From contig NZ_MCWZ01000299.1 in assembly GCF_002877365.1 (NCBI RefSeq), positions 62,001 through 126,000 on the forward strand: a stretch of 64,000 nucleotides of DNA, written 5' to 3'. The position numbers and the translations under genes are program-made. The stretch comes from Vibrio sp. 10N.261.55.A7 (GTDB taxonomy: Bacteria > Pseudomonadota > Gammaproteobacteria > Enterobacterales > Vibrionaceae). Under the pieces are notes generated by a model. It made no database searches and had not been told where the DNA came from. It saw only the letters and a list, made by a program, of their open reading frames with translations. Shown piece after piece: positions 1 to 64,000 of this stretch (within the stretch, counting starts at the first letter, position 1; every line of letters begins with the position of its first letter).

Positions 1-226
1 AGAGAACTTCTTCTTCTGCAGTTAATAGTGGTGAGAAACCAATTTCGCCTAAATACAGTTGAGTGGCGTCTAAGCTTTTGCTTGAAACGTCAGTGTCTTC
101 AGTGGCGACTGATTTTGCTTTAGCGGTTGTTTTTTTGGCTGGTTGTTTCTTAGGTTTAACGGCTTCCTTCGCGTTAGTGCCTAAATCAAACTCTTCAATT
201 TTCGTTGCTGCATTGCTGATACCCAT
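1..226 (-). CDS. rpoS: RNA polymerase sigma factor RpoS, N-terminal part (cut by window edge)
   Basis: Stationary-phase and general stress sigma factor. Only the first 75 or so codons are present; the gene continues to the left of the window. The start ATG (224-226 on the plus strand) has a strong GGGGAGG about four bases upstream. The segment [20 protein letters not shown] is the conserved sigma region 1.2 start of RpoS. It lies directly downstream of nlpD, its usual neighbour; in E. coli the main rpoS promoter lies inside nlpD, so transcription from within nlpD is likely here too. Odd point: residues about 20-38 are rich in lysine and alanine ([14 protein letters not shown]), whereas region 1.1 of many gammaproteobacterial RpoS proteins is acidic. 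Confidence 0.93.
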
Positions 227-296
227 ACTGCCTCCCCCTGGCGAGCTAGCAAGACATTACTACTTCTTAATGTCGCTAAATTACCCTTAAGTAAAA

Positions 297-1172
297 TTAC
301 GGCAAGTAGCGGTTTGGATTCACTGACTTACCTTGATAGCGAATTTCAAAATGTAATCTTACGCTGCTGGTCCCTGAACTGCCCATTGTTGCTATTTTTT
401 GACCTGCTTTTACATTCTGTCCTTCTTGTACAAGCAACCGATCATTATGAGCGTATGCACTGAGGTAATTATCGTTATGTTTTACAATCACTAGATTGCC
501 GTAACCTCTTAACGCATTGCCCGAATAAACAACGGTTCCTCCTGCTGTAGAAACGATGGATTGACCTCGCTGTCCTGCAATATCAATGCCTTTATTTCCT
601 TGTTCTCCAGCAGAAAACTTCTTAATTACCCTCCCTTTTGTTGGCCAAATCCAGCTGTTTACGTTGTTATTTTTAGGCTTTGCTGTGGCAGCTGGCTTGT
701 TAACATTTTGTTTACTTGTTGATTTAACATACTCCTTTGATTTTGATTGATCAACCTTCTTAGGGGGATCTTTTTGTACGACTTTAGTTTTACTGGGAGA
801 GTTGGTTGAATTAGAGTTTTTACTTGTTTTACTGGGAGTTGTAGCCGCAACTGCGCCAGCCCCCGTACCACCGAATGCGGGCGCAACATAGTTTCTACGC
901 CATAAGTTTAGTTTCTGTCCTGGATGAATCGTATACGGGGGAGTGAGGCTGTTATACCGAATTATTTCTTTTACATCCTTGTCCGTTATATAGGAGATAA
1001 AGTACAGAGTATCGCCTTTTTTGACTTCATAGAAACTGCCTCGGTAGCTACCACGAGAAACATCATTGTAATTTTTGTTAAGCCCAGAAACCGGAGCAGG
1101 GGAACTTGCAGTACACCCCACGAGGATACTGACAACAACTATTGCAACTAGGGTTCTAGGTAGCTTGAACAT
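297..1172 (-). CDS. nlpD: Murein hydrolase activator NlpD (lipoprotein, LysM + M23)
   Basis: Outer-membrane lipoprotein that activates the amidase AmiC during septal peptidoglycan splitting. Signal peptide with lipobox LVGC; the lipidated residue would be Cys20. A LysM peptidoglycan-binding module covers about residues 48-91, followed by a Ser/Thr/Lys/Asn-rich linker (about 95-175), then an M23/LytM domain (about 187-287). The LytM site looks degenerate: the segment that should carry the first zinc ligand reads GNKGIDIAG, without the histidine, although LHFEIR near the end is kept. This fits a regulator rather than an active peptidase, as in the NlpD family. It starts two bases after pcm ends, so it is in the same operon. 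Confidence 0.95.
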   Translation of the reverse strand: MFKLPRTLVAIVVVSILVGCTASSPAPVSGLNKNYNDVSRGSYRGSFYEVKKGDTLYFISYITDKDVKEIIRYNSLTPPYTIHPGQKLNLWRRNYVAPAFGGTGAGAVAATTPSKTSKNSNSTNSPSKTKVVQKDPPKKVDQSKSKEYVKSTSKQNVNKPAATAKPKNNNVNSWIWPTKGRVIKKFSAGEQGNKGIDIAGQRGQSIVSTAGGTVVYSGNALRGYGNLVIVKHNDNYLSAYAHNDRLLVQEGQNVKAGQKIATMGSSGTSSVRLHFEIRYQGKSVNPNRYLP

Positions 1173-1174
1173 GG

Positions 1175-1801
1175 CTAAGCAAGATCACCTGCAACTAACG
1201 GAACAAAACGAACCATTTCAATAGTCTCAGATTGGAACTCTCCATTTACACGAGTGATCTTAATGAGTGTTTGTTCTTCGTCACCCACCGGTATTATCAT
1301 TCTTCCACCTTCCGCTAATTGATCCAGCAACGCCTGTGGAATACTCTCTGCCGCTGCGGTCACTATTATGGCGTCAAACGGGGCTTTGTTTAACCACCCC
1401 TTCCAACCGTCTCCATGTTTGGTTGAGACATTATATATGTCCAGTTGCTTCAAACGCCTCTTAGCATCCCATTGCAATGCCTTGATTCTTTCTATGGAGT
1501 TTACATGATCGACTAACTGGGCTAATACTGCGGTTTGGTAACCAGAACCTGTACCGACTTCCAATACATTCGACTGACGATCCAAGTTCAGCAGCTCTGT
1601 CATCTTTGCCACGATGTAAGGCTGAGAGATCGTTTGCCCCTGCCCTATTGGCAAAGCATTATTGTCGTAGGCTTGGTGCACCATCGCTTGGGACACAAAG
1701 CTTTCGCGAGGCAGGTTTCGAATAGCTTGTAAAACTTGTGGGTCTTGAATACCACTCGCGACAAGAAACTCTATCAGCTTGTCTGCATGTGGGTTGATCA
1801 T
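1175..1801 (-). CDS. pcm: Protein-L-isoaspartate O-methyltransferase
   Basis: Cytosolic repair enzyme that methylates L-isoaspartyl residues formed by protein ageing, using S-adenosylmethionine, so that they can return to L-aspartate. 208 residues, the normal length. SAM-binding motif [12 protein letters not shown] sits at residues 80-90, and the substrate loop IGQGQTIS at 52-59 matches the PIMT family. The start overlaps the surE stop in an ATGA arrangement, pointing to translational coupling. The surE-pcm-nlpD-rpoS order is a conserved stationary-phase survival cluster. Confidence 0.96.
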
Positions 1802-2559
1802 AGTTTTTCTTCCTTAAACCAGTTTTCCATTGCTCGTAAAGATTCATGAGCCGTCAGATCCACTTGTAGTGGTGTGACAGACACATACCCTTTATCAATC
1901 GCATAAAAATCAGTGCCTTCACCAGCATCTTGCTCTTTTCCTGGAGGACCTAACCAAAAAATATCATGTCCACGAGGATCTTTCTGCTTGATCATATTCT
2001 CAGCGTGATGACGGGCACCTAAACGCGTAACTTTTACCGTTAACTCATCCAAATCATCTTTGTCTGGAATATTCACGTTAAGCAATCGATTCGTCGGGAT
2101 TGGTTTCGCCATATGCTGCTCAACGACTTGTCTTGCCACTTGAGCCGCAACGTCAAAATTCACTTTTCCAACCAATGAAAAAGCGATCGACTGCACCCCA
2201 AGAAAGTGCCCCTCCATTGCCGCAGCAACAGTCCCAGAATAAAGAACATCATCGCCAAGGTTTGCGCCGTGATTGATGCCGGAGAGAACAAGGTCGGGAA
2301 AATCATCCTTCATCAATTCATTAAGTGCAAAGTGTACACAGTCAGTGGGCGTTCCCTGAACAGAGTAAACCGAAGGAGCAATTTCATTGACCCTTAGCGG
2401 CTGCTCTAGCGTTAACGAATTAGACGCGCCCGAGCGGTTTCTGTCTGGGGCAACAATAATGATCTCAGCGATCTCTTTTAAGGCATTAGCCAAGGCATGA
2501 ATACCTTGGGCATGCACGCCGTCATCATTACTCAATAGTATTTTTAGCTTTGGGGTCAT
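1798..2559 (-). CDS. surE: 5'/3'-nucleotidase SurE
   Basis: Metal-dependent nucleoside monophosphatase (survival protein E) acting on 5' and 3' nucleotides. The metal-binding start LSNDDG is at residues 9-14, and [10 protein letters not shown] and [10 protein letters not shown] carry the other metal and phosphate contacts. I place the start at the ATG ending at 2559 ([14 protein letters not shown], 253 residues) because AAGG lies eight bases upstream and SurE proteins begin just before LSNDDG. An in-frame TTG at 2586 would overlap truD by 17 bases and is less likely. It overlaps pcm by 4 bases. Confidence 0.95.
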
Positions 2560-2569
2560 GTTCGATGCC

Positions 2570-3610
2570 TTAATATACGCGCTCAACGATTTCTTCTTCT
2601 ATCAGCTCTCTAACAATTGAAGTCGCAAAGCTTCCCGCGTCTAAAGAAAACGTTAATGTCACTTGATCATCACTTTGTGACCATGAAAGATCTTTCGGTT
2701 TTAATAGAACCGCGCGGCGATCATGACGCATTCTGTTTCCACGAATAAGTGCCATTAAGTCAGGCTCATCATCAAGATGGGGTTGCTCTAATAAGAGTGC
2801 GTCAGCCTGAGTCGGTAACGCATTATCACCCGCCATTGCGGCTGTGATGCTAACCTCTTGATGGGCTAATGCTTCTCTCAATGAGTTAAGGTTTTCTTCA
2901 TCAACAATCGTTGTCTCTCTTCCTTCAACAACGTCTCCAACTAACAGGCTGTCAAATACTCCCTGCTCTAATCGGGCAGACACGATCCGATTGAAGATCC
3001 AAGAGCGAGCAGAAGAAAGATACAAGCTGCGCTTATTCTGATTGCGAGTTCTCACGTTCTCTCGTCCCCATCGACGAGCTTCATCAAGGTTGTTTCCTTG
3101 GTTACCAAATCGCTGACTACCAAAATAGTTCGGTACGCCGTTAATGGCGAGCTTTTCAATGCGTGCAACAACGTCTTGAACATCAGTAACCTCTGACAGA
3201 GTTATCTCGAAATCATTTCCGGCAAGATCGCCTGGGCGAAGTTTTTTGTTATGACGAGTGATGTCAAGAATTTCAATGCTCGGATATTGCGCCAAAAACG
3301 GCCCAAAGTCTGGAGTTTCACCTTTTGGCAAATGGACGCTTAGCCATTGCTCTGTGACAGCGTGCCTGTCTTTCAACCCCGCCCAACTCACATCCTTAGT
3401 TTTCACCTTGCACGCTTTAGCCAGTTCATTGGCAACAAAGGAAGTGTTTTCACCGGTTTTACGAATTCGAATCATGAGGTGCTCACCTGCCCCAGCAAAT
3501 TCATAGCCTAAATCTTCACTCACTTTGAAGTGTTCAGCCTTGGCCTTGAGTTTTGCTTTTGCGGTGGGTTTTCCGTAAAGGTAATGAAACTGAGATAAAA
3601 CATCTGACAT
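2570..3610 (-). CDS. truD: tRNA pseudouridine(13) synthase TruD
   Basis: Converts U13 in the D arm of tRNA(Glu) to pseudouridine. 346 residues, typical for the family. The hallmark motif GLKDRHA contains the predicted catalytic Asp81, and NYFGSQRFG further on is the second family signature. It stands between ispF and surE in the conserved cluster. It is separated from ispF by 142 bases in which I see no clear terminator, so co-transcription with ispD-ispF is possible. Confidence 0.96.
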
Positions 3611-3752
3611 AATGGTATACCGTCACAAGGTGACTCTAAAATTGAATAGAAAAGGTTAAAATTTCACTTATCTCGACAATGTCGTTTTTAGTCTTTTTAA
3701 CAGTCTAGTTAACGCTCTGATTTTTGATACGTTATCCTTCTTGTAAAGAACA

Positions 3753-4226
3753 TTATTTTTTGAACAATAAAACGACCGCTTCACTGGCAATGCCTTCTTT
3801 ACGCCCGGTAAAACCAAGACGTTCAGTCGTCGTTGCTTTTACATTGACATTACTAAGATCGGTTTCAAGATCCTCAGCAATCGCCGCGCACATAGCATCG
3901 ATATACGGGGCCATTTTAGGAGCTTGAGCCATGATCGTGACGTCGGCATTTCCTAATACGTAGCCCTGCTCTTTCACTCGGCGATACACATCTTTTAGCA
4001 GTTCACGGCTGTCTGCCCCTTTCCATTTATCATCGGTATCAGGGAAATGACGACCGATATCTCCGGCAGCAATGGCGCCCAATAATGCATCGGTGAGAGC
4101 ATGAAGTGCGACATCGCCATCTGAGTGCGCGACCAATCCTTGTTCATAAGGGATCGCCACGCCACCTATGATAACAGGCCCTTGACCGCCAAATTTATGA
4201 ACATCAAAACCATGACCAATGCGCAT
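3753..4226 (-). CDS. ispF: 2-C-methyl-D-erythritol 2,4-cyclodiphosphate synthase
   Basis: Fifth step of the MEP isoprenoid pathway: cyclises CDP-methylerythritol 2-phosphate with release of CMP. 157 residues. Zinc ligands Asp8, His10 and His42 are visible in GFDVHKF and [16 protein letters not shown] (33-39) and [11 protein letters not shown] near the end are family signatures. Its start is two bases after the ispD stop, so IspD and IspF, which catalyse nearby steps, are made from one transcript. Confidence 0.97.
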
Positions 4227-4228
4227 GA

Positions 4229-4951
4229 CTAACTTTCCTTATTTCGATTTAGGTAGAACTCAGCAAGTGCAAGATCTTCCGGCTGAGTTATTTTTATATT
4301 ATCTGAGCGACCATTGACCAGCGCAGGCGATAAGCCCAATCGCTCCATCGCTGACGCTTCATCGGTAATGACCGCATTTTCTTCTAACGCTTGATTCAAT
4401 GCATGATTTAGCGATTGAGTTGGAAACATTTGAGGCGTGAGAGCATGCCATAATGCCGTACGATCAACCGTCACGGAGATGTTTTGTTGTTCATCTGAAC
4501 GCTTCATAGTATCGCGTACAGGGCACGCTAATATTGCCCCAACATCCTGCACCAATGCGGTATCAATTAGCTTATCGATATCGCTAAGCTGAACGCATGG
4601 CCTTGCTGCATCGTGAACCAATGCCCATGATGACAACGTATTCTCTTCTACGTATTGAAGAGCGGACAACACCGAATCAGCACGCTCTTTTCCCCCGGAG
4701 ACACGAATGACATTCGCTTGTTTAGCGATAGACAGCGTTGGGAAATATGGATCACCTTCGCTAACAGCGATAACAACTTGGTCTATTTTGGGGTGAGATA
4801 ATAGTAAAGCAACGGTGTGCTCTAGAATTGTCTTATCATTTATTGATAGATACTGCTTAGGACGATCGGCTTTCATTCTGCTACCCACACCAGCGGCAGG
4901 CACGATCGCGATGATCTCTTGTTGAGATTCTTTCGAATTTTTTATTGGCAT
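4229..4951 (-). CDS. ispD: 2-C-methyl-D-erythritol 4-phosphate cytidylyltransferase
   Basis: Third step of the MEP pathway: transfers CMP from CTP to methylerythritol 4-phosphate. The nucleotide-binding signature PAAGVGSRM (residues 18-26) followed by PKQYL (31-35) and the later VHDAARPC are diagnostic. I choose the ATG ending at 4951 (240 residues), because the longer frame back to 4996 would run 44 bases into ftsB. The chosen start lies one base after the ftsB stop. This ftsB-ispD-ispF order is standard in gammaproteobacteria. Confidence 0.95.
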
Positions 4952-4952
4952 T

Positions 4953-5234
4953 CTACTGTGATTCCTCTCCAACCAATCGGTAGAACGTTTCGCCATCTTT
5001 TACCATTCCAAGCTCGTGTCTTGCTCGTTCTTCAATTGCGTCTAGCCCTTGGCGTAAGTCATCAATCTCAGCAAACATTTCTGCATTTCGAGCTCGAAGA
5101 TTGTCGTTGACTTGATGCTGAGCTTGAATATCACTATTGACCAAATTGAATTCAATTATGCCGTTTTTCCCGAACCACAATGTGTACTGCAGCCAGCCAA
5201 ACAGAAGCGTTAATGTCAAAACAAAGATTCGCAT
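4953..5234 (-). CDS. ftsB: Cell division protein FtsB
   Basis: Small bitopic divisome protein that forms the FtsQ-FtsL-FtsB complex linking early and late division proteins. 93 residues from the ATG ending at 5234: a single membrane helix at about residues 3-20, then a periplasmic coiled coil (about 28-65). The longer open frame back to 5354 adds 40 residues that do not look like FtsB. It is the first gene of the rightmost operon segment, divided from uppP by a terminator and about 120 bases that should hold its promoter. Confidence 0.94.
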
Positions 5235-5360
5235 AATCGTAACGTAATAATAAAGAGAAAGGCTAAAGAACTCATATATATCACAATGCGGCTTTTCAAG
5301 CGAGATAGAGGAAGTAAGGAAAGAGTAAGAAATGGCGCATGACTGCAGCGTCATTTTGAT

Positions 5361-5392
5361 AAAAAGAAGGGCTAACTTTATCGTTAGCCCTT
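5361..5392 (-). terminator. Rho-independent terminator after uppP
   Basis: Ten-base perfect stem AAGGGCTAAC / GTTAGCCCTT around a six-base loop (5367-5392). Read on the minus strand it is followed by CTTTTTAT, the expected U-rich tail, so it ends transcripts coming from uppP. Confidence 0.85.
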
Positions 5393-5419
5393 TATATCCA
5401 TAATCACTAAAAAGGACTC

Positions 5420-6223
5420 TTAGTTAAGCAGCAAGAAAGCAAAGAGCCCACCACCAAGAATTAAGCGATAAATAACAAAGGGAGTCATACCCATTCTAGA
5501 AATAAGTTTTAAGAACAAGTAAATACAGATATACGCGCTAATGAATGACGTGATAACGCCCGTTGCTAACACGCCCAGTTGAACCGGTTCTCCACTCGCC
5601 ACCAATTTCAATCCTAAGTAACCACCAGCGAGCAAAATGATAGGAATCGACATCAAAAACGAAAAGCGCGCTGCCGCTTCACGAGTAAAACCTAAATACA
5701 GTGCCGCGGTTATCGTAGCGCCAGAGCGAGATGTACCAGGGATCATGGCCATAGCTTGAGCCAAACCGATGAATACTGATTTTTTCCAATCCGCCTGATA
5801 TTCATCATTCATCAATTCTGCATTCTTATCGACGTACCAAAGTAGCAGGCCGAAAACGATGGTCGTTGTTGCAATGACCCAAGCGCTGCGCAGGTAAATT
5901 TCGATAATATCTTTCATGAAAAGACCAAAAACACAGGCAGGAATCGTCGCCAATAGGATCATCCATGCAAGCTTTGATTCTTTGCTGCGTTCGCCTTTAA
6001 AAATGGAGCCAAAGAAGGAGCTTAAAAGAGTCACGACTTCTTTTCTAAAGTAGATGATAACAGCCGCTAACGTTCCCACGTGAACAGCGACATCAAACGC
6101 CAAGCCTTGATCTTCCCAGCCTAACACTGCAGAAGGTAAGATAAGGTGAGCAGAGCTCGAAATAGGTAAAAATTCCGTTAAACCCTGAATCAAGGCAAGG
6201 ATGAATGCTTCTATATAACTCAT
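5420..6223 (-). CDS. uppP: Undecaprenyl-diphosphatase UppP (BacA)
   Basis: Inner-membrane phosphatase that recycles undecaprenyl diphosphate to the monophosphate carrier for peptidoglycan and other surface polymers; excess confers bacitracin resistance. 267 residues, very hydrophobic with about eight membrane segments. Signature motifs [15 protein letters not shown] (13-27) and PGTSRSGAT (162-170) are intact. I use the ATG ending at 6223; a longer frame to 6250 would overlap folK by 11 bases. It is last in the folB-folK-uppP group and has its own terminator. Confidence 0.95.
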
Positions 6224-6239
6224 TAAATTCTCGTTAATA

Positions 6240-6728
6240 CTATAAATCAAACCAAGGTTCGATACGGGTTAAAGACCCTAATCCAGTCGACTGGCTCCAC
6301 ACTTGCTGGACCGTTCTTCCATCTGAAGGGATCACTAAATCAGGACAAAGCTCATAAAGCGGTTGAATCACAAAGGGATACTTGAAAATATCACTTCTTG
6401 GTAATTGAGGGTCACTTGAGCGAACTTCAGTACCAAACAAGATGACATCAAGATCTAACGTTCTATCTTGATACTTCTCAGCGAACTCTGAGCGCCCCCA
6501 GCGAACTTCTATACTACGCAGCAATTGTGAAAACTCGGTTAATGTTGAACTTGTTTTCATCTCGATGACAAGATTATAAAACGAGTCACTACTAAAACCG
6601 ACGGGGTCGCACTCATAAATCGTCGATAGTTTTAGGTTTTCTCCTAAATGAGAGAGCTCTTTCACCGCCGCTTCAACGTGCTTCTGTTTTTCTACATTCG
6701 TTCCTACACCAATGTAAACGGTGATCAT
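6240..6728 (-). CDS. folK: 2-amino-4-hydroxy-6-hydroxymethyldihydropteridine diphosphokinase
   Basis: HPPK of folate synthesis: moves diphosphate from ATP to 6-hydroxymethyl-dihydropterin. 162 residues. The motif [12 protein letters not shown] (88-99) supplies the two magnesium-binding aspartates (92 and 94), and RWGR at about 76-79 is part of the ATP loop. Its ATG overlaps the folB stop by four bases. FolB makes the substrate of FolK, so the coupling is functional. Many bacteria carry a second FolK near panB; this one belongs to the folB-linked type. Confidence 0.94.
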
Positions 6729-7078
6729 TGAGCGCCTCTTTCAATGATCACACCAACCCCTTTTGCTTGCGCCACAGCACCAGGCTTGGTTAAACGGATC
6801 TTGACCCAAGGCACACCAAATCGAGTCATAATGATCTCAGCAACTTCCTCAGCAACACGCTCAACCAGTAAGAATCGACCTTGCTCGATGTGTTTTAGAA
6901 CCGCCTGACTGACTTCAAAGTAATCCAGAGCATCGGCTACATCATCACTTTTACCCGCAGGCTGATTGTTATGACCCATTTCAATATCTAGAACCAGCTT
7001 CTGTTTGATCTCTTGCTCCCAATCATAAACACCAATGGTTGTGATCACTTCGAGCTGTTCTATAAATACTTTATCCAT
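6725..7078 (-). CDS. folB: Dihydroneopterin aldolase
   Basis: Cleaves 7,8-dihydroneopterin to 6-hydroxymethyl-dihydropterin and glycolaldehyde in folate synthesis. 117 residues from the ATG ending at 7078; the longer frame to 7123 is not needed. LVERVAE (71-77) supplies the conserved substrate-binding glutamate and RLTKPGAV (95-102) the catalytic lysine (Lys98). It overlaps folK by four bases and is transcribed away from plsY. Confidence 0.94.
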   Translation of the reverse strand: MDKVFIEQLEVITTIGVYDWEQEIKQKLVLDIEMGHNNQPAGKSDDVADALDYFEVSQAVLKHIEQGRFLLVERVAEEVAEIIMTRFGVPWVKIRLTKPGAVAQAKGVGVIIERGAQ

Positions 7079-7371
7079 GATGGAGATTGTCCTTTGTAGA
7101 GGTCGGATACCCAAACGGGTCAAAAAAAATTACTATCTAACGGTTCCATCTCACCAACTTAGCAAAGTGCCAGTAGTGTGATGAAATGAATCGCGATATG
7201 ATAGCAAGTACTAGCTATTAGAGCATCTGTTTCATAACGTGCTCATTTCACACTATTTATCTTTACGTTCATGTGGCTAATTAAACCATTACCCATAACG
7301 GAGAGGTGAGTTATTTAGGCATAAAAACCACTAGCTTGAAGACGAAAAGACTTCTATACGAGTAACGCATC
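7079..7371. promoter_or_regulatory. Divergent intergenic region folB / plsY
   Basis: 293 bases between divergent genes that must carry promoters for both folB and plsY. I see no convincing consensus promoter, large repeat or gene. A short GAGAGGTGAG at about 7301-7310 resembles a ribosome binding site but no sizeable frame follows it. Confidence 0.4.
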
Positions 7372-7983
7372 ATGAGCCCACTTGTTCTCACATTGATCAT
7401 ATCAGCCTATTTACTTGGCTCGATCTCAAGTGCGGTACTGATCTGTCGTGTATTGCGTCTACCAGACCCCCGCAATATCGGTTCCCAAAACCCCGGTGCA
7501 ACCAATGTGCTAAGAATTGGCGGCAAAAAAGCGGCGATTGCTGTTTTGCTGTGCGATATGCTGAAAGGGACAATTCCAGTGTGGGGTGGCTACTTTCTTA
7601 ATATCGACTCTTTTCTTTTAGGTGTCGTTGCCATTGCGGCGTGTCTCGGTCATATGTACCCAATCTTTTTCCACTTTAAAGGCGGCAAAGGAGTCGCGAC
7701 GGCATTAGGGGCTATAGCGCCCATTGGTCTAGGGCTAACAAGCATCATCGTCTTTACATGGCTTGTTGTCGCGATTGTATTTCGCTACTCATCTCTTGCT
7801 GCGCTCGTGAGTGTTCTTCTTGCTCCTTTTTATACGTGGCTGATCAAACCGCAATATACCCTGCCAGTTGCCATGCTTTGTTGCTTGATTGTCTTTCGTC
7901 ATACCCAAAACATAAGACGCTTGCTTGAAGGAACGGAACCCAAAGTGGGTGAGAAAAAACGTGGATTAAAAAAGGCCTCATAA
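7372..7983 (+). CDS. plsY: Acyl-phosphate:glycerol-3-phosphate acyltransferase PlsY
   Basis: Integral membrane acyltransferase that uses acyl-phosphate (made by PlsX) to form lysophosphatidic acid, the first step of membrane phospholipid synthesis. 203 residues, five or so membrane helices. The three conserved cytosolic motifs are present: [11 protein letters not shown] near the start, GSQNPGATN and [12 protein letters not shown]. It is convergent with tsaD, and the stop codon itself lies in a hairpin that could serve as terminator. Confidence 0.95.
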
Positions 7984-7998
7984 CGAGACCTTTATTTC
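7971..7998 (+). terminator. Probable terminator at the end of plsY
   Basis: AGGCCTC (7973-7979) pairs with GAGACCT (7985-7991) with one mismatch, followed by TTATTT. The stop codon is in the loop. Short and imperfect, so only probable. Confidence 0.5.
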
Positions 7999-8042
7999 AA
8001 TATTCCAGATTCAATAACAACGTTACTGATGAATTCTAAAAG

Positions 8043-9059
8043 CTAGTTGATCGGCTCAAGTTGATCGATCGGCCAGCGTGGCTTCGCTTGTACTGAAAGA
8101 TCACTCGTCTCACCATTTTTAAGACGTTGCATTCCTGCATAAGCAATCATTGCACCGTTATCGGTACAAAATTCAGTGCGGGGATAATACACCTCGCCAC
8201 CAACTTTCTTAGCCAGCTCACCTAGGGAAACGCGAAGCTGTGTATTCGCGCTCACACCACCGGCAATCACAATGCGCTTCATACCTGTTTGCGCCAATGC
8301 TCGCTTACATTTAATCACTAGCGTGTCACAAACGGCTTCTTGAAAAGCATAAGCAATATCAGCACGAGTCTGATCATCATTATCATTCGCGGCTATAGTA
8401 TTGGCCGTAAATGTTTTCAAACCAGAAAAGCTCATATCTAGCCCAGGCCTATCCGTCATTGGGCGAGGAAATTTAAAACGTCCTGGCGTGCCATTTTCAG
8501 CCAGCTTAGCCAGCAATGGGCCACCTGGGTAATCCAGCCCCATCAACTTAGCCGTTTTATCAAACGCTTCACCGGCTGCGTCATCCACCGACTCACCAAG
8601 AATCTTGTACTCACCAACACCGTGAACTTCAACCATCATGCTGTGCCCACCTGAGACAAGTACAGCAACAAAAGGAAACGGTGGCGGGTTGTCTTCTAGC
8701 ATAGGAGCAAGCAAGTGGCCTTCCATATGATGAACCGCAACGGCAGGAACGCCCCACGCGTAAGCAATACTGCGACCTATCGTCGCGCCAACCAAAAGAG
8801 CACCCACTAAACCCGGGCCAGCAGTATACGCAATGCCATCAATGTCCTTAGAGGTTAATTTAGCCTCTTTGAGCGCTGCTTTTATTAGTGGGATGGTTTT
8901 TTTTACATGATCACGAGAAGCGAGTTCAGGAACCACACCACCGTAATCAGCATGCAGCTTTACTTGACTGTATAGTTGATGGCTCAACAAGCCTTTTTCA
9001 TCGTCATAAATCGCTATCCCCGTTTCATCACACGAGGTTTCAATACCAATAATGCGCAT
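8043..9059 (-). CDS. tsaD: tRNA N6-adenosine threonylcarbamoyltransferase TsaD
   Basis: Catalytic subunit of the TsaBDE complex that transfers the threonylcarbamoyl group to A37 of ANN-decoding tRNAs (t6A). 338 residues. The metal-binding pair His111 and His115 lies in VHHMEGH (109-115), and the ASKHA nucleotide-binding loop [10 protein letters not shown] is at 5-14. [12 protein letters not shown] near the C-terminus completes the family pattern. It is transcribed divergently from the rpsU operon, a classic gammaproteobacterial arrangement. Confidence 0.96.
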
Positions 9060-9316
9060 ATTTTTCTCTGTATGCTTTTATCTATAGTAGGAATTTGCGG
9101 CAATCTTACCCTGCCTTGGCTTAGCAAACAAATTTTGTACAGACAATAATCGATAAAAGGCTTTACAAAGCCAAGGTGATCGGATTAAAATTCCGCACCA
9201 TTTTTGATCAAGCTGGTTTAAGACCGAACGTTAATGAGAGTTAGCTCGATGGGTAACTTCTCTGATTCGGCTACGAGAAACCAGCGATAATGAATAACCC
9301 CTGAGGTGAAAGGCAT
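9060..9316. promoter_or_regulatory. Divergent intergenic region tsaD / rpsU
   Basis: 257 bases expected to hold the tsaD promoter and the main promoters of the macromolecular-synthesis operon. I looked for a LexA box (CTG-N10-CAG), as is found at this spot in E. coli, and did not see a good match. The rpsU ribosome binding site GAGGTGAAAGG lies immediately before its ATG. Confidence 0.5.
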
Positions 9317-9532
9317 ATGCCAATAGTTAAAGTACGTGAAAACGAACCGTTCGACGTTGCACTACGTCGTTTCAAGCGCTCTTGTGAAAAAGCAGGTATC
9401 CTTTCTGAAGTGCGTCGTCGCGAGCACTATGAAAAACCAACTACAGTTCGCAAACGCGCTAAAGCAGCAGCTCAAAAGCGTCACGCTAAGAAGCTAGCTC
9501 GCGAAAACGCTCGTCGCGTTCGCCTGTACTAA
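9317..9532 (+). CDS. rpsU: 30S ribosomal protein S21
   Basis: Small-subunit ribosomal protein needed for initiation on native messages. 71 residues, the universal length, with the conserved start [20 protein letters not shown] and a strongly basic C-terminal half. First gene of the macromolecular-synthesis operon, which links ribosome, primase and sigma-70 production. Confidence 0.98.
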
Positions 9533-9557
9533 TAACTTAATCCATAAGGACTGAGTT

Positions 9558-10001
9558 ATGGCTCTTATTGAACAACTCAAAGAAGAGCAGAAATTAGCGA
9601 TGAAAGCCAAGGACAAACCGCGCCTTGGCACTATTCGTTTAGCCTTATCAGCAATTAAGCAACGTGAAGTCGACGAGCGGATTACTCTGAACGACGACGA
9701 CATTACTGCGATTCTGGTAAAAATGGTTAAGCAACGTCGCGATTCTGTCGCTCAATTTGAAACAGCAGGTCGTCAAGATCTTGCTGATAATGAGAAAACT
9801 GAAATCACAGTGCTAGAGGAATTTATGCCTCAACCGCTTACTGAAGATGAAGTCGTTGCCTTGATTACAAGCGCAATTGAAGAATCTGGTGCTGCGGGCA
9901 TGCAAGACATGGGCAAAGTGATGGGCGTTTTAAAACCTCAGATTCAAGGGCGTGCAGATATGGGTAAAGTCAGTGGTTTAGTTCGCTCTAAACTCGCTTA
10001 A
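9558..10001 (+). CDS. yqeY: GatB/YqeY domain protein
   Basis: 147-residue YqeY family protein: helical, resembling the C-terminal tRNA-binding tail of the GatB amidotransferase subunit. The exact role is not settled; a contribution to aminoacyl-tRNA or amidotransferase function is inferred only from the fold. Features: an Arg/Lys-rich N-terminal helix, the conserved VVKMVKQRRDS-like stretch (here ILVKMVKQRRDS) and a C-terminal MGKVMGVLKPQ motif. It sits between rpsU and dnaG, 25 bases after rpsU, whereas E. coli has no gene at this place. This insertion is, as I recall it, usual in vibrios. Confidence 0.88.
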   Translation: MALIEQLKEEQKLAMKAKDKPRLGTIRLALSAIKQREVDERITLNDDDITAILVKMVKQRRDSVAQFETAGRQDLADNEKTEITVLEEFMPQPLTEDEVVALITSAIEESGAAGMQDMGKVMGVLKPQIQGRADMGKVSGLVRSKLA

Positions 10002-10020
10002 ATACTCAGATCAAATTGCA

Positions 10021-10060
10021 ACAAGCCGTGCTATCCTTTGGACGCACGGCTTGTTTGTAT
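10021..10060 (+). terminator. Attenuator-like hairpin between yqeY and dnaG
   Basis: A perfect 11-base stem, ACAAGCCGTGC (10021-10031) with GCACGGCTTGT (10044-10054), followed by a broken U-rich stretch (TTGTATCTAATATTTTC). It occupies the position of the internal terminator T1 that lowers dnaG expression relative to rpsU in the E. coli operon. Partial termination is inferred, because downstream genes have no obvious separate strong promoter. Confidence 0.65.
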
Positions 10061-10088
10061 CTAATATTTTCTTTTTTTCTTAGGTTTT

Positions 10089-11828
10089 ATGGCTGGACAC
10101 ATCCCTAGAAGCTTTATCGATGACCTTCTCGCTCGACTAGATATAGTCGACATTGTCGACGCACGTGTGAAGCTTAAGAAAAAAGGAAAAAACTACGGCG
10201 CTTGCTGTCCGTTCCATAACGAGAAAACCCCCTCTTTTAGTGTTAGCCAAGAAAAACAGTTCTACCACTGTTTTGGGTGTGGCGCGCACGGCAATGCTAT
10301 CGACTTCATGATGGAATACGAACGCCTAGAGTTCGTTGAAGCGATTGAAGAACTGGCCTCATTTCTCGGTTTAGACGTTCCACGTGAGCAGCGCGCTGGC
10401 GGTTCAAGTAATCAACCGACAGCCAATACGGAACAAAAACGCAACCTCTATGATTTGATGGGCAGTATCGCTCAGTTTTATCGTAATCAGCTCAAGCTCT
10501 CGAGCAGTAAAGTCGCCATCGATTACCTCAAAGAACGCGGGCTATCTGGTGAAATCGTTCAGAAATTTGGTATCGGCTTTGTTGCCGATGAGTGGGATTT
10601 AGTCCGTAAGAATTTTGGCCAGCAGCGTGCGACTCAAGACATGCTCGTGACTGGCGGCATGCTCATCGAAAATGACAAGGGCAACCGATACGATCGCTTC
10701 CGTGGCCGTGTCATGTTCCCAATACATGATCGACGTGGACGCGTCATTGGGTTTGGTGGGCGAGTCATCGGTGACGGTACACCGAAATACCTTAACTCGC
10801 CTGAAACTCCAATATTCCATAAAGGCAAAGAGCTTTATGGATTATACGAAGTACTCCAAGCTTATCGAGAGCCACCACAAATCTTAGTGGTTGAAGGCTA
10901 TATGGATGTGGTCGCTCTGGCCCAGTATGGTGTTGATTATTCTGTTGCCTCACTAGGCACTTCAACAACTGGCGATCACCTACAAGTCTTGTTTCGTCAA
11001 ACCAACACCGTCGTGTGTTGTTACGATGGTGATCGCGCTGGCCGCGAAGCCGCTTGGCGAGCACTAGAAAATGCACTGAGTTATTTAAAAAGCGGCAATA
11101 TATTAAAATTCCTCTTTCTGCCTGATGGTGAAGACCCAGATAGCTTTATTCGCAAGCACGGTAAAGAAGCGTTTGAGCTAGAAGTTAAGCAGGCCGCACC
11201 GTTATCAAAATATCTGTTTGATCATTTGGTCTCTCAAGTTGACATGGGTAATAATGAAGGGAAAGCAGCCTTAGAATCGCTTGCGATTCCGTTGATCAAT
11301 AAAGTACCCGATGCCTCTCTTCAGGCTCAGTTATTAAAGATCTTAGGTCAAAAAACAGGCATCTATAAGAAACCGCTACTACCAAAAGATTCAGAATCTC
11401 GACCTCAACCACATAAAGAGATCAAGCGCACGCCAATGCGAGAAGTTATCGCTTTGCTTATTCAGAATCCGAGCTATGCTGAAATGGTGCCCGATTTATC
11501 ATCGGTGAGAGAATTATCACTACCGGGATTAACTTTATTAGTCGAAGTCCTTGAATATTGTCGGGCGAATCCCCATATCAACACGGGCCAATTGTTAGAA
11601 CAATGGCGCAATAGCAAAAATGAGGCACTTCTGTCTCGTCTCGCCGGCTGGGAAATCCCTGCAAATGAAGACAATCAAGAAGAACTATTTTTAGACTCAT
11701 TGGATAAAATTTTAGCCCAATGCGTTGAAAAACAAATTGAAAACCTGCAAGCCAAAGCAAGAAGTATCGGTTTATCAGCCGACGAAAAAAGGGAGCTACT
11801 AGCGCTAATGCTAGATTTAAAAGCGTAA
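10089..11828 (+). CDS. dnaG: DNA primase
   Basis: Synthesises RNA primers at the replication fork in association with DnaB helicase. 579 residues. CHC2 zinc ribbon with Cys40, His43, Cys61 and Cys64; TOPRIM catalytic core with VEGYMDVVAL and the YDGDRAGREA acidic pair; a C-terminal helicase-interaction domain of about 150 residues. The start has a poor ribosome binding site (only TAGG), as expected for a low-abundance protein, and it follows an attenuator-like hairpin. Confidence 0.97.
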   Translation: MAGHIPRSFIDDLLARLDIVDIVDARVKLKKKGKNYGACCPFHNEKTPSFSVSQEKQFYHCFGCGAHGNAIDFMMEYERLEFVEAIEELASFLGLDVPREQRAGGSSNQPTANTEQKRNLYDLMGSIAQFYRNQLKLSSSKVAIDYLKERGLSGEIVQKFGIGFVADEWDLVRKNFGQQRATQDMLVTGGMLIENDKGNRYDRFRGRVMFPIHDRRGRVIGFGGRVIGDGTPKYLNSPETPIFHKGKELYGLYEVLQAYREPPQILVVEGYMDVVALAQYGVDYSVASLGTSTTGDHLQVLFRQTNTVVCCYDGDRAGREAAWRALENALSYLKSGNILKFLFLPDGEDPDSFIRKHGKEAFELEVKQAAPLSKYLFDHLVSQVDMGNNEGKAALESLAIPLINKVPDASLQAQLLKILGQKTGIYKKPLLPKDSESRPQPHKEIKRTPMREVIALLIQNPSYAEMVPDLSSVRELSLPGLTLLVEVLEYCRANPHINTGQLLEQWRNSKNEALLSRLAGWEIPANEDNQEELFLDSLDKILAQCVEKQIENLQAKARSIGLSADEKRELLALMLDLKA

Positions 11829-11925
11829 CCCTATTGATTTGGCCTCAAAGGAAAGATTTGTTATTACTCGTGGTTTGCAATTCGCATACTAAATCCGTCA
11901 CCAGATACGAAGTTGGATACCGTCT

Positions 11926-13773
11926 ATGGATCAAAATCCGCAGTCACAGCTAAAACTACTTGTTATTAAAGGCAAGGAGCAAGGCTATCTGACGTACGCC
12001 GAAGTAAATGATCACCTGCCTGCAGAAATCGTCGATTCTGAACAGGTAGAAGATATCATTCAGATGATTAACGACATGGGCATTAAAGTAGTTGAAACTG
12101 CTCCTGATGCCGATGATCTCGCTCTAAATGATGACAACACAGTAACAGATGAAGATGCAGCTGAAGCTGCAGCCGCTGCGCTATCAAGTGTAGAAAACGA
12201 AATTGGTCGTACAACCGATCCTGTCCGCATGTATATGCGAGAGATGGGTACCGTTGAACTTCTAACTCGTGAAGGTGAAATCGATATTGCGAAGCGCATT
12301 GAAGATGGTATTAACCAAGTTCAAAGTGCCGTTGCCGAATACCCAGGTACAATCCCATACGTACTTGAACAGTTTGATCGTGTACTTGCTGAAGAGCTTC
12401 GCTTAACTGACCTTATTAATGGGTTTGTCGATCCAAATGATGATGGAACGACAGCACCAACAGCAACACACATTGGTTCAGAACTAGCAACCAACGATCT
12501 TGCGGACGAAGACGGCGATAAAAACGAAGAAGACGATGAGGAAGAGGAAGAGGAAGATACAGGTATCGACCCTGAACTTGCTTTAGAAAAGTTCACCTCA
12601 CTTCGTAATACTTATCAAAACCTTCAGCTTGCTATCAATGAGCATGGTGCCGGCAGTGAGAAAGCATCGAAAGCAACGTCACTTCTACAAGAAGTCTTTG
12701 CTGAATTCCGCTTAACGCCAAAACAGTTCGATTACCTAGTGAACGAACTGCGCACTTCAATGGATCGTGTACGTACTCAAGAGCGTTTGATCATTCGTCA
12801 AACGGTTGAATACGGAAAAATGCCTAAGAAATCGTTTGTTGCGGTATTCACTGGTAACGAATCAACTGAAGCATGGTTAGATGAAGCACTGGCTTCTGAC
12901 AAACCTTACGCGGAAAAAATCAAGCGCAGTGAAGAAGACATTCGTCGCTCTATTCTCAAACTTTCTATTATTGAAAGAGAGACCAACTTAACTGTTCAAA
13001 GCATTAAAGACATCAGCCGACGCATGTCGATTGGTGAAGCGAAAGCTCGCCGTGCTAAGAAAGAGATGGTTGAAGCGAACTTACGTCTTGTTATCTCAAT
13101 CGCTAAGAAATACACCAACCGTGGCCTTCAATTCTTGGACCTTATCCAAGAAGGTAACATCGGCCTGATGAAAGCGGTTGATAAGTTTGAATACCGTCGT
13201 GGTTATAAGTTCTCAACTTATGCTACATGGTGGATCCGTCAAGCAATCACTCGTTCAATTGCTGACCAAGCTCGTACGATCCGTATTCCGGTTCATATGA
13301 TCGAAACGATCAACAAGCTAAACCGTATTTCTCGTCAGATGCTACAAGAGATGGGTCGCGAACCATTACCAGAAGAACTTGCTGAGCGCATGCAAATGCC
13401 TGAAGACAAGATCCGTAAGGTATTGAAGATTGCTAAAGAGCCAATCTCAATGGAAACGCCAATTGGTGATGATGAAGATTCTCACCTAGGTGACTTCATT
13501 GAAGATACGACACTTGAACTACCACTAGACTCAGCGACATCTACCAGTCTACGTGGCGCGACCAAAGACGTACTTGCGGGCTTAACACCTCGTGAAGCTA
13601 AAGTACTTCGTATGCGCTTTGGTATTGACATGAACACTGACCACACACTTGAAGAAGTGGGTAAGCAGTTTGATGTTACACGTGAACGTATCCGTCAGAT
13701 TGAAGCGAAAGCACTGCGTAAACTTCGTCACCCTAGCCGCTCAGAAACCCTGCGTAGCTTCTTAGACGAGTAA
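11926..13773 (+). CDS. rpoD: RNA polymerase sigma factor RpoD (sigma-70)
   Basis: Housekeeping sigma factor. 615 residues: region 1.1 (about 1-80), region 1.2 with [12 protein letters not shown], a non-conserved spacer with an Asp/Glu run (about 192-212), regions 2.1-2.4 around [20 protein letters not shown] and [13 protein letters not shown], region 3, and region 4.2 with [20 protein letters not shown]. Ends with the usual RSFLDE. 97 bases separate it from dnaG; an additional promoter, such as the heat-shock one inside E. coli dnaG, could exist but I cannot locate it. A strong terminator follows. Confidence 0.98.
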
Positions 13774-13790
13774 AAATCAGTCAAATATTT

Positions 13791-13819
13791 AAAAGGTGAG
13801 CAAAAGCTCACCTTTTTTG
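13791..13819 (+). terminator. Rho-independent terminator of the rpsU-yqeY-dnaG-rpoD operon
   Basis: Stem AAAAGGTGAGC / GCTCACCTTTT around AAAA, followed by TTTG. Lies 17 bases after the rpoD stop. Confidence 0.92.
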
Positions 13820-13916
13820 TATCTGATTGGTTTAAGTGGATAAAAACTAAGCGCAATTGCCCCCTACGGTGGGTAGACATGCTTGTGTCCTTCCCCTATA
13901 ATCGTTCACCTAATTC

Positions 13917-13992
13917 GGCCCCTTAGCTCAGTGGTTAGAGCGCACGACTCATAATCGTTCGGTCCCCAGTTCAAATCTGGGAGGGGCCACCA
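13917..13992 (+). tRNA. ileX: tRNA-Ile2 (anticodon CAT, lysidine-modified), reads AUA
   Basis: 76 bases including the encoded CCA. The acceptor stem GGCCCC/GGGGCC, D loop, anticodon CAT at 13950-13952 (tRNA positions 34-36) and T-loop TTCAAAT all fold normally. CAT can mean initiator Met, elongator Met or Ile2. The acceptor pairs C4-G69 and C5-G68 are recognised by TilS, and the body closely resembles E. coli ileX, which also lies beside rpoD. I therefore call it Ile2, although simple anticodon-based tools would label it Met. The locus equals the tRNA-Met attachment site described for Vibrio islands VSP-II and VPaI-1. Confidence 0.9.
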
Positions 13993-13995
13993 AAT

Positions 13996-14040
13996 ACAAA
14001 AAGGCCTGAGAGCATTTACGCTTCTCAGGCCTTTTGCTTT
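13996..14040 (+). terminator. Rho-independent terminator after the tRNA
   Basis: Long stem AAAAGGCCTGAGA (from 13999) / TCTCAGGCCTTTT (to 14034) with an 11-base loop, followed by GCTTTT. It ends the tRNA transcript a few bases after CCA. Confidence 0.9.
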
Positions 14041-14304
14041 TCTGCTCGCTGCGTAGCAAATATGTAGTCACTCAAACACCTCAATCCTTTGCATTCCACC
14101 TCAATCATTGACTGAATTTCAATCGGCCTACTTTCTAATACCGACCCAGCCCTATCCATCTAGACGCGAAAGCTAGGTGGGCGACTCTAGATTCAGGAAG
14201 CGCACAAACCAGAAATAAAGATTAAGCGGTACATGAGAGTCAATGAGAGAGATAGAAGGCTAGGACTAGCTACTAGTTAAGCAACACGAAGCCACTACTA
14301 ATTC
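14041..14304. other. Non-coding stretch between tRNA terminator and cassette
   Basis: No gene, no integrase fragment and no second copy of the tRNA 3' end seen. A loose inverted repeat (CCATCTAG at about 14156 with CTAGGTGG at about 14173) is present but lacks a U tail, so I do not call it a terminator. Confidence 0.5.
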
Positions 14305-14997
14305 TTACTTAGAAGGTGCTTTTTTAGCCTTACTGCGAATCGTTCGGTAGCTAATAGCCGCAAAGTAGTCTTCCCTAAATTTATCAGATTCCAACATGAG
14401 TTTGGGCACGACTAAGCGTACAACAGTCCCTGCACGAGCAATCGATTTTGAGGTAGTGCCAACTATATAAGAGATATCGCCTTTCTTGAGTATTACACCC
14501 TTACTAAGAATGGGAGTGAAGTTAACATTCAACCCTTTCACCAATTCAAACCCAAATAGTGTCAAGTCTCTACCTGGCTGAGATATGGTTTCTTTAAATT
14601 CAGCTTCTACGGTTACTGGTTCAGAGTGCACAATCTGACGTAAGTTCTCCACCTGATCATTCACCGAACTAGAAAACACCCACTCACTAATAATCGGTTC
14701 CCACTTTCCACCTAAACGCACACACTCTCGATACGTTTTCTGATTATGCCTGCCAGCATTGAGTGTACAAATCTCGATAGAACCTTGTTCAGAGAATGGC
14801 AACGTCATACGAAAAACACTGTCCCTACCAAAGTGTTTGTAGATATCGGTGATCTCTTCGACATGAAGCTTGTGACAGCCAAGTGGTAGCTCGTCACTAT
14901 TTTCGTCAATCACAATACGGCAATGTTTGCCCTTAACACCGTCGATATAACAACGGAAGTAATGCTCAGCACGTTCTATAACTTCAAAATCTCGCAT
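14305..14997 (-). CDS. Hypothetical protein, third gene of the tRNA-adjacent cassette
   Basis: 230 residues that I do not recognise. No signal peptide, no membrane helix and no standard enzymatic motif seen. It has mixed beta-rich composition with two cysteines close together (GSIEICTLNAG and TYRECVRLGG) and a basic C-terminus ending KAKKAPSK, which could favour nucleic-acid contact. It lies 33 bases after the preceding cassette gene on the same strand, so it is probably co-transcribed with the two replication-like genes upstream. Its function is unknown; calling it an accessory replication, partition or defence protein would be a guess. Confidence 0.72.
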   Translation of the reverse strand: MRDFEVIERAEHYFRCYIDGVKGKHCRIVIDENSDELPLGCHKLHVEEITDIYKHFGRDSVFRMTLPFSEQGSIEICTLNAGRHNQKTYRECVRLGGKWEPIISEWVFSSSVNDQVENLRQIVHSEPVTVEAEFKETISQPGRDLTLFGFELVKGLNVNFTPILSKGVILKKGDISYIVGTTSKSIARAGTVVRLVVPKLMLESDKFREDYFAAISYRTIRSKAKKAPSK

Positions 14998-15030
14998 TAC
15001 TTTTCACTTTGCTCCGAATAAACAATCACA

Positions 15031-15921
15031 TCAATTACGCTTGCTAAGGGAAGTAGCTTCTTCTTCACCAATATCTTCGATCTCCACAGCAGCACTTTTT
15101 TCTTGTAGCATCTTTTGAATACGTTGCCCAAGTGTATGATCAAAGGCTTGTCCTTTCGCAATCAAATCATCTCGGCGCTTATCATTTTCGGTAGGATTAT
15201 CTTCATTCAAGCTCGTGCTAATTTTCTGACTTTGCTCTTCAAGATAGATATCCATGTCATCCAAAATAACTTCACGAAACCATTGAGTGTATTTACGGTT
15301 AAACTCTGATTCAAAGTTACGTTCTGAAAAACTTCTCACCTCACGCATTTTGTACTTCTTAATGAATGCCTCTACTCGGTCAAGCTCAGCGTTCGGCACA
15401 GGGAAATGGAACAGACGTTGACGGGCTTTGTACATTGACTCTTTCGTTGGTGAGTTCGCTAATTGGCGAAGTCGAATAAGAGAAGGTGGCCACTCTCGAT
15501 CCTCATCTAAACGTTCTAGCAGATTGGCCTCTAAACGTTTATACGATTCTGGAGTTAGCGTGGCGGCAAATTTCATAAAATGAATATCTGGCTCATCCCC
15601 AAAAAACTGCTTCATCTTGGAATCAAAAGCCTGCATCAGCATGAACCAGACTTTCAAAATCTGTTTGCTTTGGCCTTTTTCTTTGTACTCATCCAGTGCT
15701 TTTTGATCACGAGAGTTAGACATGCGATGTGATTCATGGGGCGTATTTTGTAGCCCTGACTGACGATGTTGATTTTGGGTTGGGTATCGATTTGATGCCA
15801 CTGCCATTCCGCTTCCATCACTTCGAGACTGCTTAGACAGTTTCCCCAACTGGGCGAGGCGCTCTTCGAAAGAAACGCCTAGATCAGGAATGTTCTTAGG
15901 TCTGTTATGTTTATCGGTCAT
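15031..15921 (-). CDS. Hypothetical protein, resembles phage P-type helicase loader
   Basis: 296 residues. The first 75 or so are polar and probably disordered (Ser/Gln/Asn-rich); then comes a helical domain. A segment with EWPPSLIRLRQLANSP (about 149-164) followed by FNRKYTQWFREVILDD recalls the layout of the lambda P helicase-loader family (a proline-containing 'WPPS' turn, then a tryptophan-containing helix), but the match is by eye only. No Walker motif, so it is not a DnaC-type ATPase. Middle gene of the cassette; 70 bases separate it from the upstream winged-helix gene. Unknown function is the safe description. Confidence 0.7.
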   Translation of the reverse strand: MTDKHNRPKNIPDLGVSFEERLAQLGKLSKQSRSDGSGMAVASNRYPTQNQHRQSGLQNTPHESHRMSNSRDQKALDEYKEKGQSKQILKVWFMLMQAFDSKMKQFFGDEPDIHFMKFAATLTPESYKRLEANLLERLDEDREWPPSLIRLRQLANSPTKESMYKARQRLFHFPVPNAELDRVEAFIKKYKMREVRSFSERNFESEFNRKYTQWFREVILDDMDIYLEEQSQKISTSLNEDNPTENDKRRDDLIAKGQAFDHTLGQRIQKMLQEKSAAVEIEDIGEEEATSLSKRN

Positions 15922-15991
15922 TCGCTAATCCATTTAAAATCAAAGAGGGTCACAAAGTCGTCATGGTCTTTATTTGTACTCACTAAATCGA

Positions 15992-16738
15992 TCAAAACTC
16001 ATCATCGTCGTGTAAATAATCTTGGAATTTCTCTTCAAAGGCACTGAGTGCTGATTGCCTTGTTGGGCGATTCTGAGCGGAGTCTTTCCTCAATCTACCG
16101 AAGGACTCATCTTTAGCACTGTCTATTTTCTGGTGAAGTCGATTAATCAATTGCGTCTGAGAAAAAATCTTTTCTCCGGTCTCGTGAACATCTGCGACAA
16201 AAGAGTCCCAAATGTCCTTTCTTCCATGTACGCCCTTCTTAAACATGACGCCTTCAGCCCAGTCATGGATTTTCTCAGTATAAATTTCTAATACGTTGTA
16301 TTGCTTTTCATCTTTGGAAACATGAAGAGGTTTTATCTGCGAACGTTGGCTCCGGTTAAGCTTACCTTTATTGTTCTTTTTATTCTGTTGCAAACGTTCA
16401 TTTTGTTCCAATGCCATTTCCATCAAATTCATTTCGACGACGGGAATAGTATTGGTCACTTGGTTATCTAGGCACAACTTACCGAGAAATGTTTCTGCAT
16501 TTCTCTCTTGTTCACGAGGAGGTAACCTTGAAAAATGAATATGGCCACTGGAATAGAAGTGTCGTAAAACCGTCCTGAGGATTCCTCCTCCCATGCTCGT
16601 CATCTCGGACAATTCATCAATTGACGTTGAGAAATTGCCTTTGTTGTCTGCCATGTCAGCAAGAGCAAGAAGAACCAACTTATCTTCATGTTTGATGGCT
16701 TTAAAGCTCCACGCTAGGTGAGTAAATTGAGAAGACAT
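15992..16738 (-). CDS. Winged-helix protein, resembles phage O-type replication initiator
   Basis: 248 residues from the ATG ending at 16738, chosen because AAGG lies eight bases upstream; the frame is open to a GTG at 16756. The N-terminal domain has the pattern DKLVLLALADMADNKGNFST followed by IDELSEMTSM, typical of the winged helix in phage replication protein O and related primary initiators. The middle is Asn/Gln/Lys-rich and the C-terminal part is charged and helical, ending DDDEF. It is the first gene of the three-gene minus-strand cassette. Palindromes at 17174-17191 and 17109-17132 lie upstream and could be control sites. Confidence 0.7.
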   Translation of the reverse strand: MSSQFTHLAWSFKAIKHEDKLVLLALADMADNKGNFSTSIDELSEMTSMGGGILRTVLRHFYSSGHIHFSRLPPREQERNAETFLGKLCLDNQVTNTIPVVEMNLMEMALEQNERLQQNKKNNKGKLNRSQRSQIKPLHVSKDEKQYNVLEIYTEKIHDWAEGVMFKKGVHGRKDIWDSFVADVHETGEKIFSQTQLINRLHQKIDSAKDESFGRLRKDSAQNRPTRQSALSAFEEKFQDYLHDDDEF

Positions 16739-17361
16739 CTTTAAAACCTTAATCACAACAATCCGTTATTACTGGCTTTAATTATATAACTAAACGCAAG
16801 AGTTGTAACGATAGAATCGGCCGCCTCGTAGATTTCAGCAGACCGCCGTATCTAACGATTCCTGAAGTTCGATTATCACCTCAAGAATATAAACCAGTGG
16901 AAAATGGACATTTGCGAATAGGCGCCCCCCATCAGGCTAACATTCAAATCCGTGAGTAAAGCAAACCATTCAATACAAGGGTAAATAAGATTGAAAGAAG
17001 AGGCACTCCGGCACAGAAATGATATAAAACTCTAGGTTTCAGACTACTTACGGGGATTGCTCGTTAAACATCGAAGTGGTGAGGTGATCCTCGCTCTCCA
17101 GATACAACGACGGGAGCCATAAAGCTCCCGTCTATTCCAGAACAGCAAAAACGAAGTGTGTGTCATTATTTTTATAGCGTTAGAACGCTATTCCAACCTA
17201 GCAACAAACAACATGAATTCATATTACAAACGATCACTTTGTGAGCGATACTTTATTTGTCAGCTCAAAATTTATCAATGTTGCATACTGCGCCATTGCA
17301 TCGATGAATGACTTGTATCACCTTTTTATTAAGCTAACTATCAATACATAAGAAAGCGTCA
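16739..17361. other. Structured non-coding stretch between cassette and glmS terminator
   Basis: About 620 bases without a credible gene. It contains a 9-base perfect hairpin, GACGGGAGC / GCTCCCGTC (17109-17132), and an 8-base palindrome with a 2-base centre, ATAGCGTT-AG-AACGCTAT (17174-17191). The promoter of the cassette should be in the lower-numbered part of this stretch. I found no copy of the tRNA 3' end that would mark an attachment site. Confidence 0.5.
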
Positions 17362-17400
17362 AATAAAAAATGGCAGTGACCTCATAGGATCACTGCCATC
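17362..17400 (-). terminator. Rho-independent terminator after glmS
   Basis: Perfect 10-base stem ATGGCAGTGA / TCACTGCCAT (17370-17399); on the minus strand it is followed by TTTTTTATTT. Confidence 0.92.
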
Positions 17401-17470
17401 TTCATCTAATGCTTTAATACTCTCTATTAGAGGGAGTTCTCTCTAATGAAAGTAGACAACAAGACTACGT

Positions 17471-19303
17471 TTACTCTACCGTCACCGCTTTGGCTAGGTT
17501 TCTTGGCTGATCAACGTCCGTTCCTTTTATTAACGCAACGTAGTAAGAAAGCAACTGCATTGGAATCGTGTAATAAATTGGAGCGGTAATTTCGCTCACG
17601 TGCGGCATAGTAATGATCTTCATCGTATCATCACCTTCAAAGCCGGCATCTTCATCGGCAAATACATACAGCAGTCCACCGCGAGCACGTACTTCTTCAA
17701 TATTCGACTTCAGCTTTTCAAGTAATTCATTGCTAGGGGCAACGACGACCACTGGCATGTCAGCATCAATCAGTGCTAATGGGCCATGCTTAAGCTCTCC
17801 AGCCGCATACGCTTCCGCGTGAATGTATGAGATTTCTTTAAGCTTGAGCGACGCTTCCATAGCGATAGGGTAGAACTCGCCACGGCCAAGAAACAGAGTA
17901 TGGTGCTTATCAGCAAAATCTTCCGCCAACACTTCAATCTCTTTTTCAAACGACAACGCCGCATTAATTTGTTGTGGCAGAGCATGCAACGCCTGAACGA
18001 TCTCTTTCTCTTTCTCGCTCGACACGCGATTCTGCTGTTTGCCTAACGCCGTAACCAACATCAGTAATGCTGAAAGCTGCGTGGTAAAAGCTTTCGTCGA
18101 CGCCACGCCAATCTCAACACCAGCGCGAGTCATGAAGGCAAAGTCAGACTCACGAACCAGAGAGGAGCCCGCTACATTACAGATTGTCATCGCCGCCATG
18201 TAGCCTTTTTCTTTCGCAAGGCGAAGTGCAGCAAGCGTATCTGCGGTTTCGCCAGACTGAGAAAGCGTGATGAGTAGGCTGTTTGGACGAGTCACAAACT
18301 TACGGTAACGAAATTCAGAAGCGATTTCTACGTCACAGCTGACGCCTGCGATATCTTCAAACCAATAGCGAGCAGTCATACCCGCATTGTAGGACGTACC
18401 ACAAGCGATGATTTGAACATGTTCCACCTTACTTAAGATATCAACCGCGTTCACACCGATCGCTTCAGTCACGATCGTATCATCGTTGATGCGGCCTTCC
18501 ATTGTGTTGATCAACGCCGTTGGTTGTTCATAAATCTCTTTTTGCATAAAGTGGCGGTACTGGCCTTTATCGCCAGCATCATGCTCTGCATTCGATTCAA
18601 TGATCTCACGCTTAACGGCTTTACCAGTCACATCAACAACGTTCACTTCGCGGCGAGTGATCTCAGCAACATCACCTTCTTCTAGATACATGAAGCGGCG
18701 TGTTACATTGAGTAGTGCTAGCTGATCGGAAGCAAGAAAATTCTCTCCGACGCCAAAACCGATCACAATTGGGCTGCCTGATCGAGCAACCACTATACGA
18801 CTTGGATCTTTACGATCGACAGCCACCGTTCCGTAAGCGCCGTCTAACTGTTTGGCCGTTTTTTGCAATGCCTCAAGAAGCGAGTCACTGGTGCGACGTT
18901 CCCACTCAACAAGATGCGCAATAACTTCGGTATCAGTTTGAGATTCGAATACATAACCACGTTCACGCAGCACTTCACGTAACTCTTCATGGTTTTCAAT
19001 AATGCCATTGTGTACAACCGCAATATCACCTGACATATGTGGGTGCGCGTTTGCTTCAGAAGGTTCACCGTGGGTAGCCCAGCGCGTGTGAGCAATGCCT
19101 GTACCGCCAAGTACATTTTCTTCATCGACTGCATCAGACAATTCTTGTACTTTACCAAGTCGACGAACACGGGTTAGATTGTTTTGCGCATCAACAACCG
19201 CGACGCCAGCGGAATCATATCCACGGTACTCAAGGCGACGAAGGCCTTCGACTAATATTTCTGCTACATCACGCTGCGCGACTGCGCCTACGATTCCACA
19301 CAT
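17471..19303 (-). CDS. glmS: Glutamine--fructose-6-phosphate aminotransferase (isomerizing)
   Basis: Makes glucosamine 6-phosphate from fructose 6-phosphate and glutamine, the entry step to peptidoglycan and LPS amino sugars. 610 residues. Cys2 is the N-terminal glutaminase nucleophile (MCGIVGAV); RGYDSAG follows at about 27-33. Two SIS sugar-isomerase domains make up the second half ([29 protein letters not shown]). It ends with the conserved [11 protein letters not shown] tail. Ribosome binding site GGAG nine bases upstream. Transcribed alone or with the DeoR-type gene just upstream. Confidence 0.97.
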
Positions 19304-19386
19304 AGTGTTTTACTCCAATATATTTTTATTTTTACGTTCCTACGGCAGCAAGCAAAGGCCAATAAATGTAAGAACGTTGATTTCTT

Positions 19387-20151
19387 TTATATAGCTTGAA
19401 TCACTTTTACATTATTCGATTCAATCTCTGATACGTATTCTGGGGAAAGGTCGCTATCCGTGACCAAGACATCGATACTGCTCCAACTCAATTCGAGGTT
19501 TGGGATTTTTCGACCTATTTTTTCTGACTCAACCATCACGACCACTTCTCGTGATACTTCAGCCATGACCTTGCTCAATCCAACTAACTCATTAAATGTA
19601 GTCGTTCCGCGGCTAAGATCGATACCATCTGCGCCAATAAATAACTGATCGAAATCGTAAGATCGCAAAACAGACTCGGCGACTTGTCCTTGAAAAGACT
19701 CAGAATGAGTATCCCACGTGCCCCCTGTCATTAATAATGTGGGTTCACTTTCTAATTCGTTTAATGCGTTTGCGACATTCAAAGAGTTTGTCATCACAAC
19801 CAAACCACTTTTGTTCTCTAATTGTTGAATGAGCGCTGCAGTCGTGCTGCCGCTGTCGATAACGATTCGGTTATGGTCTCGAATGAGGCCGGCCGCAGCC
19901 GCAGCCAGTGAAACCTTTCGAGGTGAAACTTTAGGGCCTAACTCTTCATTGACCACTTCTTTGGGTAGTGCAATTGCACCACCATAGCGTCTCAAAAGTT
20001 GCCCATTTTTCTCCAATTCAGCAAGATCCTTTCTAATCGTGACTTCTGATGTTGTAAACTTACAAGATAGCTCTTCAACACTGACCTCCCCTAACTCTAG
20101 AATTAAGTTTGATATTGCGTGCCTTCTGAGCTGTGTGTTTCGTTTCGACAT
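19387..20151 (-). CDS. DeoR/GlpR-family transcriptional regulator
   Basis: 254 residues. N-terminal winged helix-turn-helix (about 1-58) with VSVEELSCKFTTSEVTIRKDL and the family-typical RRYGGA, followed by a DeoR C-terminal sugar-phosphate sensing domain (SGSTTAALIQ, TNSLNVANAL, LFIGADGID). Immediately upstream of glmS on the same strand (83 bases apart), so it probably controls amino-sugar genes, itself, or the divergent pykF; the effector is likely a phosphorylated sugar. Three CGAAA elements just upstream of its start look like an operator. The precise name is not certain. Confidence 0.88.
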   Translation of the reverse strand: MSKRNTQLRRHAISNLILELGEVSVEELSCKFTTSEVTIRKDLAELEKNGQLLRRYGGAIALPKEVVNEELGPKVSPRKVSLAAAAAGLIRDHNRIVIDSGSTTAALIQQLENKSGLVVMTNSLNVANALNELESEPTLLMTGGTWDTHSESFQGQVAESVLRSYDFDQLFIGADGIDLSRGTTTFNELVGLSKVMAEVSREVVVMVESEKIGRKIPNLELSWSSIDVLVTDSDLSPEYVSEIESNNVKVIQAI

Positions 20152-20169
20152 CTAAAATCTCACATTAAG

Positions 20170-20226
20170 TTTCAAACCGAAAGAAAGTATAGTTGAATCG
20201 AAAGATAATAGTCCATTTATTTCGAT
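20170..20226. promoter_or_regulatory. Candidate operator of the DeoR-family regulator
   Basis: CGAAAG occurs at 20179-20184 and again at 20199-20204, exactly 20 bases (two helical turns) apart, and ATCGAAA (20198-20204) is inverted as TTTCGAT (20220-20226). DeoR-family proteins such as AgaR and GlpR bind repeated TTTCG-type half sites, so this array next to the regulator start is a plausible autoregulatory site. Confidence 0.4.
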
Positions 20227-20569
20227 CTAAAAAATAAATATTTCATAACAAAACCTTGTCCTAAGACAACTCTAGACCGTGATATTGAAGTAATTCGGTG
20301 GTAGAATTGCGCCCGAAAAGTAAATTAATTACAGAATTAGCCATTTATTTTTGTAAAATTACCTATGTAAAGTGGGTTAAGTCACAGAAAGACAAGACAT
20401 ATAGGCTTTTGCCAAGTCATAAAATGACTAAAAATGGTGAAAGACTTACAGGATTGATGTAGTCATAAAAACCGCAAGTTTTGGCTAATTAAGAAGCGCC
20501 AAACACAGGTTCTACATCAAAAAGCAAACCAATTCGAATTGAAACAATACTTACCGGAGAGTATCTTCC
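20227..20569 (+). promoter_or_regulatory. Long pykF leader / promoter region
   Basis: About 340 bases before pykF with no gene. Contains a palindrome AGTCAT-AAA-ATGACT (20415-20429). A small inverted repeat ATACT / AGTAT at about 20547-20564 encloses the ribosome binding site region (GGAG), immediately before the ATG. No confident promoter call. Confidence 0.45.
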
Positions 20570-21982
20570 ATGAAAAAGACCAAAATCGTATGTACGATCG
20601 GCCCTAAAACAGAATCTGTAGAAAAACTAACTGAGCTAGTAGACGCAGGCATGAACGTTATGCGCCTTAACTTCTCTCACGGTGACTTCGCAGAGCACGG
20701 CACTCGTATTGCGAACTTCCGTTCAGTTATGGAAGCTAAAGGCGAGCAACTAGCTATCCTTCTAGACACTAAAGGTCCAGAAATCCGCACAATCAAACTA
20801 GAAGACGGCAACGACGTTGATCTAGTAGCGGGTCAAGAATTCACTTTCACAACTGATGCTTCAGTTGTAGGTAATAAAGACATCGTTGCTGTTACTTACC
20901 TAGGTTTCGCAGCAGACCTTACAGCAGGTAACACAATCCTAGTCGATGACGGCCTAATTGAAATGGAAGTTATCTCTACTTCTGAAACTGAAGTTAAGTG
21001 TAAAGTTCTTAACAACGGTGCTCTAGGCGAAAACAAAGGTGTTAACCTTCCTGGCGTATCTGTTCAGCTTCCAGCTCTTTCTGAGAAAGACAAAGCTGAC
21101 CTTAAGTTTGGTTGTGAGCAAGGCGTTGATTTCGTTGCTGCTTCTTTCATCCGTAAAGAAGAAGATGTAAAAGAAATCCGTGCGCTTCTAAACGCTAACG
21201 GCGGCGAAAGCATCCACATCATCTCAAAAATTGAAAACCAAGAAGGTGTTGATAACTTCGATTCAATTCTTGAAGCTTCTGACGGCATCATGGTTGCTCG
21301 TGGCGACCTAGGTGTTGAAATCCCAGCTGAAGAAGTCATCTTCGCTCAGAAAATGATGATCGAGAAATGTAACCGTGCACGTAAAATGGTTATCACAGCA
21401 ACTCAAATGCTAGATTCAATGATCAGCAACCCACGTCCTACTCGTGCTGAAGCGGGTGACGTTGCGAACGCAATCATGGATGGTACTGATGCTGTTATGC
21501 TTTCTGGTGAGACTGCGAAAGGTAAGTACCCAGTTGAAGCGGTAACTATCATGGCTCAAATCTCTAACCGTACTGACAGCGCTCTTAAAGCTGAGCTAGG
21601 TTCTCGTTTAGACAGCCCACGTCTTCGCATTACTGAAGCAGTATGTAAAGGCGCAGTAGACACAGCTGAAAAACTTGCAGCTCCACTAATCGTTGTTGCA
21701 ACTGAAGGCGGTAAATCTGCACGTTCAGTACGTAAGTACTTCCCAACTGCAAACATTCTTGCTCTTACTACAAACAAGAAAACAGCAGCTCAGCTAGTAC
21801 TAACGAAAGGTGTTAAGCCAGTTCTTGTTGATTCAATTGAAAGCACTGATGCTTTCTACATCAACGGTAAGAACATTGCTCTAGAATCTGGTCTAGGTAA
21901 GAAAGGCGACATCGTACTAATGGTTTCTGGTGCACTTGTAGCTTCAGGTACAACTAACACAGCTTCTGTTCACGTTCTATAA
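20570..21982 (+). CDS. pykF: Pyruvate kinase I
   Basis: Last ATP-yielding step of glycolysis: phosphoenolpyruvate plus ADP to pyruvate plus ATP. 470 residues, the length of the fructose-1,6-bisphosphate-activated PykF type. MRLNFSHG (31-38) and LDTKGPEIR (64-72) form the active site start; the signature [10 protein letters not shown] region holds the general lysine and [19 protein letters not shown] the catalytic loop. Codon use is strongly biased (many GTA, CTT, GCT codons), consistent with very high expression. Divergent from the DeoR-family gene. Confidence 0.97.
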
Positions 21983-22002
21983 GAACTGCTTAGAATCTAG
22001 TG

Positions 22003-22034
22003 TTAAAAAAGAGAGCTTCGGCTCTCTTTTTTTT
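22003..22034 (+). terminator. Rho-independent terminator after pykF
   Basis: Stem AAAAAAGAGAGC / GCTCTCTTTTTT closed by the very stable TTCG tetraloop, with a run of eight T. Confidence 0.95.
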
Positions 22035-22062
22035 ATGACGACACAAAATAACGATTTCACTG

Positions 22063-23940
22063 TTAGCTATCGCGACTTGATACCGCCGCTATCTTATCCC
22101 TGCCTTGATCTTTCGCTTTATACAACGCAATGTCCGCACGCTTATATGAGTCGGTACTGTTTTCAGTTAGGTCTGTATACCCACCACTGACCGTTACTGG
22201 CACGAGTTCACTCTCACTCACGGCGACACGCAATCTTTCAAGCACAGGTTCGGCTTCATCTCGATTCGTATTTGGCAAAATAATCGCAAACTCTTCACCA
22301 CCAATTCGCGCAATGATATCCGTTTGCCTTAAGTTATCTTCAAGAATGGTCGCGACATTTCGAATCACTCGGTCCCCTTCATCATGGCCCTTTTCATCAT
22401 TAACCATTTTGAAGAAATCAATATCAAACAAAGCAATACACACGGGAGAGCGCTCTTGGTAACGCCCAACTATTTGGGCATGATTAGACAAAGCCTGTTC
22501 AAACTTCCTACGATTAAAAAGCCCGGTCAATTCATCTTTTTCACTCAATAGACGCAAACGATCTTCTAACTGCTTACGCTCACTGATATCAACAAACGTT
22601 GTAATGTAATAGTCCACCTCTGACCTTAAGGTGTGTATCGCTTGAATACGGGTAATCAAGGTTGAGACTCCGCCTTGGCGATTCTTGATCTCAAATTCTC
22701 CTTCCCACTGATCTTGTGTTTTCAACTGTTGAATGACCCATTTCATCTTTTCAATCGTCTTTTGGTCACTCAGCAAGTCAAACACGCTTTGCTTTAACAC
22801 ACGCCGAGAGGTAAGCCCCGTCATTCTATTGAACTCTTGATTTACCATCACTACACGATGCTGTTTGTCTGTGATGATCACGGCAGACATTCCATCGATC
22901 GCGGCTCTAGCCAGTTTGCTTTCAAGGTTACGACGGTTGAAATGTAAAAATACAAAGACGGCGGGTAATGAGAAGAGCAGTAAGACAAGAAAAACCAACG
23001 CCACTTCACGGTACAGTTCCTTGAGGTCAGCAGATAAGCGGGACGCCAATGTTTCCTTGCTCGCTTCAACAATGATATAGAACGATTGAGTGTCAGCAAC
23101 ATCAAATTTCTTGTACGCATACAATACGCCCTCATCAAACTCATAGCCTGATGATCTATTTTGTATGTTTGACCAAACCTTCGGCTTACTGTCGGCAAGA
23201 CTCACTCCCGCTTCCAGTTCTTCGACATGACCTGGAAGGTTGGTTTTGTGCTTATCTATATACAGACCTTTATCTGAAACAAGTTCCGGACGAAATTCGC
23301 TCCCAATATTAAAGTTGAATCGTGAAGATAGGTAACCAATGTCAATGTCAAGGTTAAGGATGAGGTAGCCCACCGTCTTATCCATTGTGATGATTGGGCT
23401 AATGATATGAAAAACGGGGGTACTCTCTGAAGAGGTCGAGTCAATTTCAAACTCAAGGTCAACTCCCCAAGAACCAACCTGATTAGAGGCCAATGACTGA
23501 GCCAAACGAATGAAATCTTCGTGACTATGATTTCCCAAAGCATCTGTCGTCGAAGTTCCCTCATTTAACGAGTCATAGGTGACGCCTACAAGCTCTTTGC
23601 CTAAATCATCGACATATCGAATGTGAGGAAACCACCTCTGGTGGATCATGGTCGATGACCATACTTTTTCCAACTGAGTTTTATTAAACAACGTCGGGGA
23701 AAGCACATAGTCATTCATGGCTTGATTGTTAGTCAGCAACTCAGCGATGGAGATCACCTGAGTTCGAATAAATCGATATTCCCGATAAGTATGGTTGACC
23801 TGATCCATAGCCTCTTCAATGCCTCGATCAAGGCTCTCTTGTTTAATCGTTTGGTATCGTTGAAAACCAAAGCTTAGAGAAACATAAGACAACACGAAGG
23901 TAGTGATGAGAAAAGGTAAGGCGGCGTTTAAGTACTTCAT
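22063..23940 (-). CDS. Membrane PAS-GGDEF diguanylate cyclase
   Basis: Predicted to make cyclic di-GMP in response to a periplasmic or metabolic cue. 625 residues: membrane helix at about 8-26, a large periplasmic dCache-like sensor (about 30-310) with paired sensing halves, a second membrane helix at about 315-338, a PAS domain (about 350-460; VVMVNQEFNRMTGL) and a C-terminal GGDEF domain. The active site reads GGEEF (547-551), and an inhibitory I-site RQTD lies five residues before it (538-541), so product feedback is likely. No EAL domain. Stands alone, convergent with pykF. Confidence 0.93.
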   Translation of the reverse strand: MKYLNAALPFLITTFVLSYVSLSFGFQRYQTIKQESLDRGIEEAMDQVNHTYREYRFIRTQVISIAELLTNNQAMNDYVLSPTLFNKTQLEKVWSSTMIHQRWFPHIRYVDDLGKELVGVTYDSLNEGTSTTDALGNHSHEDFIRLAQSLASNQVGSWGVDLEFEIDSTSSESTPVFHIISPIITMDKTVGYLILNLDIDIGYLSSRFNFNIGSEFRPELVSDKGLYIDKHKTNLPGHVEELEAGVSLADSKPKVWSNIQNRSSGYEFDEGVLYAYKKFDVADTQSFYIIVEASKETLASRLSADLKELYREVALVFLVLLLFSLPAVFVFLHFNRRNLESKLARAAIDGMSAVIITDKQHRVVMVNQEFNRMTGLTSRRVLKQSVFDLLSDQKTIEKMKWVIQQLKTQDQWEGEFEIKNRQGGVSTLITRIQAIHTLRSEVDYYITTFVDISERKQLEDRLRLLSEKDELTGLFNRRKFEQALSNHAQIVGRYQERSPVCIALFDIDFFKMVNDEKGHDEGDRVIRNVATILEDNLRQTDIIARIGGEEFAIILPNTNRDEAEPVLERLRVAVSESELVPVTVSGGYTDLTENSTDSYKRADIALYKAKDQGRDKIAAVSSRDS

Positions 23941-23981
23941 TTAGAGGCGAGTGGCTCCAACAGAAAACGGGGTGCTGAAAA

Positions 23982-24007
23982 TAAAAAATGGCGCATGAAG
24001 CGCCACT
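23982..24007 (-). terminator. Rho-independent terminator after the SIMPL-domain gene
   Basis: TGGCGC-ATGAA-GCGCCA stem; on the minus strand it is followed by TTTTTTATTTT. Confidence 0.88.
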
Positions 24008-24024
24008 TTCTCAAAAGTTGGAGG

Positions 24025-24720
24025 TTAGTTCCTTAACCTGTAAATCACATCCACTCTGTCTCGAATCACCAATGTTGAATCCTGATAACCGAGATTTTCA
24101 GTTTTTGCATCCATTGCCATCGAACGCATAAGAACAGGCTGAGAGTTCGGGACATTGTAGTCAATACGCCAAACGCTGCCAAGCTCTTGCCCAAACCCTT
24201 CGGCGAACGATTTAGCTTTCGCGTTCGCATCTTTAATTGCGGCCATTCGAGCTTGCTCTTGATACTTCGCTTCGTCTTTCACTTTCAAACGAATGGTATC
24301 AACCTGGTTAATTCCTTCACTTAAAGCAATGTCTAGGTACTTATTCAAATTAGCGAGATCATCAACTTTTACCGTCATAGTACGCGAGGCTCGATATCCG
24401 ACTAGCTCTGGTTTGCCTTTTTTCGGGTAGTGGTATTGAGGGGTGAGATAAAGGTTTGAGCTGTTTATGCTTGCAGCGCTAACCCCCTCTTCTTTCAATT
24501 GCGTGATAAAGCCATTAACAACATTATCTACCATCTGCTTGGCTTGCTCAGCATTCATGGTTGATTCAACCACCTTCACTGTAAATTCAGCCATGTCAGG
24601 CGTTGCAGTCACTTCACCATAGCCTGTGGTAACCAAGTGTGGGAAATTTGGTGTATTGGCCAATGCCGAGAGGCTTACTAAGCTACTCAAAACGAGTGTT
24701 AAAATAGGTAACTTCATCAT
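24025..24720 (-). CDS. yggE: SIMPL (DUF541) periplasmic protein, YggE family
   Basis: 231 residues. Signal peptide with cleavage predicted after ALA (residue 21). The rest is a SIMPL/DUF541 domain, recognisable from VTTGYGEVTATPDMAEF and the central YRASRTMTVKV. E. coli YggE is linked to protection from oxidative stress, but the biochemical activity is not established. It lies next to mscS-fbaA-pgk-epd, the same neighbourhood as E. coli yggE, which supports the assignment. Confidence 0.9.
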   Translation of the reverse strand: MMKLPILTLVLSSLVSLSALANTPNFPHLVTTGYGEVTATPDMAEFTVKVVESTMNAEQAKQMVDNVVNGFITQLKEEGVSAASINSSNLYLTPQYHYPKKGKPELVGYRASRTMTVKVDDLANLNKYLDIALSEGINQVDTIRLKVKDEAKYQEQARMAAIKDANAKAKSFAEGFGQELGSVWRIDYNVPNSQPVLMRSMAMDAKTENLGYQDSTLVIRDRVDVIYRLRN

Positions 24721-25073
24721 TTTACTCTACTACCCTGATAGAATTATCATCTACATAATAGGCAATGGGCAAAAATTGGCTACCTCTCCTACGATAACCT
24801 GACACAACTTTTACCTAAGCTTCTCTCTCACCTCTCATCGATCACTTATCTAAGTCTAAGATGGCCAAGCTTCTTTATCCAAAAGAGGAGGTAAAAAATT
24901 GACCGCAAATACTGATTTCACGGTTGAAAGCACGAGCTTTCATTACTCAATAAACAGCTTTGCTTAATGACACGATTAACTCTGAGTAAGTACCATCTAT
25001 GATGTTATGAGGTATTGATAGAGAACGAACATTCAATCGAAGCTGGGGGGATTACTTAAAATTTGTTTTTATA
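24721..25073. other. Non-coding stretch between mscS terminator and yggE
   Basis: About 350 bases. No open frame of interest. It should contain the yggE promoter, since the mscS transcript ends at the hairpin at 25074-25128. No repeats or hairpins of note seen. Confidence 0.5.
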
Positions 25074-25128
25074 GACACAAAAACGAGGCCCCCACCTTTA
25101 GTTAATAAAACTAAGACAGAAACCTCGT
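25074..25128 (-). terminator. Composite terminator after mscS
   Basis: Outer stem AACGAGG ... CCTCGTT (25083 and 25122 arms) encloses a second pairing TAGTT/AACTA; the minus-strand reading continues with TTTTG. Less canonical than neighbours. Confidence 0.65.
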
Positions 25129-25159
25129 TAAGTTAAGATGTGCCTACAGTTAGAGTCGA

Positions 25160-26023
25160 TTAGTCGACTTTATTTAAATGCACATCCATTTGAGGGAATG
25201 GGATTTCAATGTTGTTCTCATCCAGTGCAATCTTGATTGCTTTTAGAGAGTCAAAGTATACATCCCAGTACTCTGATGTTTTACACCATGGGCGCACAAC
25301 GAAGTTTACAGAGGAATCAGCCAATGCACTCACACCCACTTGAATACCTGGTTCTTTAAGAATACGAGAGTCGGCTTCTAGTGTTTCACGAATCACCTTC
25401 TCTGTTTCTCTAAGGTCTGCGTTGTAAGACACACCAATCACGAAATCAATTCGACGAGTATCATGACGAGAATAGTTGGTAATTGGGCTTCCAATCACCG
25501 CACCGTTAGGAACAACGACCATTTTATTGTCTGGTGTCGTTAAGATAGTTTGGAAGATTTGAATAGAATCTACAGAGCCAGCTACGCCACCGATCTCAAC
25601 GTAATCGCCTGACTTGAAAGGACGAAACGCAACAATCAACACACCCGCAGCAAAGTTTGACAGCGAGCCTTGAAGCGCAAGACCAACGGCTAAACCAGCG
25701 GCACCAATAACCGCTACCACAGAGGCCGTTTGAACACCCAATCGACCTAAAGCAGCAATTAGAACAATCACAAACAATAAGTAGCGAACCAAACCGTGAA
25801 TAAACTCCACCACGGCTTTGTCCATTTTTTTCTTCTTCAGTACATTCGCCACGCTATTCGCGACGGCTTTCACGATAATGTTACCAATGAATAGAATGAG
25901 AAGGGCAGACAAAATGTTTACCCCATATTGAACAAACAGATCAGAGTTATTCGTAATCCATGTTTCAGCGTGTGCTATTCCATCAACCAAAGGCGTTTCA
26001 ATGCCTGTTGAACCATCTGCCAT
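25160..26023 (-). CDS. mscS: Small-conductance mechanosensitive channel MscS
   Basis: Inner-membrane channel that opens under membrane tension to release solutes on osmotic downshock. 287 residues, same size as E. coli MscS. Three membrane helices at about 30-55, 68-90 and 95-127; the pore helix shows the glycine/alanine packing pattern GAAGLAVGLALQGSLSNFA. The cytoplasmic vestibule (about 130-285) starts with FRPFKSGDYVEIGG. Located downstream of fbaA in the conserved epd-pgk-fbaA-mscS order, but with a terminator between them. Confidence 0.95.
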   Translation of the reverse strand: MADGSTGIETPLVDGIAHAETWITNNSDLFVQYGVNILSALLILFIGNIIVKAVANSVANVLKKKKMDKAVVEFIHGLVRYLLFVIVLIAALGRLGVQTASVVAVIGAAGLAVGLALQGSLSNFAAGVLIVAFRPFKSGDYVEIGGVAGSVDSIQIFQTILTTPDNKMVVVPNGAVIGSPITNYSRHDTRRIDFVIGVSYNADLRETEKVIRETLEADSRILKEPGIQVGVSALADSSVNFVVRPWCKTSEYWDVYFDSLKAIKIALDENNIEIPFPQMDVHLNKVD

Positions 26024-26271
26024 AACTTAATCCTCTAAATTTACATCTAAAAATGCATCACCAATCTCAGCCATGTATCCCGAGTTCTGCTCATGGATTC
26101 ACTTTGTCTGTGACTAGATCGCTAACTTAATTTTCTACGTACCGCAGTAAATACGCACAATGTCGTACGCTACTTAGCCAGGAACGCTTTATTTGATAAC
26201 AACCTGTTACAGGTTACTCATGTTTATGATGTTTATCTAGATGAATTAATGCTTAAGATATGAATTTAGAT
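26024..26271. other. Non-coding stretch upstream of mscS
   Basis: About 250 bases between the fbaA terminator and the mscS start, expected to hold the mscS promoter. Nothing else visible. Confidence 0.4.
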
Positions 26272-26300
26272 ATAAAAAAACCCGCCTAGAGACGGGTTTC
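26272..26300 (-). terminator. Rho-independent terminator after fbaA
   Basis: AAACCCG / CGGGTTT stem around GCCTAGAGA-type loop; the minus strand continues with TTTTTATA. Confidence 0.9.
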
Positions 26301-26323
26301 TAAAACGATTAACGAAGACTAAA

Positions 26324-27400
26324 TTATAGTACGTCGATAGCGTTAAGGTCAGCGAACGCTTTTTCTAGGCGAGTAACCATTGAAGATTGACCTGCACGTA
26401 GCCATACGCGTGGATCGTAGAACTTCTTGTTTGGTTGATCTTCGCCTTTAGGGTTACCAATTTGGCCCTGTAGGTAATCAAAGTTTTCAGCTGAGTAAGT
26501 ACGGATACCGTCCCAAGTTGCCCACTGTGTATCAGTATCGATGTTCATTTTGATAACACCGTAGCCGATAGACTCTTGGATTTCTGCTTCAGAAGAACCA
26601 GAACCACCGTGGAATACGAAGTTTAGAGCGTTAGGTGCAATACCGAACTTCTCTGCACAGTAAGCTTGAGAATCACGTAGGATAGTTGGAGTCAGTACAA
26701 CGTTACCAGCTTGGTAAACACCGTGTACGTTACCGAAAGAAGCCGCGATAGTGAAACGAGGGCTAACTGCATTTAGAACTTCGTAAGCGTAAGCAACGTC
26801 TTCAGGAGAAGTGTAAAGCTCAGATGCGTCCATATCAGAGTTATCAACGCCGTCTTCTTCACCACCAGTACAACCTAGTTCGATTTCTAGAGTCATGTTC
26901 ATTTTAGCCATGCGCTCTAGGTATTTAGCACATGTTTCGATGTTCTCTTCTAGAGACTCTTCAGAAAGGTCAATCATGTGAGAAGAGAATAGAGGCTTAC
27001 CAGTTTGTGCGAAGAACTCTTCACCAGCGTCTAGTAGACCGTCGATCCATGGAAGAAGTTTCTTAGCAGCGTGGTCAGTGTGCAGGATAACTGGAACACC
27101 GTAAGTCGCAGCAACAGCGTGTACGTATTTTGCACCCGCTACAGCGCCAAGGATTTGTGCACCTTGACCTTCAAGTTTTACGCCTTTACCAGCGAAGAAA
27201 CCAGCACCACCGTTAGAGAACTGAACAACTACTGGCGCTTTTACTTTAGCAGCAGCTTCTAGAACACCGTTGATTGAATCAGTGTTAACTACGTTTACAG
27301 CAGGAAGTGCAAATTTGTTTTCTTTTGCTACTTCAAATACTTTCTGTACGTCATCACCAGAAATTACACCAGGTTTTACGAAATCGAAGATCTTAGACAT
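26324..27400 (-). CDS. fbaA: Fructose-bisphosphate aldolase, class II
   Basis: Zinc-dependent aldolase of glycolysis and gluconeogenesis; splits fructose 1,6-bisphosphate to dihydroxyacetone phosphate and glyceraldehyde 3-phosphate. 358 residues, class IIA length. Zinc-binding histidines are visible in ILHTDHAAKKLLPW, FGNVHGVYQAG and FVFHGGSGSS. Strongly biased codons imply high expression. It is separated from pgk by its own spacer and a hairpin, so pgk and fbaA may be transcribed both together and separately, as in E. coli. Confidence 0.97.
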   Translation of the reverse strand: MSKIFDFVKPGVISGDDVQKVFEVAKENKFALPAVNVVNTDSINGVLEAAAKVKAPVVVQFSNGGAGFFAGKGVKLEGQGAQILGAVAGAKYVHAVAATYGVPVILHTDHAAKKLLPWIDGLLDAGEEFFAQTGKPLFSSHMIDLSEESLEENIETCAKYLERMAKMNMTLEIELGCTGGEEDGVDNSDMDASELYTSPEDVAYAYEVLNAVSPRFTIAASFGNVHGVYQAGNVVLTPTILRDSQAYCAEKFGIAPNALNFVFHGGSGSSEAEIQESIGYGVIKMNIDTDTQWATWDGIRTYSAENFDYLQGQIGNPKGEDQPNKKFYDPRVWLRAGQSSMVTRLEKAFADLNAIDVL

Positions 27401-27502
27401 GGGAAAAAGTCCTATTTATTCTGTCGTTTTAAAATTAAAAAACTAAAGTTTAAAAACTTGCAAACGTTTGCTCACAACGCGCGCATTGTATCAAACAAAG
27501 AT

Positions 27503-27533
27503 AAAAAAAGCGGAAATATTTATTTCCGCTTTA
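27503..27533 (-). terminator. Hairpin terminator between pgk and fbaA
   Basis: AAAGCGGAAATA-TT-TATTTCCGCTTT (27508-27533), followed on the minus strand by TTTTATC. May only partly stop transcription, leaving some read-through into fbaA. Confidence 0.8.
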
Positions 27534-27541
27534 AATGGTAA

Positions 27542-28702
27542 TTACTTAGCACGCTCTTCAAGCATTGCTACAGCTGGAAGTACTTTTCCTTCAACAAACT
27601 CAAGGAAAGCGCCGCCGCCAGTAGAGATGTAAGAAACGTCAGCTTTAATACCGAACTTGTCGATAGCTGCTAGCGTGTCACCACCGCCGGCTACAGAGAA
27701 ACCTGCAGATTCAGCGATTGCTTTAGAAATGCCCGCAGTACCCGCTTCAAAGTTTTTGAATTCGAATACGCCTACAGGGCCGTTCCAAAGGATAGTTTTT
27801 GCGTTGCCAATGATTTCAGCCAATGCCGCTGTTGAATCAGGACCAAGGTCGAAAATCATGTCATCGTCTTGAACTTCAGAAACGTGCTTGATTTCAGCTT
27901 CTGCGTTTTCGTCGAATGCTTTAGCACACGCAACGTCAGTCGCGACTGGAATTGCACACTCTTTCATTAGCTTTTTCGCCGTTTCAACTAGGTCTGCTTC
28001 GTAAAGAGACTTACCTACGTTGTGACCTTCAGCTGCGATGAATGTGTTCGCGATACCACCGCCAACAACCAGTTGGTCAGCGATTTTAGAAAGAGATTCT
28101 AGAACAGTCAGTTTAGTCGATACTTTTGAACCACCAACGATTGCAACTAATGGACGAGCTGGGTTGTCCATTGCTTTGCCAAGCGCTTCAAGCTCAGCAG
28201 CAAGAAGAGGACCAGCACACGCTACAGGAGCGTGAGTACCTACGCCGTGTGTAGAAGCTTGAGCACGGTGAGCAGTACCGAATGCGTCCATCACGAAAAT
28301 GTCACATAGGGCAGCGTACTTTTTAGAAAGTGCTTCTTCGTTCTTCTTTTCGCCTTTGTTAAAACGAACGTTTTCAAGAACAACAAGCTCACCAGCGTTT
28401 AGCTCTAGGCCGTCTAGGTAATCTTTAGCCAGTTTAACGTCGCAATCTAGTGCATCGTTTAGGTAGTTAACAACAGGAGCTAGAGAGAACTCTTCGTTGT
28501 ATTCGCCTTCAGTCGGACGACCCAGGTGAGAAGTAACCATTACTTTAGCGCCAGCTTCTAGGCAGCGCTTGATTGTAGGTAATGATGCAAGAATACGTGC
28601 ATCTGAAGTTACTTTACCGTCTTTTACTGGCACGTTAAGGTCAGCACGGATGAAAATGCGTTTACCTGCAAGTTCCAGGTCAGTCATCTTGATTACAGAC
28701 AT
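27542..28702 (-). CDS. pgk: Phosphoglycerate kinase
   Basis: Reversible transfer of phosphate from 1,3-bisphosphoglycerate to ADP. 386 residues. [11 protein letters not shown] (19-29) is the family signature; [23 protein letters not shown] and the C-terminal [16 protein letters not shown] nucleotide-binding loop are all intact. Codon bias typical of abundant proteins. Central gene of epd-pgk-fbaA. Confidence 0.98.
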
Positions 28703-28853
28703 GTTTGTCCTCTCAAATTATTTAATAAATAAGTTTTTGGAAACCCGGCAACCCTGCCGAGCCTAATAATTCTTCAAACTGGTACTTATATGGAGATACT
28801 ACCTATTTATTTCAAGCTTAGAAATAAAGTTTCTCCAAGGCATCCTTACCATC

Positions 28854-29888
28854 CTATTGATCGAACTTAGATGCCTGCATTGCGAGCGCGGTATCCAGCA
28901 TGCGGTTCGCAAAGCCCCATTCGTTGTCGCACCACACCAGCATCTTAACGAGATGCCCATTGCTCACTCGAGTTTGAGAACCATCGACAATCGCGCTATG
29001 AGGATCGTGATTAAAATCGATAGAAACGAGCGGCGCTTCAGTATAGTCAACAATGCCATCTAATGTACACTGAGATGCGTCTAAAATGGATTGATTTACG
29101 TCATTAACTTTCACATTTGTAGTAATTGTGACACTTAAGTCCATTGCTGTAACGTTTACTGTGGGAACTCTTACAGAAATCGCCTCAAATTTGTTAGAAA
29201 ATTTCGGGAAAATACGTTCGATACCTTTATGCAATTTCGTATCGACAGGAATGATCGACTGACTTGCCGAGCGTGTTCTGCGTAAGTCACTATGATAGGC
29301 GTCGATCACTTGTTGATCGTTCATGGAAGAGTGAATGGTCGTGATCGTGCCAGACTCAATGCCGAAGTGTTCATCTAGGACTTTGATGATCGGGACGATG
29401 CAATTGGTGGTGCAGGATCCATTCGATACGATTCGATCACTCTGCTTGAGAGTTTCATGGTTCACGCCATAAATGATCGTGTTATCAAGATCGTTATCTC
29501 CAGGGTGAGAAAACAGCACCTTTTTTGCACCCGCTGCAATGTGCGCTTCGCCATCCGCGCGGCAACCAAAAACCCCTGTACAATCAAGAACAAGATCAAC
29601 ATCAAGATCGCGCCATGGTAGCAATTCAATGTCTGCAAGATGAAGGATTCGGATTGAATCCATCGTCTTATCACTATGATGGATATAGATATGTTCTTGA
29701 TCATTACTGACCTTTTTGCCAAATCGACCGTGACTAGTATCGTATTGAAGCAAATGTGCCATCGCATCTGGCTGAGCTAACTCATTAACGGCAACAATCT
29801 TTATTTGTTGATTTTTATTGCTTTCATACAGTGCTCGTAGGACATTGCGACCGATTCGGCCAAATCCATTGATCGCTACTTTTAACAT
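28854..29888 (-). CDS. epd: D-erythrose-4-phosphate dehydrogenase
   Basis: NAD-dependent oxidation of erythrose 4-phosphate to 4-phosphoerythronate, the first step toward pyridoxal 5'-phosphate. GAPDH fold: Rossmann start [12 protein letters not shown] (about 4-15), catalytic Cys in [10 protein letters not shown], and the [12 protein letters not shown] segment that distinguishes Epd from glycolytic GAPDH. 344 residues from the ATG ending at 29888; a GTG four codons earlier is possible. First gene of the epd-pgk-fbaA group, as in E. coli. Confidence 0.94.
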
Positions 29889-30030
29889 ACCCAGACTCAC
29901 GTGATTGGTGGACTTTGCATGTTAACCAAGGCAATGGATCGACGCAACGATCTCGTCGTTTATCGCCCATTTAATTCATCGCTGCCAGCTTGGCAACAAC
30001 AAGAAAAGAGTGGTGCGCATCCAGTGCAAA

Positions 30031-30064
30031 TAAATCCATTGAATCAACGCGCTATTCAATGGAT
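30031..30064 (-). terminator. Probable terminator after the YSC84-type gene
   Basis: Perfect 11-base stem ATCCATTGAAT (30034-30044) / ATTCAATGGAT (30054-30064); minus-strand reading continues TTATTTG, a weak U tail. Confidence 0.6.
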
Positions 30065-30076
30065 CCAGAATATAAA

Positions 30077-30829
30077 CTAGGGAGTGACGTTACTACCATA
30101 GACAGCGTTATAGGCTTCGTCTTCTAATTGCTTGCGTACGATGCTACCCAATTCTGATGCAGCACCACTCCCGCCTTCCAGAAACTCAGCCATGTTAAAA
30201 TCTTCACCATAAGCCATCACGTTCAGCTTATCATCCAGCTTCAATTGAGAGCCTTCTAGTGAACCTCCGATGTATAAACCTTTGTTTGCCGATACCATCA
30301 GTTGTTGAATGCCTTTGGCTCCACCAATCGCTTTGCCACTGACGCCCAAACCAATTGTTGTATCCGCAGAGCCTCCCACTCCAATCCGACCTTCGAAGAC
30401 CTTTGTTAATGCATCTTGGCTCAGTACCGCACCAATGCCGTTGAATGACTGGATACCCGCTAGCAATCCAAACTGAACACTGCTCATTTTGACAAAAACA
30501 GGAGCACTCCATCGGTGATCAGTGCGTAAAAACATCACGCCTTTGCCCCATTGTGCCCCCAGTAGAAAGCCAGCCTGGTATCCTTTGGGAATAATGACAA
30601 CGGCTCTCGCAACACCCGATAAACCGCGGACGGCTTCCCAATGCTCTTTAGTAAGAAACTCATCCACATTCAATTCAACGTGGTCTACGAGCTGTTCTGC
30701 TTTATTCAATTGAGTGTCTGACGCGTTGGCTTGGTGAGAAAATACAGTGAAGATAATCGCGATTAGCGCGCTCAAAGCGTAATACACCGCTTGTCGCTTA
30801 TGTTGTGGGATGTAAGATAACGAATTCAT
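30077..30829 (-). CDS. YSC84-type lipid-binding protein, exported
   Basis: 250 residues. N-terminal hydrophobic signal (about 15-36, ending ANAS) suggests export to the periplasm. The mature part matches the YSC84/Ysc84-like (SYLF, formerly DUF500) domain: RAVVIIPKGYQAGFLLGAQWG, SAPVFVKMSSVQFGLLAG and the ADTTIGLGVSGKAIGG segment. SYLF domains bind phosphoinositide-type or acidic lipids in eukaryotes; the bacterial role is not established. Stands alone between epd and a small zinc-ribbon gene. Confidence 0.82.
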   Translation of the reverse strand: MNSLSYIPQHKRQAVYYALSALIAIIFTVFSHQANASDTQLNKAEQLVDHVELNVDEFLTKEHWEAVRGLSGVARAVVIIPKGYQAGFLLGAQWGKGVMFLRTDHRWSAPVFVKMSSVQFGLLAGIQSFNGIGAVLSQDALTKVFEGRIGVGGSADTTIGLGVSGKAIGGAKGIQQLMVSANKGLYIGGSLEGSQLKLDDKLNVMAYGEDFNMAEFLEGGSGAASELGSIVRKQLEDEAYNAVYGSNVTP

Positions 30830-31307
30830 AGACAGTTCCTAGCATTGAGGTTAAATCCATTCTGTCATCAAGATTTCGATAGGTTAAATTAGGAACTATT
30901 CATAATTTGAATAAATGAGATTTCAATGAGAGAAACTATCGATTAAATGTGGCAACACTCATCATGGGTGCCATTTGAAAACATCACCACAACTATCACC
31001 CAACAGGCACTGTTTAGCCCAATATAAAGAGGCAAGCGTTGTGTCTTTTTCATAAAGCAATGTTCATAAAGCAATGTTCATAAAGCGTTTTTCATAAATC
31101 CTGCAGTCGTTTCACTGAAAACCACTCATACGCACTTGATAGTTAGGGATATTCTTCAATCTCGTGATCTGCCTCGACTAATATCGACACGCCATTTGAG
31201 CCACGGCAATAACATATTGCATAGTGATACCAGTGATGCTGATACATTGACGAAATCCATCTTTGGCTGTTTCTAACCTATTTTTTCAACCAGAGAAGGA
31301 CTGCACT
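30830..31307. other. Non-coding stretch with tandem repeats
   Basis: Nearly 480 bases between divergent genes, AT-rich. Promoters of the YSC84-type gene and the zinc-ribbon gene should be here. It contains four tandem 14-base units at 31049-31104 (listed separately) and no credible gene. Confidence 0.5.
31049..31104. repeat. Four tandem 14-base repeats
   Basis: TTCATAAAGCAATG at 31049-31062 and 31063-31076, then TTCATAAAGCGTTT (31077-31090) and TTCATAAATCCTGC (31091-31104). The first two are identical, the last two diverge at their 3' ends. Spacing of 14 bases does not match a helical turn, so a protein-binding array is not obvious; replication slippage could create it. Confidence 0.8.
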
Positions 31308-31541
31308 ATGTCATACCCAGCAACTCACTTTTGTAAACAATGCGATCAAGAAACTAAGCACGGTGAAGTCCTCGTACGCAAGCCTAGCAGCTACGATACG
31401 CAGACGACTATGCGAGGTCGAATCTTACTTTTCTTGAGAGAGTTCATTAACGGCGGGCATTACTACAACATGGATCGTTACGTGACATGTAAAACGTGTG
31501 GTCATCGAGAACTCGACAACAAAGGGAATGAATTCGCATAA
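31308..31541 (+). CDS. Small zinc-ribbon protein
   Basis: 77 residues from the ATG at 31308, chosen because GAAGGA sits at good distance upstream; the open frame reaches back to 31263 without a better start. Two CxxC pairs, CKQC (9-12) and CKTC near residues 61-64, should hold one zinc ion. Between them is an amphipathic, basic segment (RGRILLFLREFINGG). No known family name comes to mind; function unknown. Followed at once by a strong terminator, so it is a monocistronic unit. Confidence 0.78.
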   Translation: MSYPATHFCKQCDQETKHGEVLVRKPSSYDTQTTMRGRILLFLREFINGGHYYNMDRYVTCKTCGHRELDNKGNEFA

Positions 31542-31551
31542 TGAACGCATT

Positions 31552-31580
31552 AAAAAACCGAGCTTAGTGCTCGGTTTTTC
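31552..31580 (+). terminator. Rho-independent terminator after the zinc-ribbon gene
   Basis: AAAAAACCGAGC-TTAGT-GCTCGGTTTTTC. Confidence 0.92.
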
Positions 31581-31597
31581 TTTTGATTGCTAAAGCT

Positions 31598-31650
31598 TTA
31601 CTCTTCGCTTTCATCATCTTCTTCATCAACCAGAGCATCTTCACCCATAT
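31598..31650 (-). pseudogene. Truncated 3' end of a second rraB
   Basis: Minus-strand translation gives [15 protein letters not shown] and a stop (TAA at 31598-31600). The intact rraB at 37819-38223 ends [11 protein letters not shown]. 32 bases are identical between the two sites (31614-31645 and 37823-37854). Upstream of about 31650 the similarity stops, so this is only the last 16 or so codons. The tail differs slightly from the intact copy, so it is an allele rather than a fresh copy. Confidence 0.75.
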
Positions 31651-32246
31651 CCCCCTTACACTCGAGTTACTGTTGAATATTGTGATAGCGTTTGTAAAGC
31701 AGTGGATTGGAGCGAGCACCGAGAAGCTTAGCTACTTTCGAGTGAGTCACTATATCCACTAATTCTTTAATTTGGGTCGTTTAGCTTGAATAGGTTTTTG
31801 AAGAGCGCGGTGATACTTAAGCAAGCCACGCCGGGAGACTTGACTGTTGCCGATGGGTCGACATGGGTGGTGCAATTGACCGTTTAATGAACTTACATTT
31901 CAGCGATACCAAGTCACCCTTTGACAACATGGGGTGGTCATACGCCGCGAATGCCCAGTTCAACTAAACCTGGTAAGCCAGTCACTTTTCACAGCGTTAA
32001 ACCCTCGATATTTCGTGTAAAGCCGTAGGTCAAGCTAACGCAATTTAGTCGAGATCTCAATAAGCTAGGGAGTAAACACTTTTACGCAAATCGAACCCAA
32101 GCAAAGGCACATGGCCGTCTTCTACAGAGGCGCCTTTTTCCCTTACTATATTACTATCCGAACCCAAGAAACCTTGATACGTTGAAGTCCACACGATGTA
32201 AGACTAGCCTCCCCGCTCATCATGAGATAAGTGGGGAGGTTATCAT
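31651..32246. other. Gene-remnant zone downstream of the TSP3 lipoprotein gene
   Basis: About 600 bases with no intact gene but several short coding-like segments: minus-strand 31667-31780 (37 residues including THSKVAKLLGARSNPLLYKR), and plus-strand frames ending at 31887 (GDLTVADGSTWVVQL) and 31967 (KSPFDNMGWSYAANAQF). I cannot name the parent genes. A hairpin CCTCCCC ... GGGGAGG (32208-32239) lies just after the stop of the lipoprotein gene; without a U run it is only a possible terminator. Confidence 0.45.
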
Positions 32247-35200
32247 TTAGTAGACGTAGACTGCACCTGACTGATTATTCGCTCCGCCTTCAAGATTCGC
32301 CCCAACCGCTAGAGTTTTGCCATCCTCCGACAGTCCCACTGAAACACCATAAAAACCTCCTTCTAGCTCATCACCATCAGGATTCGTGGGTTTAGTATAT
32401 GCCTTCTGCGTCCACTCACCTTCATCCTCATTAAAGCGGAACAGATACGCCGCACCACTATTCCCATTATCATCATTGTTCTGGTCACCATTAATACCTC
32501 TAGCACTGGAATCTTCTTGGTGCGCCCCCACCGCTAGGGTATTGCCATCCGCCGACAACGCCACTGACTGCCCAAAATAATCGCCATGGTGTTGATTTGA
32601 GGCGTTTATCATCGCCTCTTCCCACCACAAATTGTTAGTGTGGCGGTATACATACGCTGCACCACCGTTGCTTTCCCCGATAGCCCCGACCGCTAAGGTA
32701 TTCCCATCCGCCGACAACGCCAATATCCGACCAAAGTAATCATTGTTACTTGAGGTTGAGGATGGGATATACGCCTCCTCCACCCAAGTGTCGGTGGCAA
32801 AGCGGAACACATACGCCGCTCCACTGCTGTTGTTCTTAGCATGCGCACCAACCGCCAAGGTACTACCATCATCCGCCAATGACACTGCACGACCAAATGA
32901 ATCATCAGCAGCTGAATTTGAGGATTTGATATACGCCTCCTCCGCCCAAGTGTCGTTGGCAAAGCGGAACACATACGCTGCACCGCTATCAGCTACACCT
33001 CCGTTTGACCCATCGCCATCAATCCCCCTAGCATTGGAGTCTTCATTAACCGACCCAACGGCTAAAGTATTACCATCTTCGGATAGAGCCACTGAAAAAC
33101 CAAAGTGATCCGTGCTCGTCGGATTGGACGCTTTCACGTACGCCTCCTCCACCCAAGTGTCGTTGGCAAAGCGGAACACATACGCCGCTCCACTGTCAGA
33201 TAAATGTTGGCGTGACCCATCGCCATTAATTCCCGACGCATCGGAGTCTTCATAAATCGCCCCAACCACTAAGGTACGACCATCACCGGATAGTGCCACT
33301 GAATAACCAAACTCATCGACAGCCTCCGCATTGGACGCCTTCAAGTGCTGTATACTCCCATTAAGAGATTGTAAATCCGTAAAGGTCACTGCCTCGGTTT
33401 GCTGGGTATCCACGCTGCCCTGCAGACCCGCTATTACGAAGAAACGGGCATCCAAATATTGTAGTAACCCCCCTTGGCTTATGTCTATTACATCCGCCAC
33501 GTATTCAGTAGTTTGTCCCTCTATCGTCGCCAGTACCTGACAGTTGTTCGTCTGCGCCTCGTCCTCTCGGCATGCCGTGTAAACCACATTCGAATGCTCA
33601 ATGCTTGCTGTCCACGCCAAACGTTGTGGCGCCACCTCTGTCAGCTCAAACGCCCCCAACTGACGCGTCGCATCCAACGCCCAACCATCGACCTCATCCA
33701 AATACCCGTCGTCATCGTCGTCCGTATCAACATTATTACCACTCCCATCTCCGTCGGTATCGAGCCACTCGGTACTATCCAACGGGAATGCATCTACAAC
33801 ATCTCCGTAACCATCGCCATCGTCATCCGCATCGCGGTTGTCACCAATGCCATCACTATCTAGATCGGACCACTCACTGTCGTCTTCCGGGAACGCATCC
33901 ACGTCATCGTTGAACGAGTCGTTATCGTCATTCTCATCGGCCACATCGCCAGTGCCATCTCCATCGGTATCTTTCGACTCCGCTGGGTCATTTGGGAAAA
34001 CATCGATGTTATCCCCCGCCCCATCCCGGTCACTGTCCTTCGACTCCGTTGGGTCACTTGGGAAATCATCATCCTCATTCCGCACATAATCCCCATCAAT
34101 GTCCGGGTCATCCTTATCACTTATCCCATCGCCATCGGTATCTTTAGACCGCTCGATATCATCTGGGAACTTATCGCTGTTGTCCCCCACGCCGTCGCCA
34201 TCGCGATCTGATGACTCATTCGGATCATCGTCAAACACATCCGTATTATCGCCCACCCCATCATTGTCGCTGTCCGCCGACTCTGTTGGGTCGCTCGGGA
34301 ACTTATCGTCCACATTCGGCACGCTATCGCCATCAATGTCATCGTCGCTGTTATCCCCGGTGCCATCCCCATCGGTGTCAGCCCACTCATTCGAGTTATT
34401 GGGGAATAAATCTTTGTTATTTCCCACACCATCCTTGTCAGTGTCGATAGACTCATAGGAGTCATCGGGCAATGCATCACTGTTATCACCTACACCATCC
34501 TTGTCACTGTCCAATGTTTCCGTTGGGTCATCGTCAAACGCATCCGCGTTGTCGCCCACCCCATCTTCATCTCTGTCAATCCACTCACTGGCATCTTCCG
34601 GAAACCTGTCATTAACATTGAGGTATCCATCCCCATCAATATCATCGTCAATACTGTTGCCTATGCCATCACCATCAGTATCTGCTGAATCTTTCGGATC
34701 ATCTGGGAATGCATCGCTGTTATCACCAACCCCATCACCATCAAAGTCGAAACGTTCATTTGGGTCATTAGGGAACTGATCAGCGTTATCCCCGGCGCCA
34801 TCGCCATCACTGTCTACACTCTCTAGAGGGTTCTGCGGGAATGCATCGCTGTTATCACCAACCCCATCTTTATCTCTGTCAACCGATTCGTTAGGATCGG
34901 CATCGAATGCATCCGCATTGTCACCCACACCATCGCCATCACGGTCATCCCACTCACTGACATCCAGTGGGAACCTGTCCGAGAAATCTTCCACTCCATC
35001 GTTATCATCATCCAAATCGGCGTGGTTGCCCATACCATCACCATCGGTGTCAAACTGCTCATTGCGGTTGTAAGGGAACACATCGGTGTTATCCCCGACC
35101 CCATCCTCATCTCTGTCAACGGACTCCTCCGGGTTCAACGGGAACATATCGTCGCCGTCCAACACGCCGTCGTTGTCGTCATCGTTGTCGTGCATATCGC

Positions 35201-36251
35201 CAATAAAATCCCCGTCACTGTCCAGGGAATCGGTCTCATCTAACGGAAACGCATCACGAACGTCCGGCACTCCATCGTTATCATCGTCCGTATCGTCATA
35301 ATCCACAATGCCATCGCCATCGGTATCCACCACACACACACCTGACAACGGCTTGTACCCTGAGTCACACTCCAAAAAGCCATTCACATCCAGCTCAGGC
35401 GCCTCAAACAACGGCGGTAGACTCGCTGCCTCCACGTCCGTCACCTGCAAACTCCCCGCTATCATTTGCGACACCACCTCATACTGCGTTTCATACGCCT
35501 GAGTGTCCTCATGACCGATGTTCAGTAGGGCCTGCAACTCTTCATGCATCGCCGGCAACACGCCCGACGCCACCAACGACTCGGCCGCAAACAACGCCTT
35601 AGTATCGCCCTGCGCCACAAAATCCGAGCCAACCGCCTCAGGGGAAATGCCCAACTCCGTCGCTATCTGGGTCACCACCTGCTCAAGACGTGTTTGCAAT
35701 ACCTCTCTTTCTTCCTCTGTGGCGGGTTGGCTTTGTGCCAACCCAAGGCCTTGCAAGGTTCTAACCCAAGCCAGCGTGGTTAATGGCGTCACGTGCTCTG
35801 ACCCCGGCGTCGCTGCCAACACAAAATCTCGCTTCACAAACGTTCCCGACTGCTCATCCAAGGTCACCCCTCGCTCCGCTTGAACGTACACATGATAGTC
35901 CTCAGGGTTGGACACCTCCGTCACGTCCAACGACACGCGGCCTTGATTTAAGGTCAGCCCATTGGGCTCCCCCGCATCCAGCTGACCGTTGTGGTTGGTA
36001 TCAAGAAACACTCGAGCGTTTTGCAAATAGCCATCAATAGCTGTGACATCATAATAAGCCGCTGAAGAAGGCGCTGGCACTGCTGGCACTGACGTCGTCG
36101 GGGCTGCATTATCGCCATCGCCATCGCCATCGCCACCGCCACAACCAGCTAGAATCGATACAGTTAATAGAGAGAGACTAAATACGCTCCCTGAAGACCC
36201 AGAGCGGCGGTAAAAAGTGGATGAAACACTACCTTCTTTATTTTTCTTCAT
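32247..36251 (-). CDS. Large calcium-binding lipoprotein with thrombospondin-type-3 and FG-GAP repeats
   Basis: 1334 residues, predicted cell-surface or outer-membrane lipoprotein. A signal segment with lipobox LAGC (Cys at about 36) is followed by a Gly/Asp linker. Residues about 65-290 form a domain with FLDTNHNGQLDAGEPNG, itself a calcium-loop-like motif. About 305-860 hold roughly nineteen aspartate-rich thrombospondin type 3 units (pattern DxDxDGxGDxxDxFPxD) expected to bind many calcium ions. About 985-1334 carry some six FG-GAP/beta-propeller blades with DGNTLAVGA. A role in adhesion or matrix is inferred. It appears richer in G+C than its neighbours and lies between copies of the rraB 3' end, suggesting horizontal gain. 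Confidence 0.88.
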   Translation of the reverse strand: MKKNKEGSVSSTFYRRSGSSGSVFSLSLLTVSILAGCGGGDGDGDGDNAAPTTSVPAVPAPSSAAYYDVTAIDGYLQNARVFLDTNHNGQLDAGEPNGLTLNQGRVSLDVTEVSNPEDYHVYVQAERGVTLDEQSGTFVKRDFVLAATPGSEHVTPLTTLAWVRTLQGLGLAQSQPATEEEREVLQTRLEQVVTQIATELGISPEAVGSDFVAQGDTKALFAAESLVASGVLPAMHEELQALLNIGHEDTQAYETQYEVVSQMIAGSLQVTDVEAASLPPLFEAPELDVNGFLECDSGYKPLSGVCVVDTDGDGIVDYDDTDDDNDGVPDVRDAFPLDETDSLDSDGDFIGDMHDNDDDNDGVLDGDDMFPLNPEESVDRDEDGVGDNTDVFPYNRNEQFDTDGDGMGNHADLDDDNDGVEDFSDRFPLDVSEWDDRDGDGVGDNADAFDADPNESVDRDKDGVGDNSDAFPQNPLESVDSDGDGAGDNADQFPNDPNERFDFDGDGVGDNSDAFPDDPKDSADTDGDGIGNSIDDDIDGDGYLNVNDRFPEDASEWIDRDEDGVGDNADAFDDDPTETLDSDKDGVGDNSDALPDDSYESIDTDKDGVGNNKDLFPNNSNEWADTDGDGTGDNSDDDIDGDSVPNVDDKFPSDPTESADSDNDGVGDNTDVFDDDPNESSDRDGDGVGDNSDKFPDDIERSKDTDGDGISDKDDPDIDGDYVRNEDDDFPSDPTESKDSDRDGAGDNIDVFPNDPAESKDTDGDGTGDVADENDDNDSFNDDVDAFPEDDSEWSDLDSDGIGDNRDADDDGDGYGDVVDAFPLDSTEWLDTDGDGSGNNVDTDDDDDGYLDEVDGWALDATRQLGAFELTEVAPQRLAWTASIEHSNVVYTACREDEAQTNNCQVLATIEGQTTEYVADVIDISQGGLLQYLDARFFVIAGLQGSVDTQQTEAVTFTDLQSLNGSIQHLKASNAEAVDEFGYSVALSGDGRTLVVGAIYEDSDASGINGDGSRQHLSDSGAAYVFRFANDTWVEEAYVKASNPTSTDHFGFSVALSEDGNTLAVGSVNEDSNARGIDGDGSNGGVADSGAAYVFRFANDTWAEEAYIKSSNSAADDSFGRAVSLADDGSTLAVGAHAKNNSSGAAYVFRFATDTWVEEAYIPSSTSSNNDYFGRILALSADGNTLAVGAIGESNGGAAYVYRHTNNLWWEEAMINASNQHHGDYFGQSVALSADGNTLAVGAHQEDSSARGINGDQNNDDNGNSGAAYLFRFNEDEGEWTQKAYTKPTNPDGDELEGGFYGVSVGLSEDGKTLAVGANLEGGANNQSGAVYVY

Positions 36252-36607
36252 AATTTTGCTTCCTGCTGTATGTGCATGCGTGTATGTCTAGAAATAGAGA
36301 GCCAACAAATAAAACAGACCTGCTATCCAAGATTACGACCTTAAATACAACGAGAAACACTGTGAATAACGAATGATTTTTATTATTCATTAATTATAAT
36401 TAACGGATTAATTTACTTATTAATTACAACAAAACCCCAGCACAAATAGAAGATGACAGGCATGGATTACGTGGACAGGCAATAGGAATGGCCAGGCTAA
36501 ATCAAGGGAAAAGACGGTGTTAATGGCTCGGTTGTAATGGCTTTAGAAAGCTCGCATACACGGTTCTTAGGAGAGTAGTGGTCAGGAACGGCCACCATTT
36601 ATCCGAT
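36252..36607. other. AT-rich upstream region of the lipoprotein gene
   Basis: About 350 bases, with a very AT-rich core (about 36360-36430, TTATTCATTAATTATAATTAA-like). Probably holds the promoter of the lipoprotein gene and could be a silencing target. No gene seen. Confidence 0.45.
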
Positions 36608-36892
36608 TCAAATGCCCTTGCAAATCCAACCTGCTGACCAATGATGGATACGGACACAATTTGCCCAATGCCGCTTCTTTCGATTCTTCGTTCTGATTTG
36701 TAGCACTACATCTGTGTAGAGGCGATAGGTATGCTTCCTATTCAAAACAAAGCCCTCAGCTTTTAATAAGCGGTGAAGCATCAGATAGTCATAGCCATTA
36801 TGGGTGTGTTGAACGACAAGCGATTTTAAACGCTCTATTAAGAGCATTATCCGAAGGACTCTATTTATATCGACACAGAGCAACTCAAACAC
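36608..36892 (-). pseudogene. IS3-family transposase (OrfB) remnant
   Basis: A 94-codon open stretch. HNGYDYLMLHRLLKAEGF followed by NRKHTYRLYTDVVLQIRTKN matches the pre-catalytic part of IS3-family OrfB (pattern GYRRIHxLLxxEGxxVNxKRVxRLYxxxGLxxRxK). IHHWSAGWICKGI aligns with the start of the DDE domain (NQRWSxDF) but the catalytic remainder is absent. Neither OrfA nor clear terminal inverted repeats are seen. A decayed insertion-sequence fragment. Confidence 0.72.
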
Positions 36893-37398
36893 ACTAGCTT
36901 ACAGGCCCCGTTCTTTCACTTAGTTGATGAGCATCTATTAGTCGAGAACTGTGAGCTTTCAAGTTGAAGGTTATAAATCAATTGATTGAATCTGAGGTCC
37001 GGATTGTACACCCAAGGCTCAATCAAAAGAAAAAGAGTACCCTCTATTCGTTTCGGGTTGCGCATCAAGCCTACTCATATTAGGCATGAGGAATTGAGGT
37101 GGGTACGTATGACAGCAATGGCGTCTTTTGTCATTCTAGGGTTCTGCGCAGCGATAAGCGTGCCACTACAACGAGAGGGATACTCGAACAATGAATATGT
37201 GGTGTAACAGCATATGGCTGGTCGGTAAATCAAGACAGACAAACTTGAACTTATTTTAGTTCTGCATTTCCTTCAATTTGAACCAACTTTCTTTATAGAG
37301 ATGAGATAGACTATCGTTATGTCAAAGAAGGTCACATCTCCAGCCTCTCTCTTGGCTTTACTTAACTCATCAAATTTCAGCAAGACTCACTAATTGTT
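36893..37398. other. Non-coding stretch with no recognisable gene
   Basis: About 500 bases, probably decayed mobile DNA; a 73-codon plus-strand open frame here has neither a good start nor familiar protein features. Confidence 0.4.
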
Positions 37399-37677
37399 CT
37401 AACCATGTAAACTCTTAATAGCCCTTTTGGTCTGCGTTAAAATACGCTCAACCTCTTGCCATTCTACATTTATCAAAGGCTTCAGAGCTCGTCTAGCGCT
37501 AGGTAAACTACCTCCATTGTTTTCTTAGGTTTTGCAAAGGTAATACGCTTGATATGTACATCACTAGACTTGTCCTTTGAAAAAGCTACCCGTAGCTCCC
37601 CCATTTTCATCACACTCGACTAATGGAATTTTGTAACTAAAGCCTTTAATTTCTATTAATTTAATCTCGTAGATCAT
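37399..37677 (-). pseudogene. Short gene broken by two frameshifts
   Basis: Reading from an ATG ending at 37677, the protein-like segments run MIYEIKLIEIKGFSYKIPL... to the GSFFK region, then shift frame to DKSSDVHIKRITFAKPKK, then shift again to LPSARRALKPLINVEWQEVE... ending KRAIKSLHG at a TAG (37399-37401). All three segments read as natural protein in different frames, together about 90 residues. Family not recognised. Sequencing error is possible, but two separate shifts in a decayed neighbourhood favour a real pseudogene. Confidence 0.55.
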
Positions 37678-37781
37678 ACCTGACATACCAAATATTTCCG
37701 CTTGAATCCTTTACTGAATCTATCACATCACACATTCACAATTTTAAAATGTGTATAGTTAAAAAATAAAACTACAAGCGA

Positions 37782-37811
37782 AAAAAAACCTTGCTATAAC
37801 AGCAAGGTTTT
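37782..37811 (-). terminator. Rho-independent terminator after rraB
   Basis: AAAACCTTGCT-ATAAC-AGCAAGGTTTT; the minus-strand copy runs into TTTTCGC. Confidence 0.9.
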
Positions 37812-37818
37812 CTCAACT

Positions 37819-38223
37819 TTACTCATCTTCTTCATCAACCAGAGCATCTTCACCTTCGTAGTAAGTGCCCCACCCGTCATAAATGATGTCGTATTTCTCT
37901 GCGAGGTGAACCAATTTTTCAACTTGTGCATCAATCGCTTCTGCATTTAAGGCCGATTGCATCGTCGCATCACAACAAAGTAGTTTGTTGCCTTCTTCGT
38001 CTTCAGTCTCTTCAGCTTCTAGTACTTCAAAGCCCATCTTAAACGCTTCAACGACTGCTTTCTCAAGCGTAGCAAAGTCTTCTGCAAACAAGTGGTGTTC
38101 AATTTCATACAGCGAATCGGGTTCACTACCATCTTCCAATAAAGCTTGAATGATATCGCGAGTCTCTTCCTTTTGAATCTCAATGAGGTCTTCTACTGAT
38201 AGATAATCATCTTGTTGAGACAT
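37819..38223 (-). CDS. rraB: Regulator of RNase E activity RraB
   Basis: Small acidic protein that binds the C-terminal half of RNase E and changes which RNAs it degrades. 134 residues, family-typical, with [17 protein letters not shown] and the [11 protein letters not shown] region followed by an acidic tail ([10 protein letters not shown]). Alone between terminators. A truncated second 3' end of this gene lies at 31598-31650 on the same strand, marking the far edge of the accessory segment. Confidence 0.93.
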
Positions 38224-38782
38224 ACTTTGTGCTCCGGATCGTGTTGATAAAATCGAAAAATAATTGCGAAGGAATATCGCATGGATCGCATGAAAATGCC
38301 ACTGGCAAAGCGATCCAAGCAGGATCTTTATTGTCTCGCCATCAAATAATAGGTTGTTCAGCTCATTTAGTTACAAAATTCTAACAAATATCACTGTTTT
38401 ACAAAATCAGAGTTTTATGTGTCTCTAGAGAAACCTAGGCTCCTTTAATAAGTGCGTGAATATGGGCAAACAATGAATAGCCTGATTCAAAGAGATTTGA
38501 ATAAACATTTACGCATTCCTCCATTACTCCAGAAACGTGAATATCTATTCGCCTTTTTTCTCTTTTCTTTCTCTCACCTTAAACGGCCAAACGCATAGCC
38601 ACGCAGTTTTTTAACTTCGTATAAAACAGATATAAATAGCATTTATTGCCAACTTGGTATCAATAAAAAGAGATATTCGCTCAATAAGAGACCATACTTA
38701 GTTGATATCAGCAAAAATGCCGCTTGCATCTTTATAACAAGCTTGTCATAAATAACGGCTGGAAAATTAGTAAGGATACGAA
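38224..38782 (+). promoter_or_regulatory. arcA upstream region with candidate ArgR boxes
   Basis: 559 bases between divergent rraB and arcA. TGAATATCTATTC (38538-38550) closely fits the ArgR half-site pair TGAAT-N4-ATTCA, and TGAATAAACATTTA (38498-38511) is a weaker second one 40 bases upstream. A further TGAAT-N6-ATTCA at 38474-38489 has the wrong spacing. Control of an arginine catabolic gene by ArgR is chemically sensible. Confidence 0.5.
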
Positions 38783-40021
38783 ATGAGTAAGTTGTACGTT
38801 GGATCTGAAGTCGGTCAGTTAAGACGAGTATTATTAAATCGACCTGAGCGCGCGCTCACTCACCTCACCCCATCAAATTGTCACGAGCTACTCTTCGATG
38901 ATGTACTCGCTGTTGAAGCAGCAGGGGAAGAGCATGATGCCTTTGCTAATACGTTAACCAACCAGGGTGTTGAAGTCTTATTACTGCATGATCTATTAGT
39001 AGAAACCCTTGCAATAGAAGATGCTAAGCAATGGCTTCTCACAACTCAAATCTCAGATTTCCGCTATGGCCCTACTTTCGCCAAGGATCTTAGACATTAC
39101 CTCAGTGATATGACCAATGATCATCTCGCGACGGTTCTTCTTGGTGGTTTAGCCTATTCAGAGCTGAAACTACAATCTTCTTCAATGCTTCCTAAGATGC
39201 ATCGCCCACTCGACTTTGTAATTGAACCATTACCCAATCACCTATTTACCCGAGATACATCTTGCTGGGTTTATGGCGGGGTGTCATTAAACCCAATGAT
39301 GAAAGCGGCACGTCAACGCGAAACCAATCATTTACGCGCCATCTATCGCTGGCACCCAGTTTTTGCAGGCCAAGATTTCATCCAGTACTTTGGCAATGAA
39401 GATCTTCATTACGACAATGCCAATATCGAGGGCGGTGATGTTCTTGTGATCGGTAATGGAGCGGTTCTGATTGGTATTTCAGAACGTACGACGCCACAAG
39501 GCGTTGAGAACCTGGCAGCGAATCTATTTAAGCATGGTCAAGCGAAAGAAGTGATCGCAGTTGATCTGCCTAAACACCGCTCCTGTATGCACCTTGATAC
39601 GGTGATGACCCACATGGACGTCGATACCTTCTCGGTTTACCCAGAAATCATGCGCAAAGATCTCGATACTTGGCGTCTGACCCCTAAGGGCGATGAACAT
39701 TCAGGATCAACCGATGAGATGAAAGTTGAGAAAGTGCCAAGCTACATTCACGCAATAGAAAATGCGCTTGAGTTAGATTACTTAAAAATCATTACGACGG
39801 GCGGTGACAGCTACGAAGCTGAACGTGAACAATGGAACGACGCGAATAACGTCCTCACGGTGAAACCTGGTGTCGTGATTGGTTATGAACGTAATGTTTA
39901 TACTAATGAAAAATACGACAAAGCTGGCATTGAAGTACTCACGATTCCTGGCAATGAACTAGGACGCGGACGCGGTGGCGCTCGATGTATGAGCTGTCCA
40001 ATTGAGCGTGATGGTATCTAG
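38783..40021 (+). CDS. arcA: Arginine deiminase
   Basis: Hydrolyses L-arginine to citrulline and ammonia, the first step of the arginine deiminase route; gives ATP when coupled to carbamate kinase, and raises pH. 412 residues. Conserved [22 protein letters not shown] and the C-terminal [12 protein letters not shown] with catalytic Cys405. AAGGATACGAA gives the ribosome binding site before ATG 38783. No arcB or arcC next to it, so the rest of the pathway would have to be elsewhere. Note: the name arcA is also used for the redox response regulator; this is the deiminase. Confidence 0.95.
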
Positions 40022-40103
40022 TCGTTATAAAGCTTACCAATAGCAGTAGGTATTTAATTCCTAAGCAAGATAAAATACCGACTATAGTAAGCAGCCAAAT
40101 ATC

Positions 40104-40139
40104 AAAAAAGCAGCGGTGATTCAATCCGCTGCTTTTTTA
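40104..40139. terminator. Bidirectional terminator between arcA and tldD
   Basis: AAAAAAGCAGCGG ... CCGCTGCTTTTTT, with a T run on both strands, serving arcA (plus) and the convergent tldD transcript (minus). Confidence 0.92.
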
Positions 40140-40172
40140 TTGTCTGCTCTATAGAGTAATCAAACGATTCGG

Positions 40173-41618
40173 TTATTCAGTACCACCAACCGTGAGCATA
40201 TCGAGTTTAAGAGTCGGTTGACCTACGCCAACAGGAACGCTTTGACCTGCCTTTCCGCAAACTCCAACACCGCGATCCAAACTCAGGTCATTACCCACCA
40301 TAGAGACTTGTTGCATCGCTTCAATTCCAGAGCCAATCAATGTCGCCCCTTTTACTGGGTGCGTAATTTTTCCATCTTCAATCATGTAAGCTTCAGAGGC
40401 AGAAAAAACAAACTTTCCTGAAGTGATGTCCACTTGACCACCACCAAAGTTAGGTGCATAAAGGCCTTTCTTAACCGTTGAGATAATCTCTTCTGGGGAA
40501 TGCTCACCAGGCAACATGTAAGTGTTGGTCATACGAGGCATTGGAAGGTGAGCATAAGATTCACGACGACCATTCCCCGTAGGCGCAACATTCATCAAAC
40601 GAGCATTCAGCTTGTCTTGCATGTAACCTTTCAGTTTTCCATTCTCAATCAAGGTATTGTACTGGCCGCTGACGCCTTCATCATCAACGTTCAATGATCC
40701 GCGCAGATCTTTCAATGTACCATCATCCACAATCGTACAATGCTTTGAGGTCACCATCTCACCTATTTTTCCAGAGAAGACTGACGACTCTTTGCGATTA
40801 AAGTCCCCTTCAAGACCATGGCCAACCGCTTCATGCAACAGTACACCCGGCCAACCAGAGCCTAAAACTACAGGCATCGCGCCCGCTGGAGCGGCAACCG
40901 CTTCCAAATTCACCAGTGCTTGACGAATCGCTTCATCCGCAAATTGATACGCGATCTGAGCGCCTTCACTGCCTGACAAAAAGAAATCATAGCCAAATCG
41001 GCCACCACCACCTGAGCTACCACGCTCTCGGCGATCTCCTTTTTGTGCAAGTACGCTGATTGATAGACGAACTAAAGGTCGAATATCACCTGCGTACGTT
41101 CCATCCGTAGCCGCAACAAGTACATTCTCATGAACGCCACTGAGACTTACTGACACCTCTTGAATGAGTGGCTCTTTGGTGCGGATATACGCATCAAGCT
41201 CTTTCAATAATTCGGTCTTCTGCTGCTTTTTCCAACTCTCTAATGGGTTCACTGCAGCGTAGTAGGCTTGATTGTCATGACGACTGAATGTCTTAACTTT
41301 TGCACTTTGTCCCTGCTGTGCAATACCGCGAGCAGCAATCGCACTCTGATTAAGTCCATCCAACTGGATTTGATCCGAGTAAGCGAACCCCGTCTTCTCA
41401 CCAGATACTGCACGAACACCGACACCGCAGTCGATGTTAAACGAGCCATCTTTGATGATGCTGTCTTCAAGTACGAGTGACTCATGCCAGCTAGATTGAA
41501 AGTAGATATCGGCATAATCAATTTGACGCGTTGCAATACTCGCTAACGTATCTGAAATATTCTGTTCTGTTAAACCCGTTGGCGCTAACAATGCATCTTC
41601 GATTTGGTTTAGGCTCAT
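40173..41618 (-). CDS. tldD: Metalloprotease TldD
   Basis: Catalytic subunit of the TldD/TldE protease, which degrades unfolded peptides and processes CcdA and microcin-type precursors. 481 residues. The metal motif [11 protein letters not shown] (HExxxH) lies in the middle; [12 protein letters not shown] precedes it. The C-terminal half carries the [18 protein letters not shown] segment. TldE is not in this window. Last gene of the mreB-to-tldD run, ending at a bidirectional terminator. Confidence 0.96.
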
Positions 41619-41627
41619 AATCTGCTC

Positions 41628-42452
41628 TTAATTATTTTTGAATTGGTTATCAAACCGAGTGTGTGATGCCACTGGCATAGTATTTCGAACTTCATCAACC
41701 TGATTCAACTGGATATCAACGATACCACTGCTCAGGTTATCTTTTAAATCTAAGACCACCTCACCCCAGGGATTAATCACCATAGAGTGCCCCCATGTTT
41801 CTCTGCCACATGGATGACGACCAACCTGGTTAACCGCGATCACCCAAGACTGAGTTTCAATCGCTCGTGATCGCAATAAGACTTCCCAGTGGGCCTGCCC
41901 CGTCACTGCCGTAAATGCAGCGGGAACAAGTAGAATTTTAGCCCCACGTTTGACGAGTTCAGAGTATAAGTGAGGAAAACGTACATCATAACAGATAGAA
42001 AGACCCACTTTCCCAAATGGTGTATCCGCGACGACAATATCTTTTCCTGGACAAAAGGTTTCGGATTCGCGATAGCGTTGGTGCGTGTCTTGTACATCAA
42101 CATCAAACATGTGCAGCTTATCGTAGTGAGAAACGATGTCTCCATCACTATTGATCACAAGACTCGTCGTGCTGACTTCGCCTTGCTCTGTACGAATAGG
42201 CATGCTGCCGACAACTAACCAAACCTTGTTATCACGGGCAATATGACGTAACTCTCGTTGCATTGGACCCGTCGCTAAAGCCTCTGCATGTTGGTGATAG
42301 TCTTTACGGCTACCAAAGACGAGAGCATTTTCTGGTGTTACAACCCAGGCAGCTCCCTGACCAGCAAGACTCTTCACCTCACGCCGAATGTACGCTAAGT
42401 TCTCAAGCGGATCGGGGGATGAGGTCATTTGTATAATACCGACACATTCCAT
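41628..42452 (-). CDS. Carbon-nitrogen hydrolase (Nit1-like deaminated glutathione amidase)
   Basis: 274 residues of the nitrilase superfamily. The catalytic triad is visible: Glu41 (TPENAL), Lys112 (DKLHMFD) and Cys154 (SICYDVRFP). The family position between yhdP and tldD and the motif ICYDVRFPHLYSEL point to the Nit1/YbeM group, which hydrolyses deaminated glutathione, a side product of transaminases. Substrate is inferred from family, not seen. Good GGAG ribosome binding site; nine bases separate it from tldD. Confidence 0.88.
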   Translation of the reverse strand: MECVGIIQMTSSPDPLENLAYIRREVKSLAGQGAAWVVTPENALVFGSRKDYHQHAEALATGPMQRELRHIARDNKVWLVVGSMPIRTEQGEVSTTSLVINSDGDIVSHYDKLHMFDVDVQDTHQRYRESETFCPGKDIVVADTPFGKVGLSICYDVRFPHLYSELVKRGAKILLVPAAFTAVTGQAHWEVLLRSRAIETQSWVIAVNQVGRHPCGRETWGHSMVINPWGEVVLDLKDNLSSGIVDIQLNQVDEVRNTMPVASHTRFDNQFKNN

Positions 42453-42456
42453 GTGA

Positions 42457-45400
42457 TTACTCCGACTTTGCCTCTTCTCTCAGCTTCTCTGGCAGTTCAA
42501 ATTCACCTTTACGCCTAGAAAGCTCGCTAACCGTTGGCGAATCTAACGGTCCTTTGACTGAATAATTCACCTGTGTAAAGACCTCTACCACCGGTGAGAT
42601 AACCGTCGTAATCGCCAATACGTAAATGGCAGTCTGTGGGGTCACCGCAAACGCCGTGAGAACCGGTATTCCAGAGGTAATATCAGGAACAAAATTGACC
42701 TCTGCATCGACCGTTCTATCATTGAGATTCGCAAGGCCTTTTATGGTCATTTCACCGGCAACCGCATCCATCTTTATATCGTTGGTGACAAAAATACCAT
42801 CTCGAACTTCCCCCGACCCAGTGATGGAGTTAAAGGCCATCCCTTTGTCAAAGACATCTGTAAAATCGAGCTGCATCTTACGAATAATCGAATCAAGACT
42901 GAACAAACCTAATAAGCGAGCGGCGCCGCTAACATCGGAAATCACGCCTTTGCCCAGTCGACTGTTAACCTTGCCTTCTAAGGAGTCCACCTGCATAGAC
43001 CAAGGTGCACCATTCCATTTCATCTGCGCATTCAAATCAAACGGTGCTCGTTGTATGCCCGAGCTAATTCCGAAACGCTCCATGAGATCACTGTTATTTT
43101 CACCGCTGAGTTCCATATTGTACTCTGTAAAGCTTTCGGTCTCTGTCAGTGTCCATGCACCATTGATTGCAACTTTATTGGCGCCACTGGTCATAGAAAT
43201 GTCTTTCCACTCGAGCTTGTTTCCTTGGCGAACCAAATCGACATTGACCGTACCAACCTTGTAGCCTTGCAACCAAAAGTCATCGATGGCTAATGTTAAG
43301 TTTGGCATGTTTTCATGGAATGTGCGATCAAAGCTAGAGATAAGCTCAACGGGCCCAGGCTCAACATTCAACAGCCCTTGTTCATTGTCTATCTCATCTA
43401 ATGCTGGGATATAAATGTGTAATCGCTCAAGAGACACTGAAAGGTCGTACGGCTCTATATAGCTTGCTTCGCCTCTTGCTTCTTGGCTCTCTAAATCAAA
43501 ATACCAGCCTAAGTTCTTCCGGCGAGCGGAAAAGTCGACATCGTGCCACTCAATACCAGCAAGAGTGAGATCGGCAACATTGATGTTCACGCGTTGAGGT
43601 GTAGGAATGGTGGGAGTATTAAGCTCATCGAGTATAGCTTTTTTCTCAGGCACAGGCCGATGAGAAATATTTAGCCATTTATCTAAATCAAACTTCTCCG
43701 TCCTAATTTGAGCGTGATGCCCGACAACAGGACTGATTTTGAAGCTGCCATTGCCTACAACCAGGTTAGTCGCCGTTATCACGGGCGTGTCAGGGCGTAT
43801 ATCGATTTCGGCCTGATATTTTGCCCGAGGTAGCAAGAGTCGAGCACTGATCGATTCTTGATTTCCTGAAGCCTGCAAGCGAGCTTGGCCTTTCGTTTTT
43901 AACGGTTTGTTTAACGGATAAGGGTAGTCACTTTTCACCATCTTCATGTCAGCATTCAGATCAATCTGATACGTAAAGCCGACATCGTTAAGCTGAATGT
44001 TAATCGCAGATTGCCAAGGCGCATGCCCTGAAATATCTTGAGTCCAACGCTCACCAATATAAGGGGCTAACGGTTCAATGTCCCAGTCACCCAACAGATC
44101 AATGCCCACGGCATAGCCTGAACCGGAGTTTTCACCAGAAAAGTCCAAAGATAAAGGCTGTTTCAACAAGTTGGCTGACAGGCCTGCGGCTTTCACCACA
44201 TCATTATCAAACTCGATCCGCCCGGTGACATTTTCGAGTGTCATTGGTGGCGCTTCAATCTCAACATGATTATCGGCGAGCTCAGCAAAACCCCACGCTC
44301 TCGCTTCTTCACCATCATGAAACGGTATATAAAGCTCAAACTCGGAGGTCACCTCTCCATCTATCTGGATGGCGGTTAACGCTGCCCCCACTGAATCGAC
44401 CAATGGTGAGGAGGTCATATAGTCGCGAACCGCATTGCCTTCTCCGACAGCGCTCGCTTCAATCTCGATGTGCCCCAGGCTCGCGAGCCGCGGAATTCGA
44501 CCAGTGATGCGCTTTCCATGTACATCCATGAGAGTGGCATCACGTGAATCAAGATACATCGCATCATTTTCAAACAACAAATCAAGCTGCAAATCGGTAA
44601 TGGGTGGCCAAGCCGTATCAAAGCTAAATTTGGCTTCTCTTAAACCCACAAGCGCCTGAAACATTCCGTTATTTTCTTGATACGGGAAGTTACCCAGCTC
44701 GCCATACCACAAAAGTTTAGAGGTACTGACCTTACCTGCTTGAATCGCGGTTGATAAATAATCGGTGAGGCTTTGCCCCAATGCTAGAGTCGGCAAATAA
44801 CGCCATGTTTGACTCGCGTTATACAGATCAGCTTCGGCATAAAACGAGAGAAACGGGCTGCGCCCTTCTGGAAAATCTAAACGAAAAGCACCGAGCACTT
44901 GTAAGTCTGGCGTGGCCGCTGTGACTTTATCTGCCCAAAGTGACCAACCTTCCTCAGTATTCTGCCAAATGATATCCACTTGCCCTTGTCTGATATTCAA
45001 AGGCGCTTGGAATACATCACCATATGGGAGAGCATCATCAATCAGAGAGACGGACGCTTTGGCTTGTGCGGTATTGCCTGATACAGAAATGGATGCGTGA
45101 TGCACTTCAGGAAGAAGTTCCCATTGAGCCATACCCACTTCCGTCAGATCGGCCGAATACTTAAGTGATTCAAGATCTTCGCCTTTCGATATTCTGATAT
45201 CTTCCAGCTGGCCCGTAAAATCAAGCTCTTCAATCAGGGCGGCTGAATCACCAAAATCAGGCACCATGCCAGTCAATGGGCGAAGCGCAACAAGATCAAG
45301 GTGAGATAGGTTTAGTCGCCACTCACTAGGCTGCCATTTGAACGCGATATCCAGTTCAGGCCATTCAATTTCATCGGTCCTCATTTTGAGAGAGTGACCG

Positions 45401-46332
45401 TTCAATACCCAGCCTTGTTCACTCGGCAGTAATTTGATGATGCCAGACTCAAGCATTAAAATATGCTCTTCACCGTCATTCCAAACCAACTCTGAAGGAT
45501 TAATGTCCACGTAAGCATCAACGGGGCGAGAGCGCTCAAGGGTAAGCCAACTACTAAAGCTAACCAGGCCTTTCTCTATGCCCGTTTTTTCCTGTATGTC
45601 GGCGGGAATCCAAGGGGTTACCCGAATATGTTCCGCCGCCACATAAAACTCGCCGGAGACATCTTGCAGTGACCCATGATCAAGAAAGTTAGCGCTCACT
45701 TGCAATGAGTTAAAAGCCGTATCAGCAACACTGATTGTCCCTTCGGCTTTATGCTGGTTTCCTTTGTTTAGCCAGCGAAGCCTATCAATGTCGAGCTGAC
45801 GAGTACCACCATCAACGGATTGGTAAATGATCCATGAGTTGGTCATTGTAAAATCGTCAAGTTGGCGTAATAGCAGCCTATCGAGCTTTGAAATGACTGA
45901 GCTATCATGCTCTGGAACAGTCTCTAACGACTCGTCACTGGATTCGAAAAGGTCTACTGACCGTATATCCAGCTTGAATTGGTCAACGGTTAAATCTGTG
46001 ACAATAGGCTGAAGTTGAAGTAAAGATTGAATCAAATCAAACTCGACCTCCAACGTGTTTGCTGAAAGGTGAATATTTGAATTATCGGGAAGATCAGCGG
46101 CGAGGCCTTCTAAGGCAATCGAAGGGTGAGTGTTGCGCCAAAAACCCGAGACACTGTCTATCTCAAAATCAATGCCAGCACTTTTACTTACCCAAGTCTG
46201 AATCGCGTCCTGAAAGTGATTTAATTTGGGCAGGGCAATGCGCAAACTCGTCACCAAGATTGCCAATGAGACAAGCAAGGTCACGAGTAAATATAGAGAT
46301 AAGCGCAATAGTCGAACTAACACTGAATTCAC
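42457..46332 (-). CDS. yhdP: YhdP family AsmA-like lipid transport protein
   Basis: Very large (1291 residues) inner-membrane-anchored periplasmic protein with one N-terminal helix (about 8-30) and a long repeating beta-groove body, the AsmA2/TIGR02099 architecture. In E. coli YhdP, with TamB and YdbH, moves phospholipids to the outer membrane. The C-terminus has the AsmA-C-like VTNDIKMDAVAGEMTIKG and an SPTVSEL tail. It starts with GTG, preceded by GGAA. Its stop is four bases before the nitrilase start, and it follows rng by ten bases. Confidence 0.92.
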   Translation of the reverse strand: MNSVLVRLLRLSLYLLVTLLVSLAILVTSLRIALPKLNHFQDAIQTWVSKSAGIDFEIDSVSGFWRNTHPSIALEGLAADLPDNSNIHLSANTLEVEFDLIQSLLQLQPIVTDLTVDQFKLDIRSVDLFESSDESLETVPEHDSSVISKLDRLLLRQLDDFTMTNSWIIYQSVDGGTRQLDIDRLRWLNKGNQHKAEGTISVADTAFNSLQVSANFLDHGSLQDVSGEFYVAAEHIRVTPWIPADIQEKTGIEKGLVSFSSWLTLERSRPVDAYVDINPSELVWNDGEEHILMLESGIIKLLPSEQGWVLNGHSLKMRTDEIEWPELDIAFKWQPSEWRLNLSHLDLVALRPLTGMVPDFGDSAALIEELDFTGQLEDIRISKGEDLESLKYSADLTEVGMAQWELLPEVHHASISVSGNTAQAKASVSLIDDALPYGDVFQAPLNIRQGQVDIIWQNTEEGWSLWADKVTAATPDLQVLGAFRLDFPEGRSPFLSFYAEADLYNASQTWRYLPTLALGQSLTDYLSTAIQAGKVSTSKLLWYGELGNFPYQENNGMFQALVGLREAKFSFDTAWPPITDLQLDLLFENDAMYLDSRDATLMDVHGKRITGRIPRLASLGHIEIEASAVGEGNAVRDYMTSSPLVDSVGAALTAIQIDGEVTSEFELYIPFHDGEEARAWGFAELADNHVEIEAPPMTLENVTGRIEFDNDVVKAAGLSANLLKQPLSLDFSGENSGSGYAVGIDLLGDWDIEPLAPYIGERWTQDISGHAPWQSAINIQLNDVGFTYQIDLNADMKMVKSDYPYPLNKPLKTKGQARLQASGNQESISARLLLPRAKYQAEIDIRPDTPVITATNLVVGNGSFKISPVVGHHAQIRTEKFDLDKWLNISHRPVPEKKAILDELNTPTIPTPQRVNINVADLTLAGIEWHDVDFSARRKNLGWYFDLESQEARGEASYIEPYDLSVSLERLHIYIPALDEIDNEQGLLNVEPGPVELISSFDRTFHENMPNLTLAIDDFWLQGYKVGTVNVDLVRQGNKLEWKDISMTSGANKVAINGAWTLTETESFTEYNMELSGENNSDLMERFGISSGIQRAPFDLNAQMKWNGAPWSMQVDSLEGKVNSRLGKGVISDVSGAARLLGLFSLDSIIRKMQLDFTDVFDKGMAFNSITGSGEVRDGIFVTNDIKMDAVAGEMTIKGLANLNDRTVDAEVNFVPDITSGIPVLTAFAVTPQTAIYVLAITTVISPVVEVFTQVNYSVKGPLDSPTVSELSRRKGEFELPEKLREEAKSE

Positions 46333-46342
46333 AAGCGTTCCA

Positions 46343-47812
46343 TTACATCATAACGACATCAAATTGCTCTTGAACGTACAGCGGTTCAACTTGAATGCGT
46401 ACTTCTTTACCAATAAAGACTTCCAGTTCGGCCAATGCATGAGATTCATCATCTTCCAACGATGCAGCAACGGCTGGTGACGCATACACAACGAACTTAT
46501 CAGCGTCGTAGGCACGATTAACTCGAGTGATCTCTCGTAGAATTTCGAAACAGACCGTAGCTACCGTTTTGACACTGCCTCGACCTTCACAGGCAGGACA
46601 GCTAGAACATAAAACATGCTCAATACTTTCACGCGTTCGCTTACGCGTCATTTCTACCAAACCAAGCTGTGTAAAACCATTGATGTTGGTTTTTACTCGA
46701 TCTTTGCTTAATGCATTATCTAACGAGGTGAGCACTCGCTTACGGTGTTCTTCAGAGATCATATCAATGAAATCGATAATGATAATACCGCCTAGATTTC
46801 TTAATCTAAGCTGACGTGCAATGGCCTGAGTCGCTTCAATATTAGTGTTGAATATGGTCTCTTCTAGGTTTCGACGTCCAACAAAAGCACCCGTGTTAAT
46901 GTCAACCGTAGTCATCGCTTCGGTCTGATCAATAATAAGATAACCGCCTGACTTCAACTCAACCTTACGATCCAATGAACGCTGAATCTCGTTCTCTGTG
47001 TCGTACATATCAAAGATCGGCTTCTCACCTTCATACAGCTCGACCTTATCCGTCAGCTCAGGGACATATTCCCCTGTGAACTCCAGCATGCCTTCATATT
47101 CAAGACGAGAATCGATCATGATGTTATCCAGTTCAGTGCCTACGAAATCACGTATGATTCGCTGTGCAAGACCAAGCTCACCGTATAGAGTGCTTCGCGT
47201 TTTGTATTTAGCTCGCCTCTCTGAAATCTTCGACCATAAGCGTTTTAAGAAAGCCGCATCTTGAGAAAGCTCTTTCTCATCCGCCCCTTCAGCAGCGGTA
47301 CGAATGATAAAGCCGCCATGTTCATCACAGTAATCCGCAACCACTTTCTTTAAACGGTTGCGTTCTTTTTCACTTTCTATGCGCTGAGAGACACCCACAT
47401 GACTCGCACCGGGCATGAAGACAAGATAACGAGATGGGAGAGTGATATCGGTCGTGAGTCGCGCACCTTTTGTGCCAAGTGGGTCTTTCACCACCTGAAC
47501 CACAATATCTTGGCCTTGGCGAACCAGCTCTGAGATATCTCGAACTTGGAATTGCTGTTTCTCATTTTCAGCAACACATTCAGTGTGAGGCACGATATCA
47601 GAGGCATGTAAAAACGCGGCTTTATCCAAGCCGATATCAACGAAAGCGGCTTGCATACCAGGTAAAACACGGCTGACCTTACCTTTATAGATATTGCCAA
47701 CAATGCCGCGCTTTGCTTCACGCTCTATGTGGATCTCTTGGAGTATTCCACCTTCGATCATCGCCACACGTGTTTCACTTGGCGTGATGTTTAACAGTAA
47801 CTCTGCACTCAT
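46343..47812 (-). CDS. rng: Ribonuclease G
   Basis: Endoribonuclease that matures the 5' end of 16S rRNA and degrades selected messages. 489 residues. N-terminal S1 domain (about 35-125) with KRGIVGNIYKGKV, catalytic magnesium-binding IIIDFIDM region in the DNase I-like part, and the CPACEGRG zinc link near residue 405. Lacks the long RNase E scaffold tail. In the mre-maf-rng order known in E. coli. Confidence 0.96.
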   Translation of the reverse strand: MSAELLLNITPSETRVAMIEGGILQEIHIEREAKRGIVGNIYKGKVSRVLPGMQAAFVDIGLDKAAFLHASDIVPHTECVAENEKQQFQVRDISELVRQGQDIVVQVVKDPLGTKGARLTTDITLPSRYLVFMPGASHVGVSQRIESEKERNRLKKVVADYCDEHGGFIIRTAAEGADEKELSQDAAFLKRLWSKISERRAKYKTRSTLYGELGLAQRIIRDFVGTELDNIMIDSRLEYEGMLEFTGEYVPELTDKVELYEGEKPIFDMYDTENEIQRSLDRKVELKSGGYLIIDQTEAMTTVDINTGAFVGRRNLEETIFNTNIEATQAIARQLRLRNLGGIIIIDFIDMISEEHRKRVLTSLDNALSKDRVKTNINGFTQLGLVEMTRKRTRESIEHVLCSSCPACEGRGSVKTVATVCFEILREITRVNRAYDADKFVVYASPAVAASLEDDESHALAELEVFIGKEVRIQVEPLYVQEQFDVVMM

Positions 47813-47833
47813 GAGCGCACCTCAAAATTATAA

Positions 47834-48397
47834 TTATAAGAATTCGTGCAGCAGTTGGTCAGTTTCATAAAGTGGCAGTCCAACCACGGCAAAATAGCTT
47901 CCTTCAATTCGTGTGACGAATCGACCTCCAAGCCCTTGAATGCCATAGCTGCCTGCTTTATCGCAGGGTTCACCCGTTTGCCAATATTCTTCTATTTCTT
48001 TTTCTGACAAAGGCTTAAACCATACATTAGTCGACACAACCACCGACTTGTGTTTTTGTTCTGATATGACCGTCACCGCGGTTAAAACTTGATGGCAGCT
48101 ATCTGAGAGCTTCATTAACATCTGCTTCGAGTCTGATAAATCATCGGGCTTTTCAAGTACAGTATCACCAATAACCACAATGGTATCAGAACCTAACACA
48201 ATACTTTTACTGCCAAGGCTTGAAAGCCCAGCACTGGCCTTATCAAATGAGAGGCGCTTAACATATTGCTCTGGTGATTCTCCAGCTAAGCGATTCTCCT
48301 CTACATCAGTGACGATGACTTGAAAATCATAGCCCAGTTGAGACAACAACTCTTTGCGTCTTGGGGAGCCAGACGCTAATACTAATGGTGACTTCAT
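47834..48397 (-). CDS. Maf-like nucleoside triphosphate pyrophosphatase
   Basis: 187 residues from the ATG ending at 48397; the longer frame to 48481 lies within mreD. LASGSPRRKELLSQLG (7-22) is the Maf signature; GSDTIVVIGD and DKAGSYGIQGLGG form the active site. These enzymes clear dTTP/UTP or modified nucleotides, and overexpression affects septation. YhdE type by position next to mreD. Start and mreD stop overlap by one base (TAATG). Confidence 0.93.
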   Translation of the reverse strand: MKSPLVLASGSPRRKELLSQLGYDFQVIVTDVEENRLAGESPEQYVKRLSFDKASAGLSSLGSKSIVLGSDTIVVIGDTVLEKPDDLSDSKQMLMKLSDSCHQVLTAVTVISEQKHKSVVVSTNVWFKPLSEKEIEEYWQTGEPCDKAGSYGIQGLGGRFVTRIEGSYFAVVGLPLYETDQLLHEFL

Positions 48398-48885
48398 TAT
48401 TTTATCTGCCAGTGACGTCGTACTCGACGCATCAATAAGAACATCCATGGCCACAAGATGCAGTTGATCAAACCACTCCAAAGAGATAGAGGGTTAAATG
48501 CAATATCTTGTATCAAAAATTCACCAAAGAAGATCAAACCTTCAAGGCCTATGGATAACAATGCAATGATGATGGCTTGTTGCCACAGTGCCATGTTCCT
48601 AAGTACCAGGAAGTTAATCGCTACAACGTAGATGACGATTGAGAGCATCATTCCACGAATACCCAGTGTCGACCCAAGCAGTAGGTCCCAGAGTAACCCT
48701 AGAATTAAAGCTGTTCCTACATTCACTCGATGAGGCAATGCAAGCACCCAGTAGCACAGAACCAACAACAACCAAGCAGGTCGAACTAGGTCCAACATGC
48801 CAGGCCATGGAATCGTTTGTAGAATAAGGGCAATCAAAAATGAAGCCATGATCACCAAGCGACTTGAGAGCACTCTATTGCGCAT
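48397..48885 (-). CDS. mreD: Rod shape-determining protein MreD
   Basis: Integral membrane partner of the MreBC elongasome. 162 residues from the ATG ending at 48885, the same length as E. coli MreD; AGGAG lies seven bases upstream. An adjacent ATG (48888) and longer frame to 48948 are less likely. About five membrane helices; conserved QTIPWPG, ALPHRVNVGTAL and CILWPWMFLLMRRVR. Its start overlaps the mreC end by 11 bases. Confidence 0.94.
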   Translation of the reverse strand: MRNRVLSSRLVIMASFLIALILQTIPWPGMLDLVRPAWLLLVLCYWVLALPHRVNVGTALILGLLWDLLLGSTLGIRGMMLSIVIYVVAINFLVLRNMALWQQAIIIALLSIGLEGLIFFGEFLIQDIAFNPLSLWSGLINCILWPWMFLLMRRVRRHWQIK

Positions 48886-49762
48886 CATCCAACTCCTCTT
48901 CCAACACATCAGGGTCGGGTTGCATTGCTTTATCAACTCTCGACTCATTCGGCCAGATCAACAATAGATATCGGAGTCGGTCAAATTCAACGACAAGTTC
49001 AGCACTAATGGCTGCGAACTCTCTTTGAGTATCACGATCTACACTAGAAACATGAGCAACTGGGTAACCTTCAGGGTACACACCGCCTAAACCGGAAGTC
49101 ACCAGCAGGTCGCCTTCTACGATGTCGGTACTTGTCGGAATGTGTTCAAGTTGAATTTGGTCAATGTCATTCGTACCCGACGCAATAACGCGAATATCAT
49201 TACGGATCACCTGAACAGGGATTGCACTATTACTATCAGTGAGGAGCAGCACTCGGCTGTTATGAGCGGCAACGAAGGTGACCTGACCAACAATACCAAA
49301 CTCATTGGTCACGGGTTGACCAACGTACACGCCATCAATTCGGCCTTTATCAATAACGACTTGCCGGCGATAAGGTGTGGTATCTACAGCCATAACCTCT
49401 GTCACGACCTTTCGTTCATCACGAACAAATGAGGAATCTAACAATTTACGTAACCTATTGTTTTCTTCTTTATATTGATCAAGAAGTAACAGGTCGTTTT
49501 TAAGCTTAAGTACTTCTCGCTTTAGAACACGACTTGACTCGAGCAGGTCTGAGCGAGTGTTAAAGTTGTCATAGAAGCCGTCAAACATGACGCGAGGCAT
49601 ATCCGCCGCATACTGGATCGGAGCGACTAAGCTATTCAAAAAATATCGGACGCTTGAAAATGCACCTAAACGACTATCAGCCAGCATAAGGCTGGCTGAT
49701 AAAGTAACCGCTAAAAATAGGCGAAATTGAAGTGAAGGCCCTCTGCCAAATATCGGCTTCAT
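48875..49762 (-). CDS. mreC: Rod shape-determining protein MreC
   Basis: Periplasmic scaffold of the elongation complex. 295 residues: membrane helix about 11-30, coiled coil about 70-112, then two beta domains with VIDKGRIDGVYVGQPV and TSGLGGVYPEGYPVA. An acidic tail (DPDVLEEELDDAQ) ends the protein. Located 78 bases after mreB on the same transcript. Confidence 0.95.
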   Translation of the reverse strand: MKPIFGRGPSLQFRLFLAVTLSASLMLADSRLGAFSSVRYFLNSLVAPIQYAADMPRVMFDGFYDNFNTRSDLLESSRVLKREVLKLKNDLLLLDQYKEENNRLRKLLDSSFVRDERKVVTEVMAVDTTPYRRQVVIDKGRIDGVYVGQPVTNEFGIVGQVTFVAAHNSRVLLLTDSNSAIPVQVIRNDIRVIASGTNDIDQIQLEHIPTSTDIVEGDLLVTSGLGGVYPEGYPVAHVSSVDRDTQREFAAISAELVVEFDRLRYLLLIWPNESRVDKAMQPDPDVLEEELDDAQ

Positions 49763-49840
49763 GATATAGAGATCCTAATTTTCGCTTTACTGACCCTAGT
49801 GATAAAAAAACAAATCCTAAACTAAGACCAAATAAACGTA

Positions 49841-50926
<1,086 letters not shown>

Positions 50927-50937
50927 CTAAATGTACC

Positions 50938-50964
50938 AATGCCTTGCCACATCGGCAAGGCATT
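50938..50964. other. Perfect hairpin between mshQ and mreB
   Basis: AATGCCTTGCC-ACATC-GGCAAGGCATT, an 11-base stem 54 bases before the mreB start. No T run follows it on either strand, so it is not a normal intrinsic terminator. It could be an RNA structure in the mreB leader or a protein site. Confidence 0.6.
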
Positions 50965-51034
50965 GAGGTATAAACATGGACTAAAATCCGCTATTTCTAA
51001 CAGTTTCCTTACTTAACGCATGAAATCATGATAA

Positions 51035-54000
51035 TTACTGCCCTGTTAAACCTGATTCACCTCGATAAATGACCCGATCATTACCACGATGAATTCCAAA
51101 GGTTACAACTGTTGATGGGTCTTCTTCATCTGAGTCTTTCCCATCCCAATTGTAACGAAGCCATGACAATCCATTATCACCTCCACTACAATTGTCACTC
51201 TCACCATTTTCACCATCAGTGCTATGAAGCGTTAACCAAAATCGTATCTGTTCACGAGCAGATGTTGTTTGGCTGGCAACAAGCGCTCTTGACTCACCAA
51301 ACTCAACGTTTTTACTTCCAGCCAGACTGGCATTATCGGTTAAATCTGACCAAATCACTTGATGGCAGTAATTAGCGCCATCGAAGTCGGTGAAGCTATC
51401 ATCGGTATTGGTGATAAAGCGAGTACCATTCCAGTATTCGACGGTCAGTGGGATCGTAATATCTGTATTTTGATTACCACCCACATCTTTCAAGTTTATT
51501 CGGCCGAAGCGGATGTCTGGCTGATCCGTTAGAACCGCTCCATCTGTGGTAAAGGCGATGGGATCGATATTTGTGACCGAGGCCGTTCCATCAAGAGTGA
51601 TGTTGGAATCTTCAATGGCCTCTGCGGCATTAAAAGGGCCATCTTGATCGAAGTTCGCCGACTTATTCCAACAAATACTATCCGTACAATCATTAGCGAT
51701 AGTATTAGTGAAAGTCCCTATTGAACTTCCAGCAATTAATGCCCAAGCGTAGTCAGTGAAATCTGGAGAGACAAAACGCGTTGAAAACCCACTATTTTCA
51801 AACAAATTGAATTGAGCCTGTAAGCTATCTGAATAATTAACATGACTATAATTCTCAACCGCTTCATTCGAACCATTTAACGCTTGAACATCAAACTCTA
51901 ACCCATCAAATGGCTGCCCCATGTAGACATGAGGTAGTGAGTTAGGGTAGTCCCAACGTGTATCAGTAACCTTGAAAAACGCAGGATAGAAACGGCCAAC
52001 ATTACGATAGCCTTGGTTAATATCCATGCCTAAGTAAGTTGCTTGCGTATCCATCAATAGGCGAATGCTACCGACTTCATCCCAACTTAAAGCCGCATAA
52101 TCATAGTAATCACCACCAGCAGACTTATCGGAGTGGTTTTTTATCAACGTTCCGGTTAAATCGCCATCAACACCTCCGGAAGGCGTATCAACTTGATACG
52201 TCATTTCGAGCGTGGCACTTGGCGCAGTGGAAACAAAGAAGTTTTGCGTGACGGTTGCATTACAATATCCTGATGTTTCAATCGGATCGGTTGCGCTTAC
52301 GTCTTGCCAAACTATCGGCTTCACCTTCATCGCAAAAGGAGTTCCTGCGGCTTGATAACTCGTGCTTGTCGAATCGGTAGCATTGCCGCTGATATCATCA
52401 TCTGAGCATATTGCAAACGTCCACGGCCTAGATTGAACGGTTTGGCTACCACTGAAGGTTTTACAAATCAGTTCGTCATTCTCATCTTCAATACATTGCT
52501 CACCAGAAAGAGAATAAGAGACTTCCCCTGCCTCAGGATAAATAAGCTCAGACGACGCAACCACTTGGTTGCTAATTACATTGAAGTTAGCCGTAAAATC
52601 AAGGGTTCCGGTTGTTGGCGTGTTTACCCATTCATCACTGGCATTCAACAGGGAAATAGCGGCGCTGTTTGTTGGTGAACTCGGAGAGTCGTAACTCACG
52701 ACGGATAAGTCGAGTGTCTTAACACCTTTGTAATCTATTGAGCTAATAGGTGTTCCACCAGAGCTGCACTCCATTGGGCGAATCTCAAATGATTGTGACT
52801 TTCCAGCGATGACTTGTAGAGGATCTGCGCTGAGTTCATAAAGGTATGGAACAAATTCATAACTACCCGAATCTTCGTACTCCTCGCCTTCTATCGTCGT
52901 ACTCACCGTAGCAGTCACATTGCTCACTTGGGTGTAGGATAAATCGAAGTTGGCAACGCCTGAACTAGCCGCTTCGATCACATCACTTTGCCCCGTAACC
53001 GATAAGGTAATATTCCCAGAATATGAGTTATGCACTGCACCATCTTTGTACACGGTAGCAGTCAGTGGAATATCATCACAGGTGAGGGCTATGTCTATCG
53101 ATGGGGTTAAGACAATTTCGTATGAGGAAGAAGGCGGAGGAGTCAAACAAGCACCTTCACCAATAATCTTAGAGCCAGACACATTAAAAATAAGCTCATT
53201 GGACGTAATAGCCCCACGAATAATACTTAGGTTAGTAAATTCAACTTCGTCAGCTAAGATTTGCGCAATAACATCACTACCGTCTTGTGTCCTAAATGTA
53301 AGCTCAGCATCGGGGCCATAAAAAATCAGATCACGAGTTCCATCAATGTCATAAAAAGGAACAGCGTTGGATTGAGAGTAACTATCTTCAATATTAATAA
53401 TCACACCAGTTTCTGAGGATAAGGAAGCTCCTGAGCCGCTATAGTTAAACTCTCCAAATGTATAACTAGAATTCGCTTGAAAGTAATTAAGGACGGCACC
53501 ATCAGACAAATACGTTTCAATACTGATGCCATAACTTCCTGCTTTGGCTTCAAAAACTGTTTGAATACTTTGCCCATAAGCACTCACTTTTAGTGATTCT
53601 AAAGATTCTTTAATGGTCAATACACGCTGCCCTTCAAGAGTAGAAGTTTCGCATTCTGATAACCCTACACAAACAGTGTCAAAATTATCATTACTAACTT
53701 CTAACTCTAAAGAACCCCACGAGGGTGATAATTTAACCGGAGAGTCTACTAAAGGCGGCGTCGTTCCTGTTTTCAAAACACAATCGACCGTTCCTGAACT
53801 GGTAATACAACTACTTGCTAAATGATATTCGCTATTCTCATTCTCAGTGTCTTCAAATGCGACTATAAGTTCGCCACTAGATAAATAGGCATCTTCATAA
53901 TCTTCCGACCAACCCTCTATTGTGATACCCGAACTTCGTAGATTTAATTCTCCATCACTTTCCCAACTCTGTGCAGGCTCTGGGAAGTACGAACAAAGAT

Positions 54001-55363
54001 CCAACTCCAGTTCATGAGCCTCAAATGCAAAGTAACCAATTTCTTCCTGACCATGTGCTCTGTTATCCGAATCTTCATCAATAACAACACTGAATTCTTC
54101 TCCATTGATATTACAGCGCCTAGCCCAGCCACCACTTTGCCCTCTTCTTCCCTGCTTGTTGGCAATGACGCCATCAATCTCGTCTAGGTCTGTCTCTTCA
54201 AAATCATCACATCCATCTTGTAAAGGTGACGAGTTGCCCTGACTTGATTTGATATAATCTCTGCCAAACTCAATTTCATACCCTTGTACTACTAGCTCAT
54301 CCCCTTTATTTGTAGCTAAAAAAGCTATCCTCTCACTCTCATAGTCCTCATCACCATCACCTGATGATGATAGCTCTATAAATAGTCGAACCTCAGTATT
54401 CTCGTCACTTGGTGTTGTCGAAAGAATCTTGCCCGAGGTTAACCATTGTGTGCCATTGTTTTTGGTTTGAACCTGATGCAATACAACAGGGCCATCAAAT
54501 TGGCTTTGACGGCCAAAATCAGAATATTGCACAACTGCGGTTCCATCACTGTGTGTCGCTGATTTTGTAATATTTGTATCTACATACCCCGCAATCACTT
54601 CATGACCATCAAAGTTGGCGACACCGGGCTCAATGATTAGGTAACTCACCTCTGTCATGGTGGTTTGGTTAGGGTATTCATCTAAATCGACAAAGGCTGT
54701 GTCAATATCGACAGAGTTGGAGCTTTCTGTTATGTCTGAAGTTATAACTAATGTCGCGGGTTTCTCTAAGTCAGGAGCAGAAATACTAACGGTTGGCATA
54801 ACGAAGACTAGCGGTGCAAAGTCATAATCTTTTGTAAAATCAATCGTACAGGGCATTGATGTACATTGCTTTGTACCGAACTCATATAGCGCATTGGTAG
54901 AGTAAACTGGCGGAGTAACATCCTCTTCACTACAAGAAATTGAGTCTATATTTATACCAGCAGTTTTAATTTTTCCTTCTTTTAAAGGTGTATTATCAAT
55001 ATCAATTAATTGCCATTCTATATCACTACTGAGAGTTCGGTAATAGTAGCTCTCTCCGGTACTTTCACTATGCTCGATTCGAATCTTATAACTTTCGCCC
55101 AAAGCCAAATCAGGTTCATTGAAAATATAATCAGGGTCTTGGGATTTGTCTTTCGTATACCATAATGTTTGATATCTCTGAGTCCCTCCCTGATTTGTAA
55201 AATACAACTCTTGTAGGCTATCACTCCCAATAACATCCATATCGATAATAAAGTCTTTATTGCCATGGACACTACAGCTCGAAGATGGTTGTTTAGCCTG
55301 TGCTGTAGAGAGCACCATAAATGAGGTTAGTAAAACGATTAAAGCCCATATGTTCCTATTCAC
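51035..55363 (-). CDS. mshQ: MSHA biogenesis protein MshQ
   Basis: 1442-residue exported protein, last gene of the MSHA pilus cluster. Starts with GTG (55361-55363) after a strong AAGGAG. Signal peptide MNRNIWALIVLLTSFMVLSTAQA. The long body looks beta-rich and resembles secreted adhesin-like MshQ proteins, with a conserved C-terminal DUF6701-type region in the last 550 or so residues (YLGMDINQGYRNVGRFYP). Several cysteine pairs suggest disulfides. Gap to mshP is three bases. Possibly a tip-associated or surface component; the role in pilus function is not well defined in the family. Confidence 0.88.
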   Translation of the reverse strand: MNRNIWALIVLLTSFMVLSTAQAKQPSSSCSVHGNKDFIIDMDVIGSDSLQELYFTNQGGTQRYQTLWYTKDKSQDPDYIFNEPDLALGESYKIRIEHSESTGESYYYRTLSSDIEWQLIDIDNTPLKEGKIKTAGINIDSISCSEEDVTPPVYSTNALYEFGTKQCTSMPCTIDFTKDYDFAPLVFVMPTVSISAPDLEKPATLVITSDITESSNSVDIDTAFVDLDEYPNQTTMTEVSYLIIEPGVANFDGHEVIAGYVDTNITKSATHSDGTAVVQYSDFGRQSQFDGPVVLHQVQTKNNGTQWLTSGKILSTTPSDENTEVRLFIELSSSGDGDEDYESERIAFLATNKGDELVVQGYEIEFGRDYIKSSQGNSSPLQDGCDDFEETDLDEIDGVIANKQGRRGQSGGWARRCNINGEEFSVVIDEDSDNRAHGQEEIGYFAFEAHELELDLCSYFPEPAQSWESDGELNLRSSGITIEGWSEDYEDAYLSSGELIVAFEDTENENSEYHLASSCITSSGTVDCVLKTGTTPPLVDSPVKLSPSWGSLELEVSNDNFDTVCVGLSECETSTLEGQRVLTIKESLESLKVSAYGQSIQTVFEAKAGSYGISIETYLSDGAVLNYFQANSSYTFGEFNYSGSGASLSSETGVIINIEDSYSQSNAVPFYDIDGTRDLIFYGPDAELTFRTQDGSDVIAQILADEVEFTNLSIIRGAITSNELIFNVSGSKIIGEGACLTPPPSSSYEIVLTPSIDIALTCDDIPLTATVYKDGAVHNSYSGNITLSVTGQSDVIEAASSGVANFDLSYTQVSNVTATVSTTIEGEEYEDSGSYEFVPYLYELSADPLQVIAGKSQSFEIRPMECSSGGTPISSIDYKGVKTLDLSVVSYDSPSSPTNSAAISLLNASDEWVNTPTTGTLDFTANFNVISNQVVASSELIYPEAGEVSYSLSGEQCIEDENDELICKTFSGSQTVQSRPWTFAICSDDDISGNATDSTSTSYQAAGTPFAMKVKPIVWQDVSATDPIETSGYCNATVTQNFFVSTAPSATLEMTYQVDTPSGGVDGDLTGTLIKNHSDKSAGGDYYDYAALSWDEVGSIRLLMDTQATYLGMDINQGYRNVGRFYPAFFKVTDTRWDYPNSLPHVYMGQPFDGLEFDVQALNGSNEAVENYSHVNYSDSLQAQFNLFENSGFSTRFVSPDFTDYAWALIAGSSIGTFTNTIANDCTDSICWNKSANFDQDGPFNAAEAIEDSNITLDGTASVTNIDPIAFTTDGAVLTDQPDIRFGRINLKDVGGNQNTDITIPLTVEYWNGTRFITNTDDSFTDFDGANYCHQVIWSDLTDNASLAGSKNVEFGESRALVASQTTSAREQIRFWLTLHSTDGENGESDNCSGGDNGLSWLRYNWDGKDSDEEDPSTVVTFGIHRGNDRVIYRGESGLTGQ

Positions 55364-55366
55364 GCC

Positions 55367-55819
55367 CTACTCCTTAACCCAAACTTCTTGTTTACGTTGT
55401 ACGTAATTAATACCTGAACCACATATGGCCGTACTTTCTACCTTGTAAAAGCTTTCGCTCTCTAATGTTCCAACCGAACTGCATGAAGAGGTTATTTCTG
55501 AACAATTGACCTGTTGGGATCCTAGCGCCAATAGCGCGTTTTGAATATCGCTCGGCATCGGAGAAGTACAATTTGAGGCAACGGCTGCCGACGCATTCAG
55601 TGGATACATATAGGTCAGCACTAATTCATTCGCGGAGTGGGATAACAACCAAGCCTGAGTGCCCAAAGCATCACGTGTCAAGGCATCGTTATTTGACCAT
55701 TCCATTCTCGTTAATGCAGCCCCCAAAAAGCCCATCACGACCAATACAAAAACGGCAATAATATACAAGCTTCCCGACTGCTTACGTCGGCCTATTGGTA
55801 TCGCACGGTTAAGGGACAT
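55367..55819 (-). CDS. mshP: MSHA pilin-like protein MshP
   Basis: 150 residues from the ATG ending at 55819. Contains a PilX-type short hydrophobic N-terminal stretch (GSLYIIAVFVLVVMGFLGAA) but not the classic GFTLIE cleavage motif; RRKQSGS is the likely leader end. Remainder is a small disulfide-rich domain. Overlaps the mshO end by 11 bases; mshQ follows after three. Minor component of the MSHA pilus assembly. Confidence 0.88.
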   Translation of the reverse strand: MSLNRAIPIGRRKQSGSLYIIAVFVLVVMGFLGAALTRMEWSNNDALTRDALGTQAWLLSHSANELVLTYMYPLNASAAVASNCTSPMPSDIQNALLALGSQQVNCSEITSSCSSVGTLESESFYKVESTAICGSGINYVQRKQEVWVKE

Positions 55820-56501
55820 TGAGCACCTGTATATCTTGTTGGAAACTGGTCGTTTCATCGTCGTCTTCGAAAGTAAAATCGATATGTACCACCCCACCTC
55901 GTTGTAATGTCGGTGCATCGTAACTTATTGAGCCATCTGCGACGCTATCAGCGACTTGAACTCCGCCTCGGCTGATAGATTCGGTTGACGAATTAAAACA
56001 ATAGTTAACGAGGTCTTTATAAATATAGTGACGATTAGCAATAGATTCACTCGCGAGTGGCTGATCCAACGTTATCGCAGTGCTCGCCCCGGACAACGCT
56101 ATGGCGATACCACTGTCAGTAAAATCGCTCTGTTGACTCGGGTTAATGATCATGAAGAGGTCATCATACGTTGCAGGTGGATCATCATTACCCACTAAAA
56201 ATGAAAGGCTTAGATTGTTCGCTGAGGACACCGAGTAGAATCCAGAGTACAAGATTGGATAAAAAGACAGGCAGGTATCCGTCGTCCCAGTGACTTCAAT
56301 ACTATTGGGAACTGAGTGACGGACTTCTCGAGAAATTTTTTCAAGGACAAACCTTGCTTGAGTTTGTAAACGCTGGCGATCAACCGTATCAGAATACCCC
56401 TTCATTCCGAGTTCAATGAACCCGGCAATGCCAAGCACTAAAATGCCACCAATGATGATGGTCATGATCATTTCAATGAGAGTGAATCCGTTACGTTTCA
56501 T
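55809..56501 (-). CDS. mshO: MSHA minor pilin MshO
   Basis: 230 residues, a PulJ/PilW-like prepilin: leader MKRNG before FTLIEMIMTIIIGG. A large globular domain follows. Its ATG overlaps the mshD stop by one base (TGATG). The gene order mshC-D-O-P-Q matches Vibrio cholerae. Confidence 0.92.
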   Translation of the reverse strand: MKRNGFTLIEMIMTIIIGGILVLGIAGFIELGMKGYSDTVDRQRLQTQARFVLEKISREVRHSVPNSIEVTGTTDTCLSFYPILYSGFYSVSSANNLSLSFLVGNDDPPATYDDLFMIINPSQQSDFTDSGIAIALSGASTAITLDQPLASESIANRHYIYKDLVNYCFNSSTESISRGGVQVADSVADGSISYDAPTLQRGGVVHIDFTFEDDDETTSFQQDIQVLNVP

Positions 56502-57070
56502 CAGTAGTTACCTTTATAGCCGACAAACTCAAAATCACCCCACCTTCCCGCCATGATCTGTAACGTCACTTTTTTCATAGAAGTGATCGCAGTAACGTCA
56601 GCATAGGTGTCTGTATCGACATAGCTCACCGCGACAAGTACCGTGAAGTTTTTATATTGGTTAGAAATATTGCCACCAAGGATATCCGTCAAATCATATT
56701 CAGGTGCTACAGAAGAACAATTCGAACTGTTCGCGCCTTTCCAACATCCAACATAATCATCGACATCATTAAAATCATTAGGGGAAGATGCGCCGTCAGG
56801 GCCAAAACTATCAGTCGCTGTGCAAGCAAGCATCGTTGCCTCACCGCACCGTAATGTCCCGCCATCAAAATCGCTATTTTCATCAAACCCACGAGCCAAT
56901 ATTTGACTGAGCATGCTTTGCCCAAGTGTGACCGCTCGTGTTTGATATTGGGATGCCGCTGAACGCTCTATTTGCGGATAAAGAAAACTGGTTAGTGTGA
57001 CCATTGCAAAGCCCATAATGATAATGGCGATAATGCTCTCTATAAGAGTGAAACCTTTTATAAGCTTCAT
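56501..57070 (-). CDS. mshD: MSHA minor pilin MshD
   Basis: 189 residues from the ATG ending at 57070, which overlaps the mshC stop (ATGA); the longer frame to 57112 is not needed. Prepilin leader MKLIKG then FTLIESIIAIIIMGFA, similar to PulI/PilV-type minor pilins. Two cysteine pairs lie in the middle (RCGEATMLACT, VGCWKG). Confidence 0.92.
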   Translation of the reverse strand: MKLIKGFTLIESIIAIIIMGFAMVTLTSFLYPQIERSAASQYQTRAVTLGQSMLSQILARGFDENSDFDGGTLRCGEATMLACTATDSFGPDGASSPNDFNDVDDYVGCWKGANSSNCSSVAPEYDLTDILGGNISNQYKNFTVLVAVSYVDTDTYADVTAITSMKKVTLQIMAGRWGDFEFVGYKGNY

Positions 57071-57588
57071 AGACAGAGCCCACCATAAACGTAGCCTTGT
57101 GAGTTTATGCATACATTGGCTTCACTTTGACCGGAGACAATAGAAATACTAACGCCACCGCTAGCATTATCTAATGGGTTGCCTAAAAGATCGAAGCTGA
57201 TGTTAGAAACAGAAGGGGCACTGTTGAACGATACTTGATCAGACTGAACAAGATCACTGCGGGAGCTAGGGTTACTGGCGTTACACCCGCTAGAGCTGCC
57301 AATACAATTCGAACTCACCGTAACTCGGCTGCGCAAGCAAAGCGCTTGAAGTTCAGGGTTAGCGGCGTCACTACAGAAACTGTAAAGATCGGTGATGTTA
57401 GTTTGAATTCGATTAACTTGGATTTGACGAATAACCGAGATGATTTGTTCTTGAGCAGTAAATGCAGAGAAGCTAGACACACCACTGTAGCGACTCGATG
57501 CGTACACGGATACGATAGCAATCAATAAAATAACAACGATAAGCTCAATCAGTGTGAAGCCTTGTTGTTTAACGCTACCCTCTTCCAT
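57067..57588 (-). CDS. mshC: MSHA minor pilin MshC
   Basis: 173 residues; leader MEEGSVKQQG then FTLIELIVVILLIAIV, a GspH/FimT-like minor pilin. Several cysteines in the C-terminal domain (YSFCSDAAN, ALCLRSR). First gene of the mshC-D-O-P-Q group downstream of the mshA terminator, so expression at lower level than mshA is expected. Confidence 0.92.
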   Translation of the reverse strand: MEEGSVKQQGFTLIELIVVILLIAIVSVYASSRYSGVSSFSAFTAQEQIISVIRQIQVNRIQTNITDLYSFCSDAANPELQALCLRSRVTVSSNCIGSSSGCNASNPSSRSDLVQSDQVSFNSAPSVSNISFDLLGNPLDNASGGVSISIVSGQSEANVCINSQGYVYGGLCL

Positions 57589-57691
57589 GAATCACCTAAG
57601 CTATAGCGGCCAATATTTAGAAACTAAGTAATTCATATTATAGCAAAAAATAGGAAAGGTATTGTATTCGGTTTATCAATTTATGACGGGA

Positions 57692-57719
57692 TTAAAAAAG
57701 GCCAGCAGATGCTGGCCTT
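57692..57719 (-). terminator. Terminator between mshA and mshC
   Basis: Stem AAGGCCAGCA-GA-TGCTGGCCTT (57699-57719, nearly perfect), with TTTTTTAAT following on the minus strand. It separates the abundant major pilin message from downstream minor pilin genes. Confidence 0.9.
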
Positions 57720-57736
57720 ATGGTATGTGGATATTC

Positions 57737-58222
57737 TTAACAACCAGTGTCAGTAACATTAGTAGCGTATGCTTCAGAAACAGCTACTCCACTAGCTTGT
57801 GTGTAGGTGACGTAACAATTGGTTCCACTTATACCTGCAGCCCCTGAAAGAGTATCATCTTTAAACGTGATCACTAATTCTTGAGGGTCATTACCCGTTT
57901 GTTCAAACGACCAATCACTCGTTAAACCAACAACAGCTTGACCAATCCCGGCATCAGAAGCCAAAGGGTACCCGAAACGCGTTAAGATTCCATCAACATC
58001 TGTACCAGCAGCAGCACTAGCTGTTTCGCTGCCATTAATAGCAGCTTTACCGTAAACAATGCCAGCAGCACCATCTAATGCACCTTTCAAGCCTTGTAGC
58101 GATGATTTACGCGCATCATTCTGCAGGTTCAAGAAACGGGGTGCTGCGGTAACCGCTAGAATACCCAAAATAACAATTACCACCACAAGTTCTATTAGGG
58201 TGAAACCGCCTTGTTTTTTCAT
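57737..58222 (-). CDS. mshA: MSHA major pilin MshA
   Basis: Structural subunit of the mannose-sensitive haemagglutinin type IV pilus, used for surface attachment. 161 residues. Prepilin leader MKKQGG cut before FTLIELVVVIVILGILA; Glu5 of mature pilin present. Two cysteines near the end (GTNCYVTY and the terminal TGC) form the expected disulfide loop. A GAGAGAATTAA ribosome binding site precedes the ATG, and a strong terminator follows. Confidence 0.96.
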   Translation of the reverse strand: MKKQGGFTLIELVVVIVILGILAVTAAPRFLNLQNDARKSSLQGLKGALDGAAGIVYGKAAINGSETASAAAGTDVDGILTRFGYPLASDAGIGQAVVGLTSDWSFEQTGNDPQELVITFKDDTLSGAAGISGTNCYVTYTQASGVAVSEAYATNVTDTGC

Positions 58223-58260
58223 GCTTAATTCTCTCTATGTCTTAAATAAATAATGCAGAA

Positions 58261-58836
58261 TTACTGCAAGGTTACGGTCACGCGACCTGTTTCAATTTCG
58301 TAAACAAACTCATGAGCTGTACCACCCTCTTGTTGCACATACGTGCAAGTGTAGTCAGTATCATTCGCTTGAGCAGAATACTTAACATTGGAATCTGTTG
58401 CAGCGTTAGCCACCGTATCAACTTTTGGTGGGTTTTGTAACAAATTATCCATCAAATCAATGCAATGCTGATCTGTGAGTGCGCTAGGGAATGCACCATT
58501 ACCATTGTTCAAAGAAAATGGGTAACCATCACGAAATCCAGTGTCAACGTTGGCACTGGTTTTAGAGCGAGTAAGCCAAAAATCAACACCATCATAGTTG
58601 ACGGTATTGTATTTCTCATTGCTGATCGTTTCAGATGGTCTAGCTTCCGCTTCCCATTGGGCACGAGCTGAAAGAACTCCTGTCGCATAACCACCTGCAA
58701 TCCCTTCAATACTGGCTTTTTTGGCTTCATCGGTTACGTCTAAGAAACGTGGCAGAGCAGCAACAGCTAGTAACCCCACCACAACAATGACGACAACAAG
58801 CTCTACTAATGAGAAACCAGTCTGTTTATTGTTCAT
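58261..58836 (-). CDS. mshB: MSHA pilin MshB
   Basis: 191 residues from the ATG ending at 58836. Prepilin leader MNNKQTG then FSLVELVVVIVVVGLLA: the phenylalanine-serine-leucine variant of the cleavage site. C-terminal domain with a Cys pair (QHCIDLM and YTCTYV). Immediately upstream of mshA (38 bases), related to it and probably a minor or priming pilin. Confidence 0.92.
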   Translation of the reverse strand: MNNKQTGFSLVELVVVIVVVGLLAVAALPRFLDVTDEAKKASIEGIAGGYATGVLSARAQWEAEARPSETISNEKYNTVNYDGVDFWLTRSKTSANVDTGFRDGYPFSLNNGNGAFPSALTDQHCIDLMDNLLQNPPKVDTVANAATDSNVKYSAQANDTDYTCTYVQQEGGTAHEFVYEIETGRVTVTLQ

Positions 58837-58910
58837 CTTTTCACTCACTTTATTCGTATGGCGTATTATACGGGAAAAACATCCACTTTCTATCAATAAT
58901 GCGTCGAAAT

Positions 58911-59369
58911 TCATTCTTCCGTTAGAAAATCGACACTCACCGTAAATCTATCATTAACCAGTTTAATAACAATAACTTGATTGTCATCACCGGTATACCT
59001 GCATTGATAATTCATATCACCGATGCCCTCTTTCATTGCCGCTGCCGATGACTCTAGCCCTCGATTCTCTGGATAAAAAACCTTCAGCCAGAATAAGCAA
59101 CTCGTTTTCTTATTCTGGTTTATCGGTACTACCCAACCAGAGGGGCTCATCATCAATATTTCACCATCTATTAATAGTTTAGGCGGTTGTTTGTTTAACA
59201 ACCACTCTTGCTTATAATAACTAGCACGCTCAACGATTCTCTTACTCGCGACAAGCATTACAGTATCCGTCGCTTCTCTATCGACCTTTTGCCAAGCCAG
59301 CATAAAGCTGAGAACAAGAATGACGACGAGAAGAAACCAAATAACAAACTGTGACCGCCCTTTATCCAC
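58911..59369 (-). CDS. mshF: MSHA biogenesis protein MshF
   Basis: 152 residues, with one N-terminal membrane helix (about 8-26) and a small periplasmic domain with two cysteines (TSCLFWLK and YQCRYTG). Position between mshG and mshB matches V. cholerae mshF. Its role is not well defined. The mshF stop is 74 bases before the mshB start. Confidence 0.85.
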   Translation of the reverse strand: MDKGRSQFVIWFLLVVILVLSFMLAWQKVDREATDTVMLVASKRIVERASYYKQEWLLNKQPPKLLIDGEILMMSPSGWVVPINQNKKTSCLFWLKVFYPENRGLESSAAAMKEGIGDMNYQCRYTGDDNQVIVIKLVNDRFTVSVDFLTEE

Positions 59370-59376
59370 GATTTGG

Positions 59377-60597
59377 TTATCCCTTCATTGCGTCCAGCAT
59401 TCCCCACATTGGTAGGAATATACCCAGAGCTAGGATTAGCACCATACCCGCAACAATGACCAACAAAATAGGCTCAATACGTGCAGTCAACGTTTTAAGG
59501 TCATAATCAACTTCACGTTCATAGAAATCTGCAACTTCTAATAATAATTCATCGATACGACCCGTTTCTTCACCCACAGAGATCATCTGGATCACAAGTG
59601 GTGTAAAGATATTGGCGTTGATCGCTGTCGATGAAATGGTCGTCCCCGCTTCAATGGCGGATTTCATTTCAAGCAATTTTCGTTCTAAGAATTTGTTATC
59701 TAATGCTTCTGCAGACAGGGCTAGTGATTGGTTAAGCGGTACCCCAGCCTTAAGCATCAAAGCAAACGTTCTTGAAAACCGAGACAGCTGTGCTCGATTT
59801 ACAATATCGCCCACAATAGGCATCCTCAATCGAAATAAATCCCACCGCTCTCGACCTGAGGCGGTATTAACCCACGTTCTAAATGCAAATAATAGCCCAA
59901 ACATGACGCCTAGCATCACTGCCCAGTAATTTACAAAAAAATCAGACATACCAATCAGAATTCGTGTCGGCAATGGAAGATCCACACCAAAGCGACTAAA
60001 CATAGTCGAAAATTGAGGGATCACTTTGATATTAAGAATGAACAGCGCAATGAGAATGAAGCTAATGACAAACGTTGGATAACGCATGGCCGTTTTAATA
60101 CGTTTACGTGTTTCAACTTCTTGTTCGTAATAACCAGCAAGTTGAAGTAACGCTTCATCTAACCGACCAGTATTCTCACCAACGCTGATCATCGACACAA
60201 ACAGTGGGCTAAAAACCTTAGGGTGCAATTGCATTGATCCCGATAAGCTTCGACCGTTCGTCAATTCTGCCGCGACTTCTTCCAACGCTTCTTTGAGCTG
60301 TTTATTCGCACAGTTTTGGGTTAATCCTTTCATCGAACGCAGCAAAGGGACGCCCGCTTTTGTTAAGCTGTAAAGTTGGCGACAAAAGATCACCAAGACT
60401 TCCAGTGGTACGGCTGGAACAAAGAACGCCTTAAGATCAAAATCGAATGAAAAGCCTTCACCACCAACCGAAATTGAGGTTGGAACAACACCTTTGTTCA
60501 TTAGCGCCTCAGCAGCTAACTCTTCCGTTGCCGCTTCAACTTGCCCCGAGGCTTTGCTGCCATCAAGATTGCGCCCTTGATATTGATACGTTGGCAT
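59377..60597 (-). CDS. mshG: MSHA inner-membrane platform protein MshG
   Basis: PilC/GspF-family core protein of the pilus assembly machine. 406 residues, two GspF domains (about 68-190 and 270-395) with the repeated ISVGENTGRLDEAL / ISVGEETGRIDELL signature and three membrane segments. Starts MPTYQYQGRNLDGS. Eight bases after mshE. Confidence 0.95.
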   Translation of the reverse strand: MPTYQYQGRNLDGSKASGQVEAATEELAAEALMNKGVVPTSISVGGEGFSFDFDLKAFFVPAVPLEVLVIFCRQLYSLTKAGVPLLRSMKGLTQNCANKQLKEALEEVAAELTNGRSLSGSMQLHPKVFSPLFVSMISVGENTGRLDEALLQLAGYYEQEVETRKRIKTAMRYPTFVISFILIALFILNIKVIPQFSTMFSRFGVDLPLPTRILIGMSDFFVNYWAVMLGVMFGLLFAFRTWVNTASGRERWDLFRLRMPIVGDIVNRAQLSRFSRTFALMLKAGVPLNQSLALSAEALDNKFLERKLLEMKSAIEAGTTISSTAINANIFTPLVIQMISVGEETGRIDELLLEVADFYEREVDYDLKTLTARIEPILLVIVAGMVLILALGIFLPMWGMLDAMKG

Positions 60598-60604
60598 AGC
60601 GTCC

Positions 60605-62335
60605 CTAGATTAAAATTGCTTTACTGATGCCCGATGCATCACCTTCGCTGAGGTTCATTACCTCATCGAGACTAACGATACCCTGCAGTGCGAGCTCCAT
60701 TGCAGAAGCGAGTAATGGTTTGTAGTTTTCAGAGTTTCGAGCCGCTTCTGCGAAACCAACCGCATCTTCAGAACGTAGCGCATCCATCATTTCCTGCTCG
60801 AGTTCAAGCATTTCAAATACACCGATTCGGCCACGATACCCCGTTAAATTACAGTTTTGACAGCCGCTACCACGTGAGAAAACAGCATCCACTTGATTAG
60901 GAAAACGAACCGAGAGCCATTGTTTCCTTGCCTCATCAATCTCTTCTTCTACTTTACAGTCAGTACAAACTTTACGCACAAGTCGCTGTGCCACAACCGC
61001 TCGAACCGCACTCGCCACCAAATAGCCAGGCGCCCCCATATCCATCATTCTTAGAGCGCTGTCTACCGCATCATTGGTATGTAACGTACTCAATACTAGG
61101 TGACCTGTTAGCGCCGCTCTTAAACCAATTTCTACCGTTTCCTGATCGCGCATCTCACCCACGAGTATGATGTCTGGATCTTGACGAAGGAAAGTTCTCA
61201 ATATAGTCGAGAAATCGAGATTGATTTTAGGATTAACCTGCACCTGATTGACACGTGGTAAACGATATTCAACCGGGTCTTCTGCGGTAATAATTTTTTT
61301 ACCCGGCTCATTAAGCTCAGACAACGCACCGTATAGCGTGGTGGTTTTACCCGAACCTGTTGGCCCAGTCACCAAAATCATTCCGTGGGGTCTTTTTAAT
61401 TGCTTGCGCAATTTCGCCAGTAAGTCGGTGGGTAAGCCTGATTCTTCTAGCTTTCTCACACCTGATGATTGGTTCAACAGACGCATGACAACGGACTCAC
61501 CGTACTGCACCGGCATTGTCGACATACGAATATCGACAGACTGTCCCTTGGTTCGAATATTAAAACGACCATCTTGAGGTAAGCGCTTTTCAGAGATATC
61601 CAAATTCGCCATCAGCTTCAATCGCAACACTAATGCAGAGGCAATATTCACCTCATTGAGCAAAGTTTCATGTAGGACACCATCAATTCGCTGACGTAAA
61701 CGAAGGACATTAGAATCAGGTTCAATATGAATATCTGATGCGCCCATTTGAACCGCATCTTCAAACAGGGAGTTGATGAGCTTAACAACGGTGACTTCAT
61801 CACTGTCAGCCCCATCATCCAGTACATTAATATCGAAGGCATCATTGACTTGGTGTTCAGCTTGAAGCTGCTCAGCAAAGGAAGCGATCTCTTTGGTTCG
61901 GCGATAATAACGATCAAACCCTTCGACCAGCTGGATTTCAGGTGCGATGACAAACTCTAAGCTAAACTGCGGCAACTGACCTAGTAATGCTTCTTGAGCA
62001 AAAAGGTCGGCAGGATCACTCATTGCTATCCTTACCGTATCCCCATTTCGAGAAATCACGAGCGCCCTTAGACGACGAGCGTGCACTTCTGGCAATAACT
62101 GAACAGCGTCCACATCTACATTCGCACGGCTAATATCAATGAGCGGTAGAGCGAGTTGTTGAGACAAAAAGGTCAACATCTGATGCTCGGACAAGAACCC
62201 GAGCTCAATCAACATAGCACCCATTTTCCTACCGGTACTTTTCTGAGCCGCTAATGCCTGTTCAATTTGAGATTCAGTGACAATCCCCTCTTCAACCAAC
62301 AAGTCACCAAGACGTTTACGAAGCTTAATTTGCAA
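60605..62335 (-). CDS. mshE: MSHA assembly ATPase MshE, c-di-GMP responsive
   Basis: Hexameric GspE/PilB-family motor for pilus extension. 576 residues. N-terminal MshEN domain: RLGDLLVEEG (8-17) and a second copy of the pattern (RKMGAMLIELGFLSEHQM, 36-53) match the published 24-residue c-di-GMP motifs. Catalytic part: Walker A GPTGSGKT (324-331), an Asp box, Walker B region ILVGEMRDQET, and CxxC pairs (VCTDCK, GCQNCN) for zinc. The gene starts inside the last 11 bases of mshN. Expected to link MSHA activity to the cellular c-di-GMP level. Confidence 0.95.
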   Translation of the reverse strand: MQIKLRKRLGDLLVEEGIVTESQIEQALAAQKSTGRKMGAMLIELGFLSEHQMLTFLSQQLALPLIDISRANVDVDAVQLLPEVHARRLRALVISRNGDTVRIAMSDPADLFAQEALLGQLPQFSLEFVIAPEIQLVEGFDRYYRRTKEIASFAEQLQAEHQVNDAFDINVLDDGADSDEVTVVKLINSLFEDAVQMGASDIHIEPDSNVLRLRQRIDGVLHETLLNEVNIASALVLRLKLMANLDISEKRLPQDGRFNIRTKGQSVDIRMSTMPVQYGESVVMRLLNQSSGVRKLEESGLPTDLLAKLRKQLKRPHGMILVTGPTGSGKTTTLYGALSELNEPGKKIITAEDPVEYRLPRVNQVQVNPKINLDFSTILRTFLRQDPDIILVGEMRDQETVEIGLRAALTGHLVLSTLHTNDAVDSALRMMDMGAPGYLVASAVRAVVAQRLVRKVCTDCKVEEEIDEARKQWLSVRFPNQVDAVFSRGSGCQNCNLTGYRGRIGVFEMLELEQEMMDALRSEDAVGFAEAARNSENYKPLLASAMELALQGIVSLDEVMNLSEGDASGISKAILI

Positions 62336-63554
62336 GATCGTTCTCCTTTGACGCAGTGCTACCAGTGGAAGTTTTATTCATATCGATTGTTGACAGTAGC
62401 TTTAATCGCTCGCGTACAAAAATCTGAGATTGTCGAGAAAGACCCACCTTTGTCAATGCTTTCTGATAGGCCTCTGCGGCCGATGACATATCAGCGTTTC
62501 GTTCTTGTTGAATCGCCAAGCCTAACCACCAACGAGCATTCGCGCCATCGACAATGACCAGCTGTTGATAGGTTTCAAGCGCAATATCATCTAGACCGTT
62601 CTTCTGAGCCAATGCAGCTCGTAATGATAAATACTCCACCGTTGGTGTATGGCTTAGATACATCAGTGGTGTTAATGCGGCTTCCGGCTGCTGTTCCTTA
62701 ATCAATAACTTTGCCAGTGCAATCCTCAGCACTTCACTACCATTGTCCCTATTCACCCCTTCCTGAAGTACCTCAAATGCTTTGCGTGGATCACCTTTTC
62801 CATAGTAGAGCGCAGAAAGTTGTTGACGAACAATTTCATCAGTAGGGTCGTATCGCAGTGCATCGCGGTAGCTATTCAATGCTTCGTCAATGTTATTGTT
62901 ATCTATAGCTTTACGTGCCTGTTGCTCTGCTTTTTTAGCCAACTGCTTAGGTGTCAGTTCTACTTGCTCAATGGTGACAGAATTATTACTTGGCTTTGAG
63001 GTAGAGGTAAGATTCGCTTTCGACGATGAGTTATTAGCGAGTAGTATTGTAGAACTCGGCGTTTGCAAAGAATGGGCGCTCACGACTACTTTCGGTTTTA
63101 CTGGGGTAACTTTCGAATCAGCGGTAACAGCCGAGCTATTTTTTTCAATACGAGTTTTTGGCGGGGAGACAGCCTCACTCTTCACCGACGAGGTAGTATT
63201 TTCACTGCTCGGCGATTGATAGATTGTCACTTGTTGTCTTGAGTTATCCGCGGTTGCTCGCTTAGCCTCTTGCTCAGTGGTACTCACCGCCACATCATTA
63301 TTGCCGAAAGGGTTTTGATGAGAGACTTCAACTTCTGAAATCACTAGAGGCTTCGCAAGCATGGGTTGCCCCACAACGACTGACTGTTGAGAAACCGTCC
63401 AACCACCAATGGCTAAACTCAGTGAAAAACCACCAATCAACCAAACTATTGCAGGTCGAGACTTCACCTTCTCTATCTGAGCTTTTTCAATCTTAACTTT
63501 TGCACCCTGTCCTTTCTGAGATAGCTCAGACAGCGCTTGATTGATATGACTCAT
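62325..63554 (-). CDS. mshN: MSHA biogenesis protein MshN (TPR)
   Basis: 409 residues from the ATG ending at 63554, overlapping the mshM stop (ATGA). Short cytoplasmic N-terminus, a membrane helix (about 38-60), a Ser/Thr/Val-rich periplasmic linker (about 70-200), then tetratricopeptide repeats (about 215-390) with ALNSYRDALRYDPTDEIV. A PilF-like or GspAB-like assembly factor by position; the molecular role is inferred. Confidence 0.9.
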   Translation of the reverse strand: MSHINQALSELSQKGQGAKVKIEKAQIEKVKSRPAIVWLIGGFSLSLAIGGWTVSQQSVVVGQPMLAKPLVISEVEVSHQNPFGNNDVAVSTTEQEAKRATADNSRQQVTIYQSPSSENTTSSVKSEAVSPPKTRIEKNSSAVTADSKVTPVKPKVVVSAHSLQTPSSTILLANNSSSKANLTSTSKPSNNSVTIEQVELTPKQLAKKAEQQARKAIDNNNIDEALNSYRDALRYDPTDEIVRQQLSALYYGKGDPRKAFEVLQEGVNRDNGSEVLRIALAKLLIKEQQPEAALTPLMYLSHTPTVEYLSLRAALAQKNGLDDIALETYQQLVIVDGANARWWLGLAIQQERNADMSSAAEAYQKALTKVGLSRQSQIFVRERLKLLSTIDMNKTSTGSTASKENDLAN

Positions 63555-64000
63555 GAATGACTCCATCCCCATAGAAAGGGGGCTTTAAATTTTGGTTTAC
63601 AGCTATCAACGGTATCGTAAATAGCGCTGTATAATTGGTGGCGACTGACGCTAGCAGCAGTCGTCCCAAAGGCCAAGATCAATGCCTTATGGCATATCTG
63701 ATTGATCAAGCGAGGATTACCACTGCTGGCTTTCCAAATTGATTTTTTAAGAGCCAAACTAAAAATACTGTCGCTTCCACCGCTTCTTGCCAGACGAGTA
63801 TTAATATAGGCCACACTTTCATCGAGCGACAAAGCCCTAAGGCGCGCATTAAACGTTATACGCTGGCGAAACTGTCTTAAATGATGCTGAGACAATCGTT
63901 CATCTAATTCCGGCTGGCCAATAAGAACAATATTGAGCAATTTTGATTGCTCAGTCTCTAAGTTCCCAAATAGCCTCAAGACTTCGAGTGCCTCATCAGA
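63551..64000 (-). CDS. mshM: MSHA biogenesis protein MshM, C-terminal part (cut by window edge)
   Basis: Last 150 codons of an ExeA/GspA-like AAA ATPase; the gene continues past the right edge. Visible: SDEALEVLRLFGNLE just after where Walker B would be, then the sensor segment VLIGQPELDERL and the C-terminal helical lid. Walker A and the start are outside the window. Overlaps mshN by four bases. Confidence 0.9.
   Translation of the reverse strand, partial: SDEALEVLRLFGNLETEQSKLLNIVLIGQPELDERLSQHHLRQFRQRITFNARLRALSLDESVAYINTRLARSGGSDSIFSLALKKSIWKASSGNPRLINQICHKALILAFGTTAASVSRHQLYSAIYDTVDSCKPKFKAPFLWGWSHS

Follow-up and report, generated by a model that had tools for sequence, protein, structure and literature searches.

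Three adjacent genes, here called A, B and C, in the 64,000-nucleotide stretch of Vibrio sp. 10N.261.55.A7 DNA that we analysed (the window) probably form a system of phage origin, since domesticated, that takes the place of DciA in loading the replicative helicase DnaB on the chromosome; on the basis of sequence comparisons, we put the probability of this reading at roughly three in four. Helicase loading is the probable function because almost every Vibrio genome in the sample that has the trio lacks dciA, and the reading is supported by the O-like character of A, the P-like affinities of the wider B family, the fixed order of the genes, the purifying selection acting on them and a distribution that is nearly exclusive with that of DciA. 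A likely function is thus offered for three unassigned genes found in about one-seventh of the sampled genomes. Since a presumably essential helicase loader has apparently been exchanged on roughly ten to twenty occasions within a single genus, Vibrio can be viewed as a natural experiment in the replacement of an essential replication part, and in why dciA goes once a rival arrives.

Three genes between a tRNA gene and glmS

The listing of open reading frames in the window contains three co-directional minus-strand genes between a tRNA gene and glmS, as a preliminary description of this DNA had reported, and these are more than chance reading frames, given that homologues in the same order occur in 27 further genomes. 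The features of the region are as follows.

13917-13992, plus strand: tRNA gene with anticodon CAT, neighbour of the trio (type Met according to ARAGORN)
14305-14997, minus strand: gene C, third member of the trio, 230 aa (alignment A3)
15031-15921, minus strand: gene B, candidate P-like helicase loader, 296 aa (profile comparisons)
15992-16738, minus strand: gene A, O-like protein, 248 aa (open reading frame, PHROG matches, family alignment A1)
16781-16809, minus strand: promoter-like site before A, GTTACA-17-TATAAT, 10/12 consensus match only
17471-19303, minus strand: glmS, neighbour of the trio (SIS/GATase domains)

The trio forms a compact cassette amid ordinary Vibrio genes, with rpoD, recognized by its sigma-70 domains, beyond the tRNA on the side away from the cassette. 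The tRNA gene at 13917-13992 is presumably of the Ile2 type. The promoter-like site before A is weak, because the trio region holds three such sites against a mean of 7.2 in shuffled sequence. Between positions 13992 and 17471 the listing holds, besides A, B and C, no reading frame large enough for an integrase, in agreement with the preliminary description, and no integrase, element ends or direct-repeat boundaries were seen in this interval. The direct repeats within 14000-17471 comprise seven two-copy families of 70-93% identity, none of them tandem, and no iteron array was found there inside or near gene A.

The start of A is an ATG codon conserved across the family, which yields 248 aa, with an upstream GTG at 16756 as a possible alternative; the initial MS is invariant in the 28 rows of the A1 alignment. 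The protein consists of an N-terminal winged-helix region (approximately residues 1-67) and a conserved C-terminal domain (approximately 125-247) with a WAE...W..FV motif. Its best PHROG families are annotated as replication initiation or O-like, with phrog_1032 (E 3e-5) covering residues 1-67 and phrog_391 (E 3.3e-5) residues 1-106. By these profile matches, A is related to phage O-like initiators, and the O-like winged helix originally recognized by eye is borne out. The A family is also related, over most of its length, to A', the partner gene in a related form of the cassette that lacks C (hhalign 99.3%, E 6.3e-21). No believable match was obtained when A1 was compared with PDB sequences.

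The case of B is more complex. The WPP motif is invariant in the family, and the window protein matches only one PHROG family, phrog_32663 (E 2e-4; function not annotated), which is matched at E up to 0.05 by all 28 members of the B family. A direct match of the single window protein to the annotated P-like loader family, phrog_109, was not obtained; a protein from another genome (L141) bridges the two families, with E-values of 3.5e-27 for phrog_32663 and 0.0074 for phrog_109. For the profile comparisons, the P-like set comprised 21 rows from 28 loci, of which 15 are strong and six are weak matches to phrog_109. The wider B family (A4, 29 rows) gave 97.3% and E 1.9e-11 against all 21 rows, weak ones included, and 78.8% and E 1.7e-5 against the 15 strong rows; a chain through the six weak rows (A9) gave 95.2% and E 2.8e-8 for A4-A9 and 98.0% and E 3e-13 for A9-A8. 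When the trio form of B was taken alone (A2, 28 rows), the values fell to 88.9% and E 2.4e-6 against the 21 rows (six of them weak), 19.2% and E 1.2e-3 against the 15 strong rows, and 24.3% and E 8.2e-4 against the six weak intermediates. An unrelated control gave 0.4% and E 0.15. Judged from these profiles, the wider B family is related, partly via intermediates, to phage P-like helicase loaders, and the relation is weak once the intermediates are omitted, most so for the trio form of B alone. The suggestion that the second gene resembles a P-type loader therefore stands for the wider family with its intermediates and is weak for the trio form by itself. Comparison of A4 with PDB sequences gave no believable match.

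Gene C, described earlier as unrecognized, keeps that status. The A3 alignment displays a conserved core, LGGKWEPI..EWVFS, and the gene lies beside A and B in all 28 trio genomes of the sample. The match to phrog_18108 is weak (E 0.013), A3 gave no believable match to PDB sequences, and the predicted structures are too poor for use, with a mean pLDDT of 33.8 from the single sequence and 43.0 from a four-row alignment. An interpretation of the GGKW...W.F core as HARP-like or DUF5710-like was set aside, the one match behind it being sub-threshold (DUF5710, E 0.074, in the distant relative L094).

Distribution, mobility and selection

Within the genus, 28 of the 196 genomes, that of the window and the 27 others, carry the trio, always in the same gene order. 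It travels as a unit and occupies many genomic places, some of them in variable regions; it is not, then, a core component that every Vibrio has at this location. A B-type gene, belonging either to the trio or to the related form without C, occurs in 94 of the 196 genomes (E 1.8e-66 or better); two weak matches, in G132 (E 2.2e-4) and G133 (E 2.5e-7), are left out of this count, and their inclusion as B-positive would raise to five the class of genomes that carry both B and DciA (see below). An A-type partner lies beside the B-type gene at all 28 trio loci of the sample and at all 12 inspected loci of the other form; for the 66 genomes with a B-type gene and without the trio, the presence of A' is thus seen in 12 loci, two of them from genomes outside the sample.

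The preliminary description regarded the adjacent tRNA gene as the attachment site of an island. This proximity turned out to be incidental: a tRNA gene lies within the surrounding 12-20 kb at only four of 23 other trio loci (and at one more, L065, that was scanned separately), and attachment to tRNA genes as a rule was rejected on this count. At L065, in genome G063, a tRNA-Leu gene accompanied by two phage-type integrase genes is found close to the trio, and at L081, in G003, an integrase gene is located approximately 840 bp upstream of A; the integrases at these two loci were confirmed by domain, the other loci being read by eye. C-like genes also occur without A and B on a Vibrio plasmid, and a viral contig (L130) carries an 80-aa C-like fragment beside a YqaJ gene.

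Together with the O/P ancestry of A and B, these integrases and dispersed C-like genes would suit a stranded replication module or a minimal phage satellite, that is, remnant or parasitic O/P genes by which an element replicates with phage help, as the preliminary description had proposed among other possibilities. We regard this as unlikely. No gene family outside the trio occurs in more than eight of the 34 loci compared, none is common to the 28 trio loci, and a comparison of L081 with L082 revealed approximately 135 bp shared before A, nothing shared after the stop of C and no trio-specific ends. Furthermore, the measurable pairs show A, B and C to be under strong purifying selection, with dN/dS of 0.000-0.158 in the seven of 11 pairs for which dS was computable for every gene; the sole pair that includes the window copy is saturated. 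No significant relative of A or B was found among the viral contigs and phage records searched. For the viral contigs, the queries were each of the three proteins singly, an approach that detects close relatives only, and the A3 (C) and A2 (B) alignments; for C, only the fragment in L130 was obtained. Among phage records, A matched 19 (best E 0.05), B four (0.6) and C two (0.5), none significantly. Finally, the near-exclusive pattern with dciA, whose absence the cassette tracks, is at odds with a satellite, and the earlier proposal thus appears mostly wrong. Some of the 19 non-significant phage records for A are annotated as replication initiation or O-like.

The cassette and the loss of dciA

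A match to DciA (PF05258) was detected in 103 of the 196 genomes. DciA alone is found in 100 genomes, the B-type gene alone in 91, both in three and neither in two (Fisher p 1.6e-49, with genomes treated as independent of kinship), so that 91 of the 93 genomes with no DciA match carry a B-type gene. The two genomes with neither are 79% and 91% complete and are the only two with no match to secA, which makes assembly gaps likely.

To account for kinship, a tree was built from LpxC and SecA of 97 genomes, three (G054, G101, G163) having been dropped from 100 for short markers. With their dciA copies broken, G015 and G303 were entered on the tree as DciA-negative; G015 has this status among the 196 tabulated genomes as well, PF05258 having missed the broken copy. 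The best tree implies at least 20 changes in cassette presence and at least 19 losses of DciA, although these markers flank the dciA locus and transfer of the segment could blur the history. In 12 independent pairs on supported branches, loss of DciA accompanied the cassette in eight to ten (mean 9.4) and the reverse was seen in none (sign test, p 0.002-0.008).

The lpxC-secA interval measures 634-1165 bp, with dciA inside, in 37 measured genomes of the DciA-only class, and 298-575 bp in 50 of 54 measured genomes that have the trio or pair and no dciA match. The exclusivity is not absolute, given that six genomes have, in addition to the trio or pair, a dciA gene or what remains of one: G062, G063 and G066 in the sample, G303 and G322 outside it, and G015. 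Among trio genomes, dciA looks intact in G063, G066 and G322, is truncated in G303 and, as a closer look revealed, frameshifted in G015; as the locus was inspected in 52 of the 91 B-only genomes, further remnants may have escaped notice. Among the genomes, dciA is seen in intact, broken and deleted states, and the broken and intact copies in trio genomes look as if replacement had been caught in progress. In the genome of the window, dciA was not found by a whole-genome search or in the 658 bp before secA; this absence rests on these two sources, owing to an assembly break between lpxC and secA. Outside the genus, no DciA match above the cut-off was found in G197, G284, G291 and G294, which have the whole trio, or in G292, which has a B match.

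Another reading is that the trio serves replication restart or one replicon only, such as the second chromosome, with dciA lost through some other linked change. O/P proteins could serve any fork, and a C homologue is located on a 1.85 Mb replicon in three named records; the tight exclusivity, however, is with the general loader DciA itself, which renders this reading improbable. Very improbable is an anti-phage or plasmid-competition system in which replication look-alikes interfere with incoming replicons and the dciA link is indirect: a mobile cassette at many sites, some of them variable, would fit, but PADLOC models gave no matches to A, B or C (E up to 1), and such a system would not predict that eight to ten of the 12 independent pairs show dciA loss with the cassette and that none shows the opposite.

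Proposed mechanism and comparison with known loaders

In the reading that we favor, chromosomal loading of DnaB in place of DciA, B would bind and open the DnaB ring like the P protein of phage lambda, and the winged helix and C-terminal domain of A would deliver the B-DnaB complex to the opened origin or act in fork restart. In the trio version, C may serve as an obligate accessory factor that probably makes contact with DNA or with the A-B complex. The cassette would have been gained horizontally, at times on integrase islands, and would have coexisted with dciA for some time before dciA was lost. That this three-protein loader, with C as an obligate component that other loader types are not known to have, spreads as a cassette among Vibrio species and has displaced DciA many times, with stages of the swap surviving in living species (an island copy alongside an intact dciA, co-resident copies, a broken dciA, a clean deletion), seems to us somewhat better than an even bet.

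The trio resembles the lambda replication genes in the order of an O-like followed by a P-like gene and in the profiles that relate A and the wider B family to O-like and P-like families, a likeness that concerns those families rather than lambda's own sequences. Lambda carries iterons inside O; the window trio, in contrast, shows no iteron-like array, has a third gene and is chromosomal. Closer still are DopC/DopE, which Brezellec et al. (2017, Genome Biol Evol 9:1561) reportedly described as a domesticated chromosomal pair derived from lambda O and P, present where DciA and DnaC/I are missing; an O-/P-derived pair where DciA is absent is what we observe here as well, and the form without C (A'-B') may well be DopC/DopE. 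That system reportedly comprises two genes, whereas the window version adds the conserved gene C (28 of 28 genomes). C and the repeated turnover within one genus look new. Literature searches on DopC/DopE and on DciA with Vibrio turned up no open-access account of the trio. DopE has been named as a loader family (PMC13326638).

The job proposed for DciA, the loading of DnaB at replication initiation (PMC5109545, PMC9912922), is the same as that proposed for the trio. The two differ in that the Pfam matches of A, B and C (E up to 1) do not include PF05258 and that, of the 94 genomes carrying a B-type gene, 91 gave no match to DciA. The dna[CI] genes provide a precedent: they are reported to have been domesticated from phages, to be mutually exclusive with dciA and to have replaced it at least seven times (PMC5109545). 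DnaC/DnaI are thus likewise phage-derived loaders that displace dciA, but have an AAA+ domain, whereas the matches of A, B and C include no AAA+ family. The same paper reports none of 1,426 genomes with both dna[CI] and dciA (PMC5109545), whereas co-resident loaders are found here, and the species that harbor them lend themselves to testing whether gain came before loss.

A three-gene unit with phage-like replication proteins

The window carries three open reading frames on the minus strand, at the coordinates that the preliminary description had correctly given: an O-like gene (A), a gene for a candidate P-like helicase loader (B) and a third gene (C), which lie as a trio between a tRNA gene and glmS.

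13917-13992: tRNA gene, anticodon CAT, on one side of the trio
14305-14997, minus strand: open reading frame, gene C
15031-15921, minus strand: open reading frame, gene B
15992-16738, minus strand: open reading frame, gene A
17471-19303: glmS, on the other side of the trio

Searches of the three products against Pfam and NCBIfam gave no assignment above the family cut-offs. In PHROG, A matched several replication initiation or O-like families (best E-value 3e-5, residues 1-67), B matched a single family whose function is not annotated (phrog_32663, E-value 2e-4), and C matched phrog_18108 weakly (E-value 0.013), with no confident relative beyond that. The B profile also detected a weaker group of matches in many further genomes, and all 12 loci fetched from this group contain a related pair, A'-B', with no C alongside. 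Profile comparison of A with A' scored 99.3% (E-value 6.3e-21) across most of the length of A. The reading frames of A' and B' overlap by about 140-150 bp in nine of these loci (L135, L136, L139, L140, L142-L144, L151 and L152).

The named records matched by B are from Vibrio. All 28 B family members matched phrog_32663 (E-value up to 0.05), and a protein from another genome (L141) matched both this family (3.5e-27) and the P-like helicase loader family phrog_109 (0.0074). Proteins from the phrog_109 matches within the family served as P-like comparison rows, 15 of them strong matches and six weak, the latter being used as a bridge.

Profile comparisons of the B alignments with P-like rows
Wider B family (29 rows) with all 21 rows, six of them weak: 97.3%, E-value 1.9e-11
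Wider B family with the 15 strong rows: 78.8%, E-value 1.7e-5
Wider B family with the bridge: 95.2%, E-value 2.8e-8
Trio-form B (28 rows) with all 21 rows, six of them weak: 88.9%, E-value 2.4e-6
Trio-form B with the 15 strong rows: 19.2%, E-value 1.2e-3
Trio-form B with the bridge: 24.3%, E-value 8.2e-4
Bridge with the 15 strong rows: 98.0%, E-value 3e-13
Controls with C: 0.1% and 0.4%

By profile comparison, A is related to O-like proteins, and P-like proteins are relatives of the wider B family. On the basis of these scores and controls, describing B as P-like has good support in the wider family, and in the trio form it depends on intermediates. The window's own genome encodes a separate P-like protein on another contig (L288, contig C27; phrog_109, E-value 1.4e-5), perhaps within a prophage.

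Distribution against DciA

Since a passage in PMC5109545 describes the ancestral loader gene, dciA, as replaced by phage-derived loaders, a sample of 196 genomes of the genus was searched for DciA (PF05258), which is present in 103 of them. The combined B profile matched 96 genomes at E-values up to 0.001, 94 of them strongly, with the two weak matches (G132 and G133) left out of the latter. Three genomes carry both a B-type gene and DciA (G063 and G066, which have the trio, and G062, which lacks it), 100 carry DciA only, 91 a B-type gene only, and two neither (Fisher p 1.6e-49, kinship ignored); the two last, 79% and 91% complete, are the sole genomes lacking a secA match.

The exclusivity is recurrent. 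The lpxC-secA region, the site of dciA in these genomes, was fetched for 100 genomes, and a tree of LpxC and SecA was built on 97, its weakness being that both markers flank dciA. The best tree requires at least 20 changes in cassette presence and at least 19 losses of DciA. Supported branches yield 12 independent pairs: the member with the cassette is the one without DciA in 8-10 of them (mean 9.4), the reverse holds in none, and the remaining pairs show no difference (sign test, p 0.002-0.008).

The locus itself shows stages of dciA decay. In 37 DciA-only genomes the lpxC-secA interval spans 634-1165 bp with dciA inside (two more were not measurable); of the 54 measured genomes that carry the trio or the pair but show no dciA match, 50 have 298-575 bp there and the other four 785, 841, 1117 and 2277 bp. 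Two trio genomes, both coded on the tree as lacking DciA, retain damaged copies: a frameshifted dciA in G015 (L234), DciA-negative by PF05258, and in G303 (L226) a match limited to residues 1-92 in a 119-aa frame, a break that draft-assembly errors could mimic. The gene looks intact in trio genomes G063, G066 and G322 and in G062, which has the form without C; G303 and G322 are outside the 196-genome sample. The window's genome has no dciA in the 658 bp before secA, where it starts 200-640 bp before secA in 44 genomes carrying it, and no PF05258 match elsewhere at E-values up to 10; its lpxC contig stops 46 bp past the lpxC match.

Sites and movement of the trio

Gene C was matched in 33 of the 196 genomes, in 28 of these at an E-value of 4.7e-50 or better. 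The question raised by the preliminary description, whether the trio moves as a unit across Vibrio, is answered by these 28 genomes, in all of which the three genes are adjacent and in identical order. The trio is inherited as a unit, and its genes are under purifying selection (dN/dS 0.000-0.158 in 7 of 11 pairs, those with dS computable for every gene). When open reading frame families were compared over 34 loci (28 with the trio, six with a lone C-like gene), no family outside the trio was present in more than eight; of those at eight loci, one counts an antisense frame within the trio, and the remaining two are limited to a single cluster of related loci (L083-L091).

Trio sites include the neighbourhoods of trpA, hemB, atp and purH genes, as read by eye, and of glmS. 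The trio lacks recognisable mobile ends, because the copies of two close species, G003 and G093 (SecA 98.7% identical), have only about 135 bp in common before A and no shared sequence beyond the C stop. Both copies (L081 and L082), which belong to a distant branch, sit in the stretch of chromosome from rpoD to glmS where the window copy also lies, but in the opposite orientation to it, suggesting a hotspot. The closest relative of the window trio, at 67-71% identity, belongs to G063 (L065, 3848-16466), a genome whose dciA is intact, and lies near a tRNA-Leu gene, flanked by two integrase genes of phage type. In G003, A has an integrase gene about 840 bp upstream. These integrases fit a scenario in which the trio would have arrived on islands, then settled, with loss of dciA following. 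Trio copies also lie near genes read by eye as dnaB and alr, both in G322 (L150) and at L146-L148, which come from three genomes of a different genus in the family.

A possible mechanism and the origin of gene C

Different loaders are described in part of PMC9912922 as sharing a common binding site on DnaB. B would bind and open DnaB in the manner of lambda P, A would recruit the B-DnaB complex at the origin or at forks, and C would assist. Unlike lambda O, which marks its own origin, A may not do so, since a repeat search found no iteron array in the trio. The principle of an O/P-derived loader is already known, as the loaders DopC and DopE were reportedly described in a 2017 paper; should Vibrio be among its subjects, the A'-B' form would already be known too. 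A section of PMC13326638 lists DopE as a loader family. Within the literature searched, the following appear to be new: the third gene, the turnover within one genus, the intermediates that hold dciA beside the cassette or in broken form, and the identity of these particular genes.

Predicted structures of C were too poor in quality for use. A distant relative of C (L094) matched the same phrog_18108 at 3.8e-11. A viral contig (L130, 3520-5243) encodes an 80-aa C-like fragment adjoining a YqaJ-type recombinase gene, whose domain was confirmed, and, as read by eye, a RecT-like gene; these neighbours hint that C, too, once belonged to the replication or recombination region of a phage. Solitary C-like genes were found at L092-L097 and on an 83 kb plasmid of Vibrio parahaemolyticus (NZ_CP010886.1; L131, 12001-12648), the latter with an AlpA-type regulator upstream.
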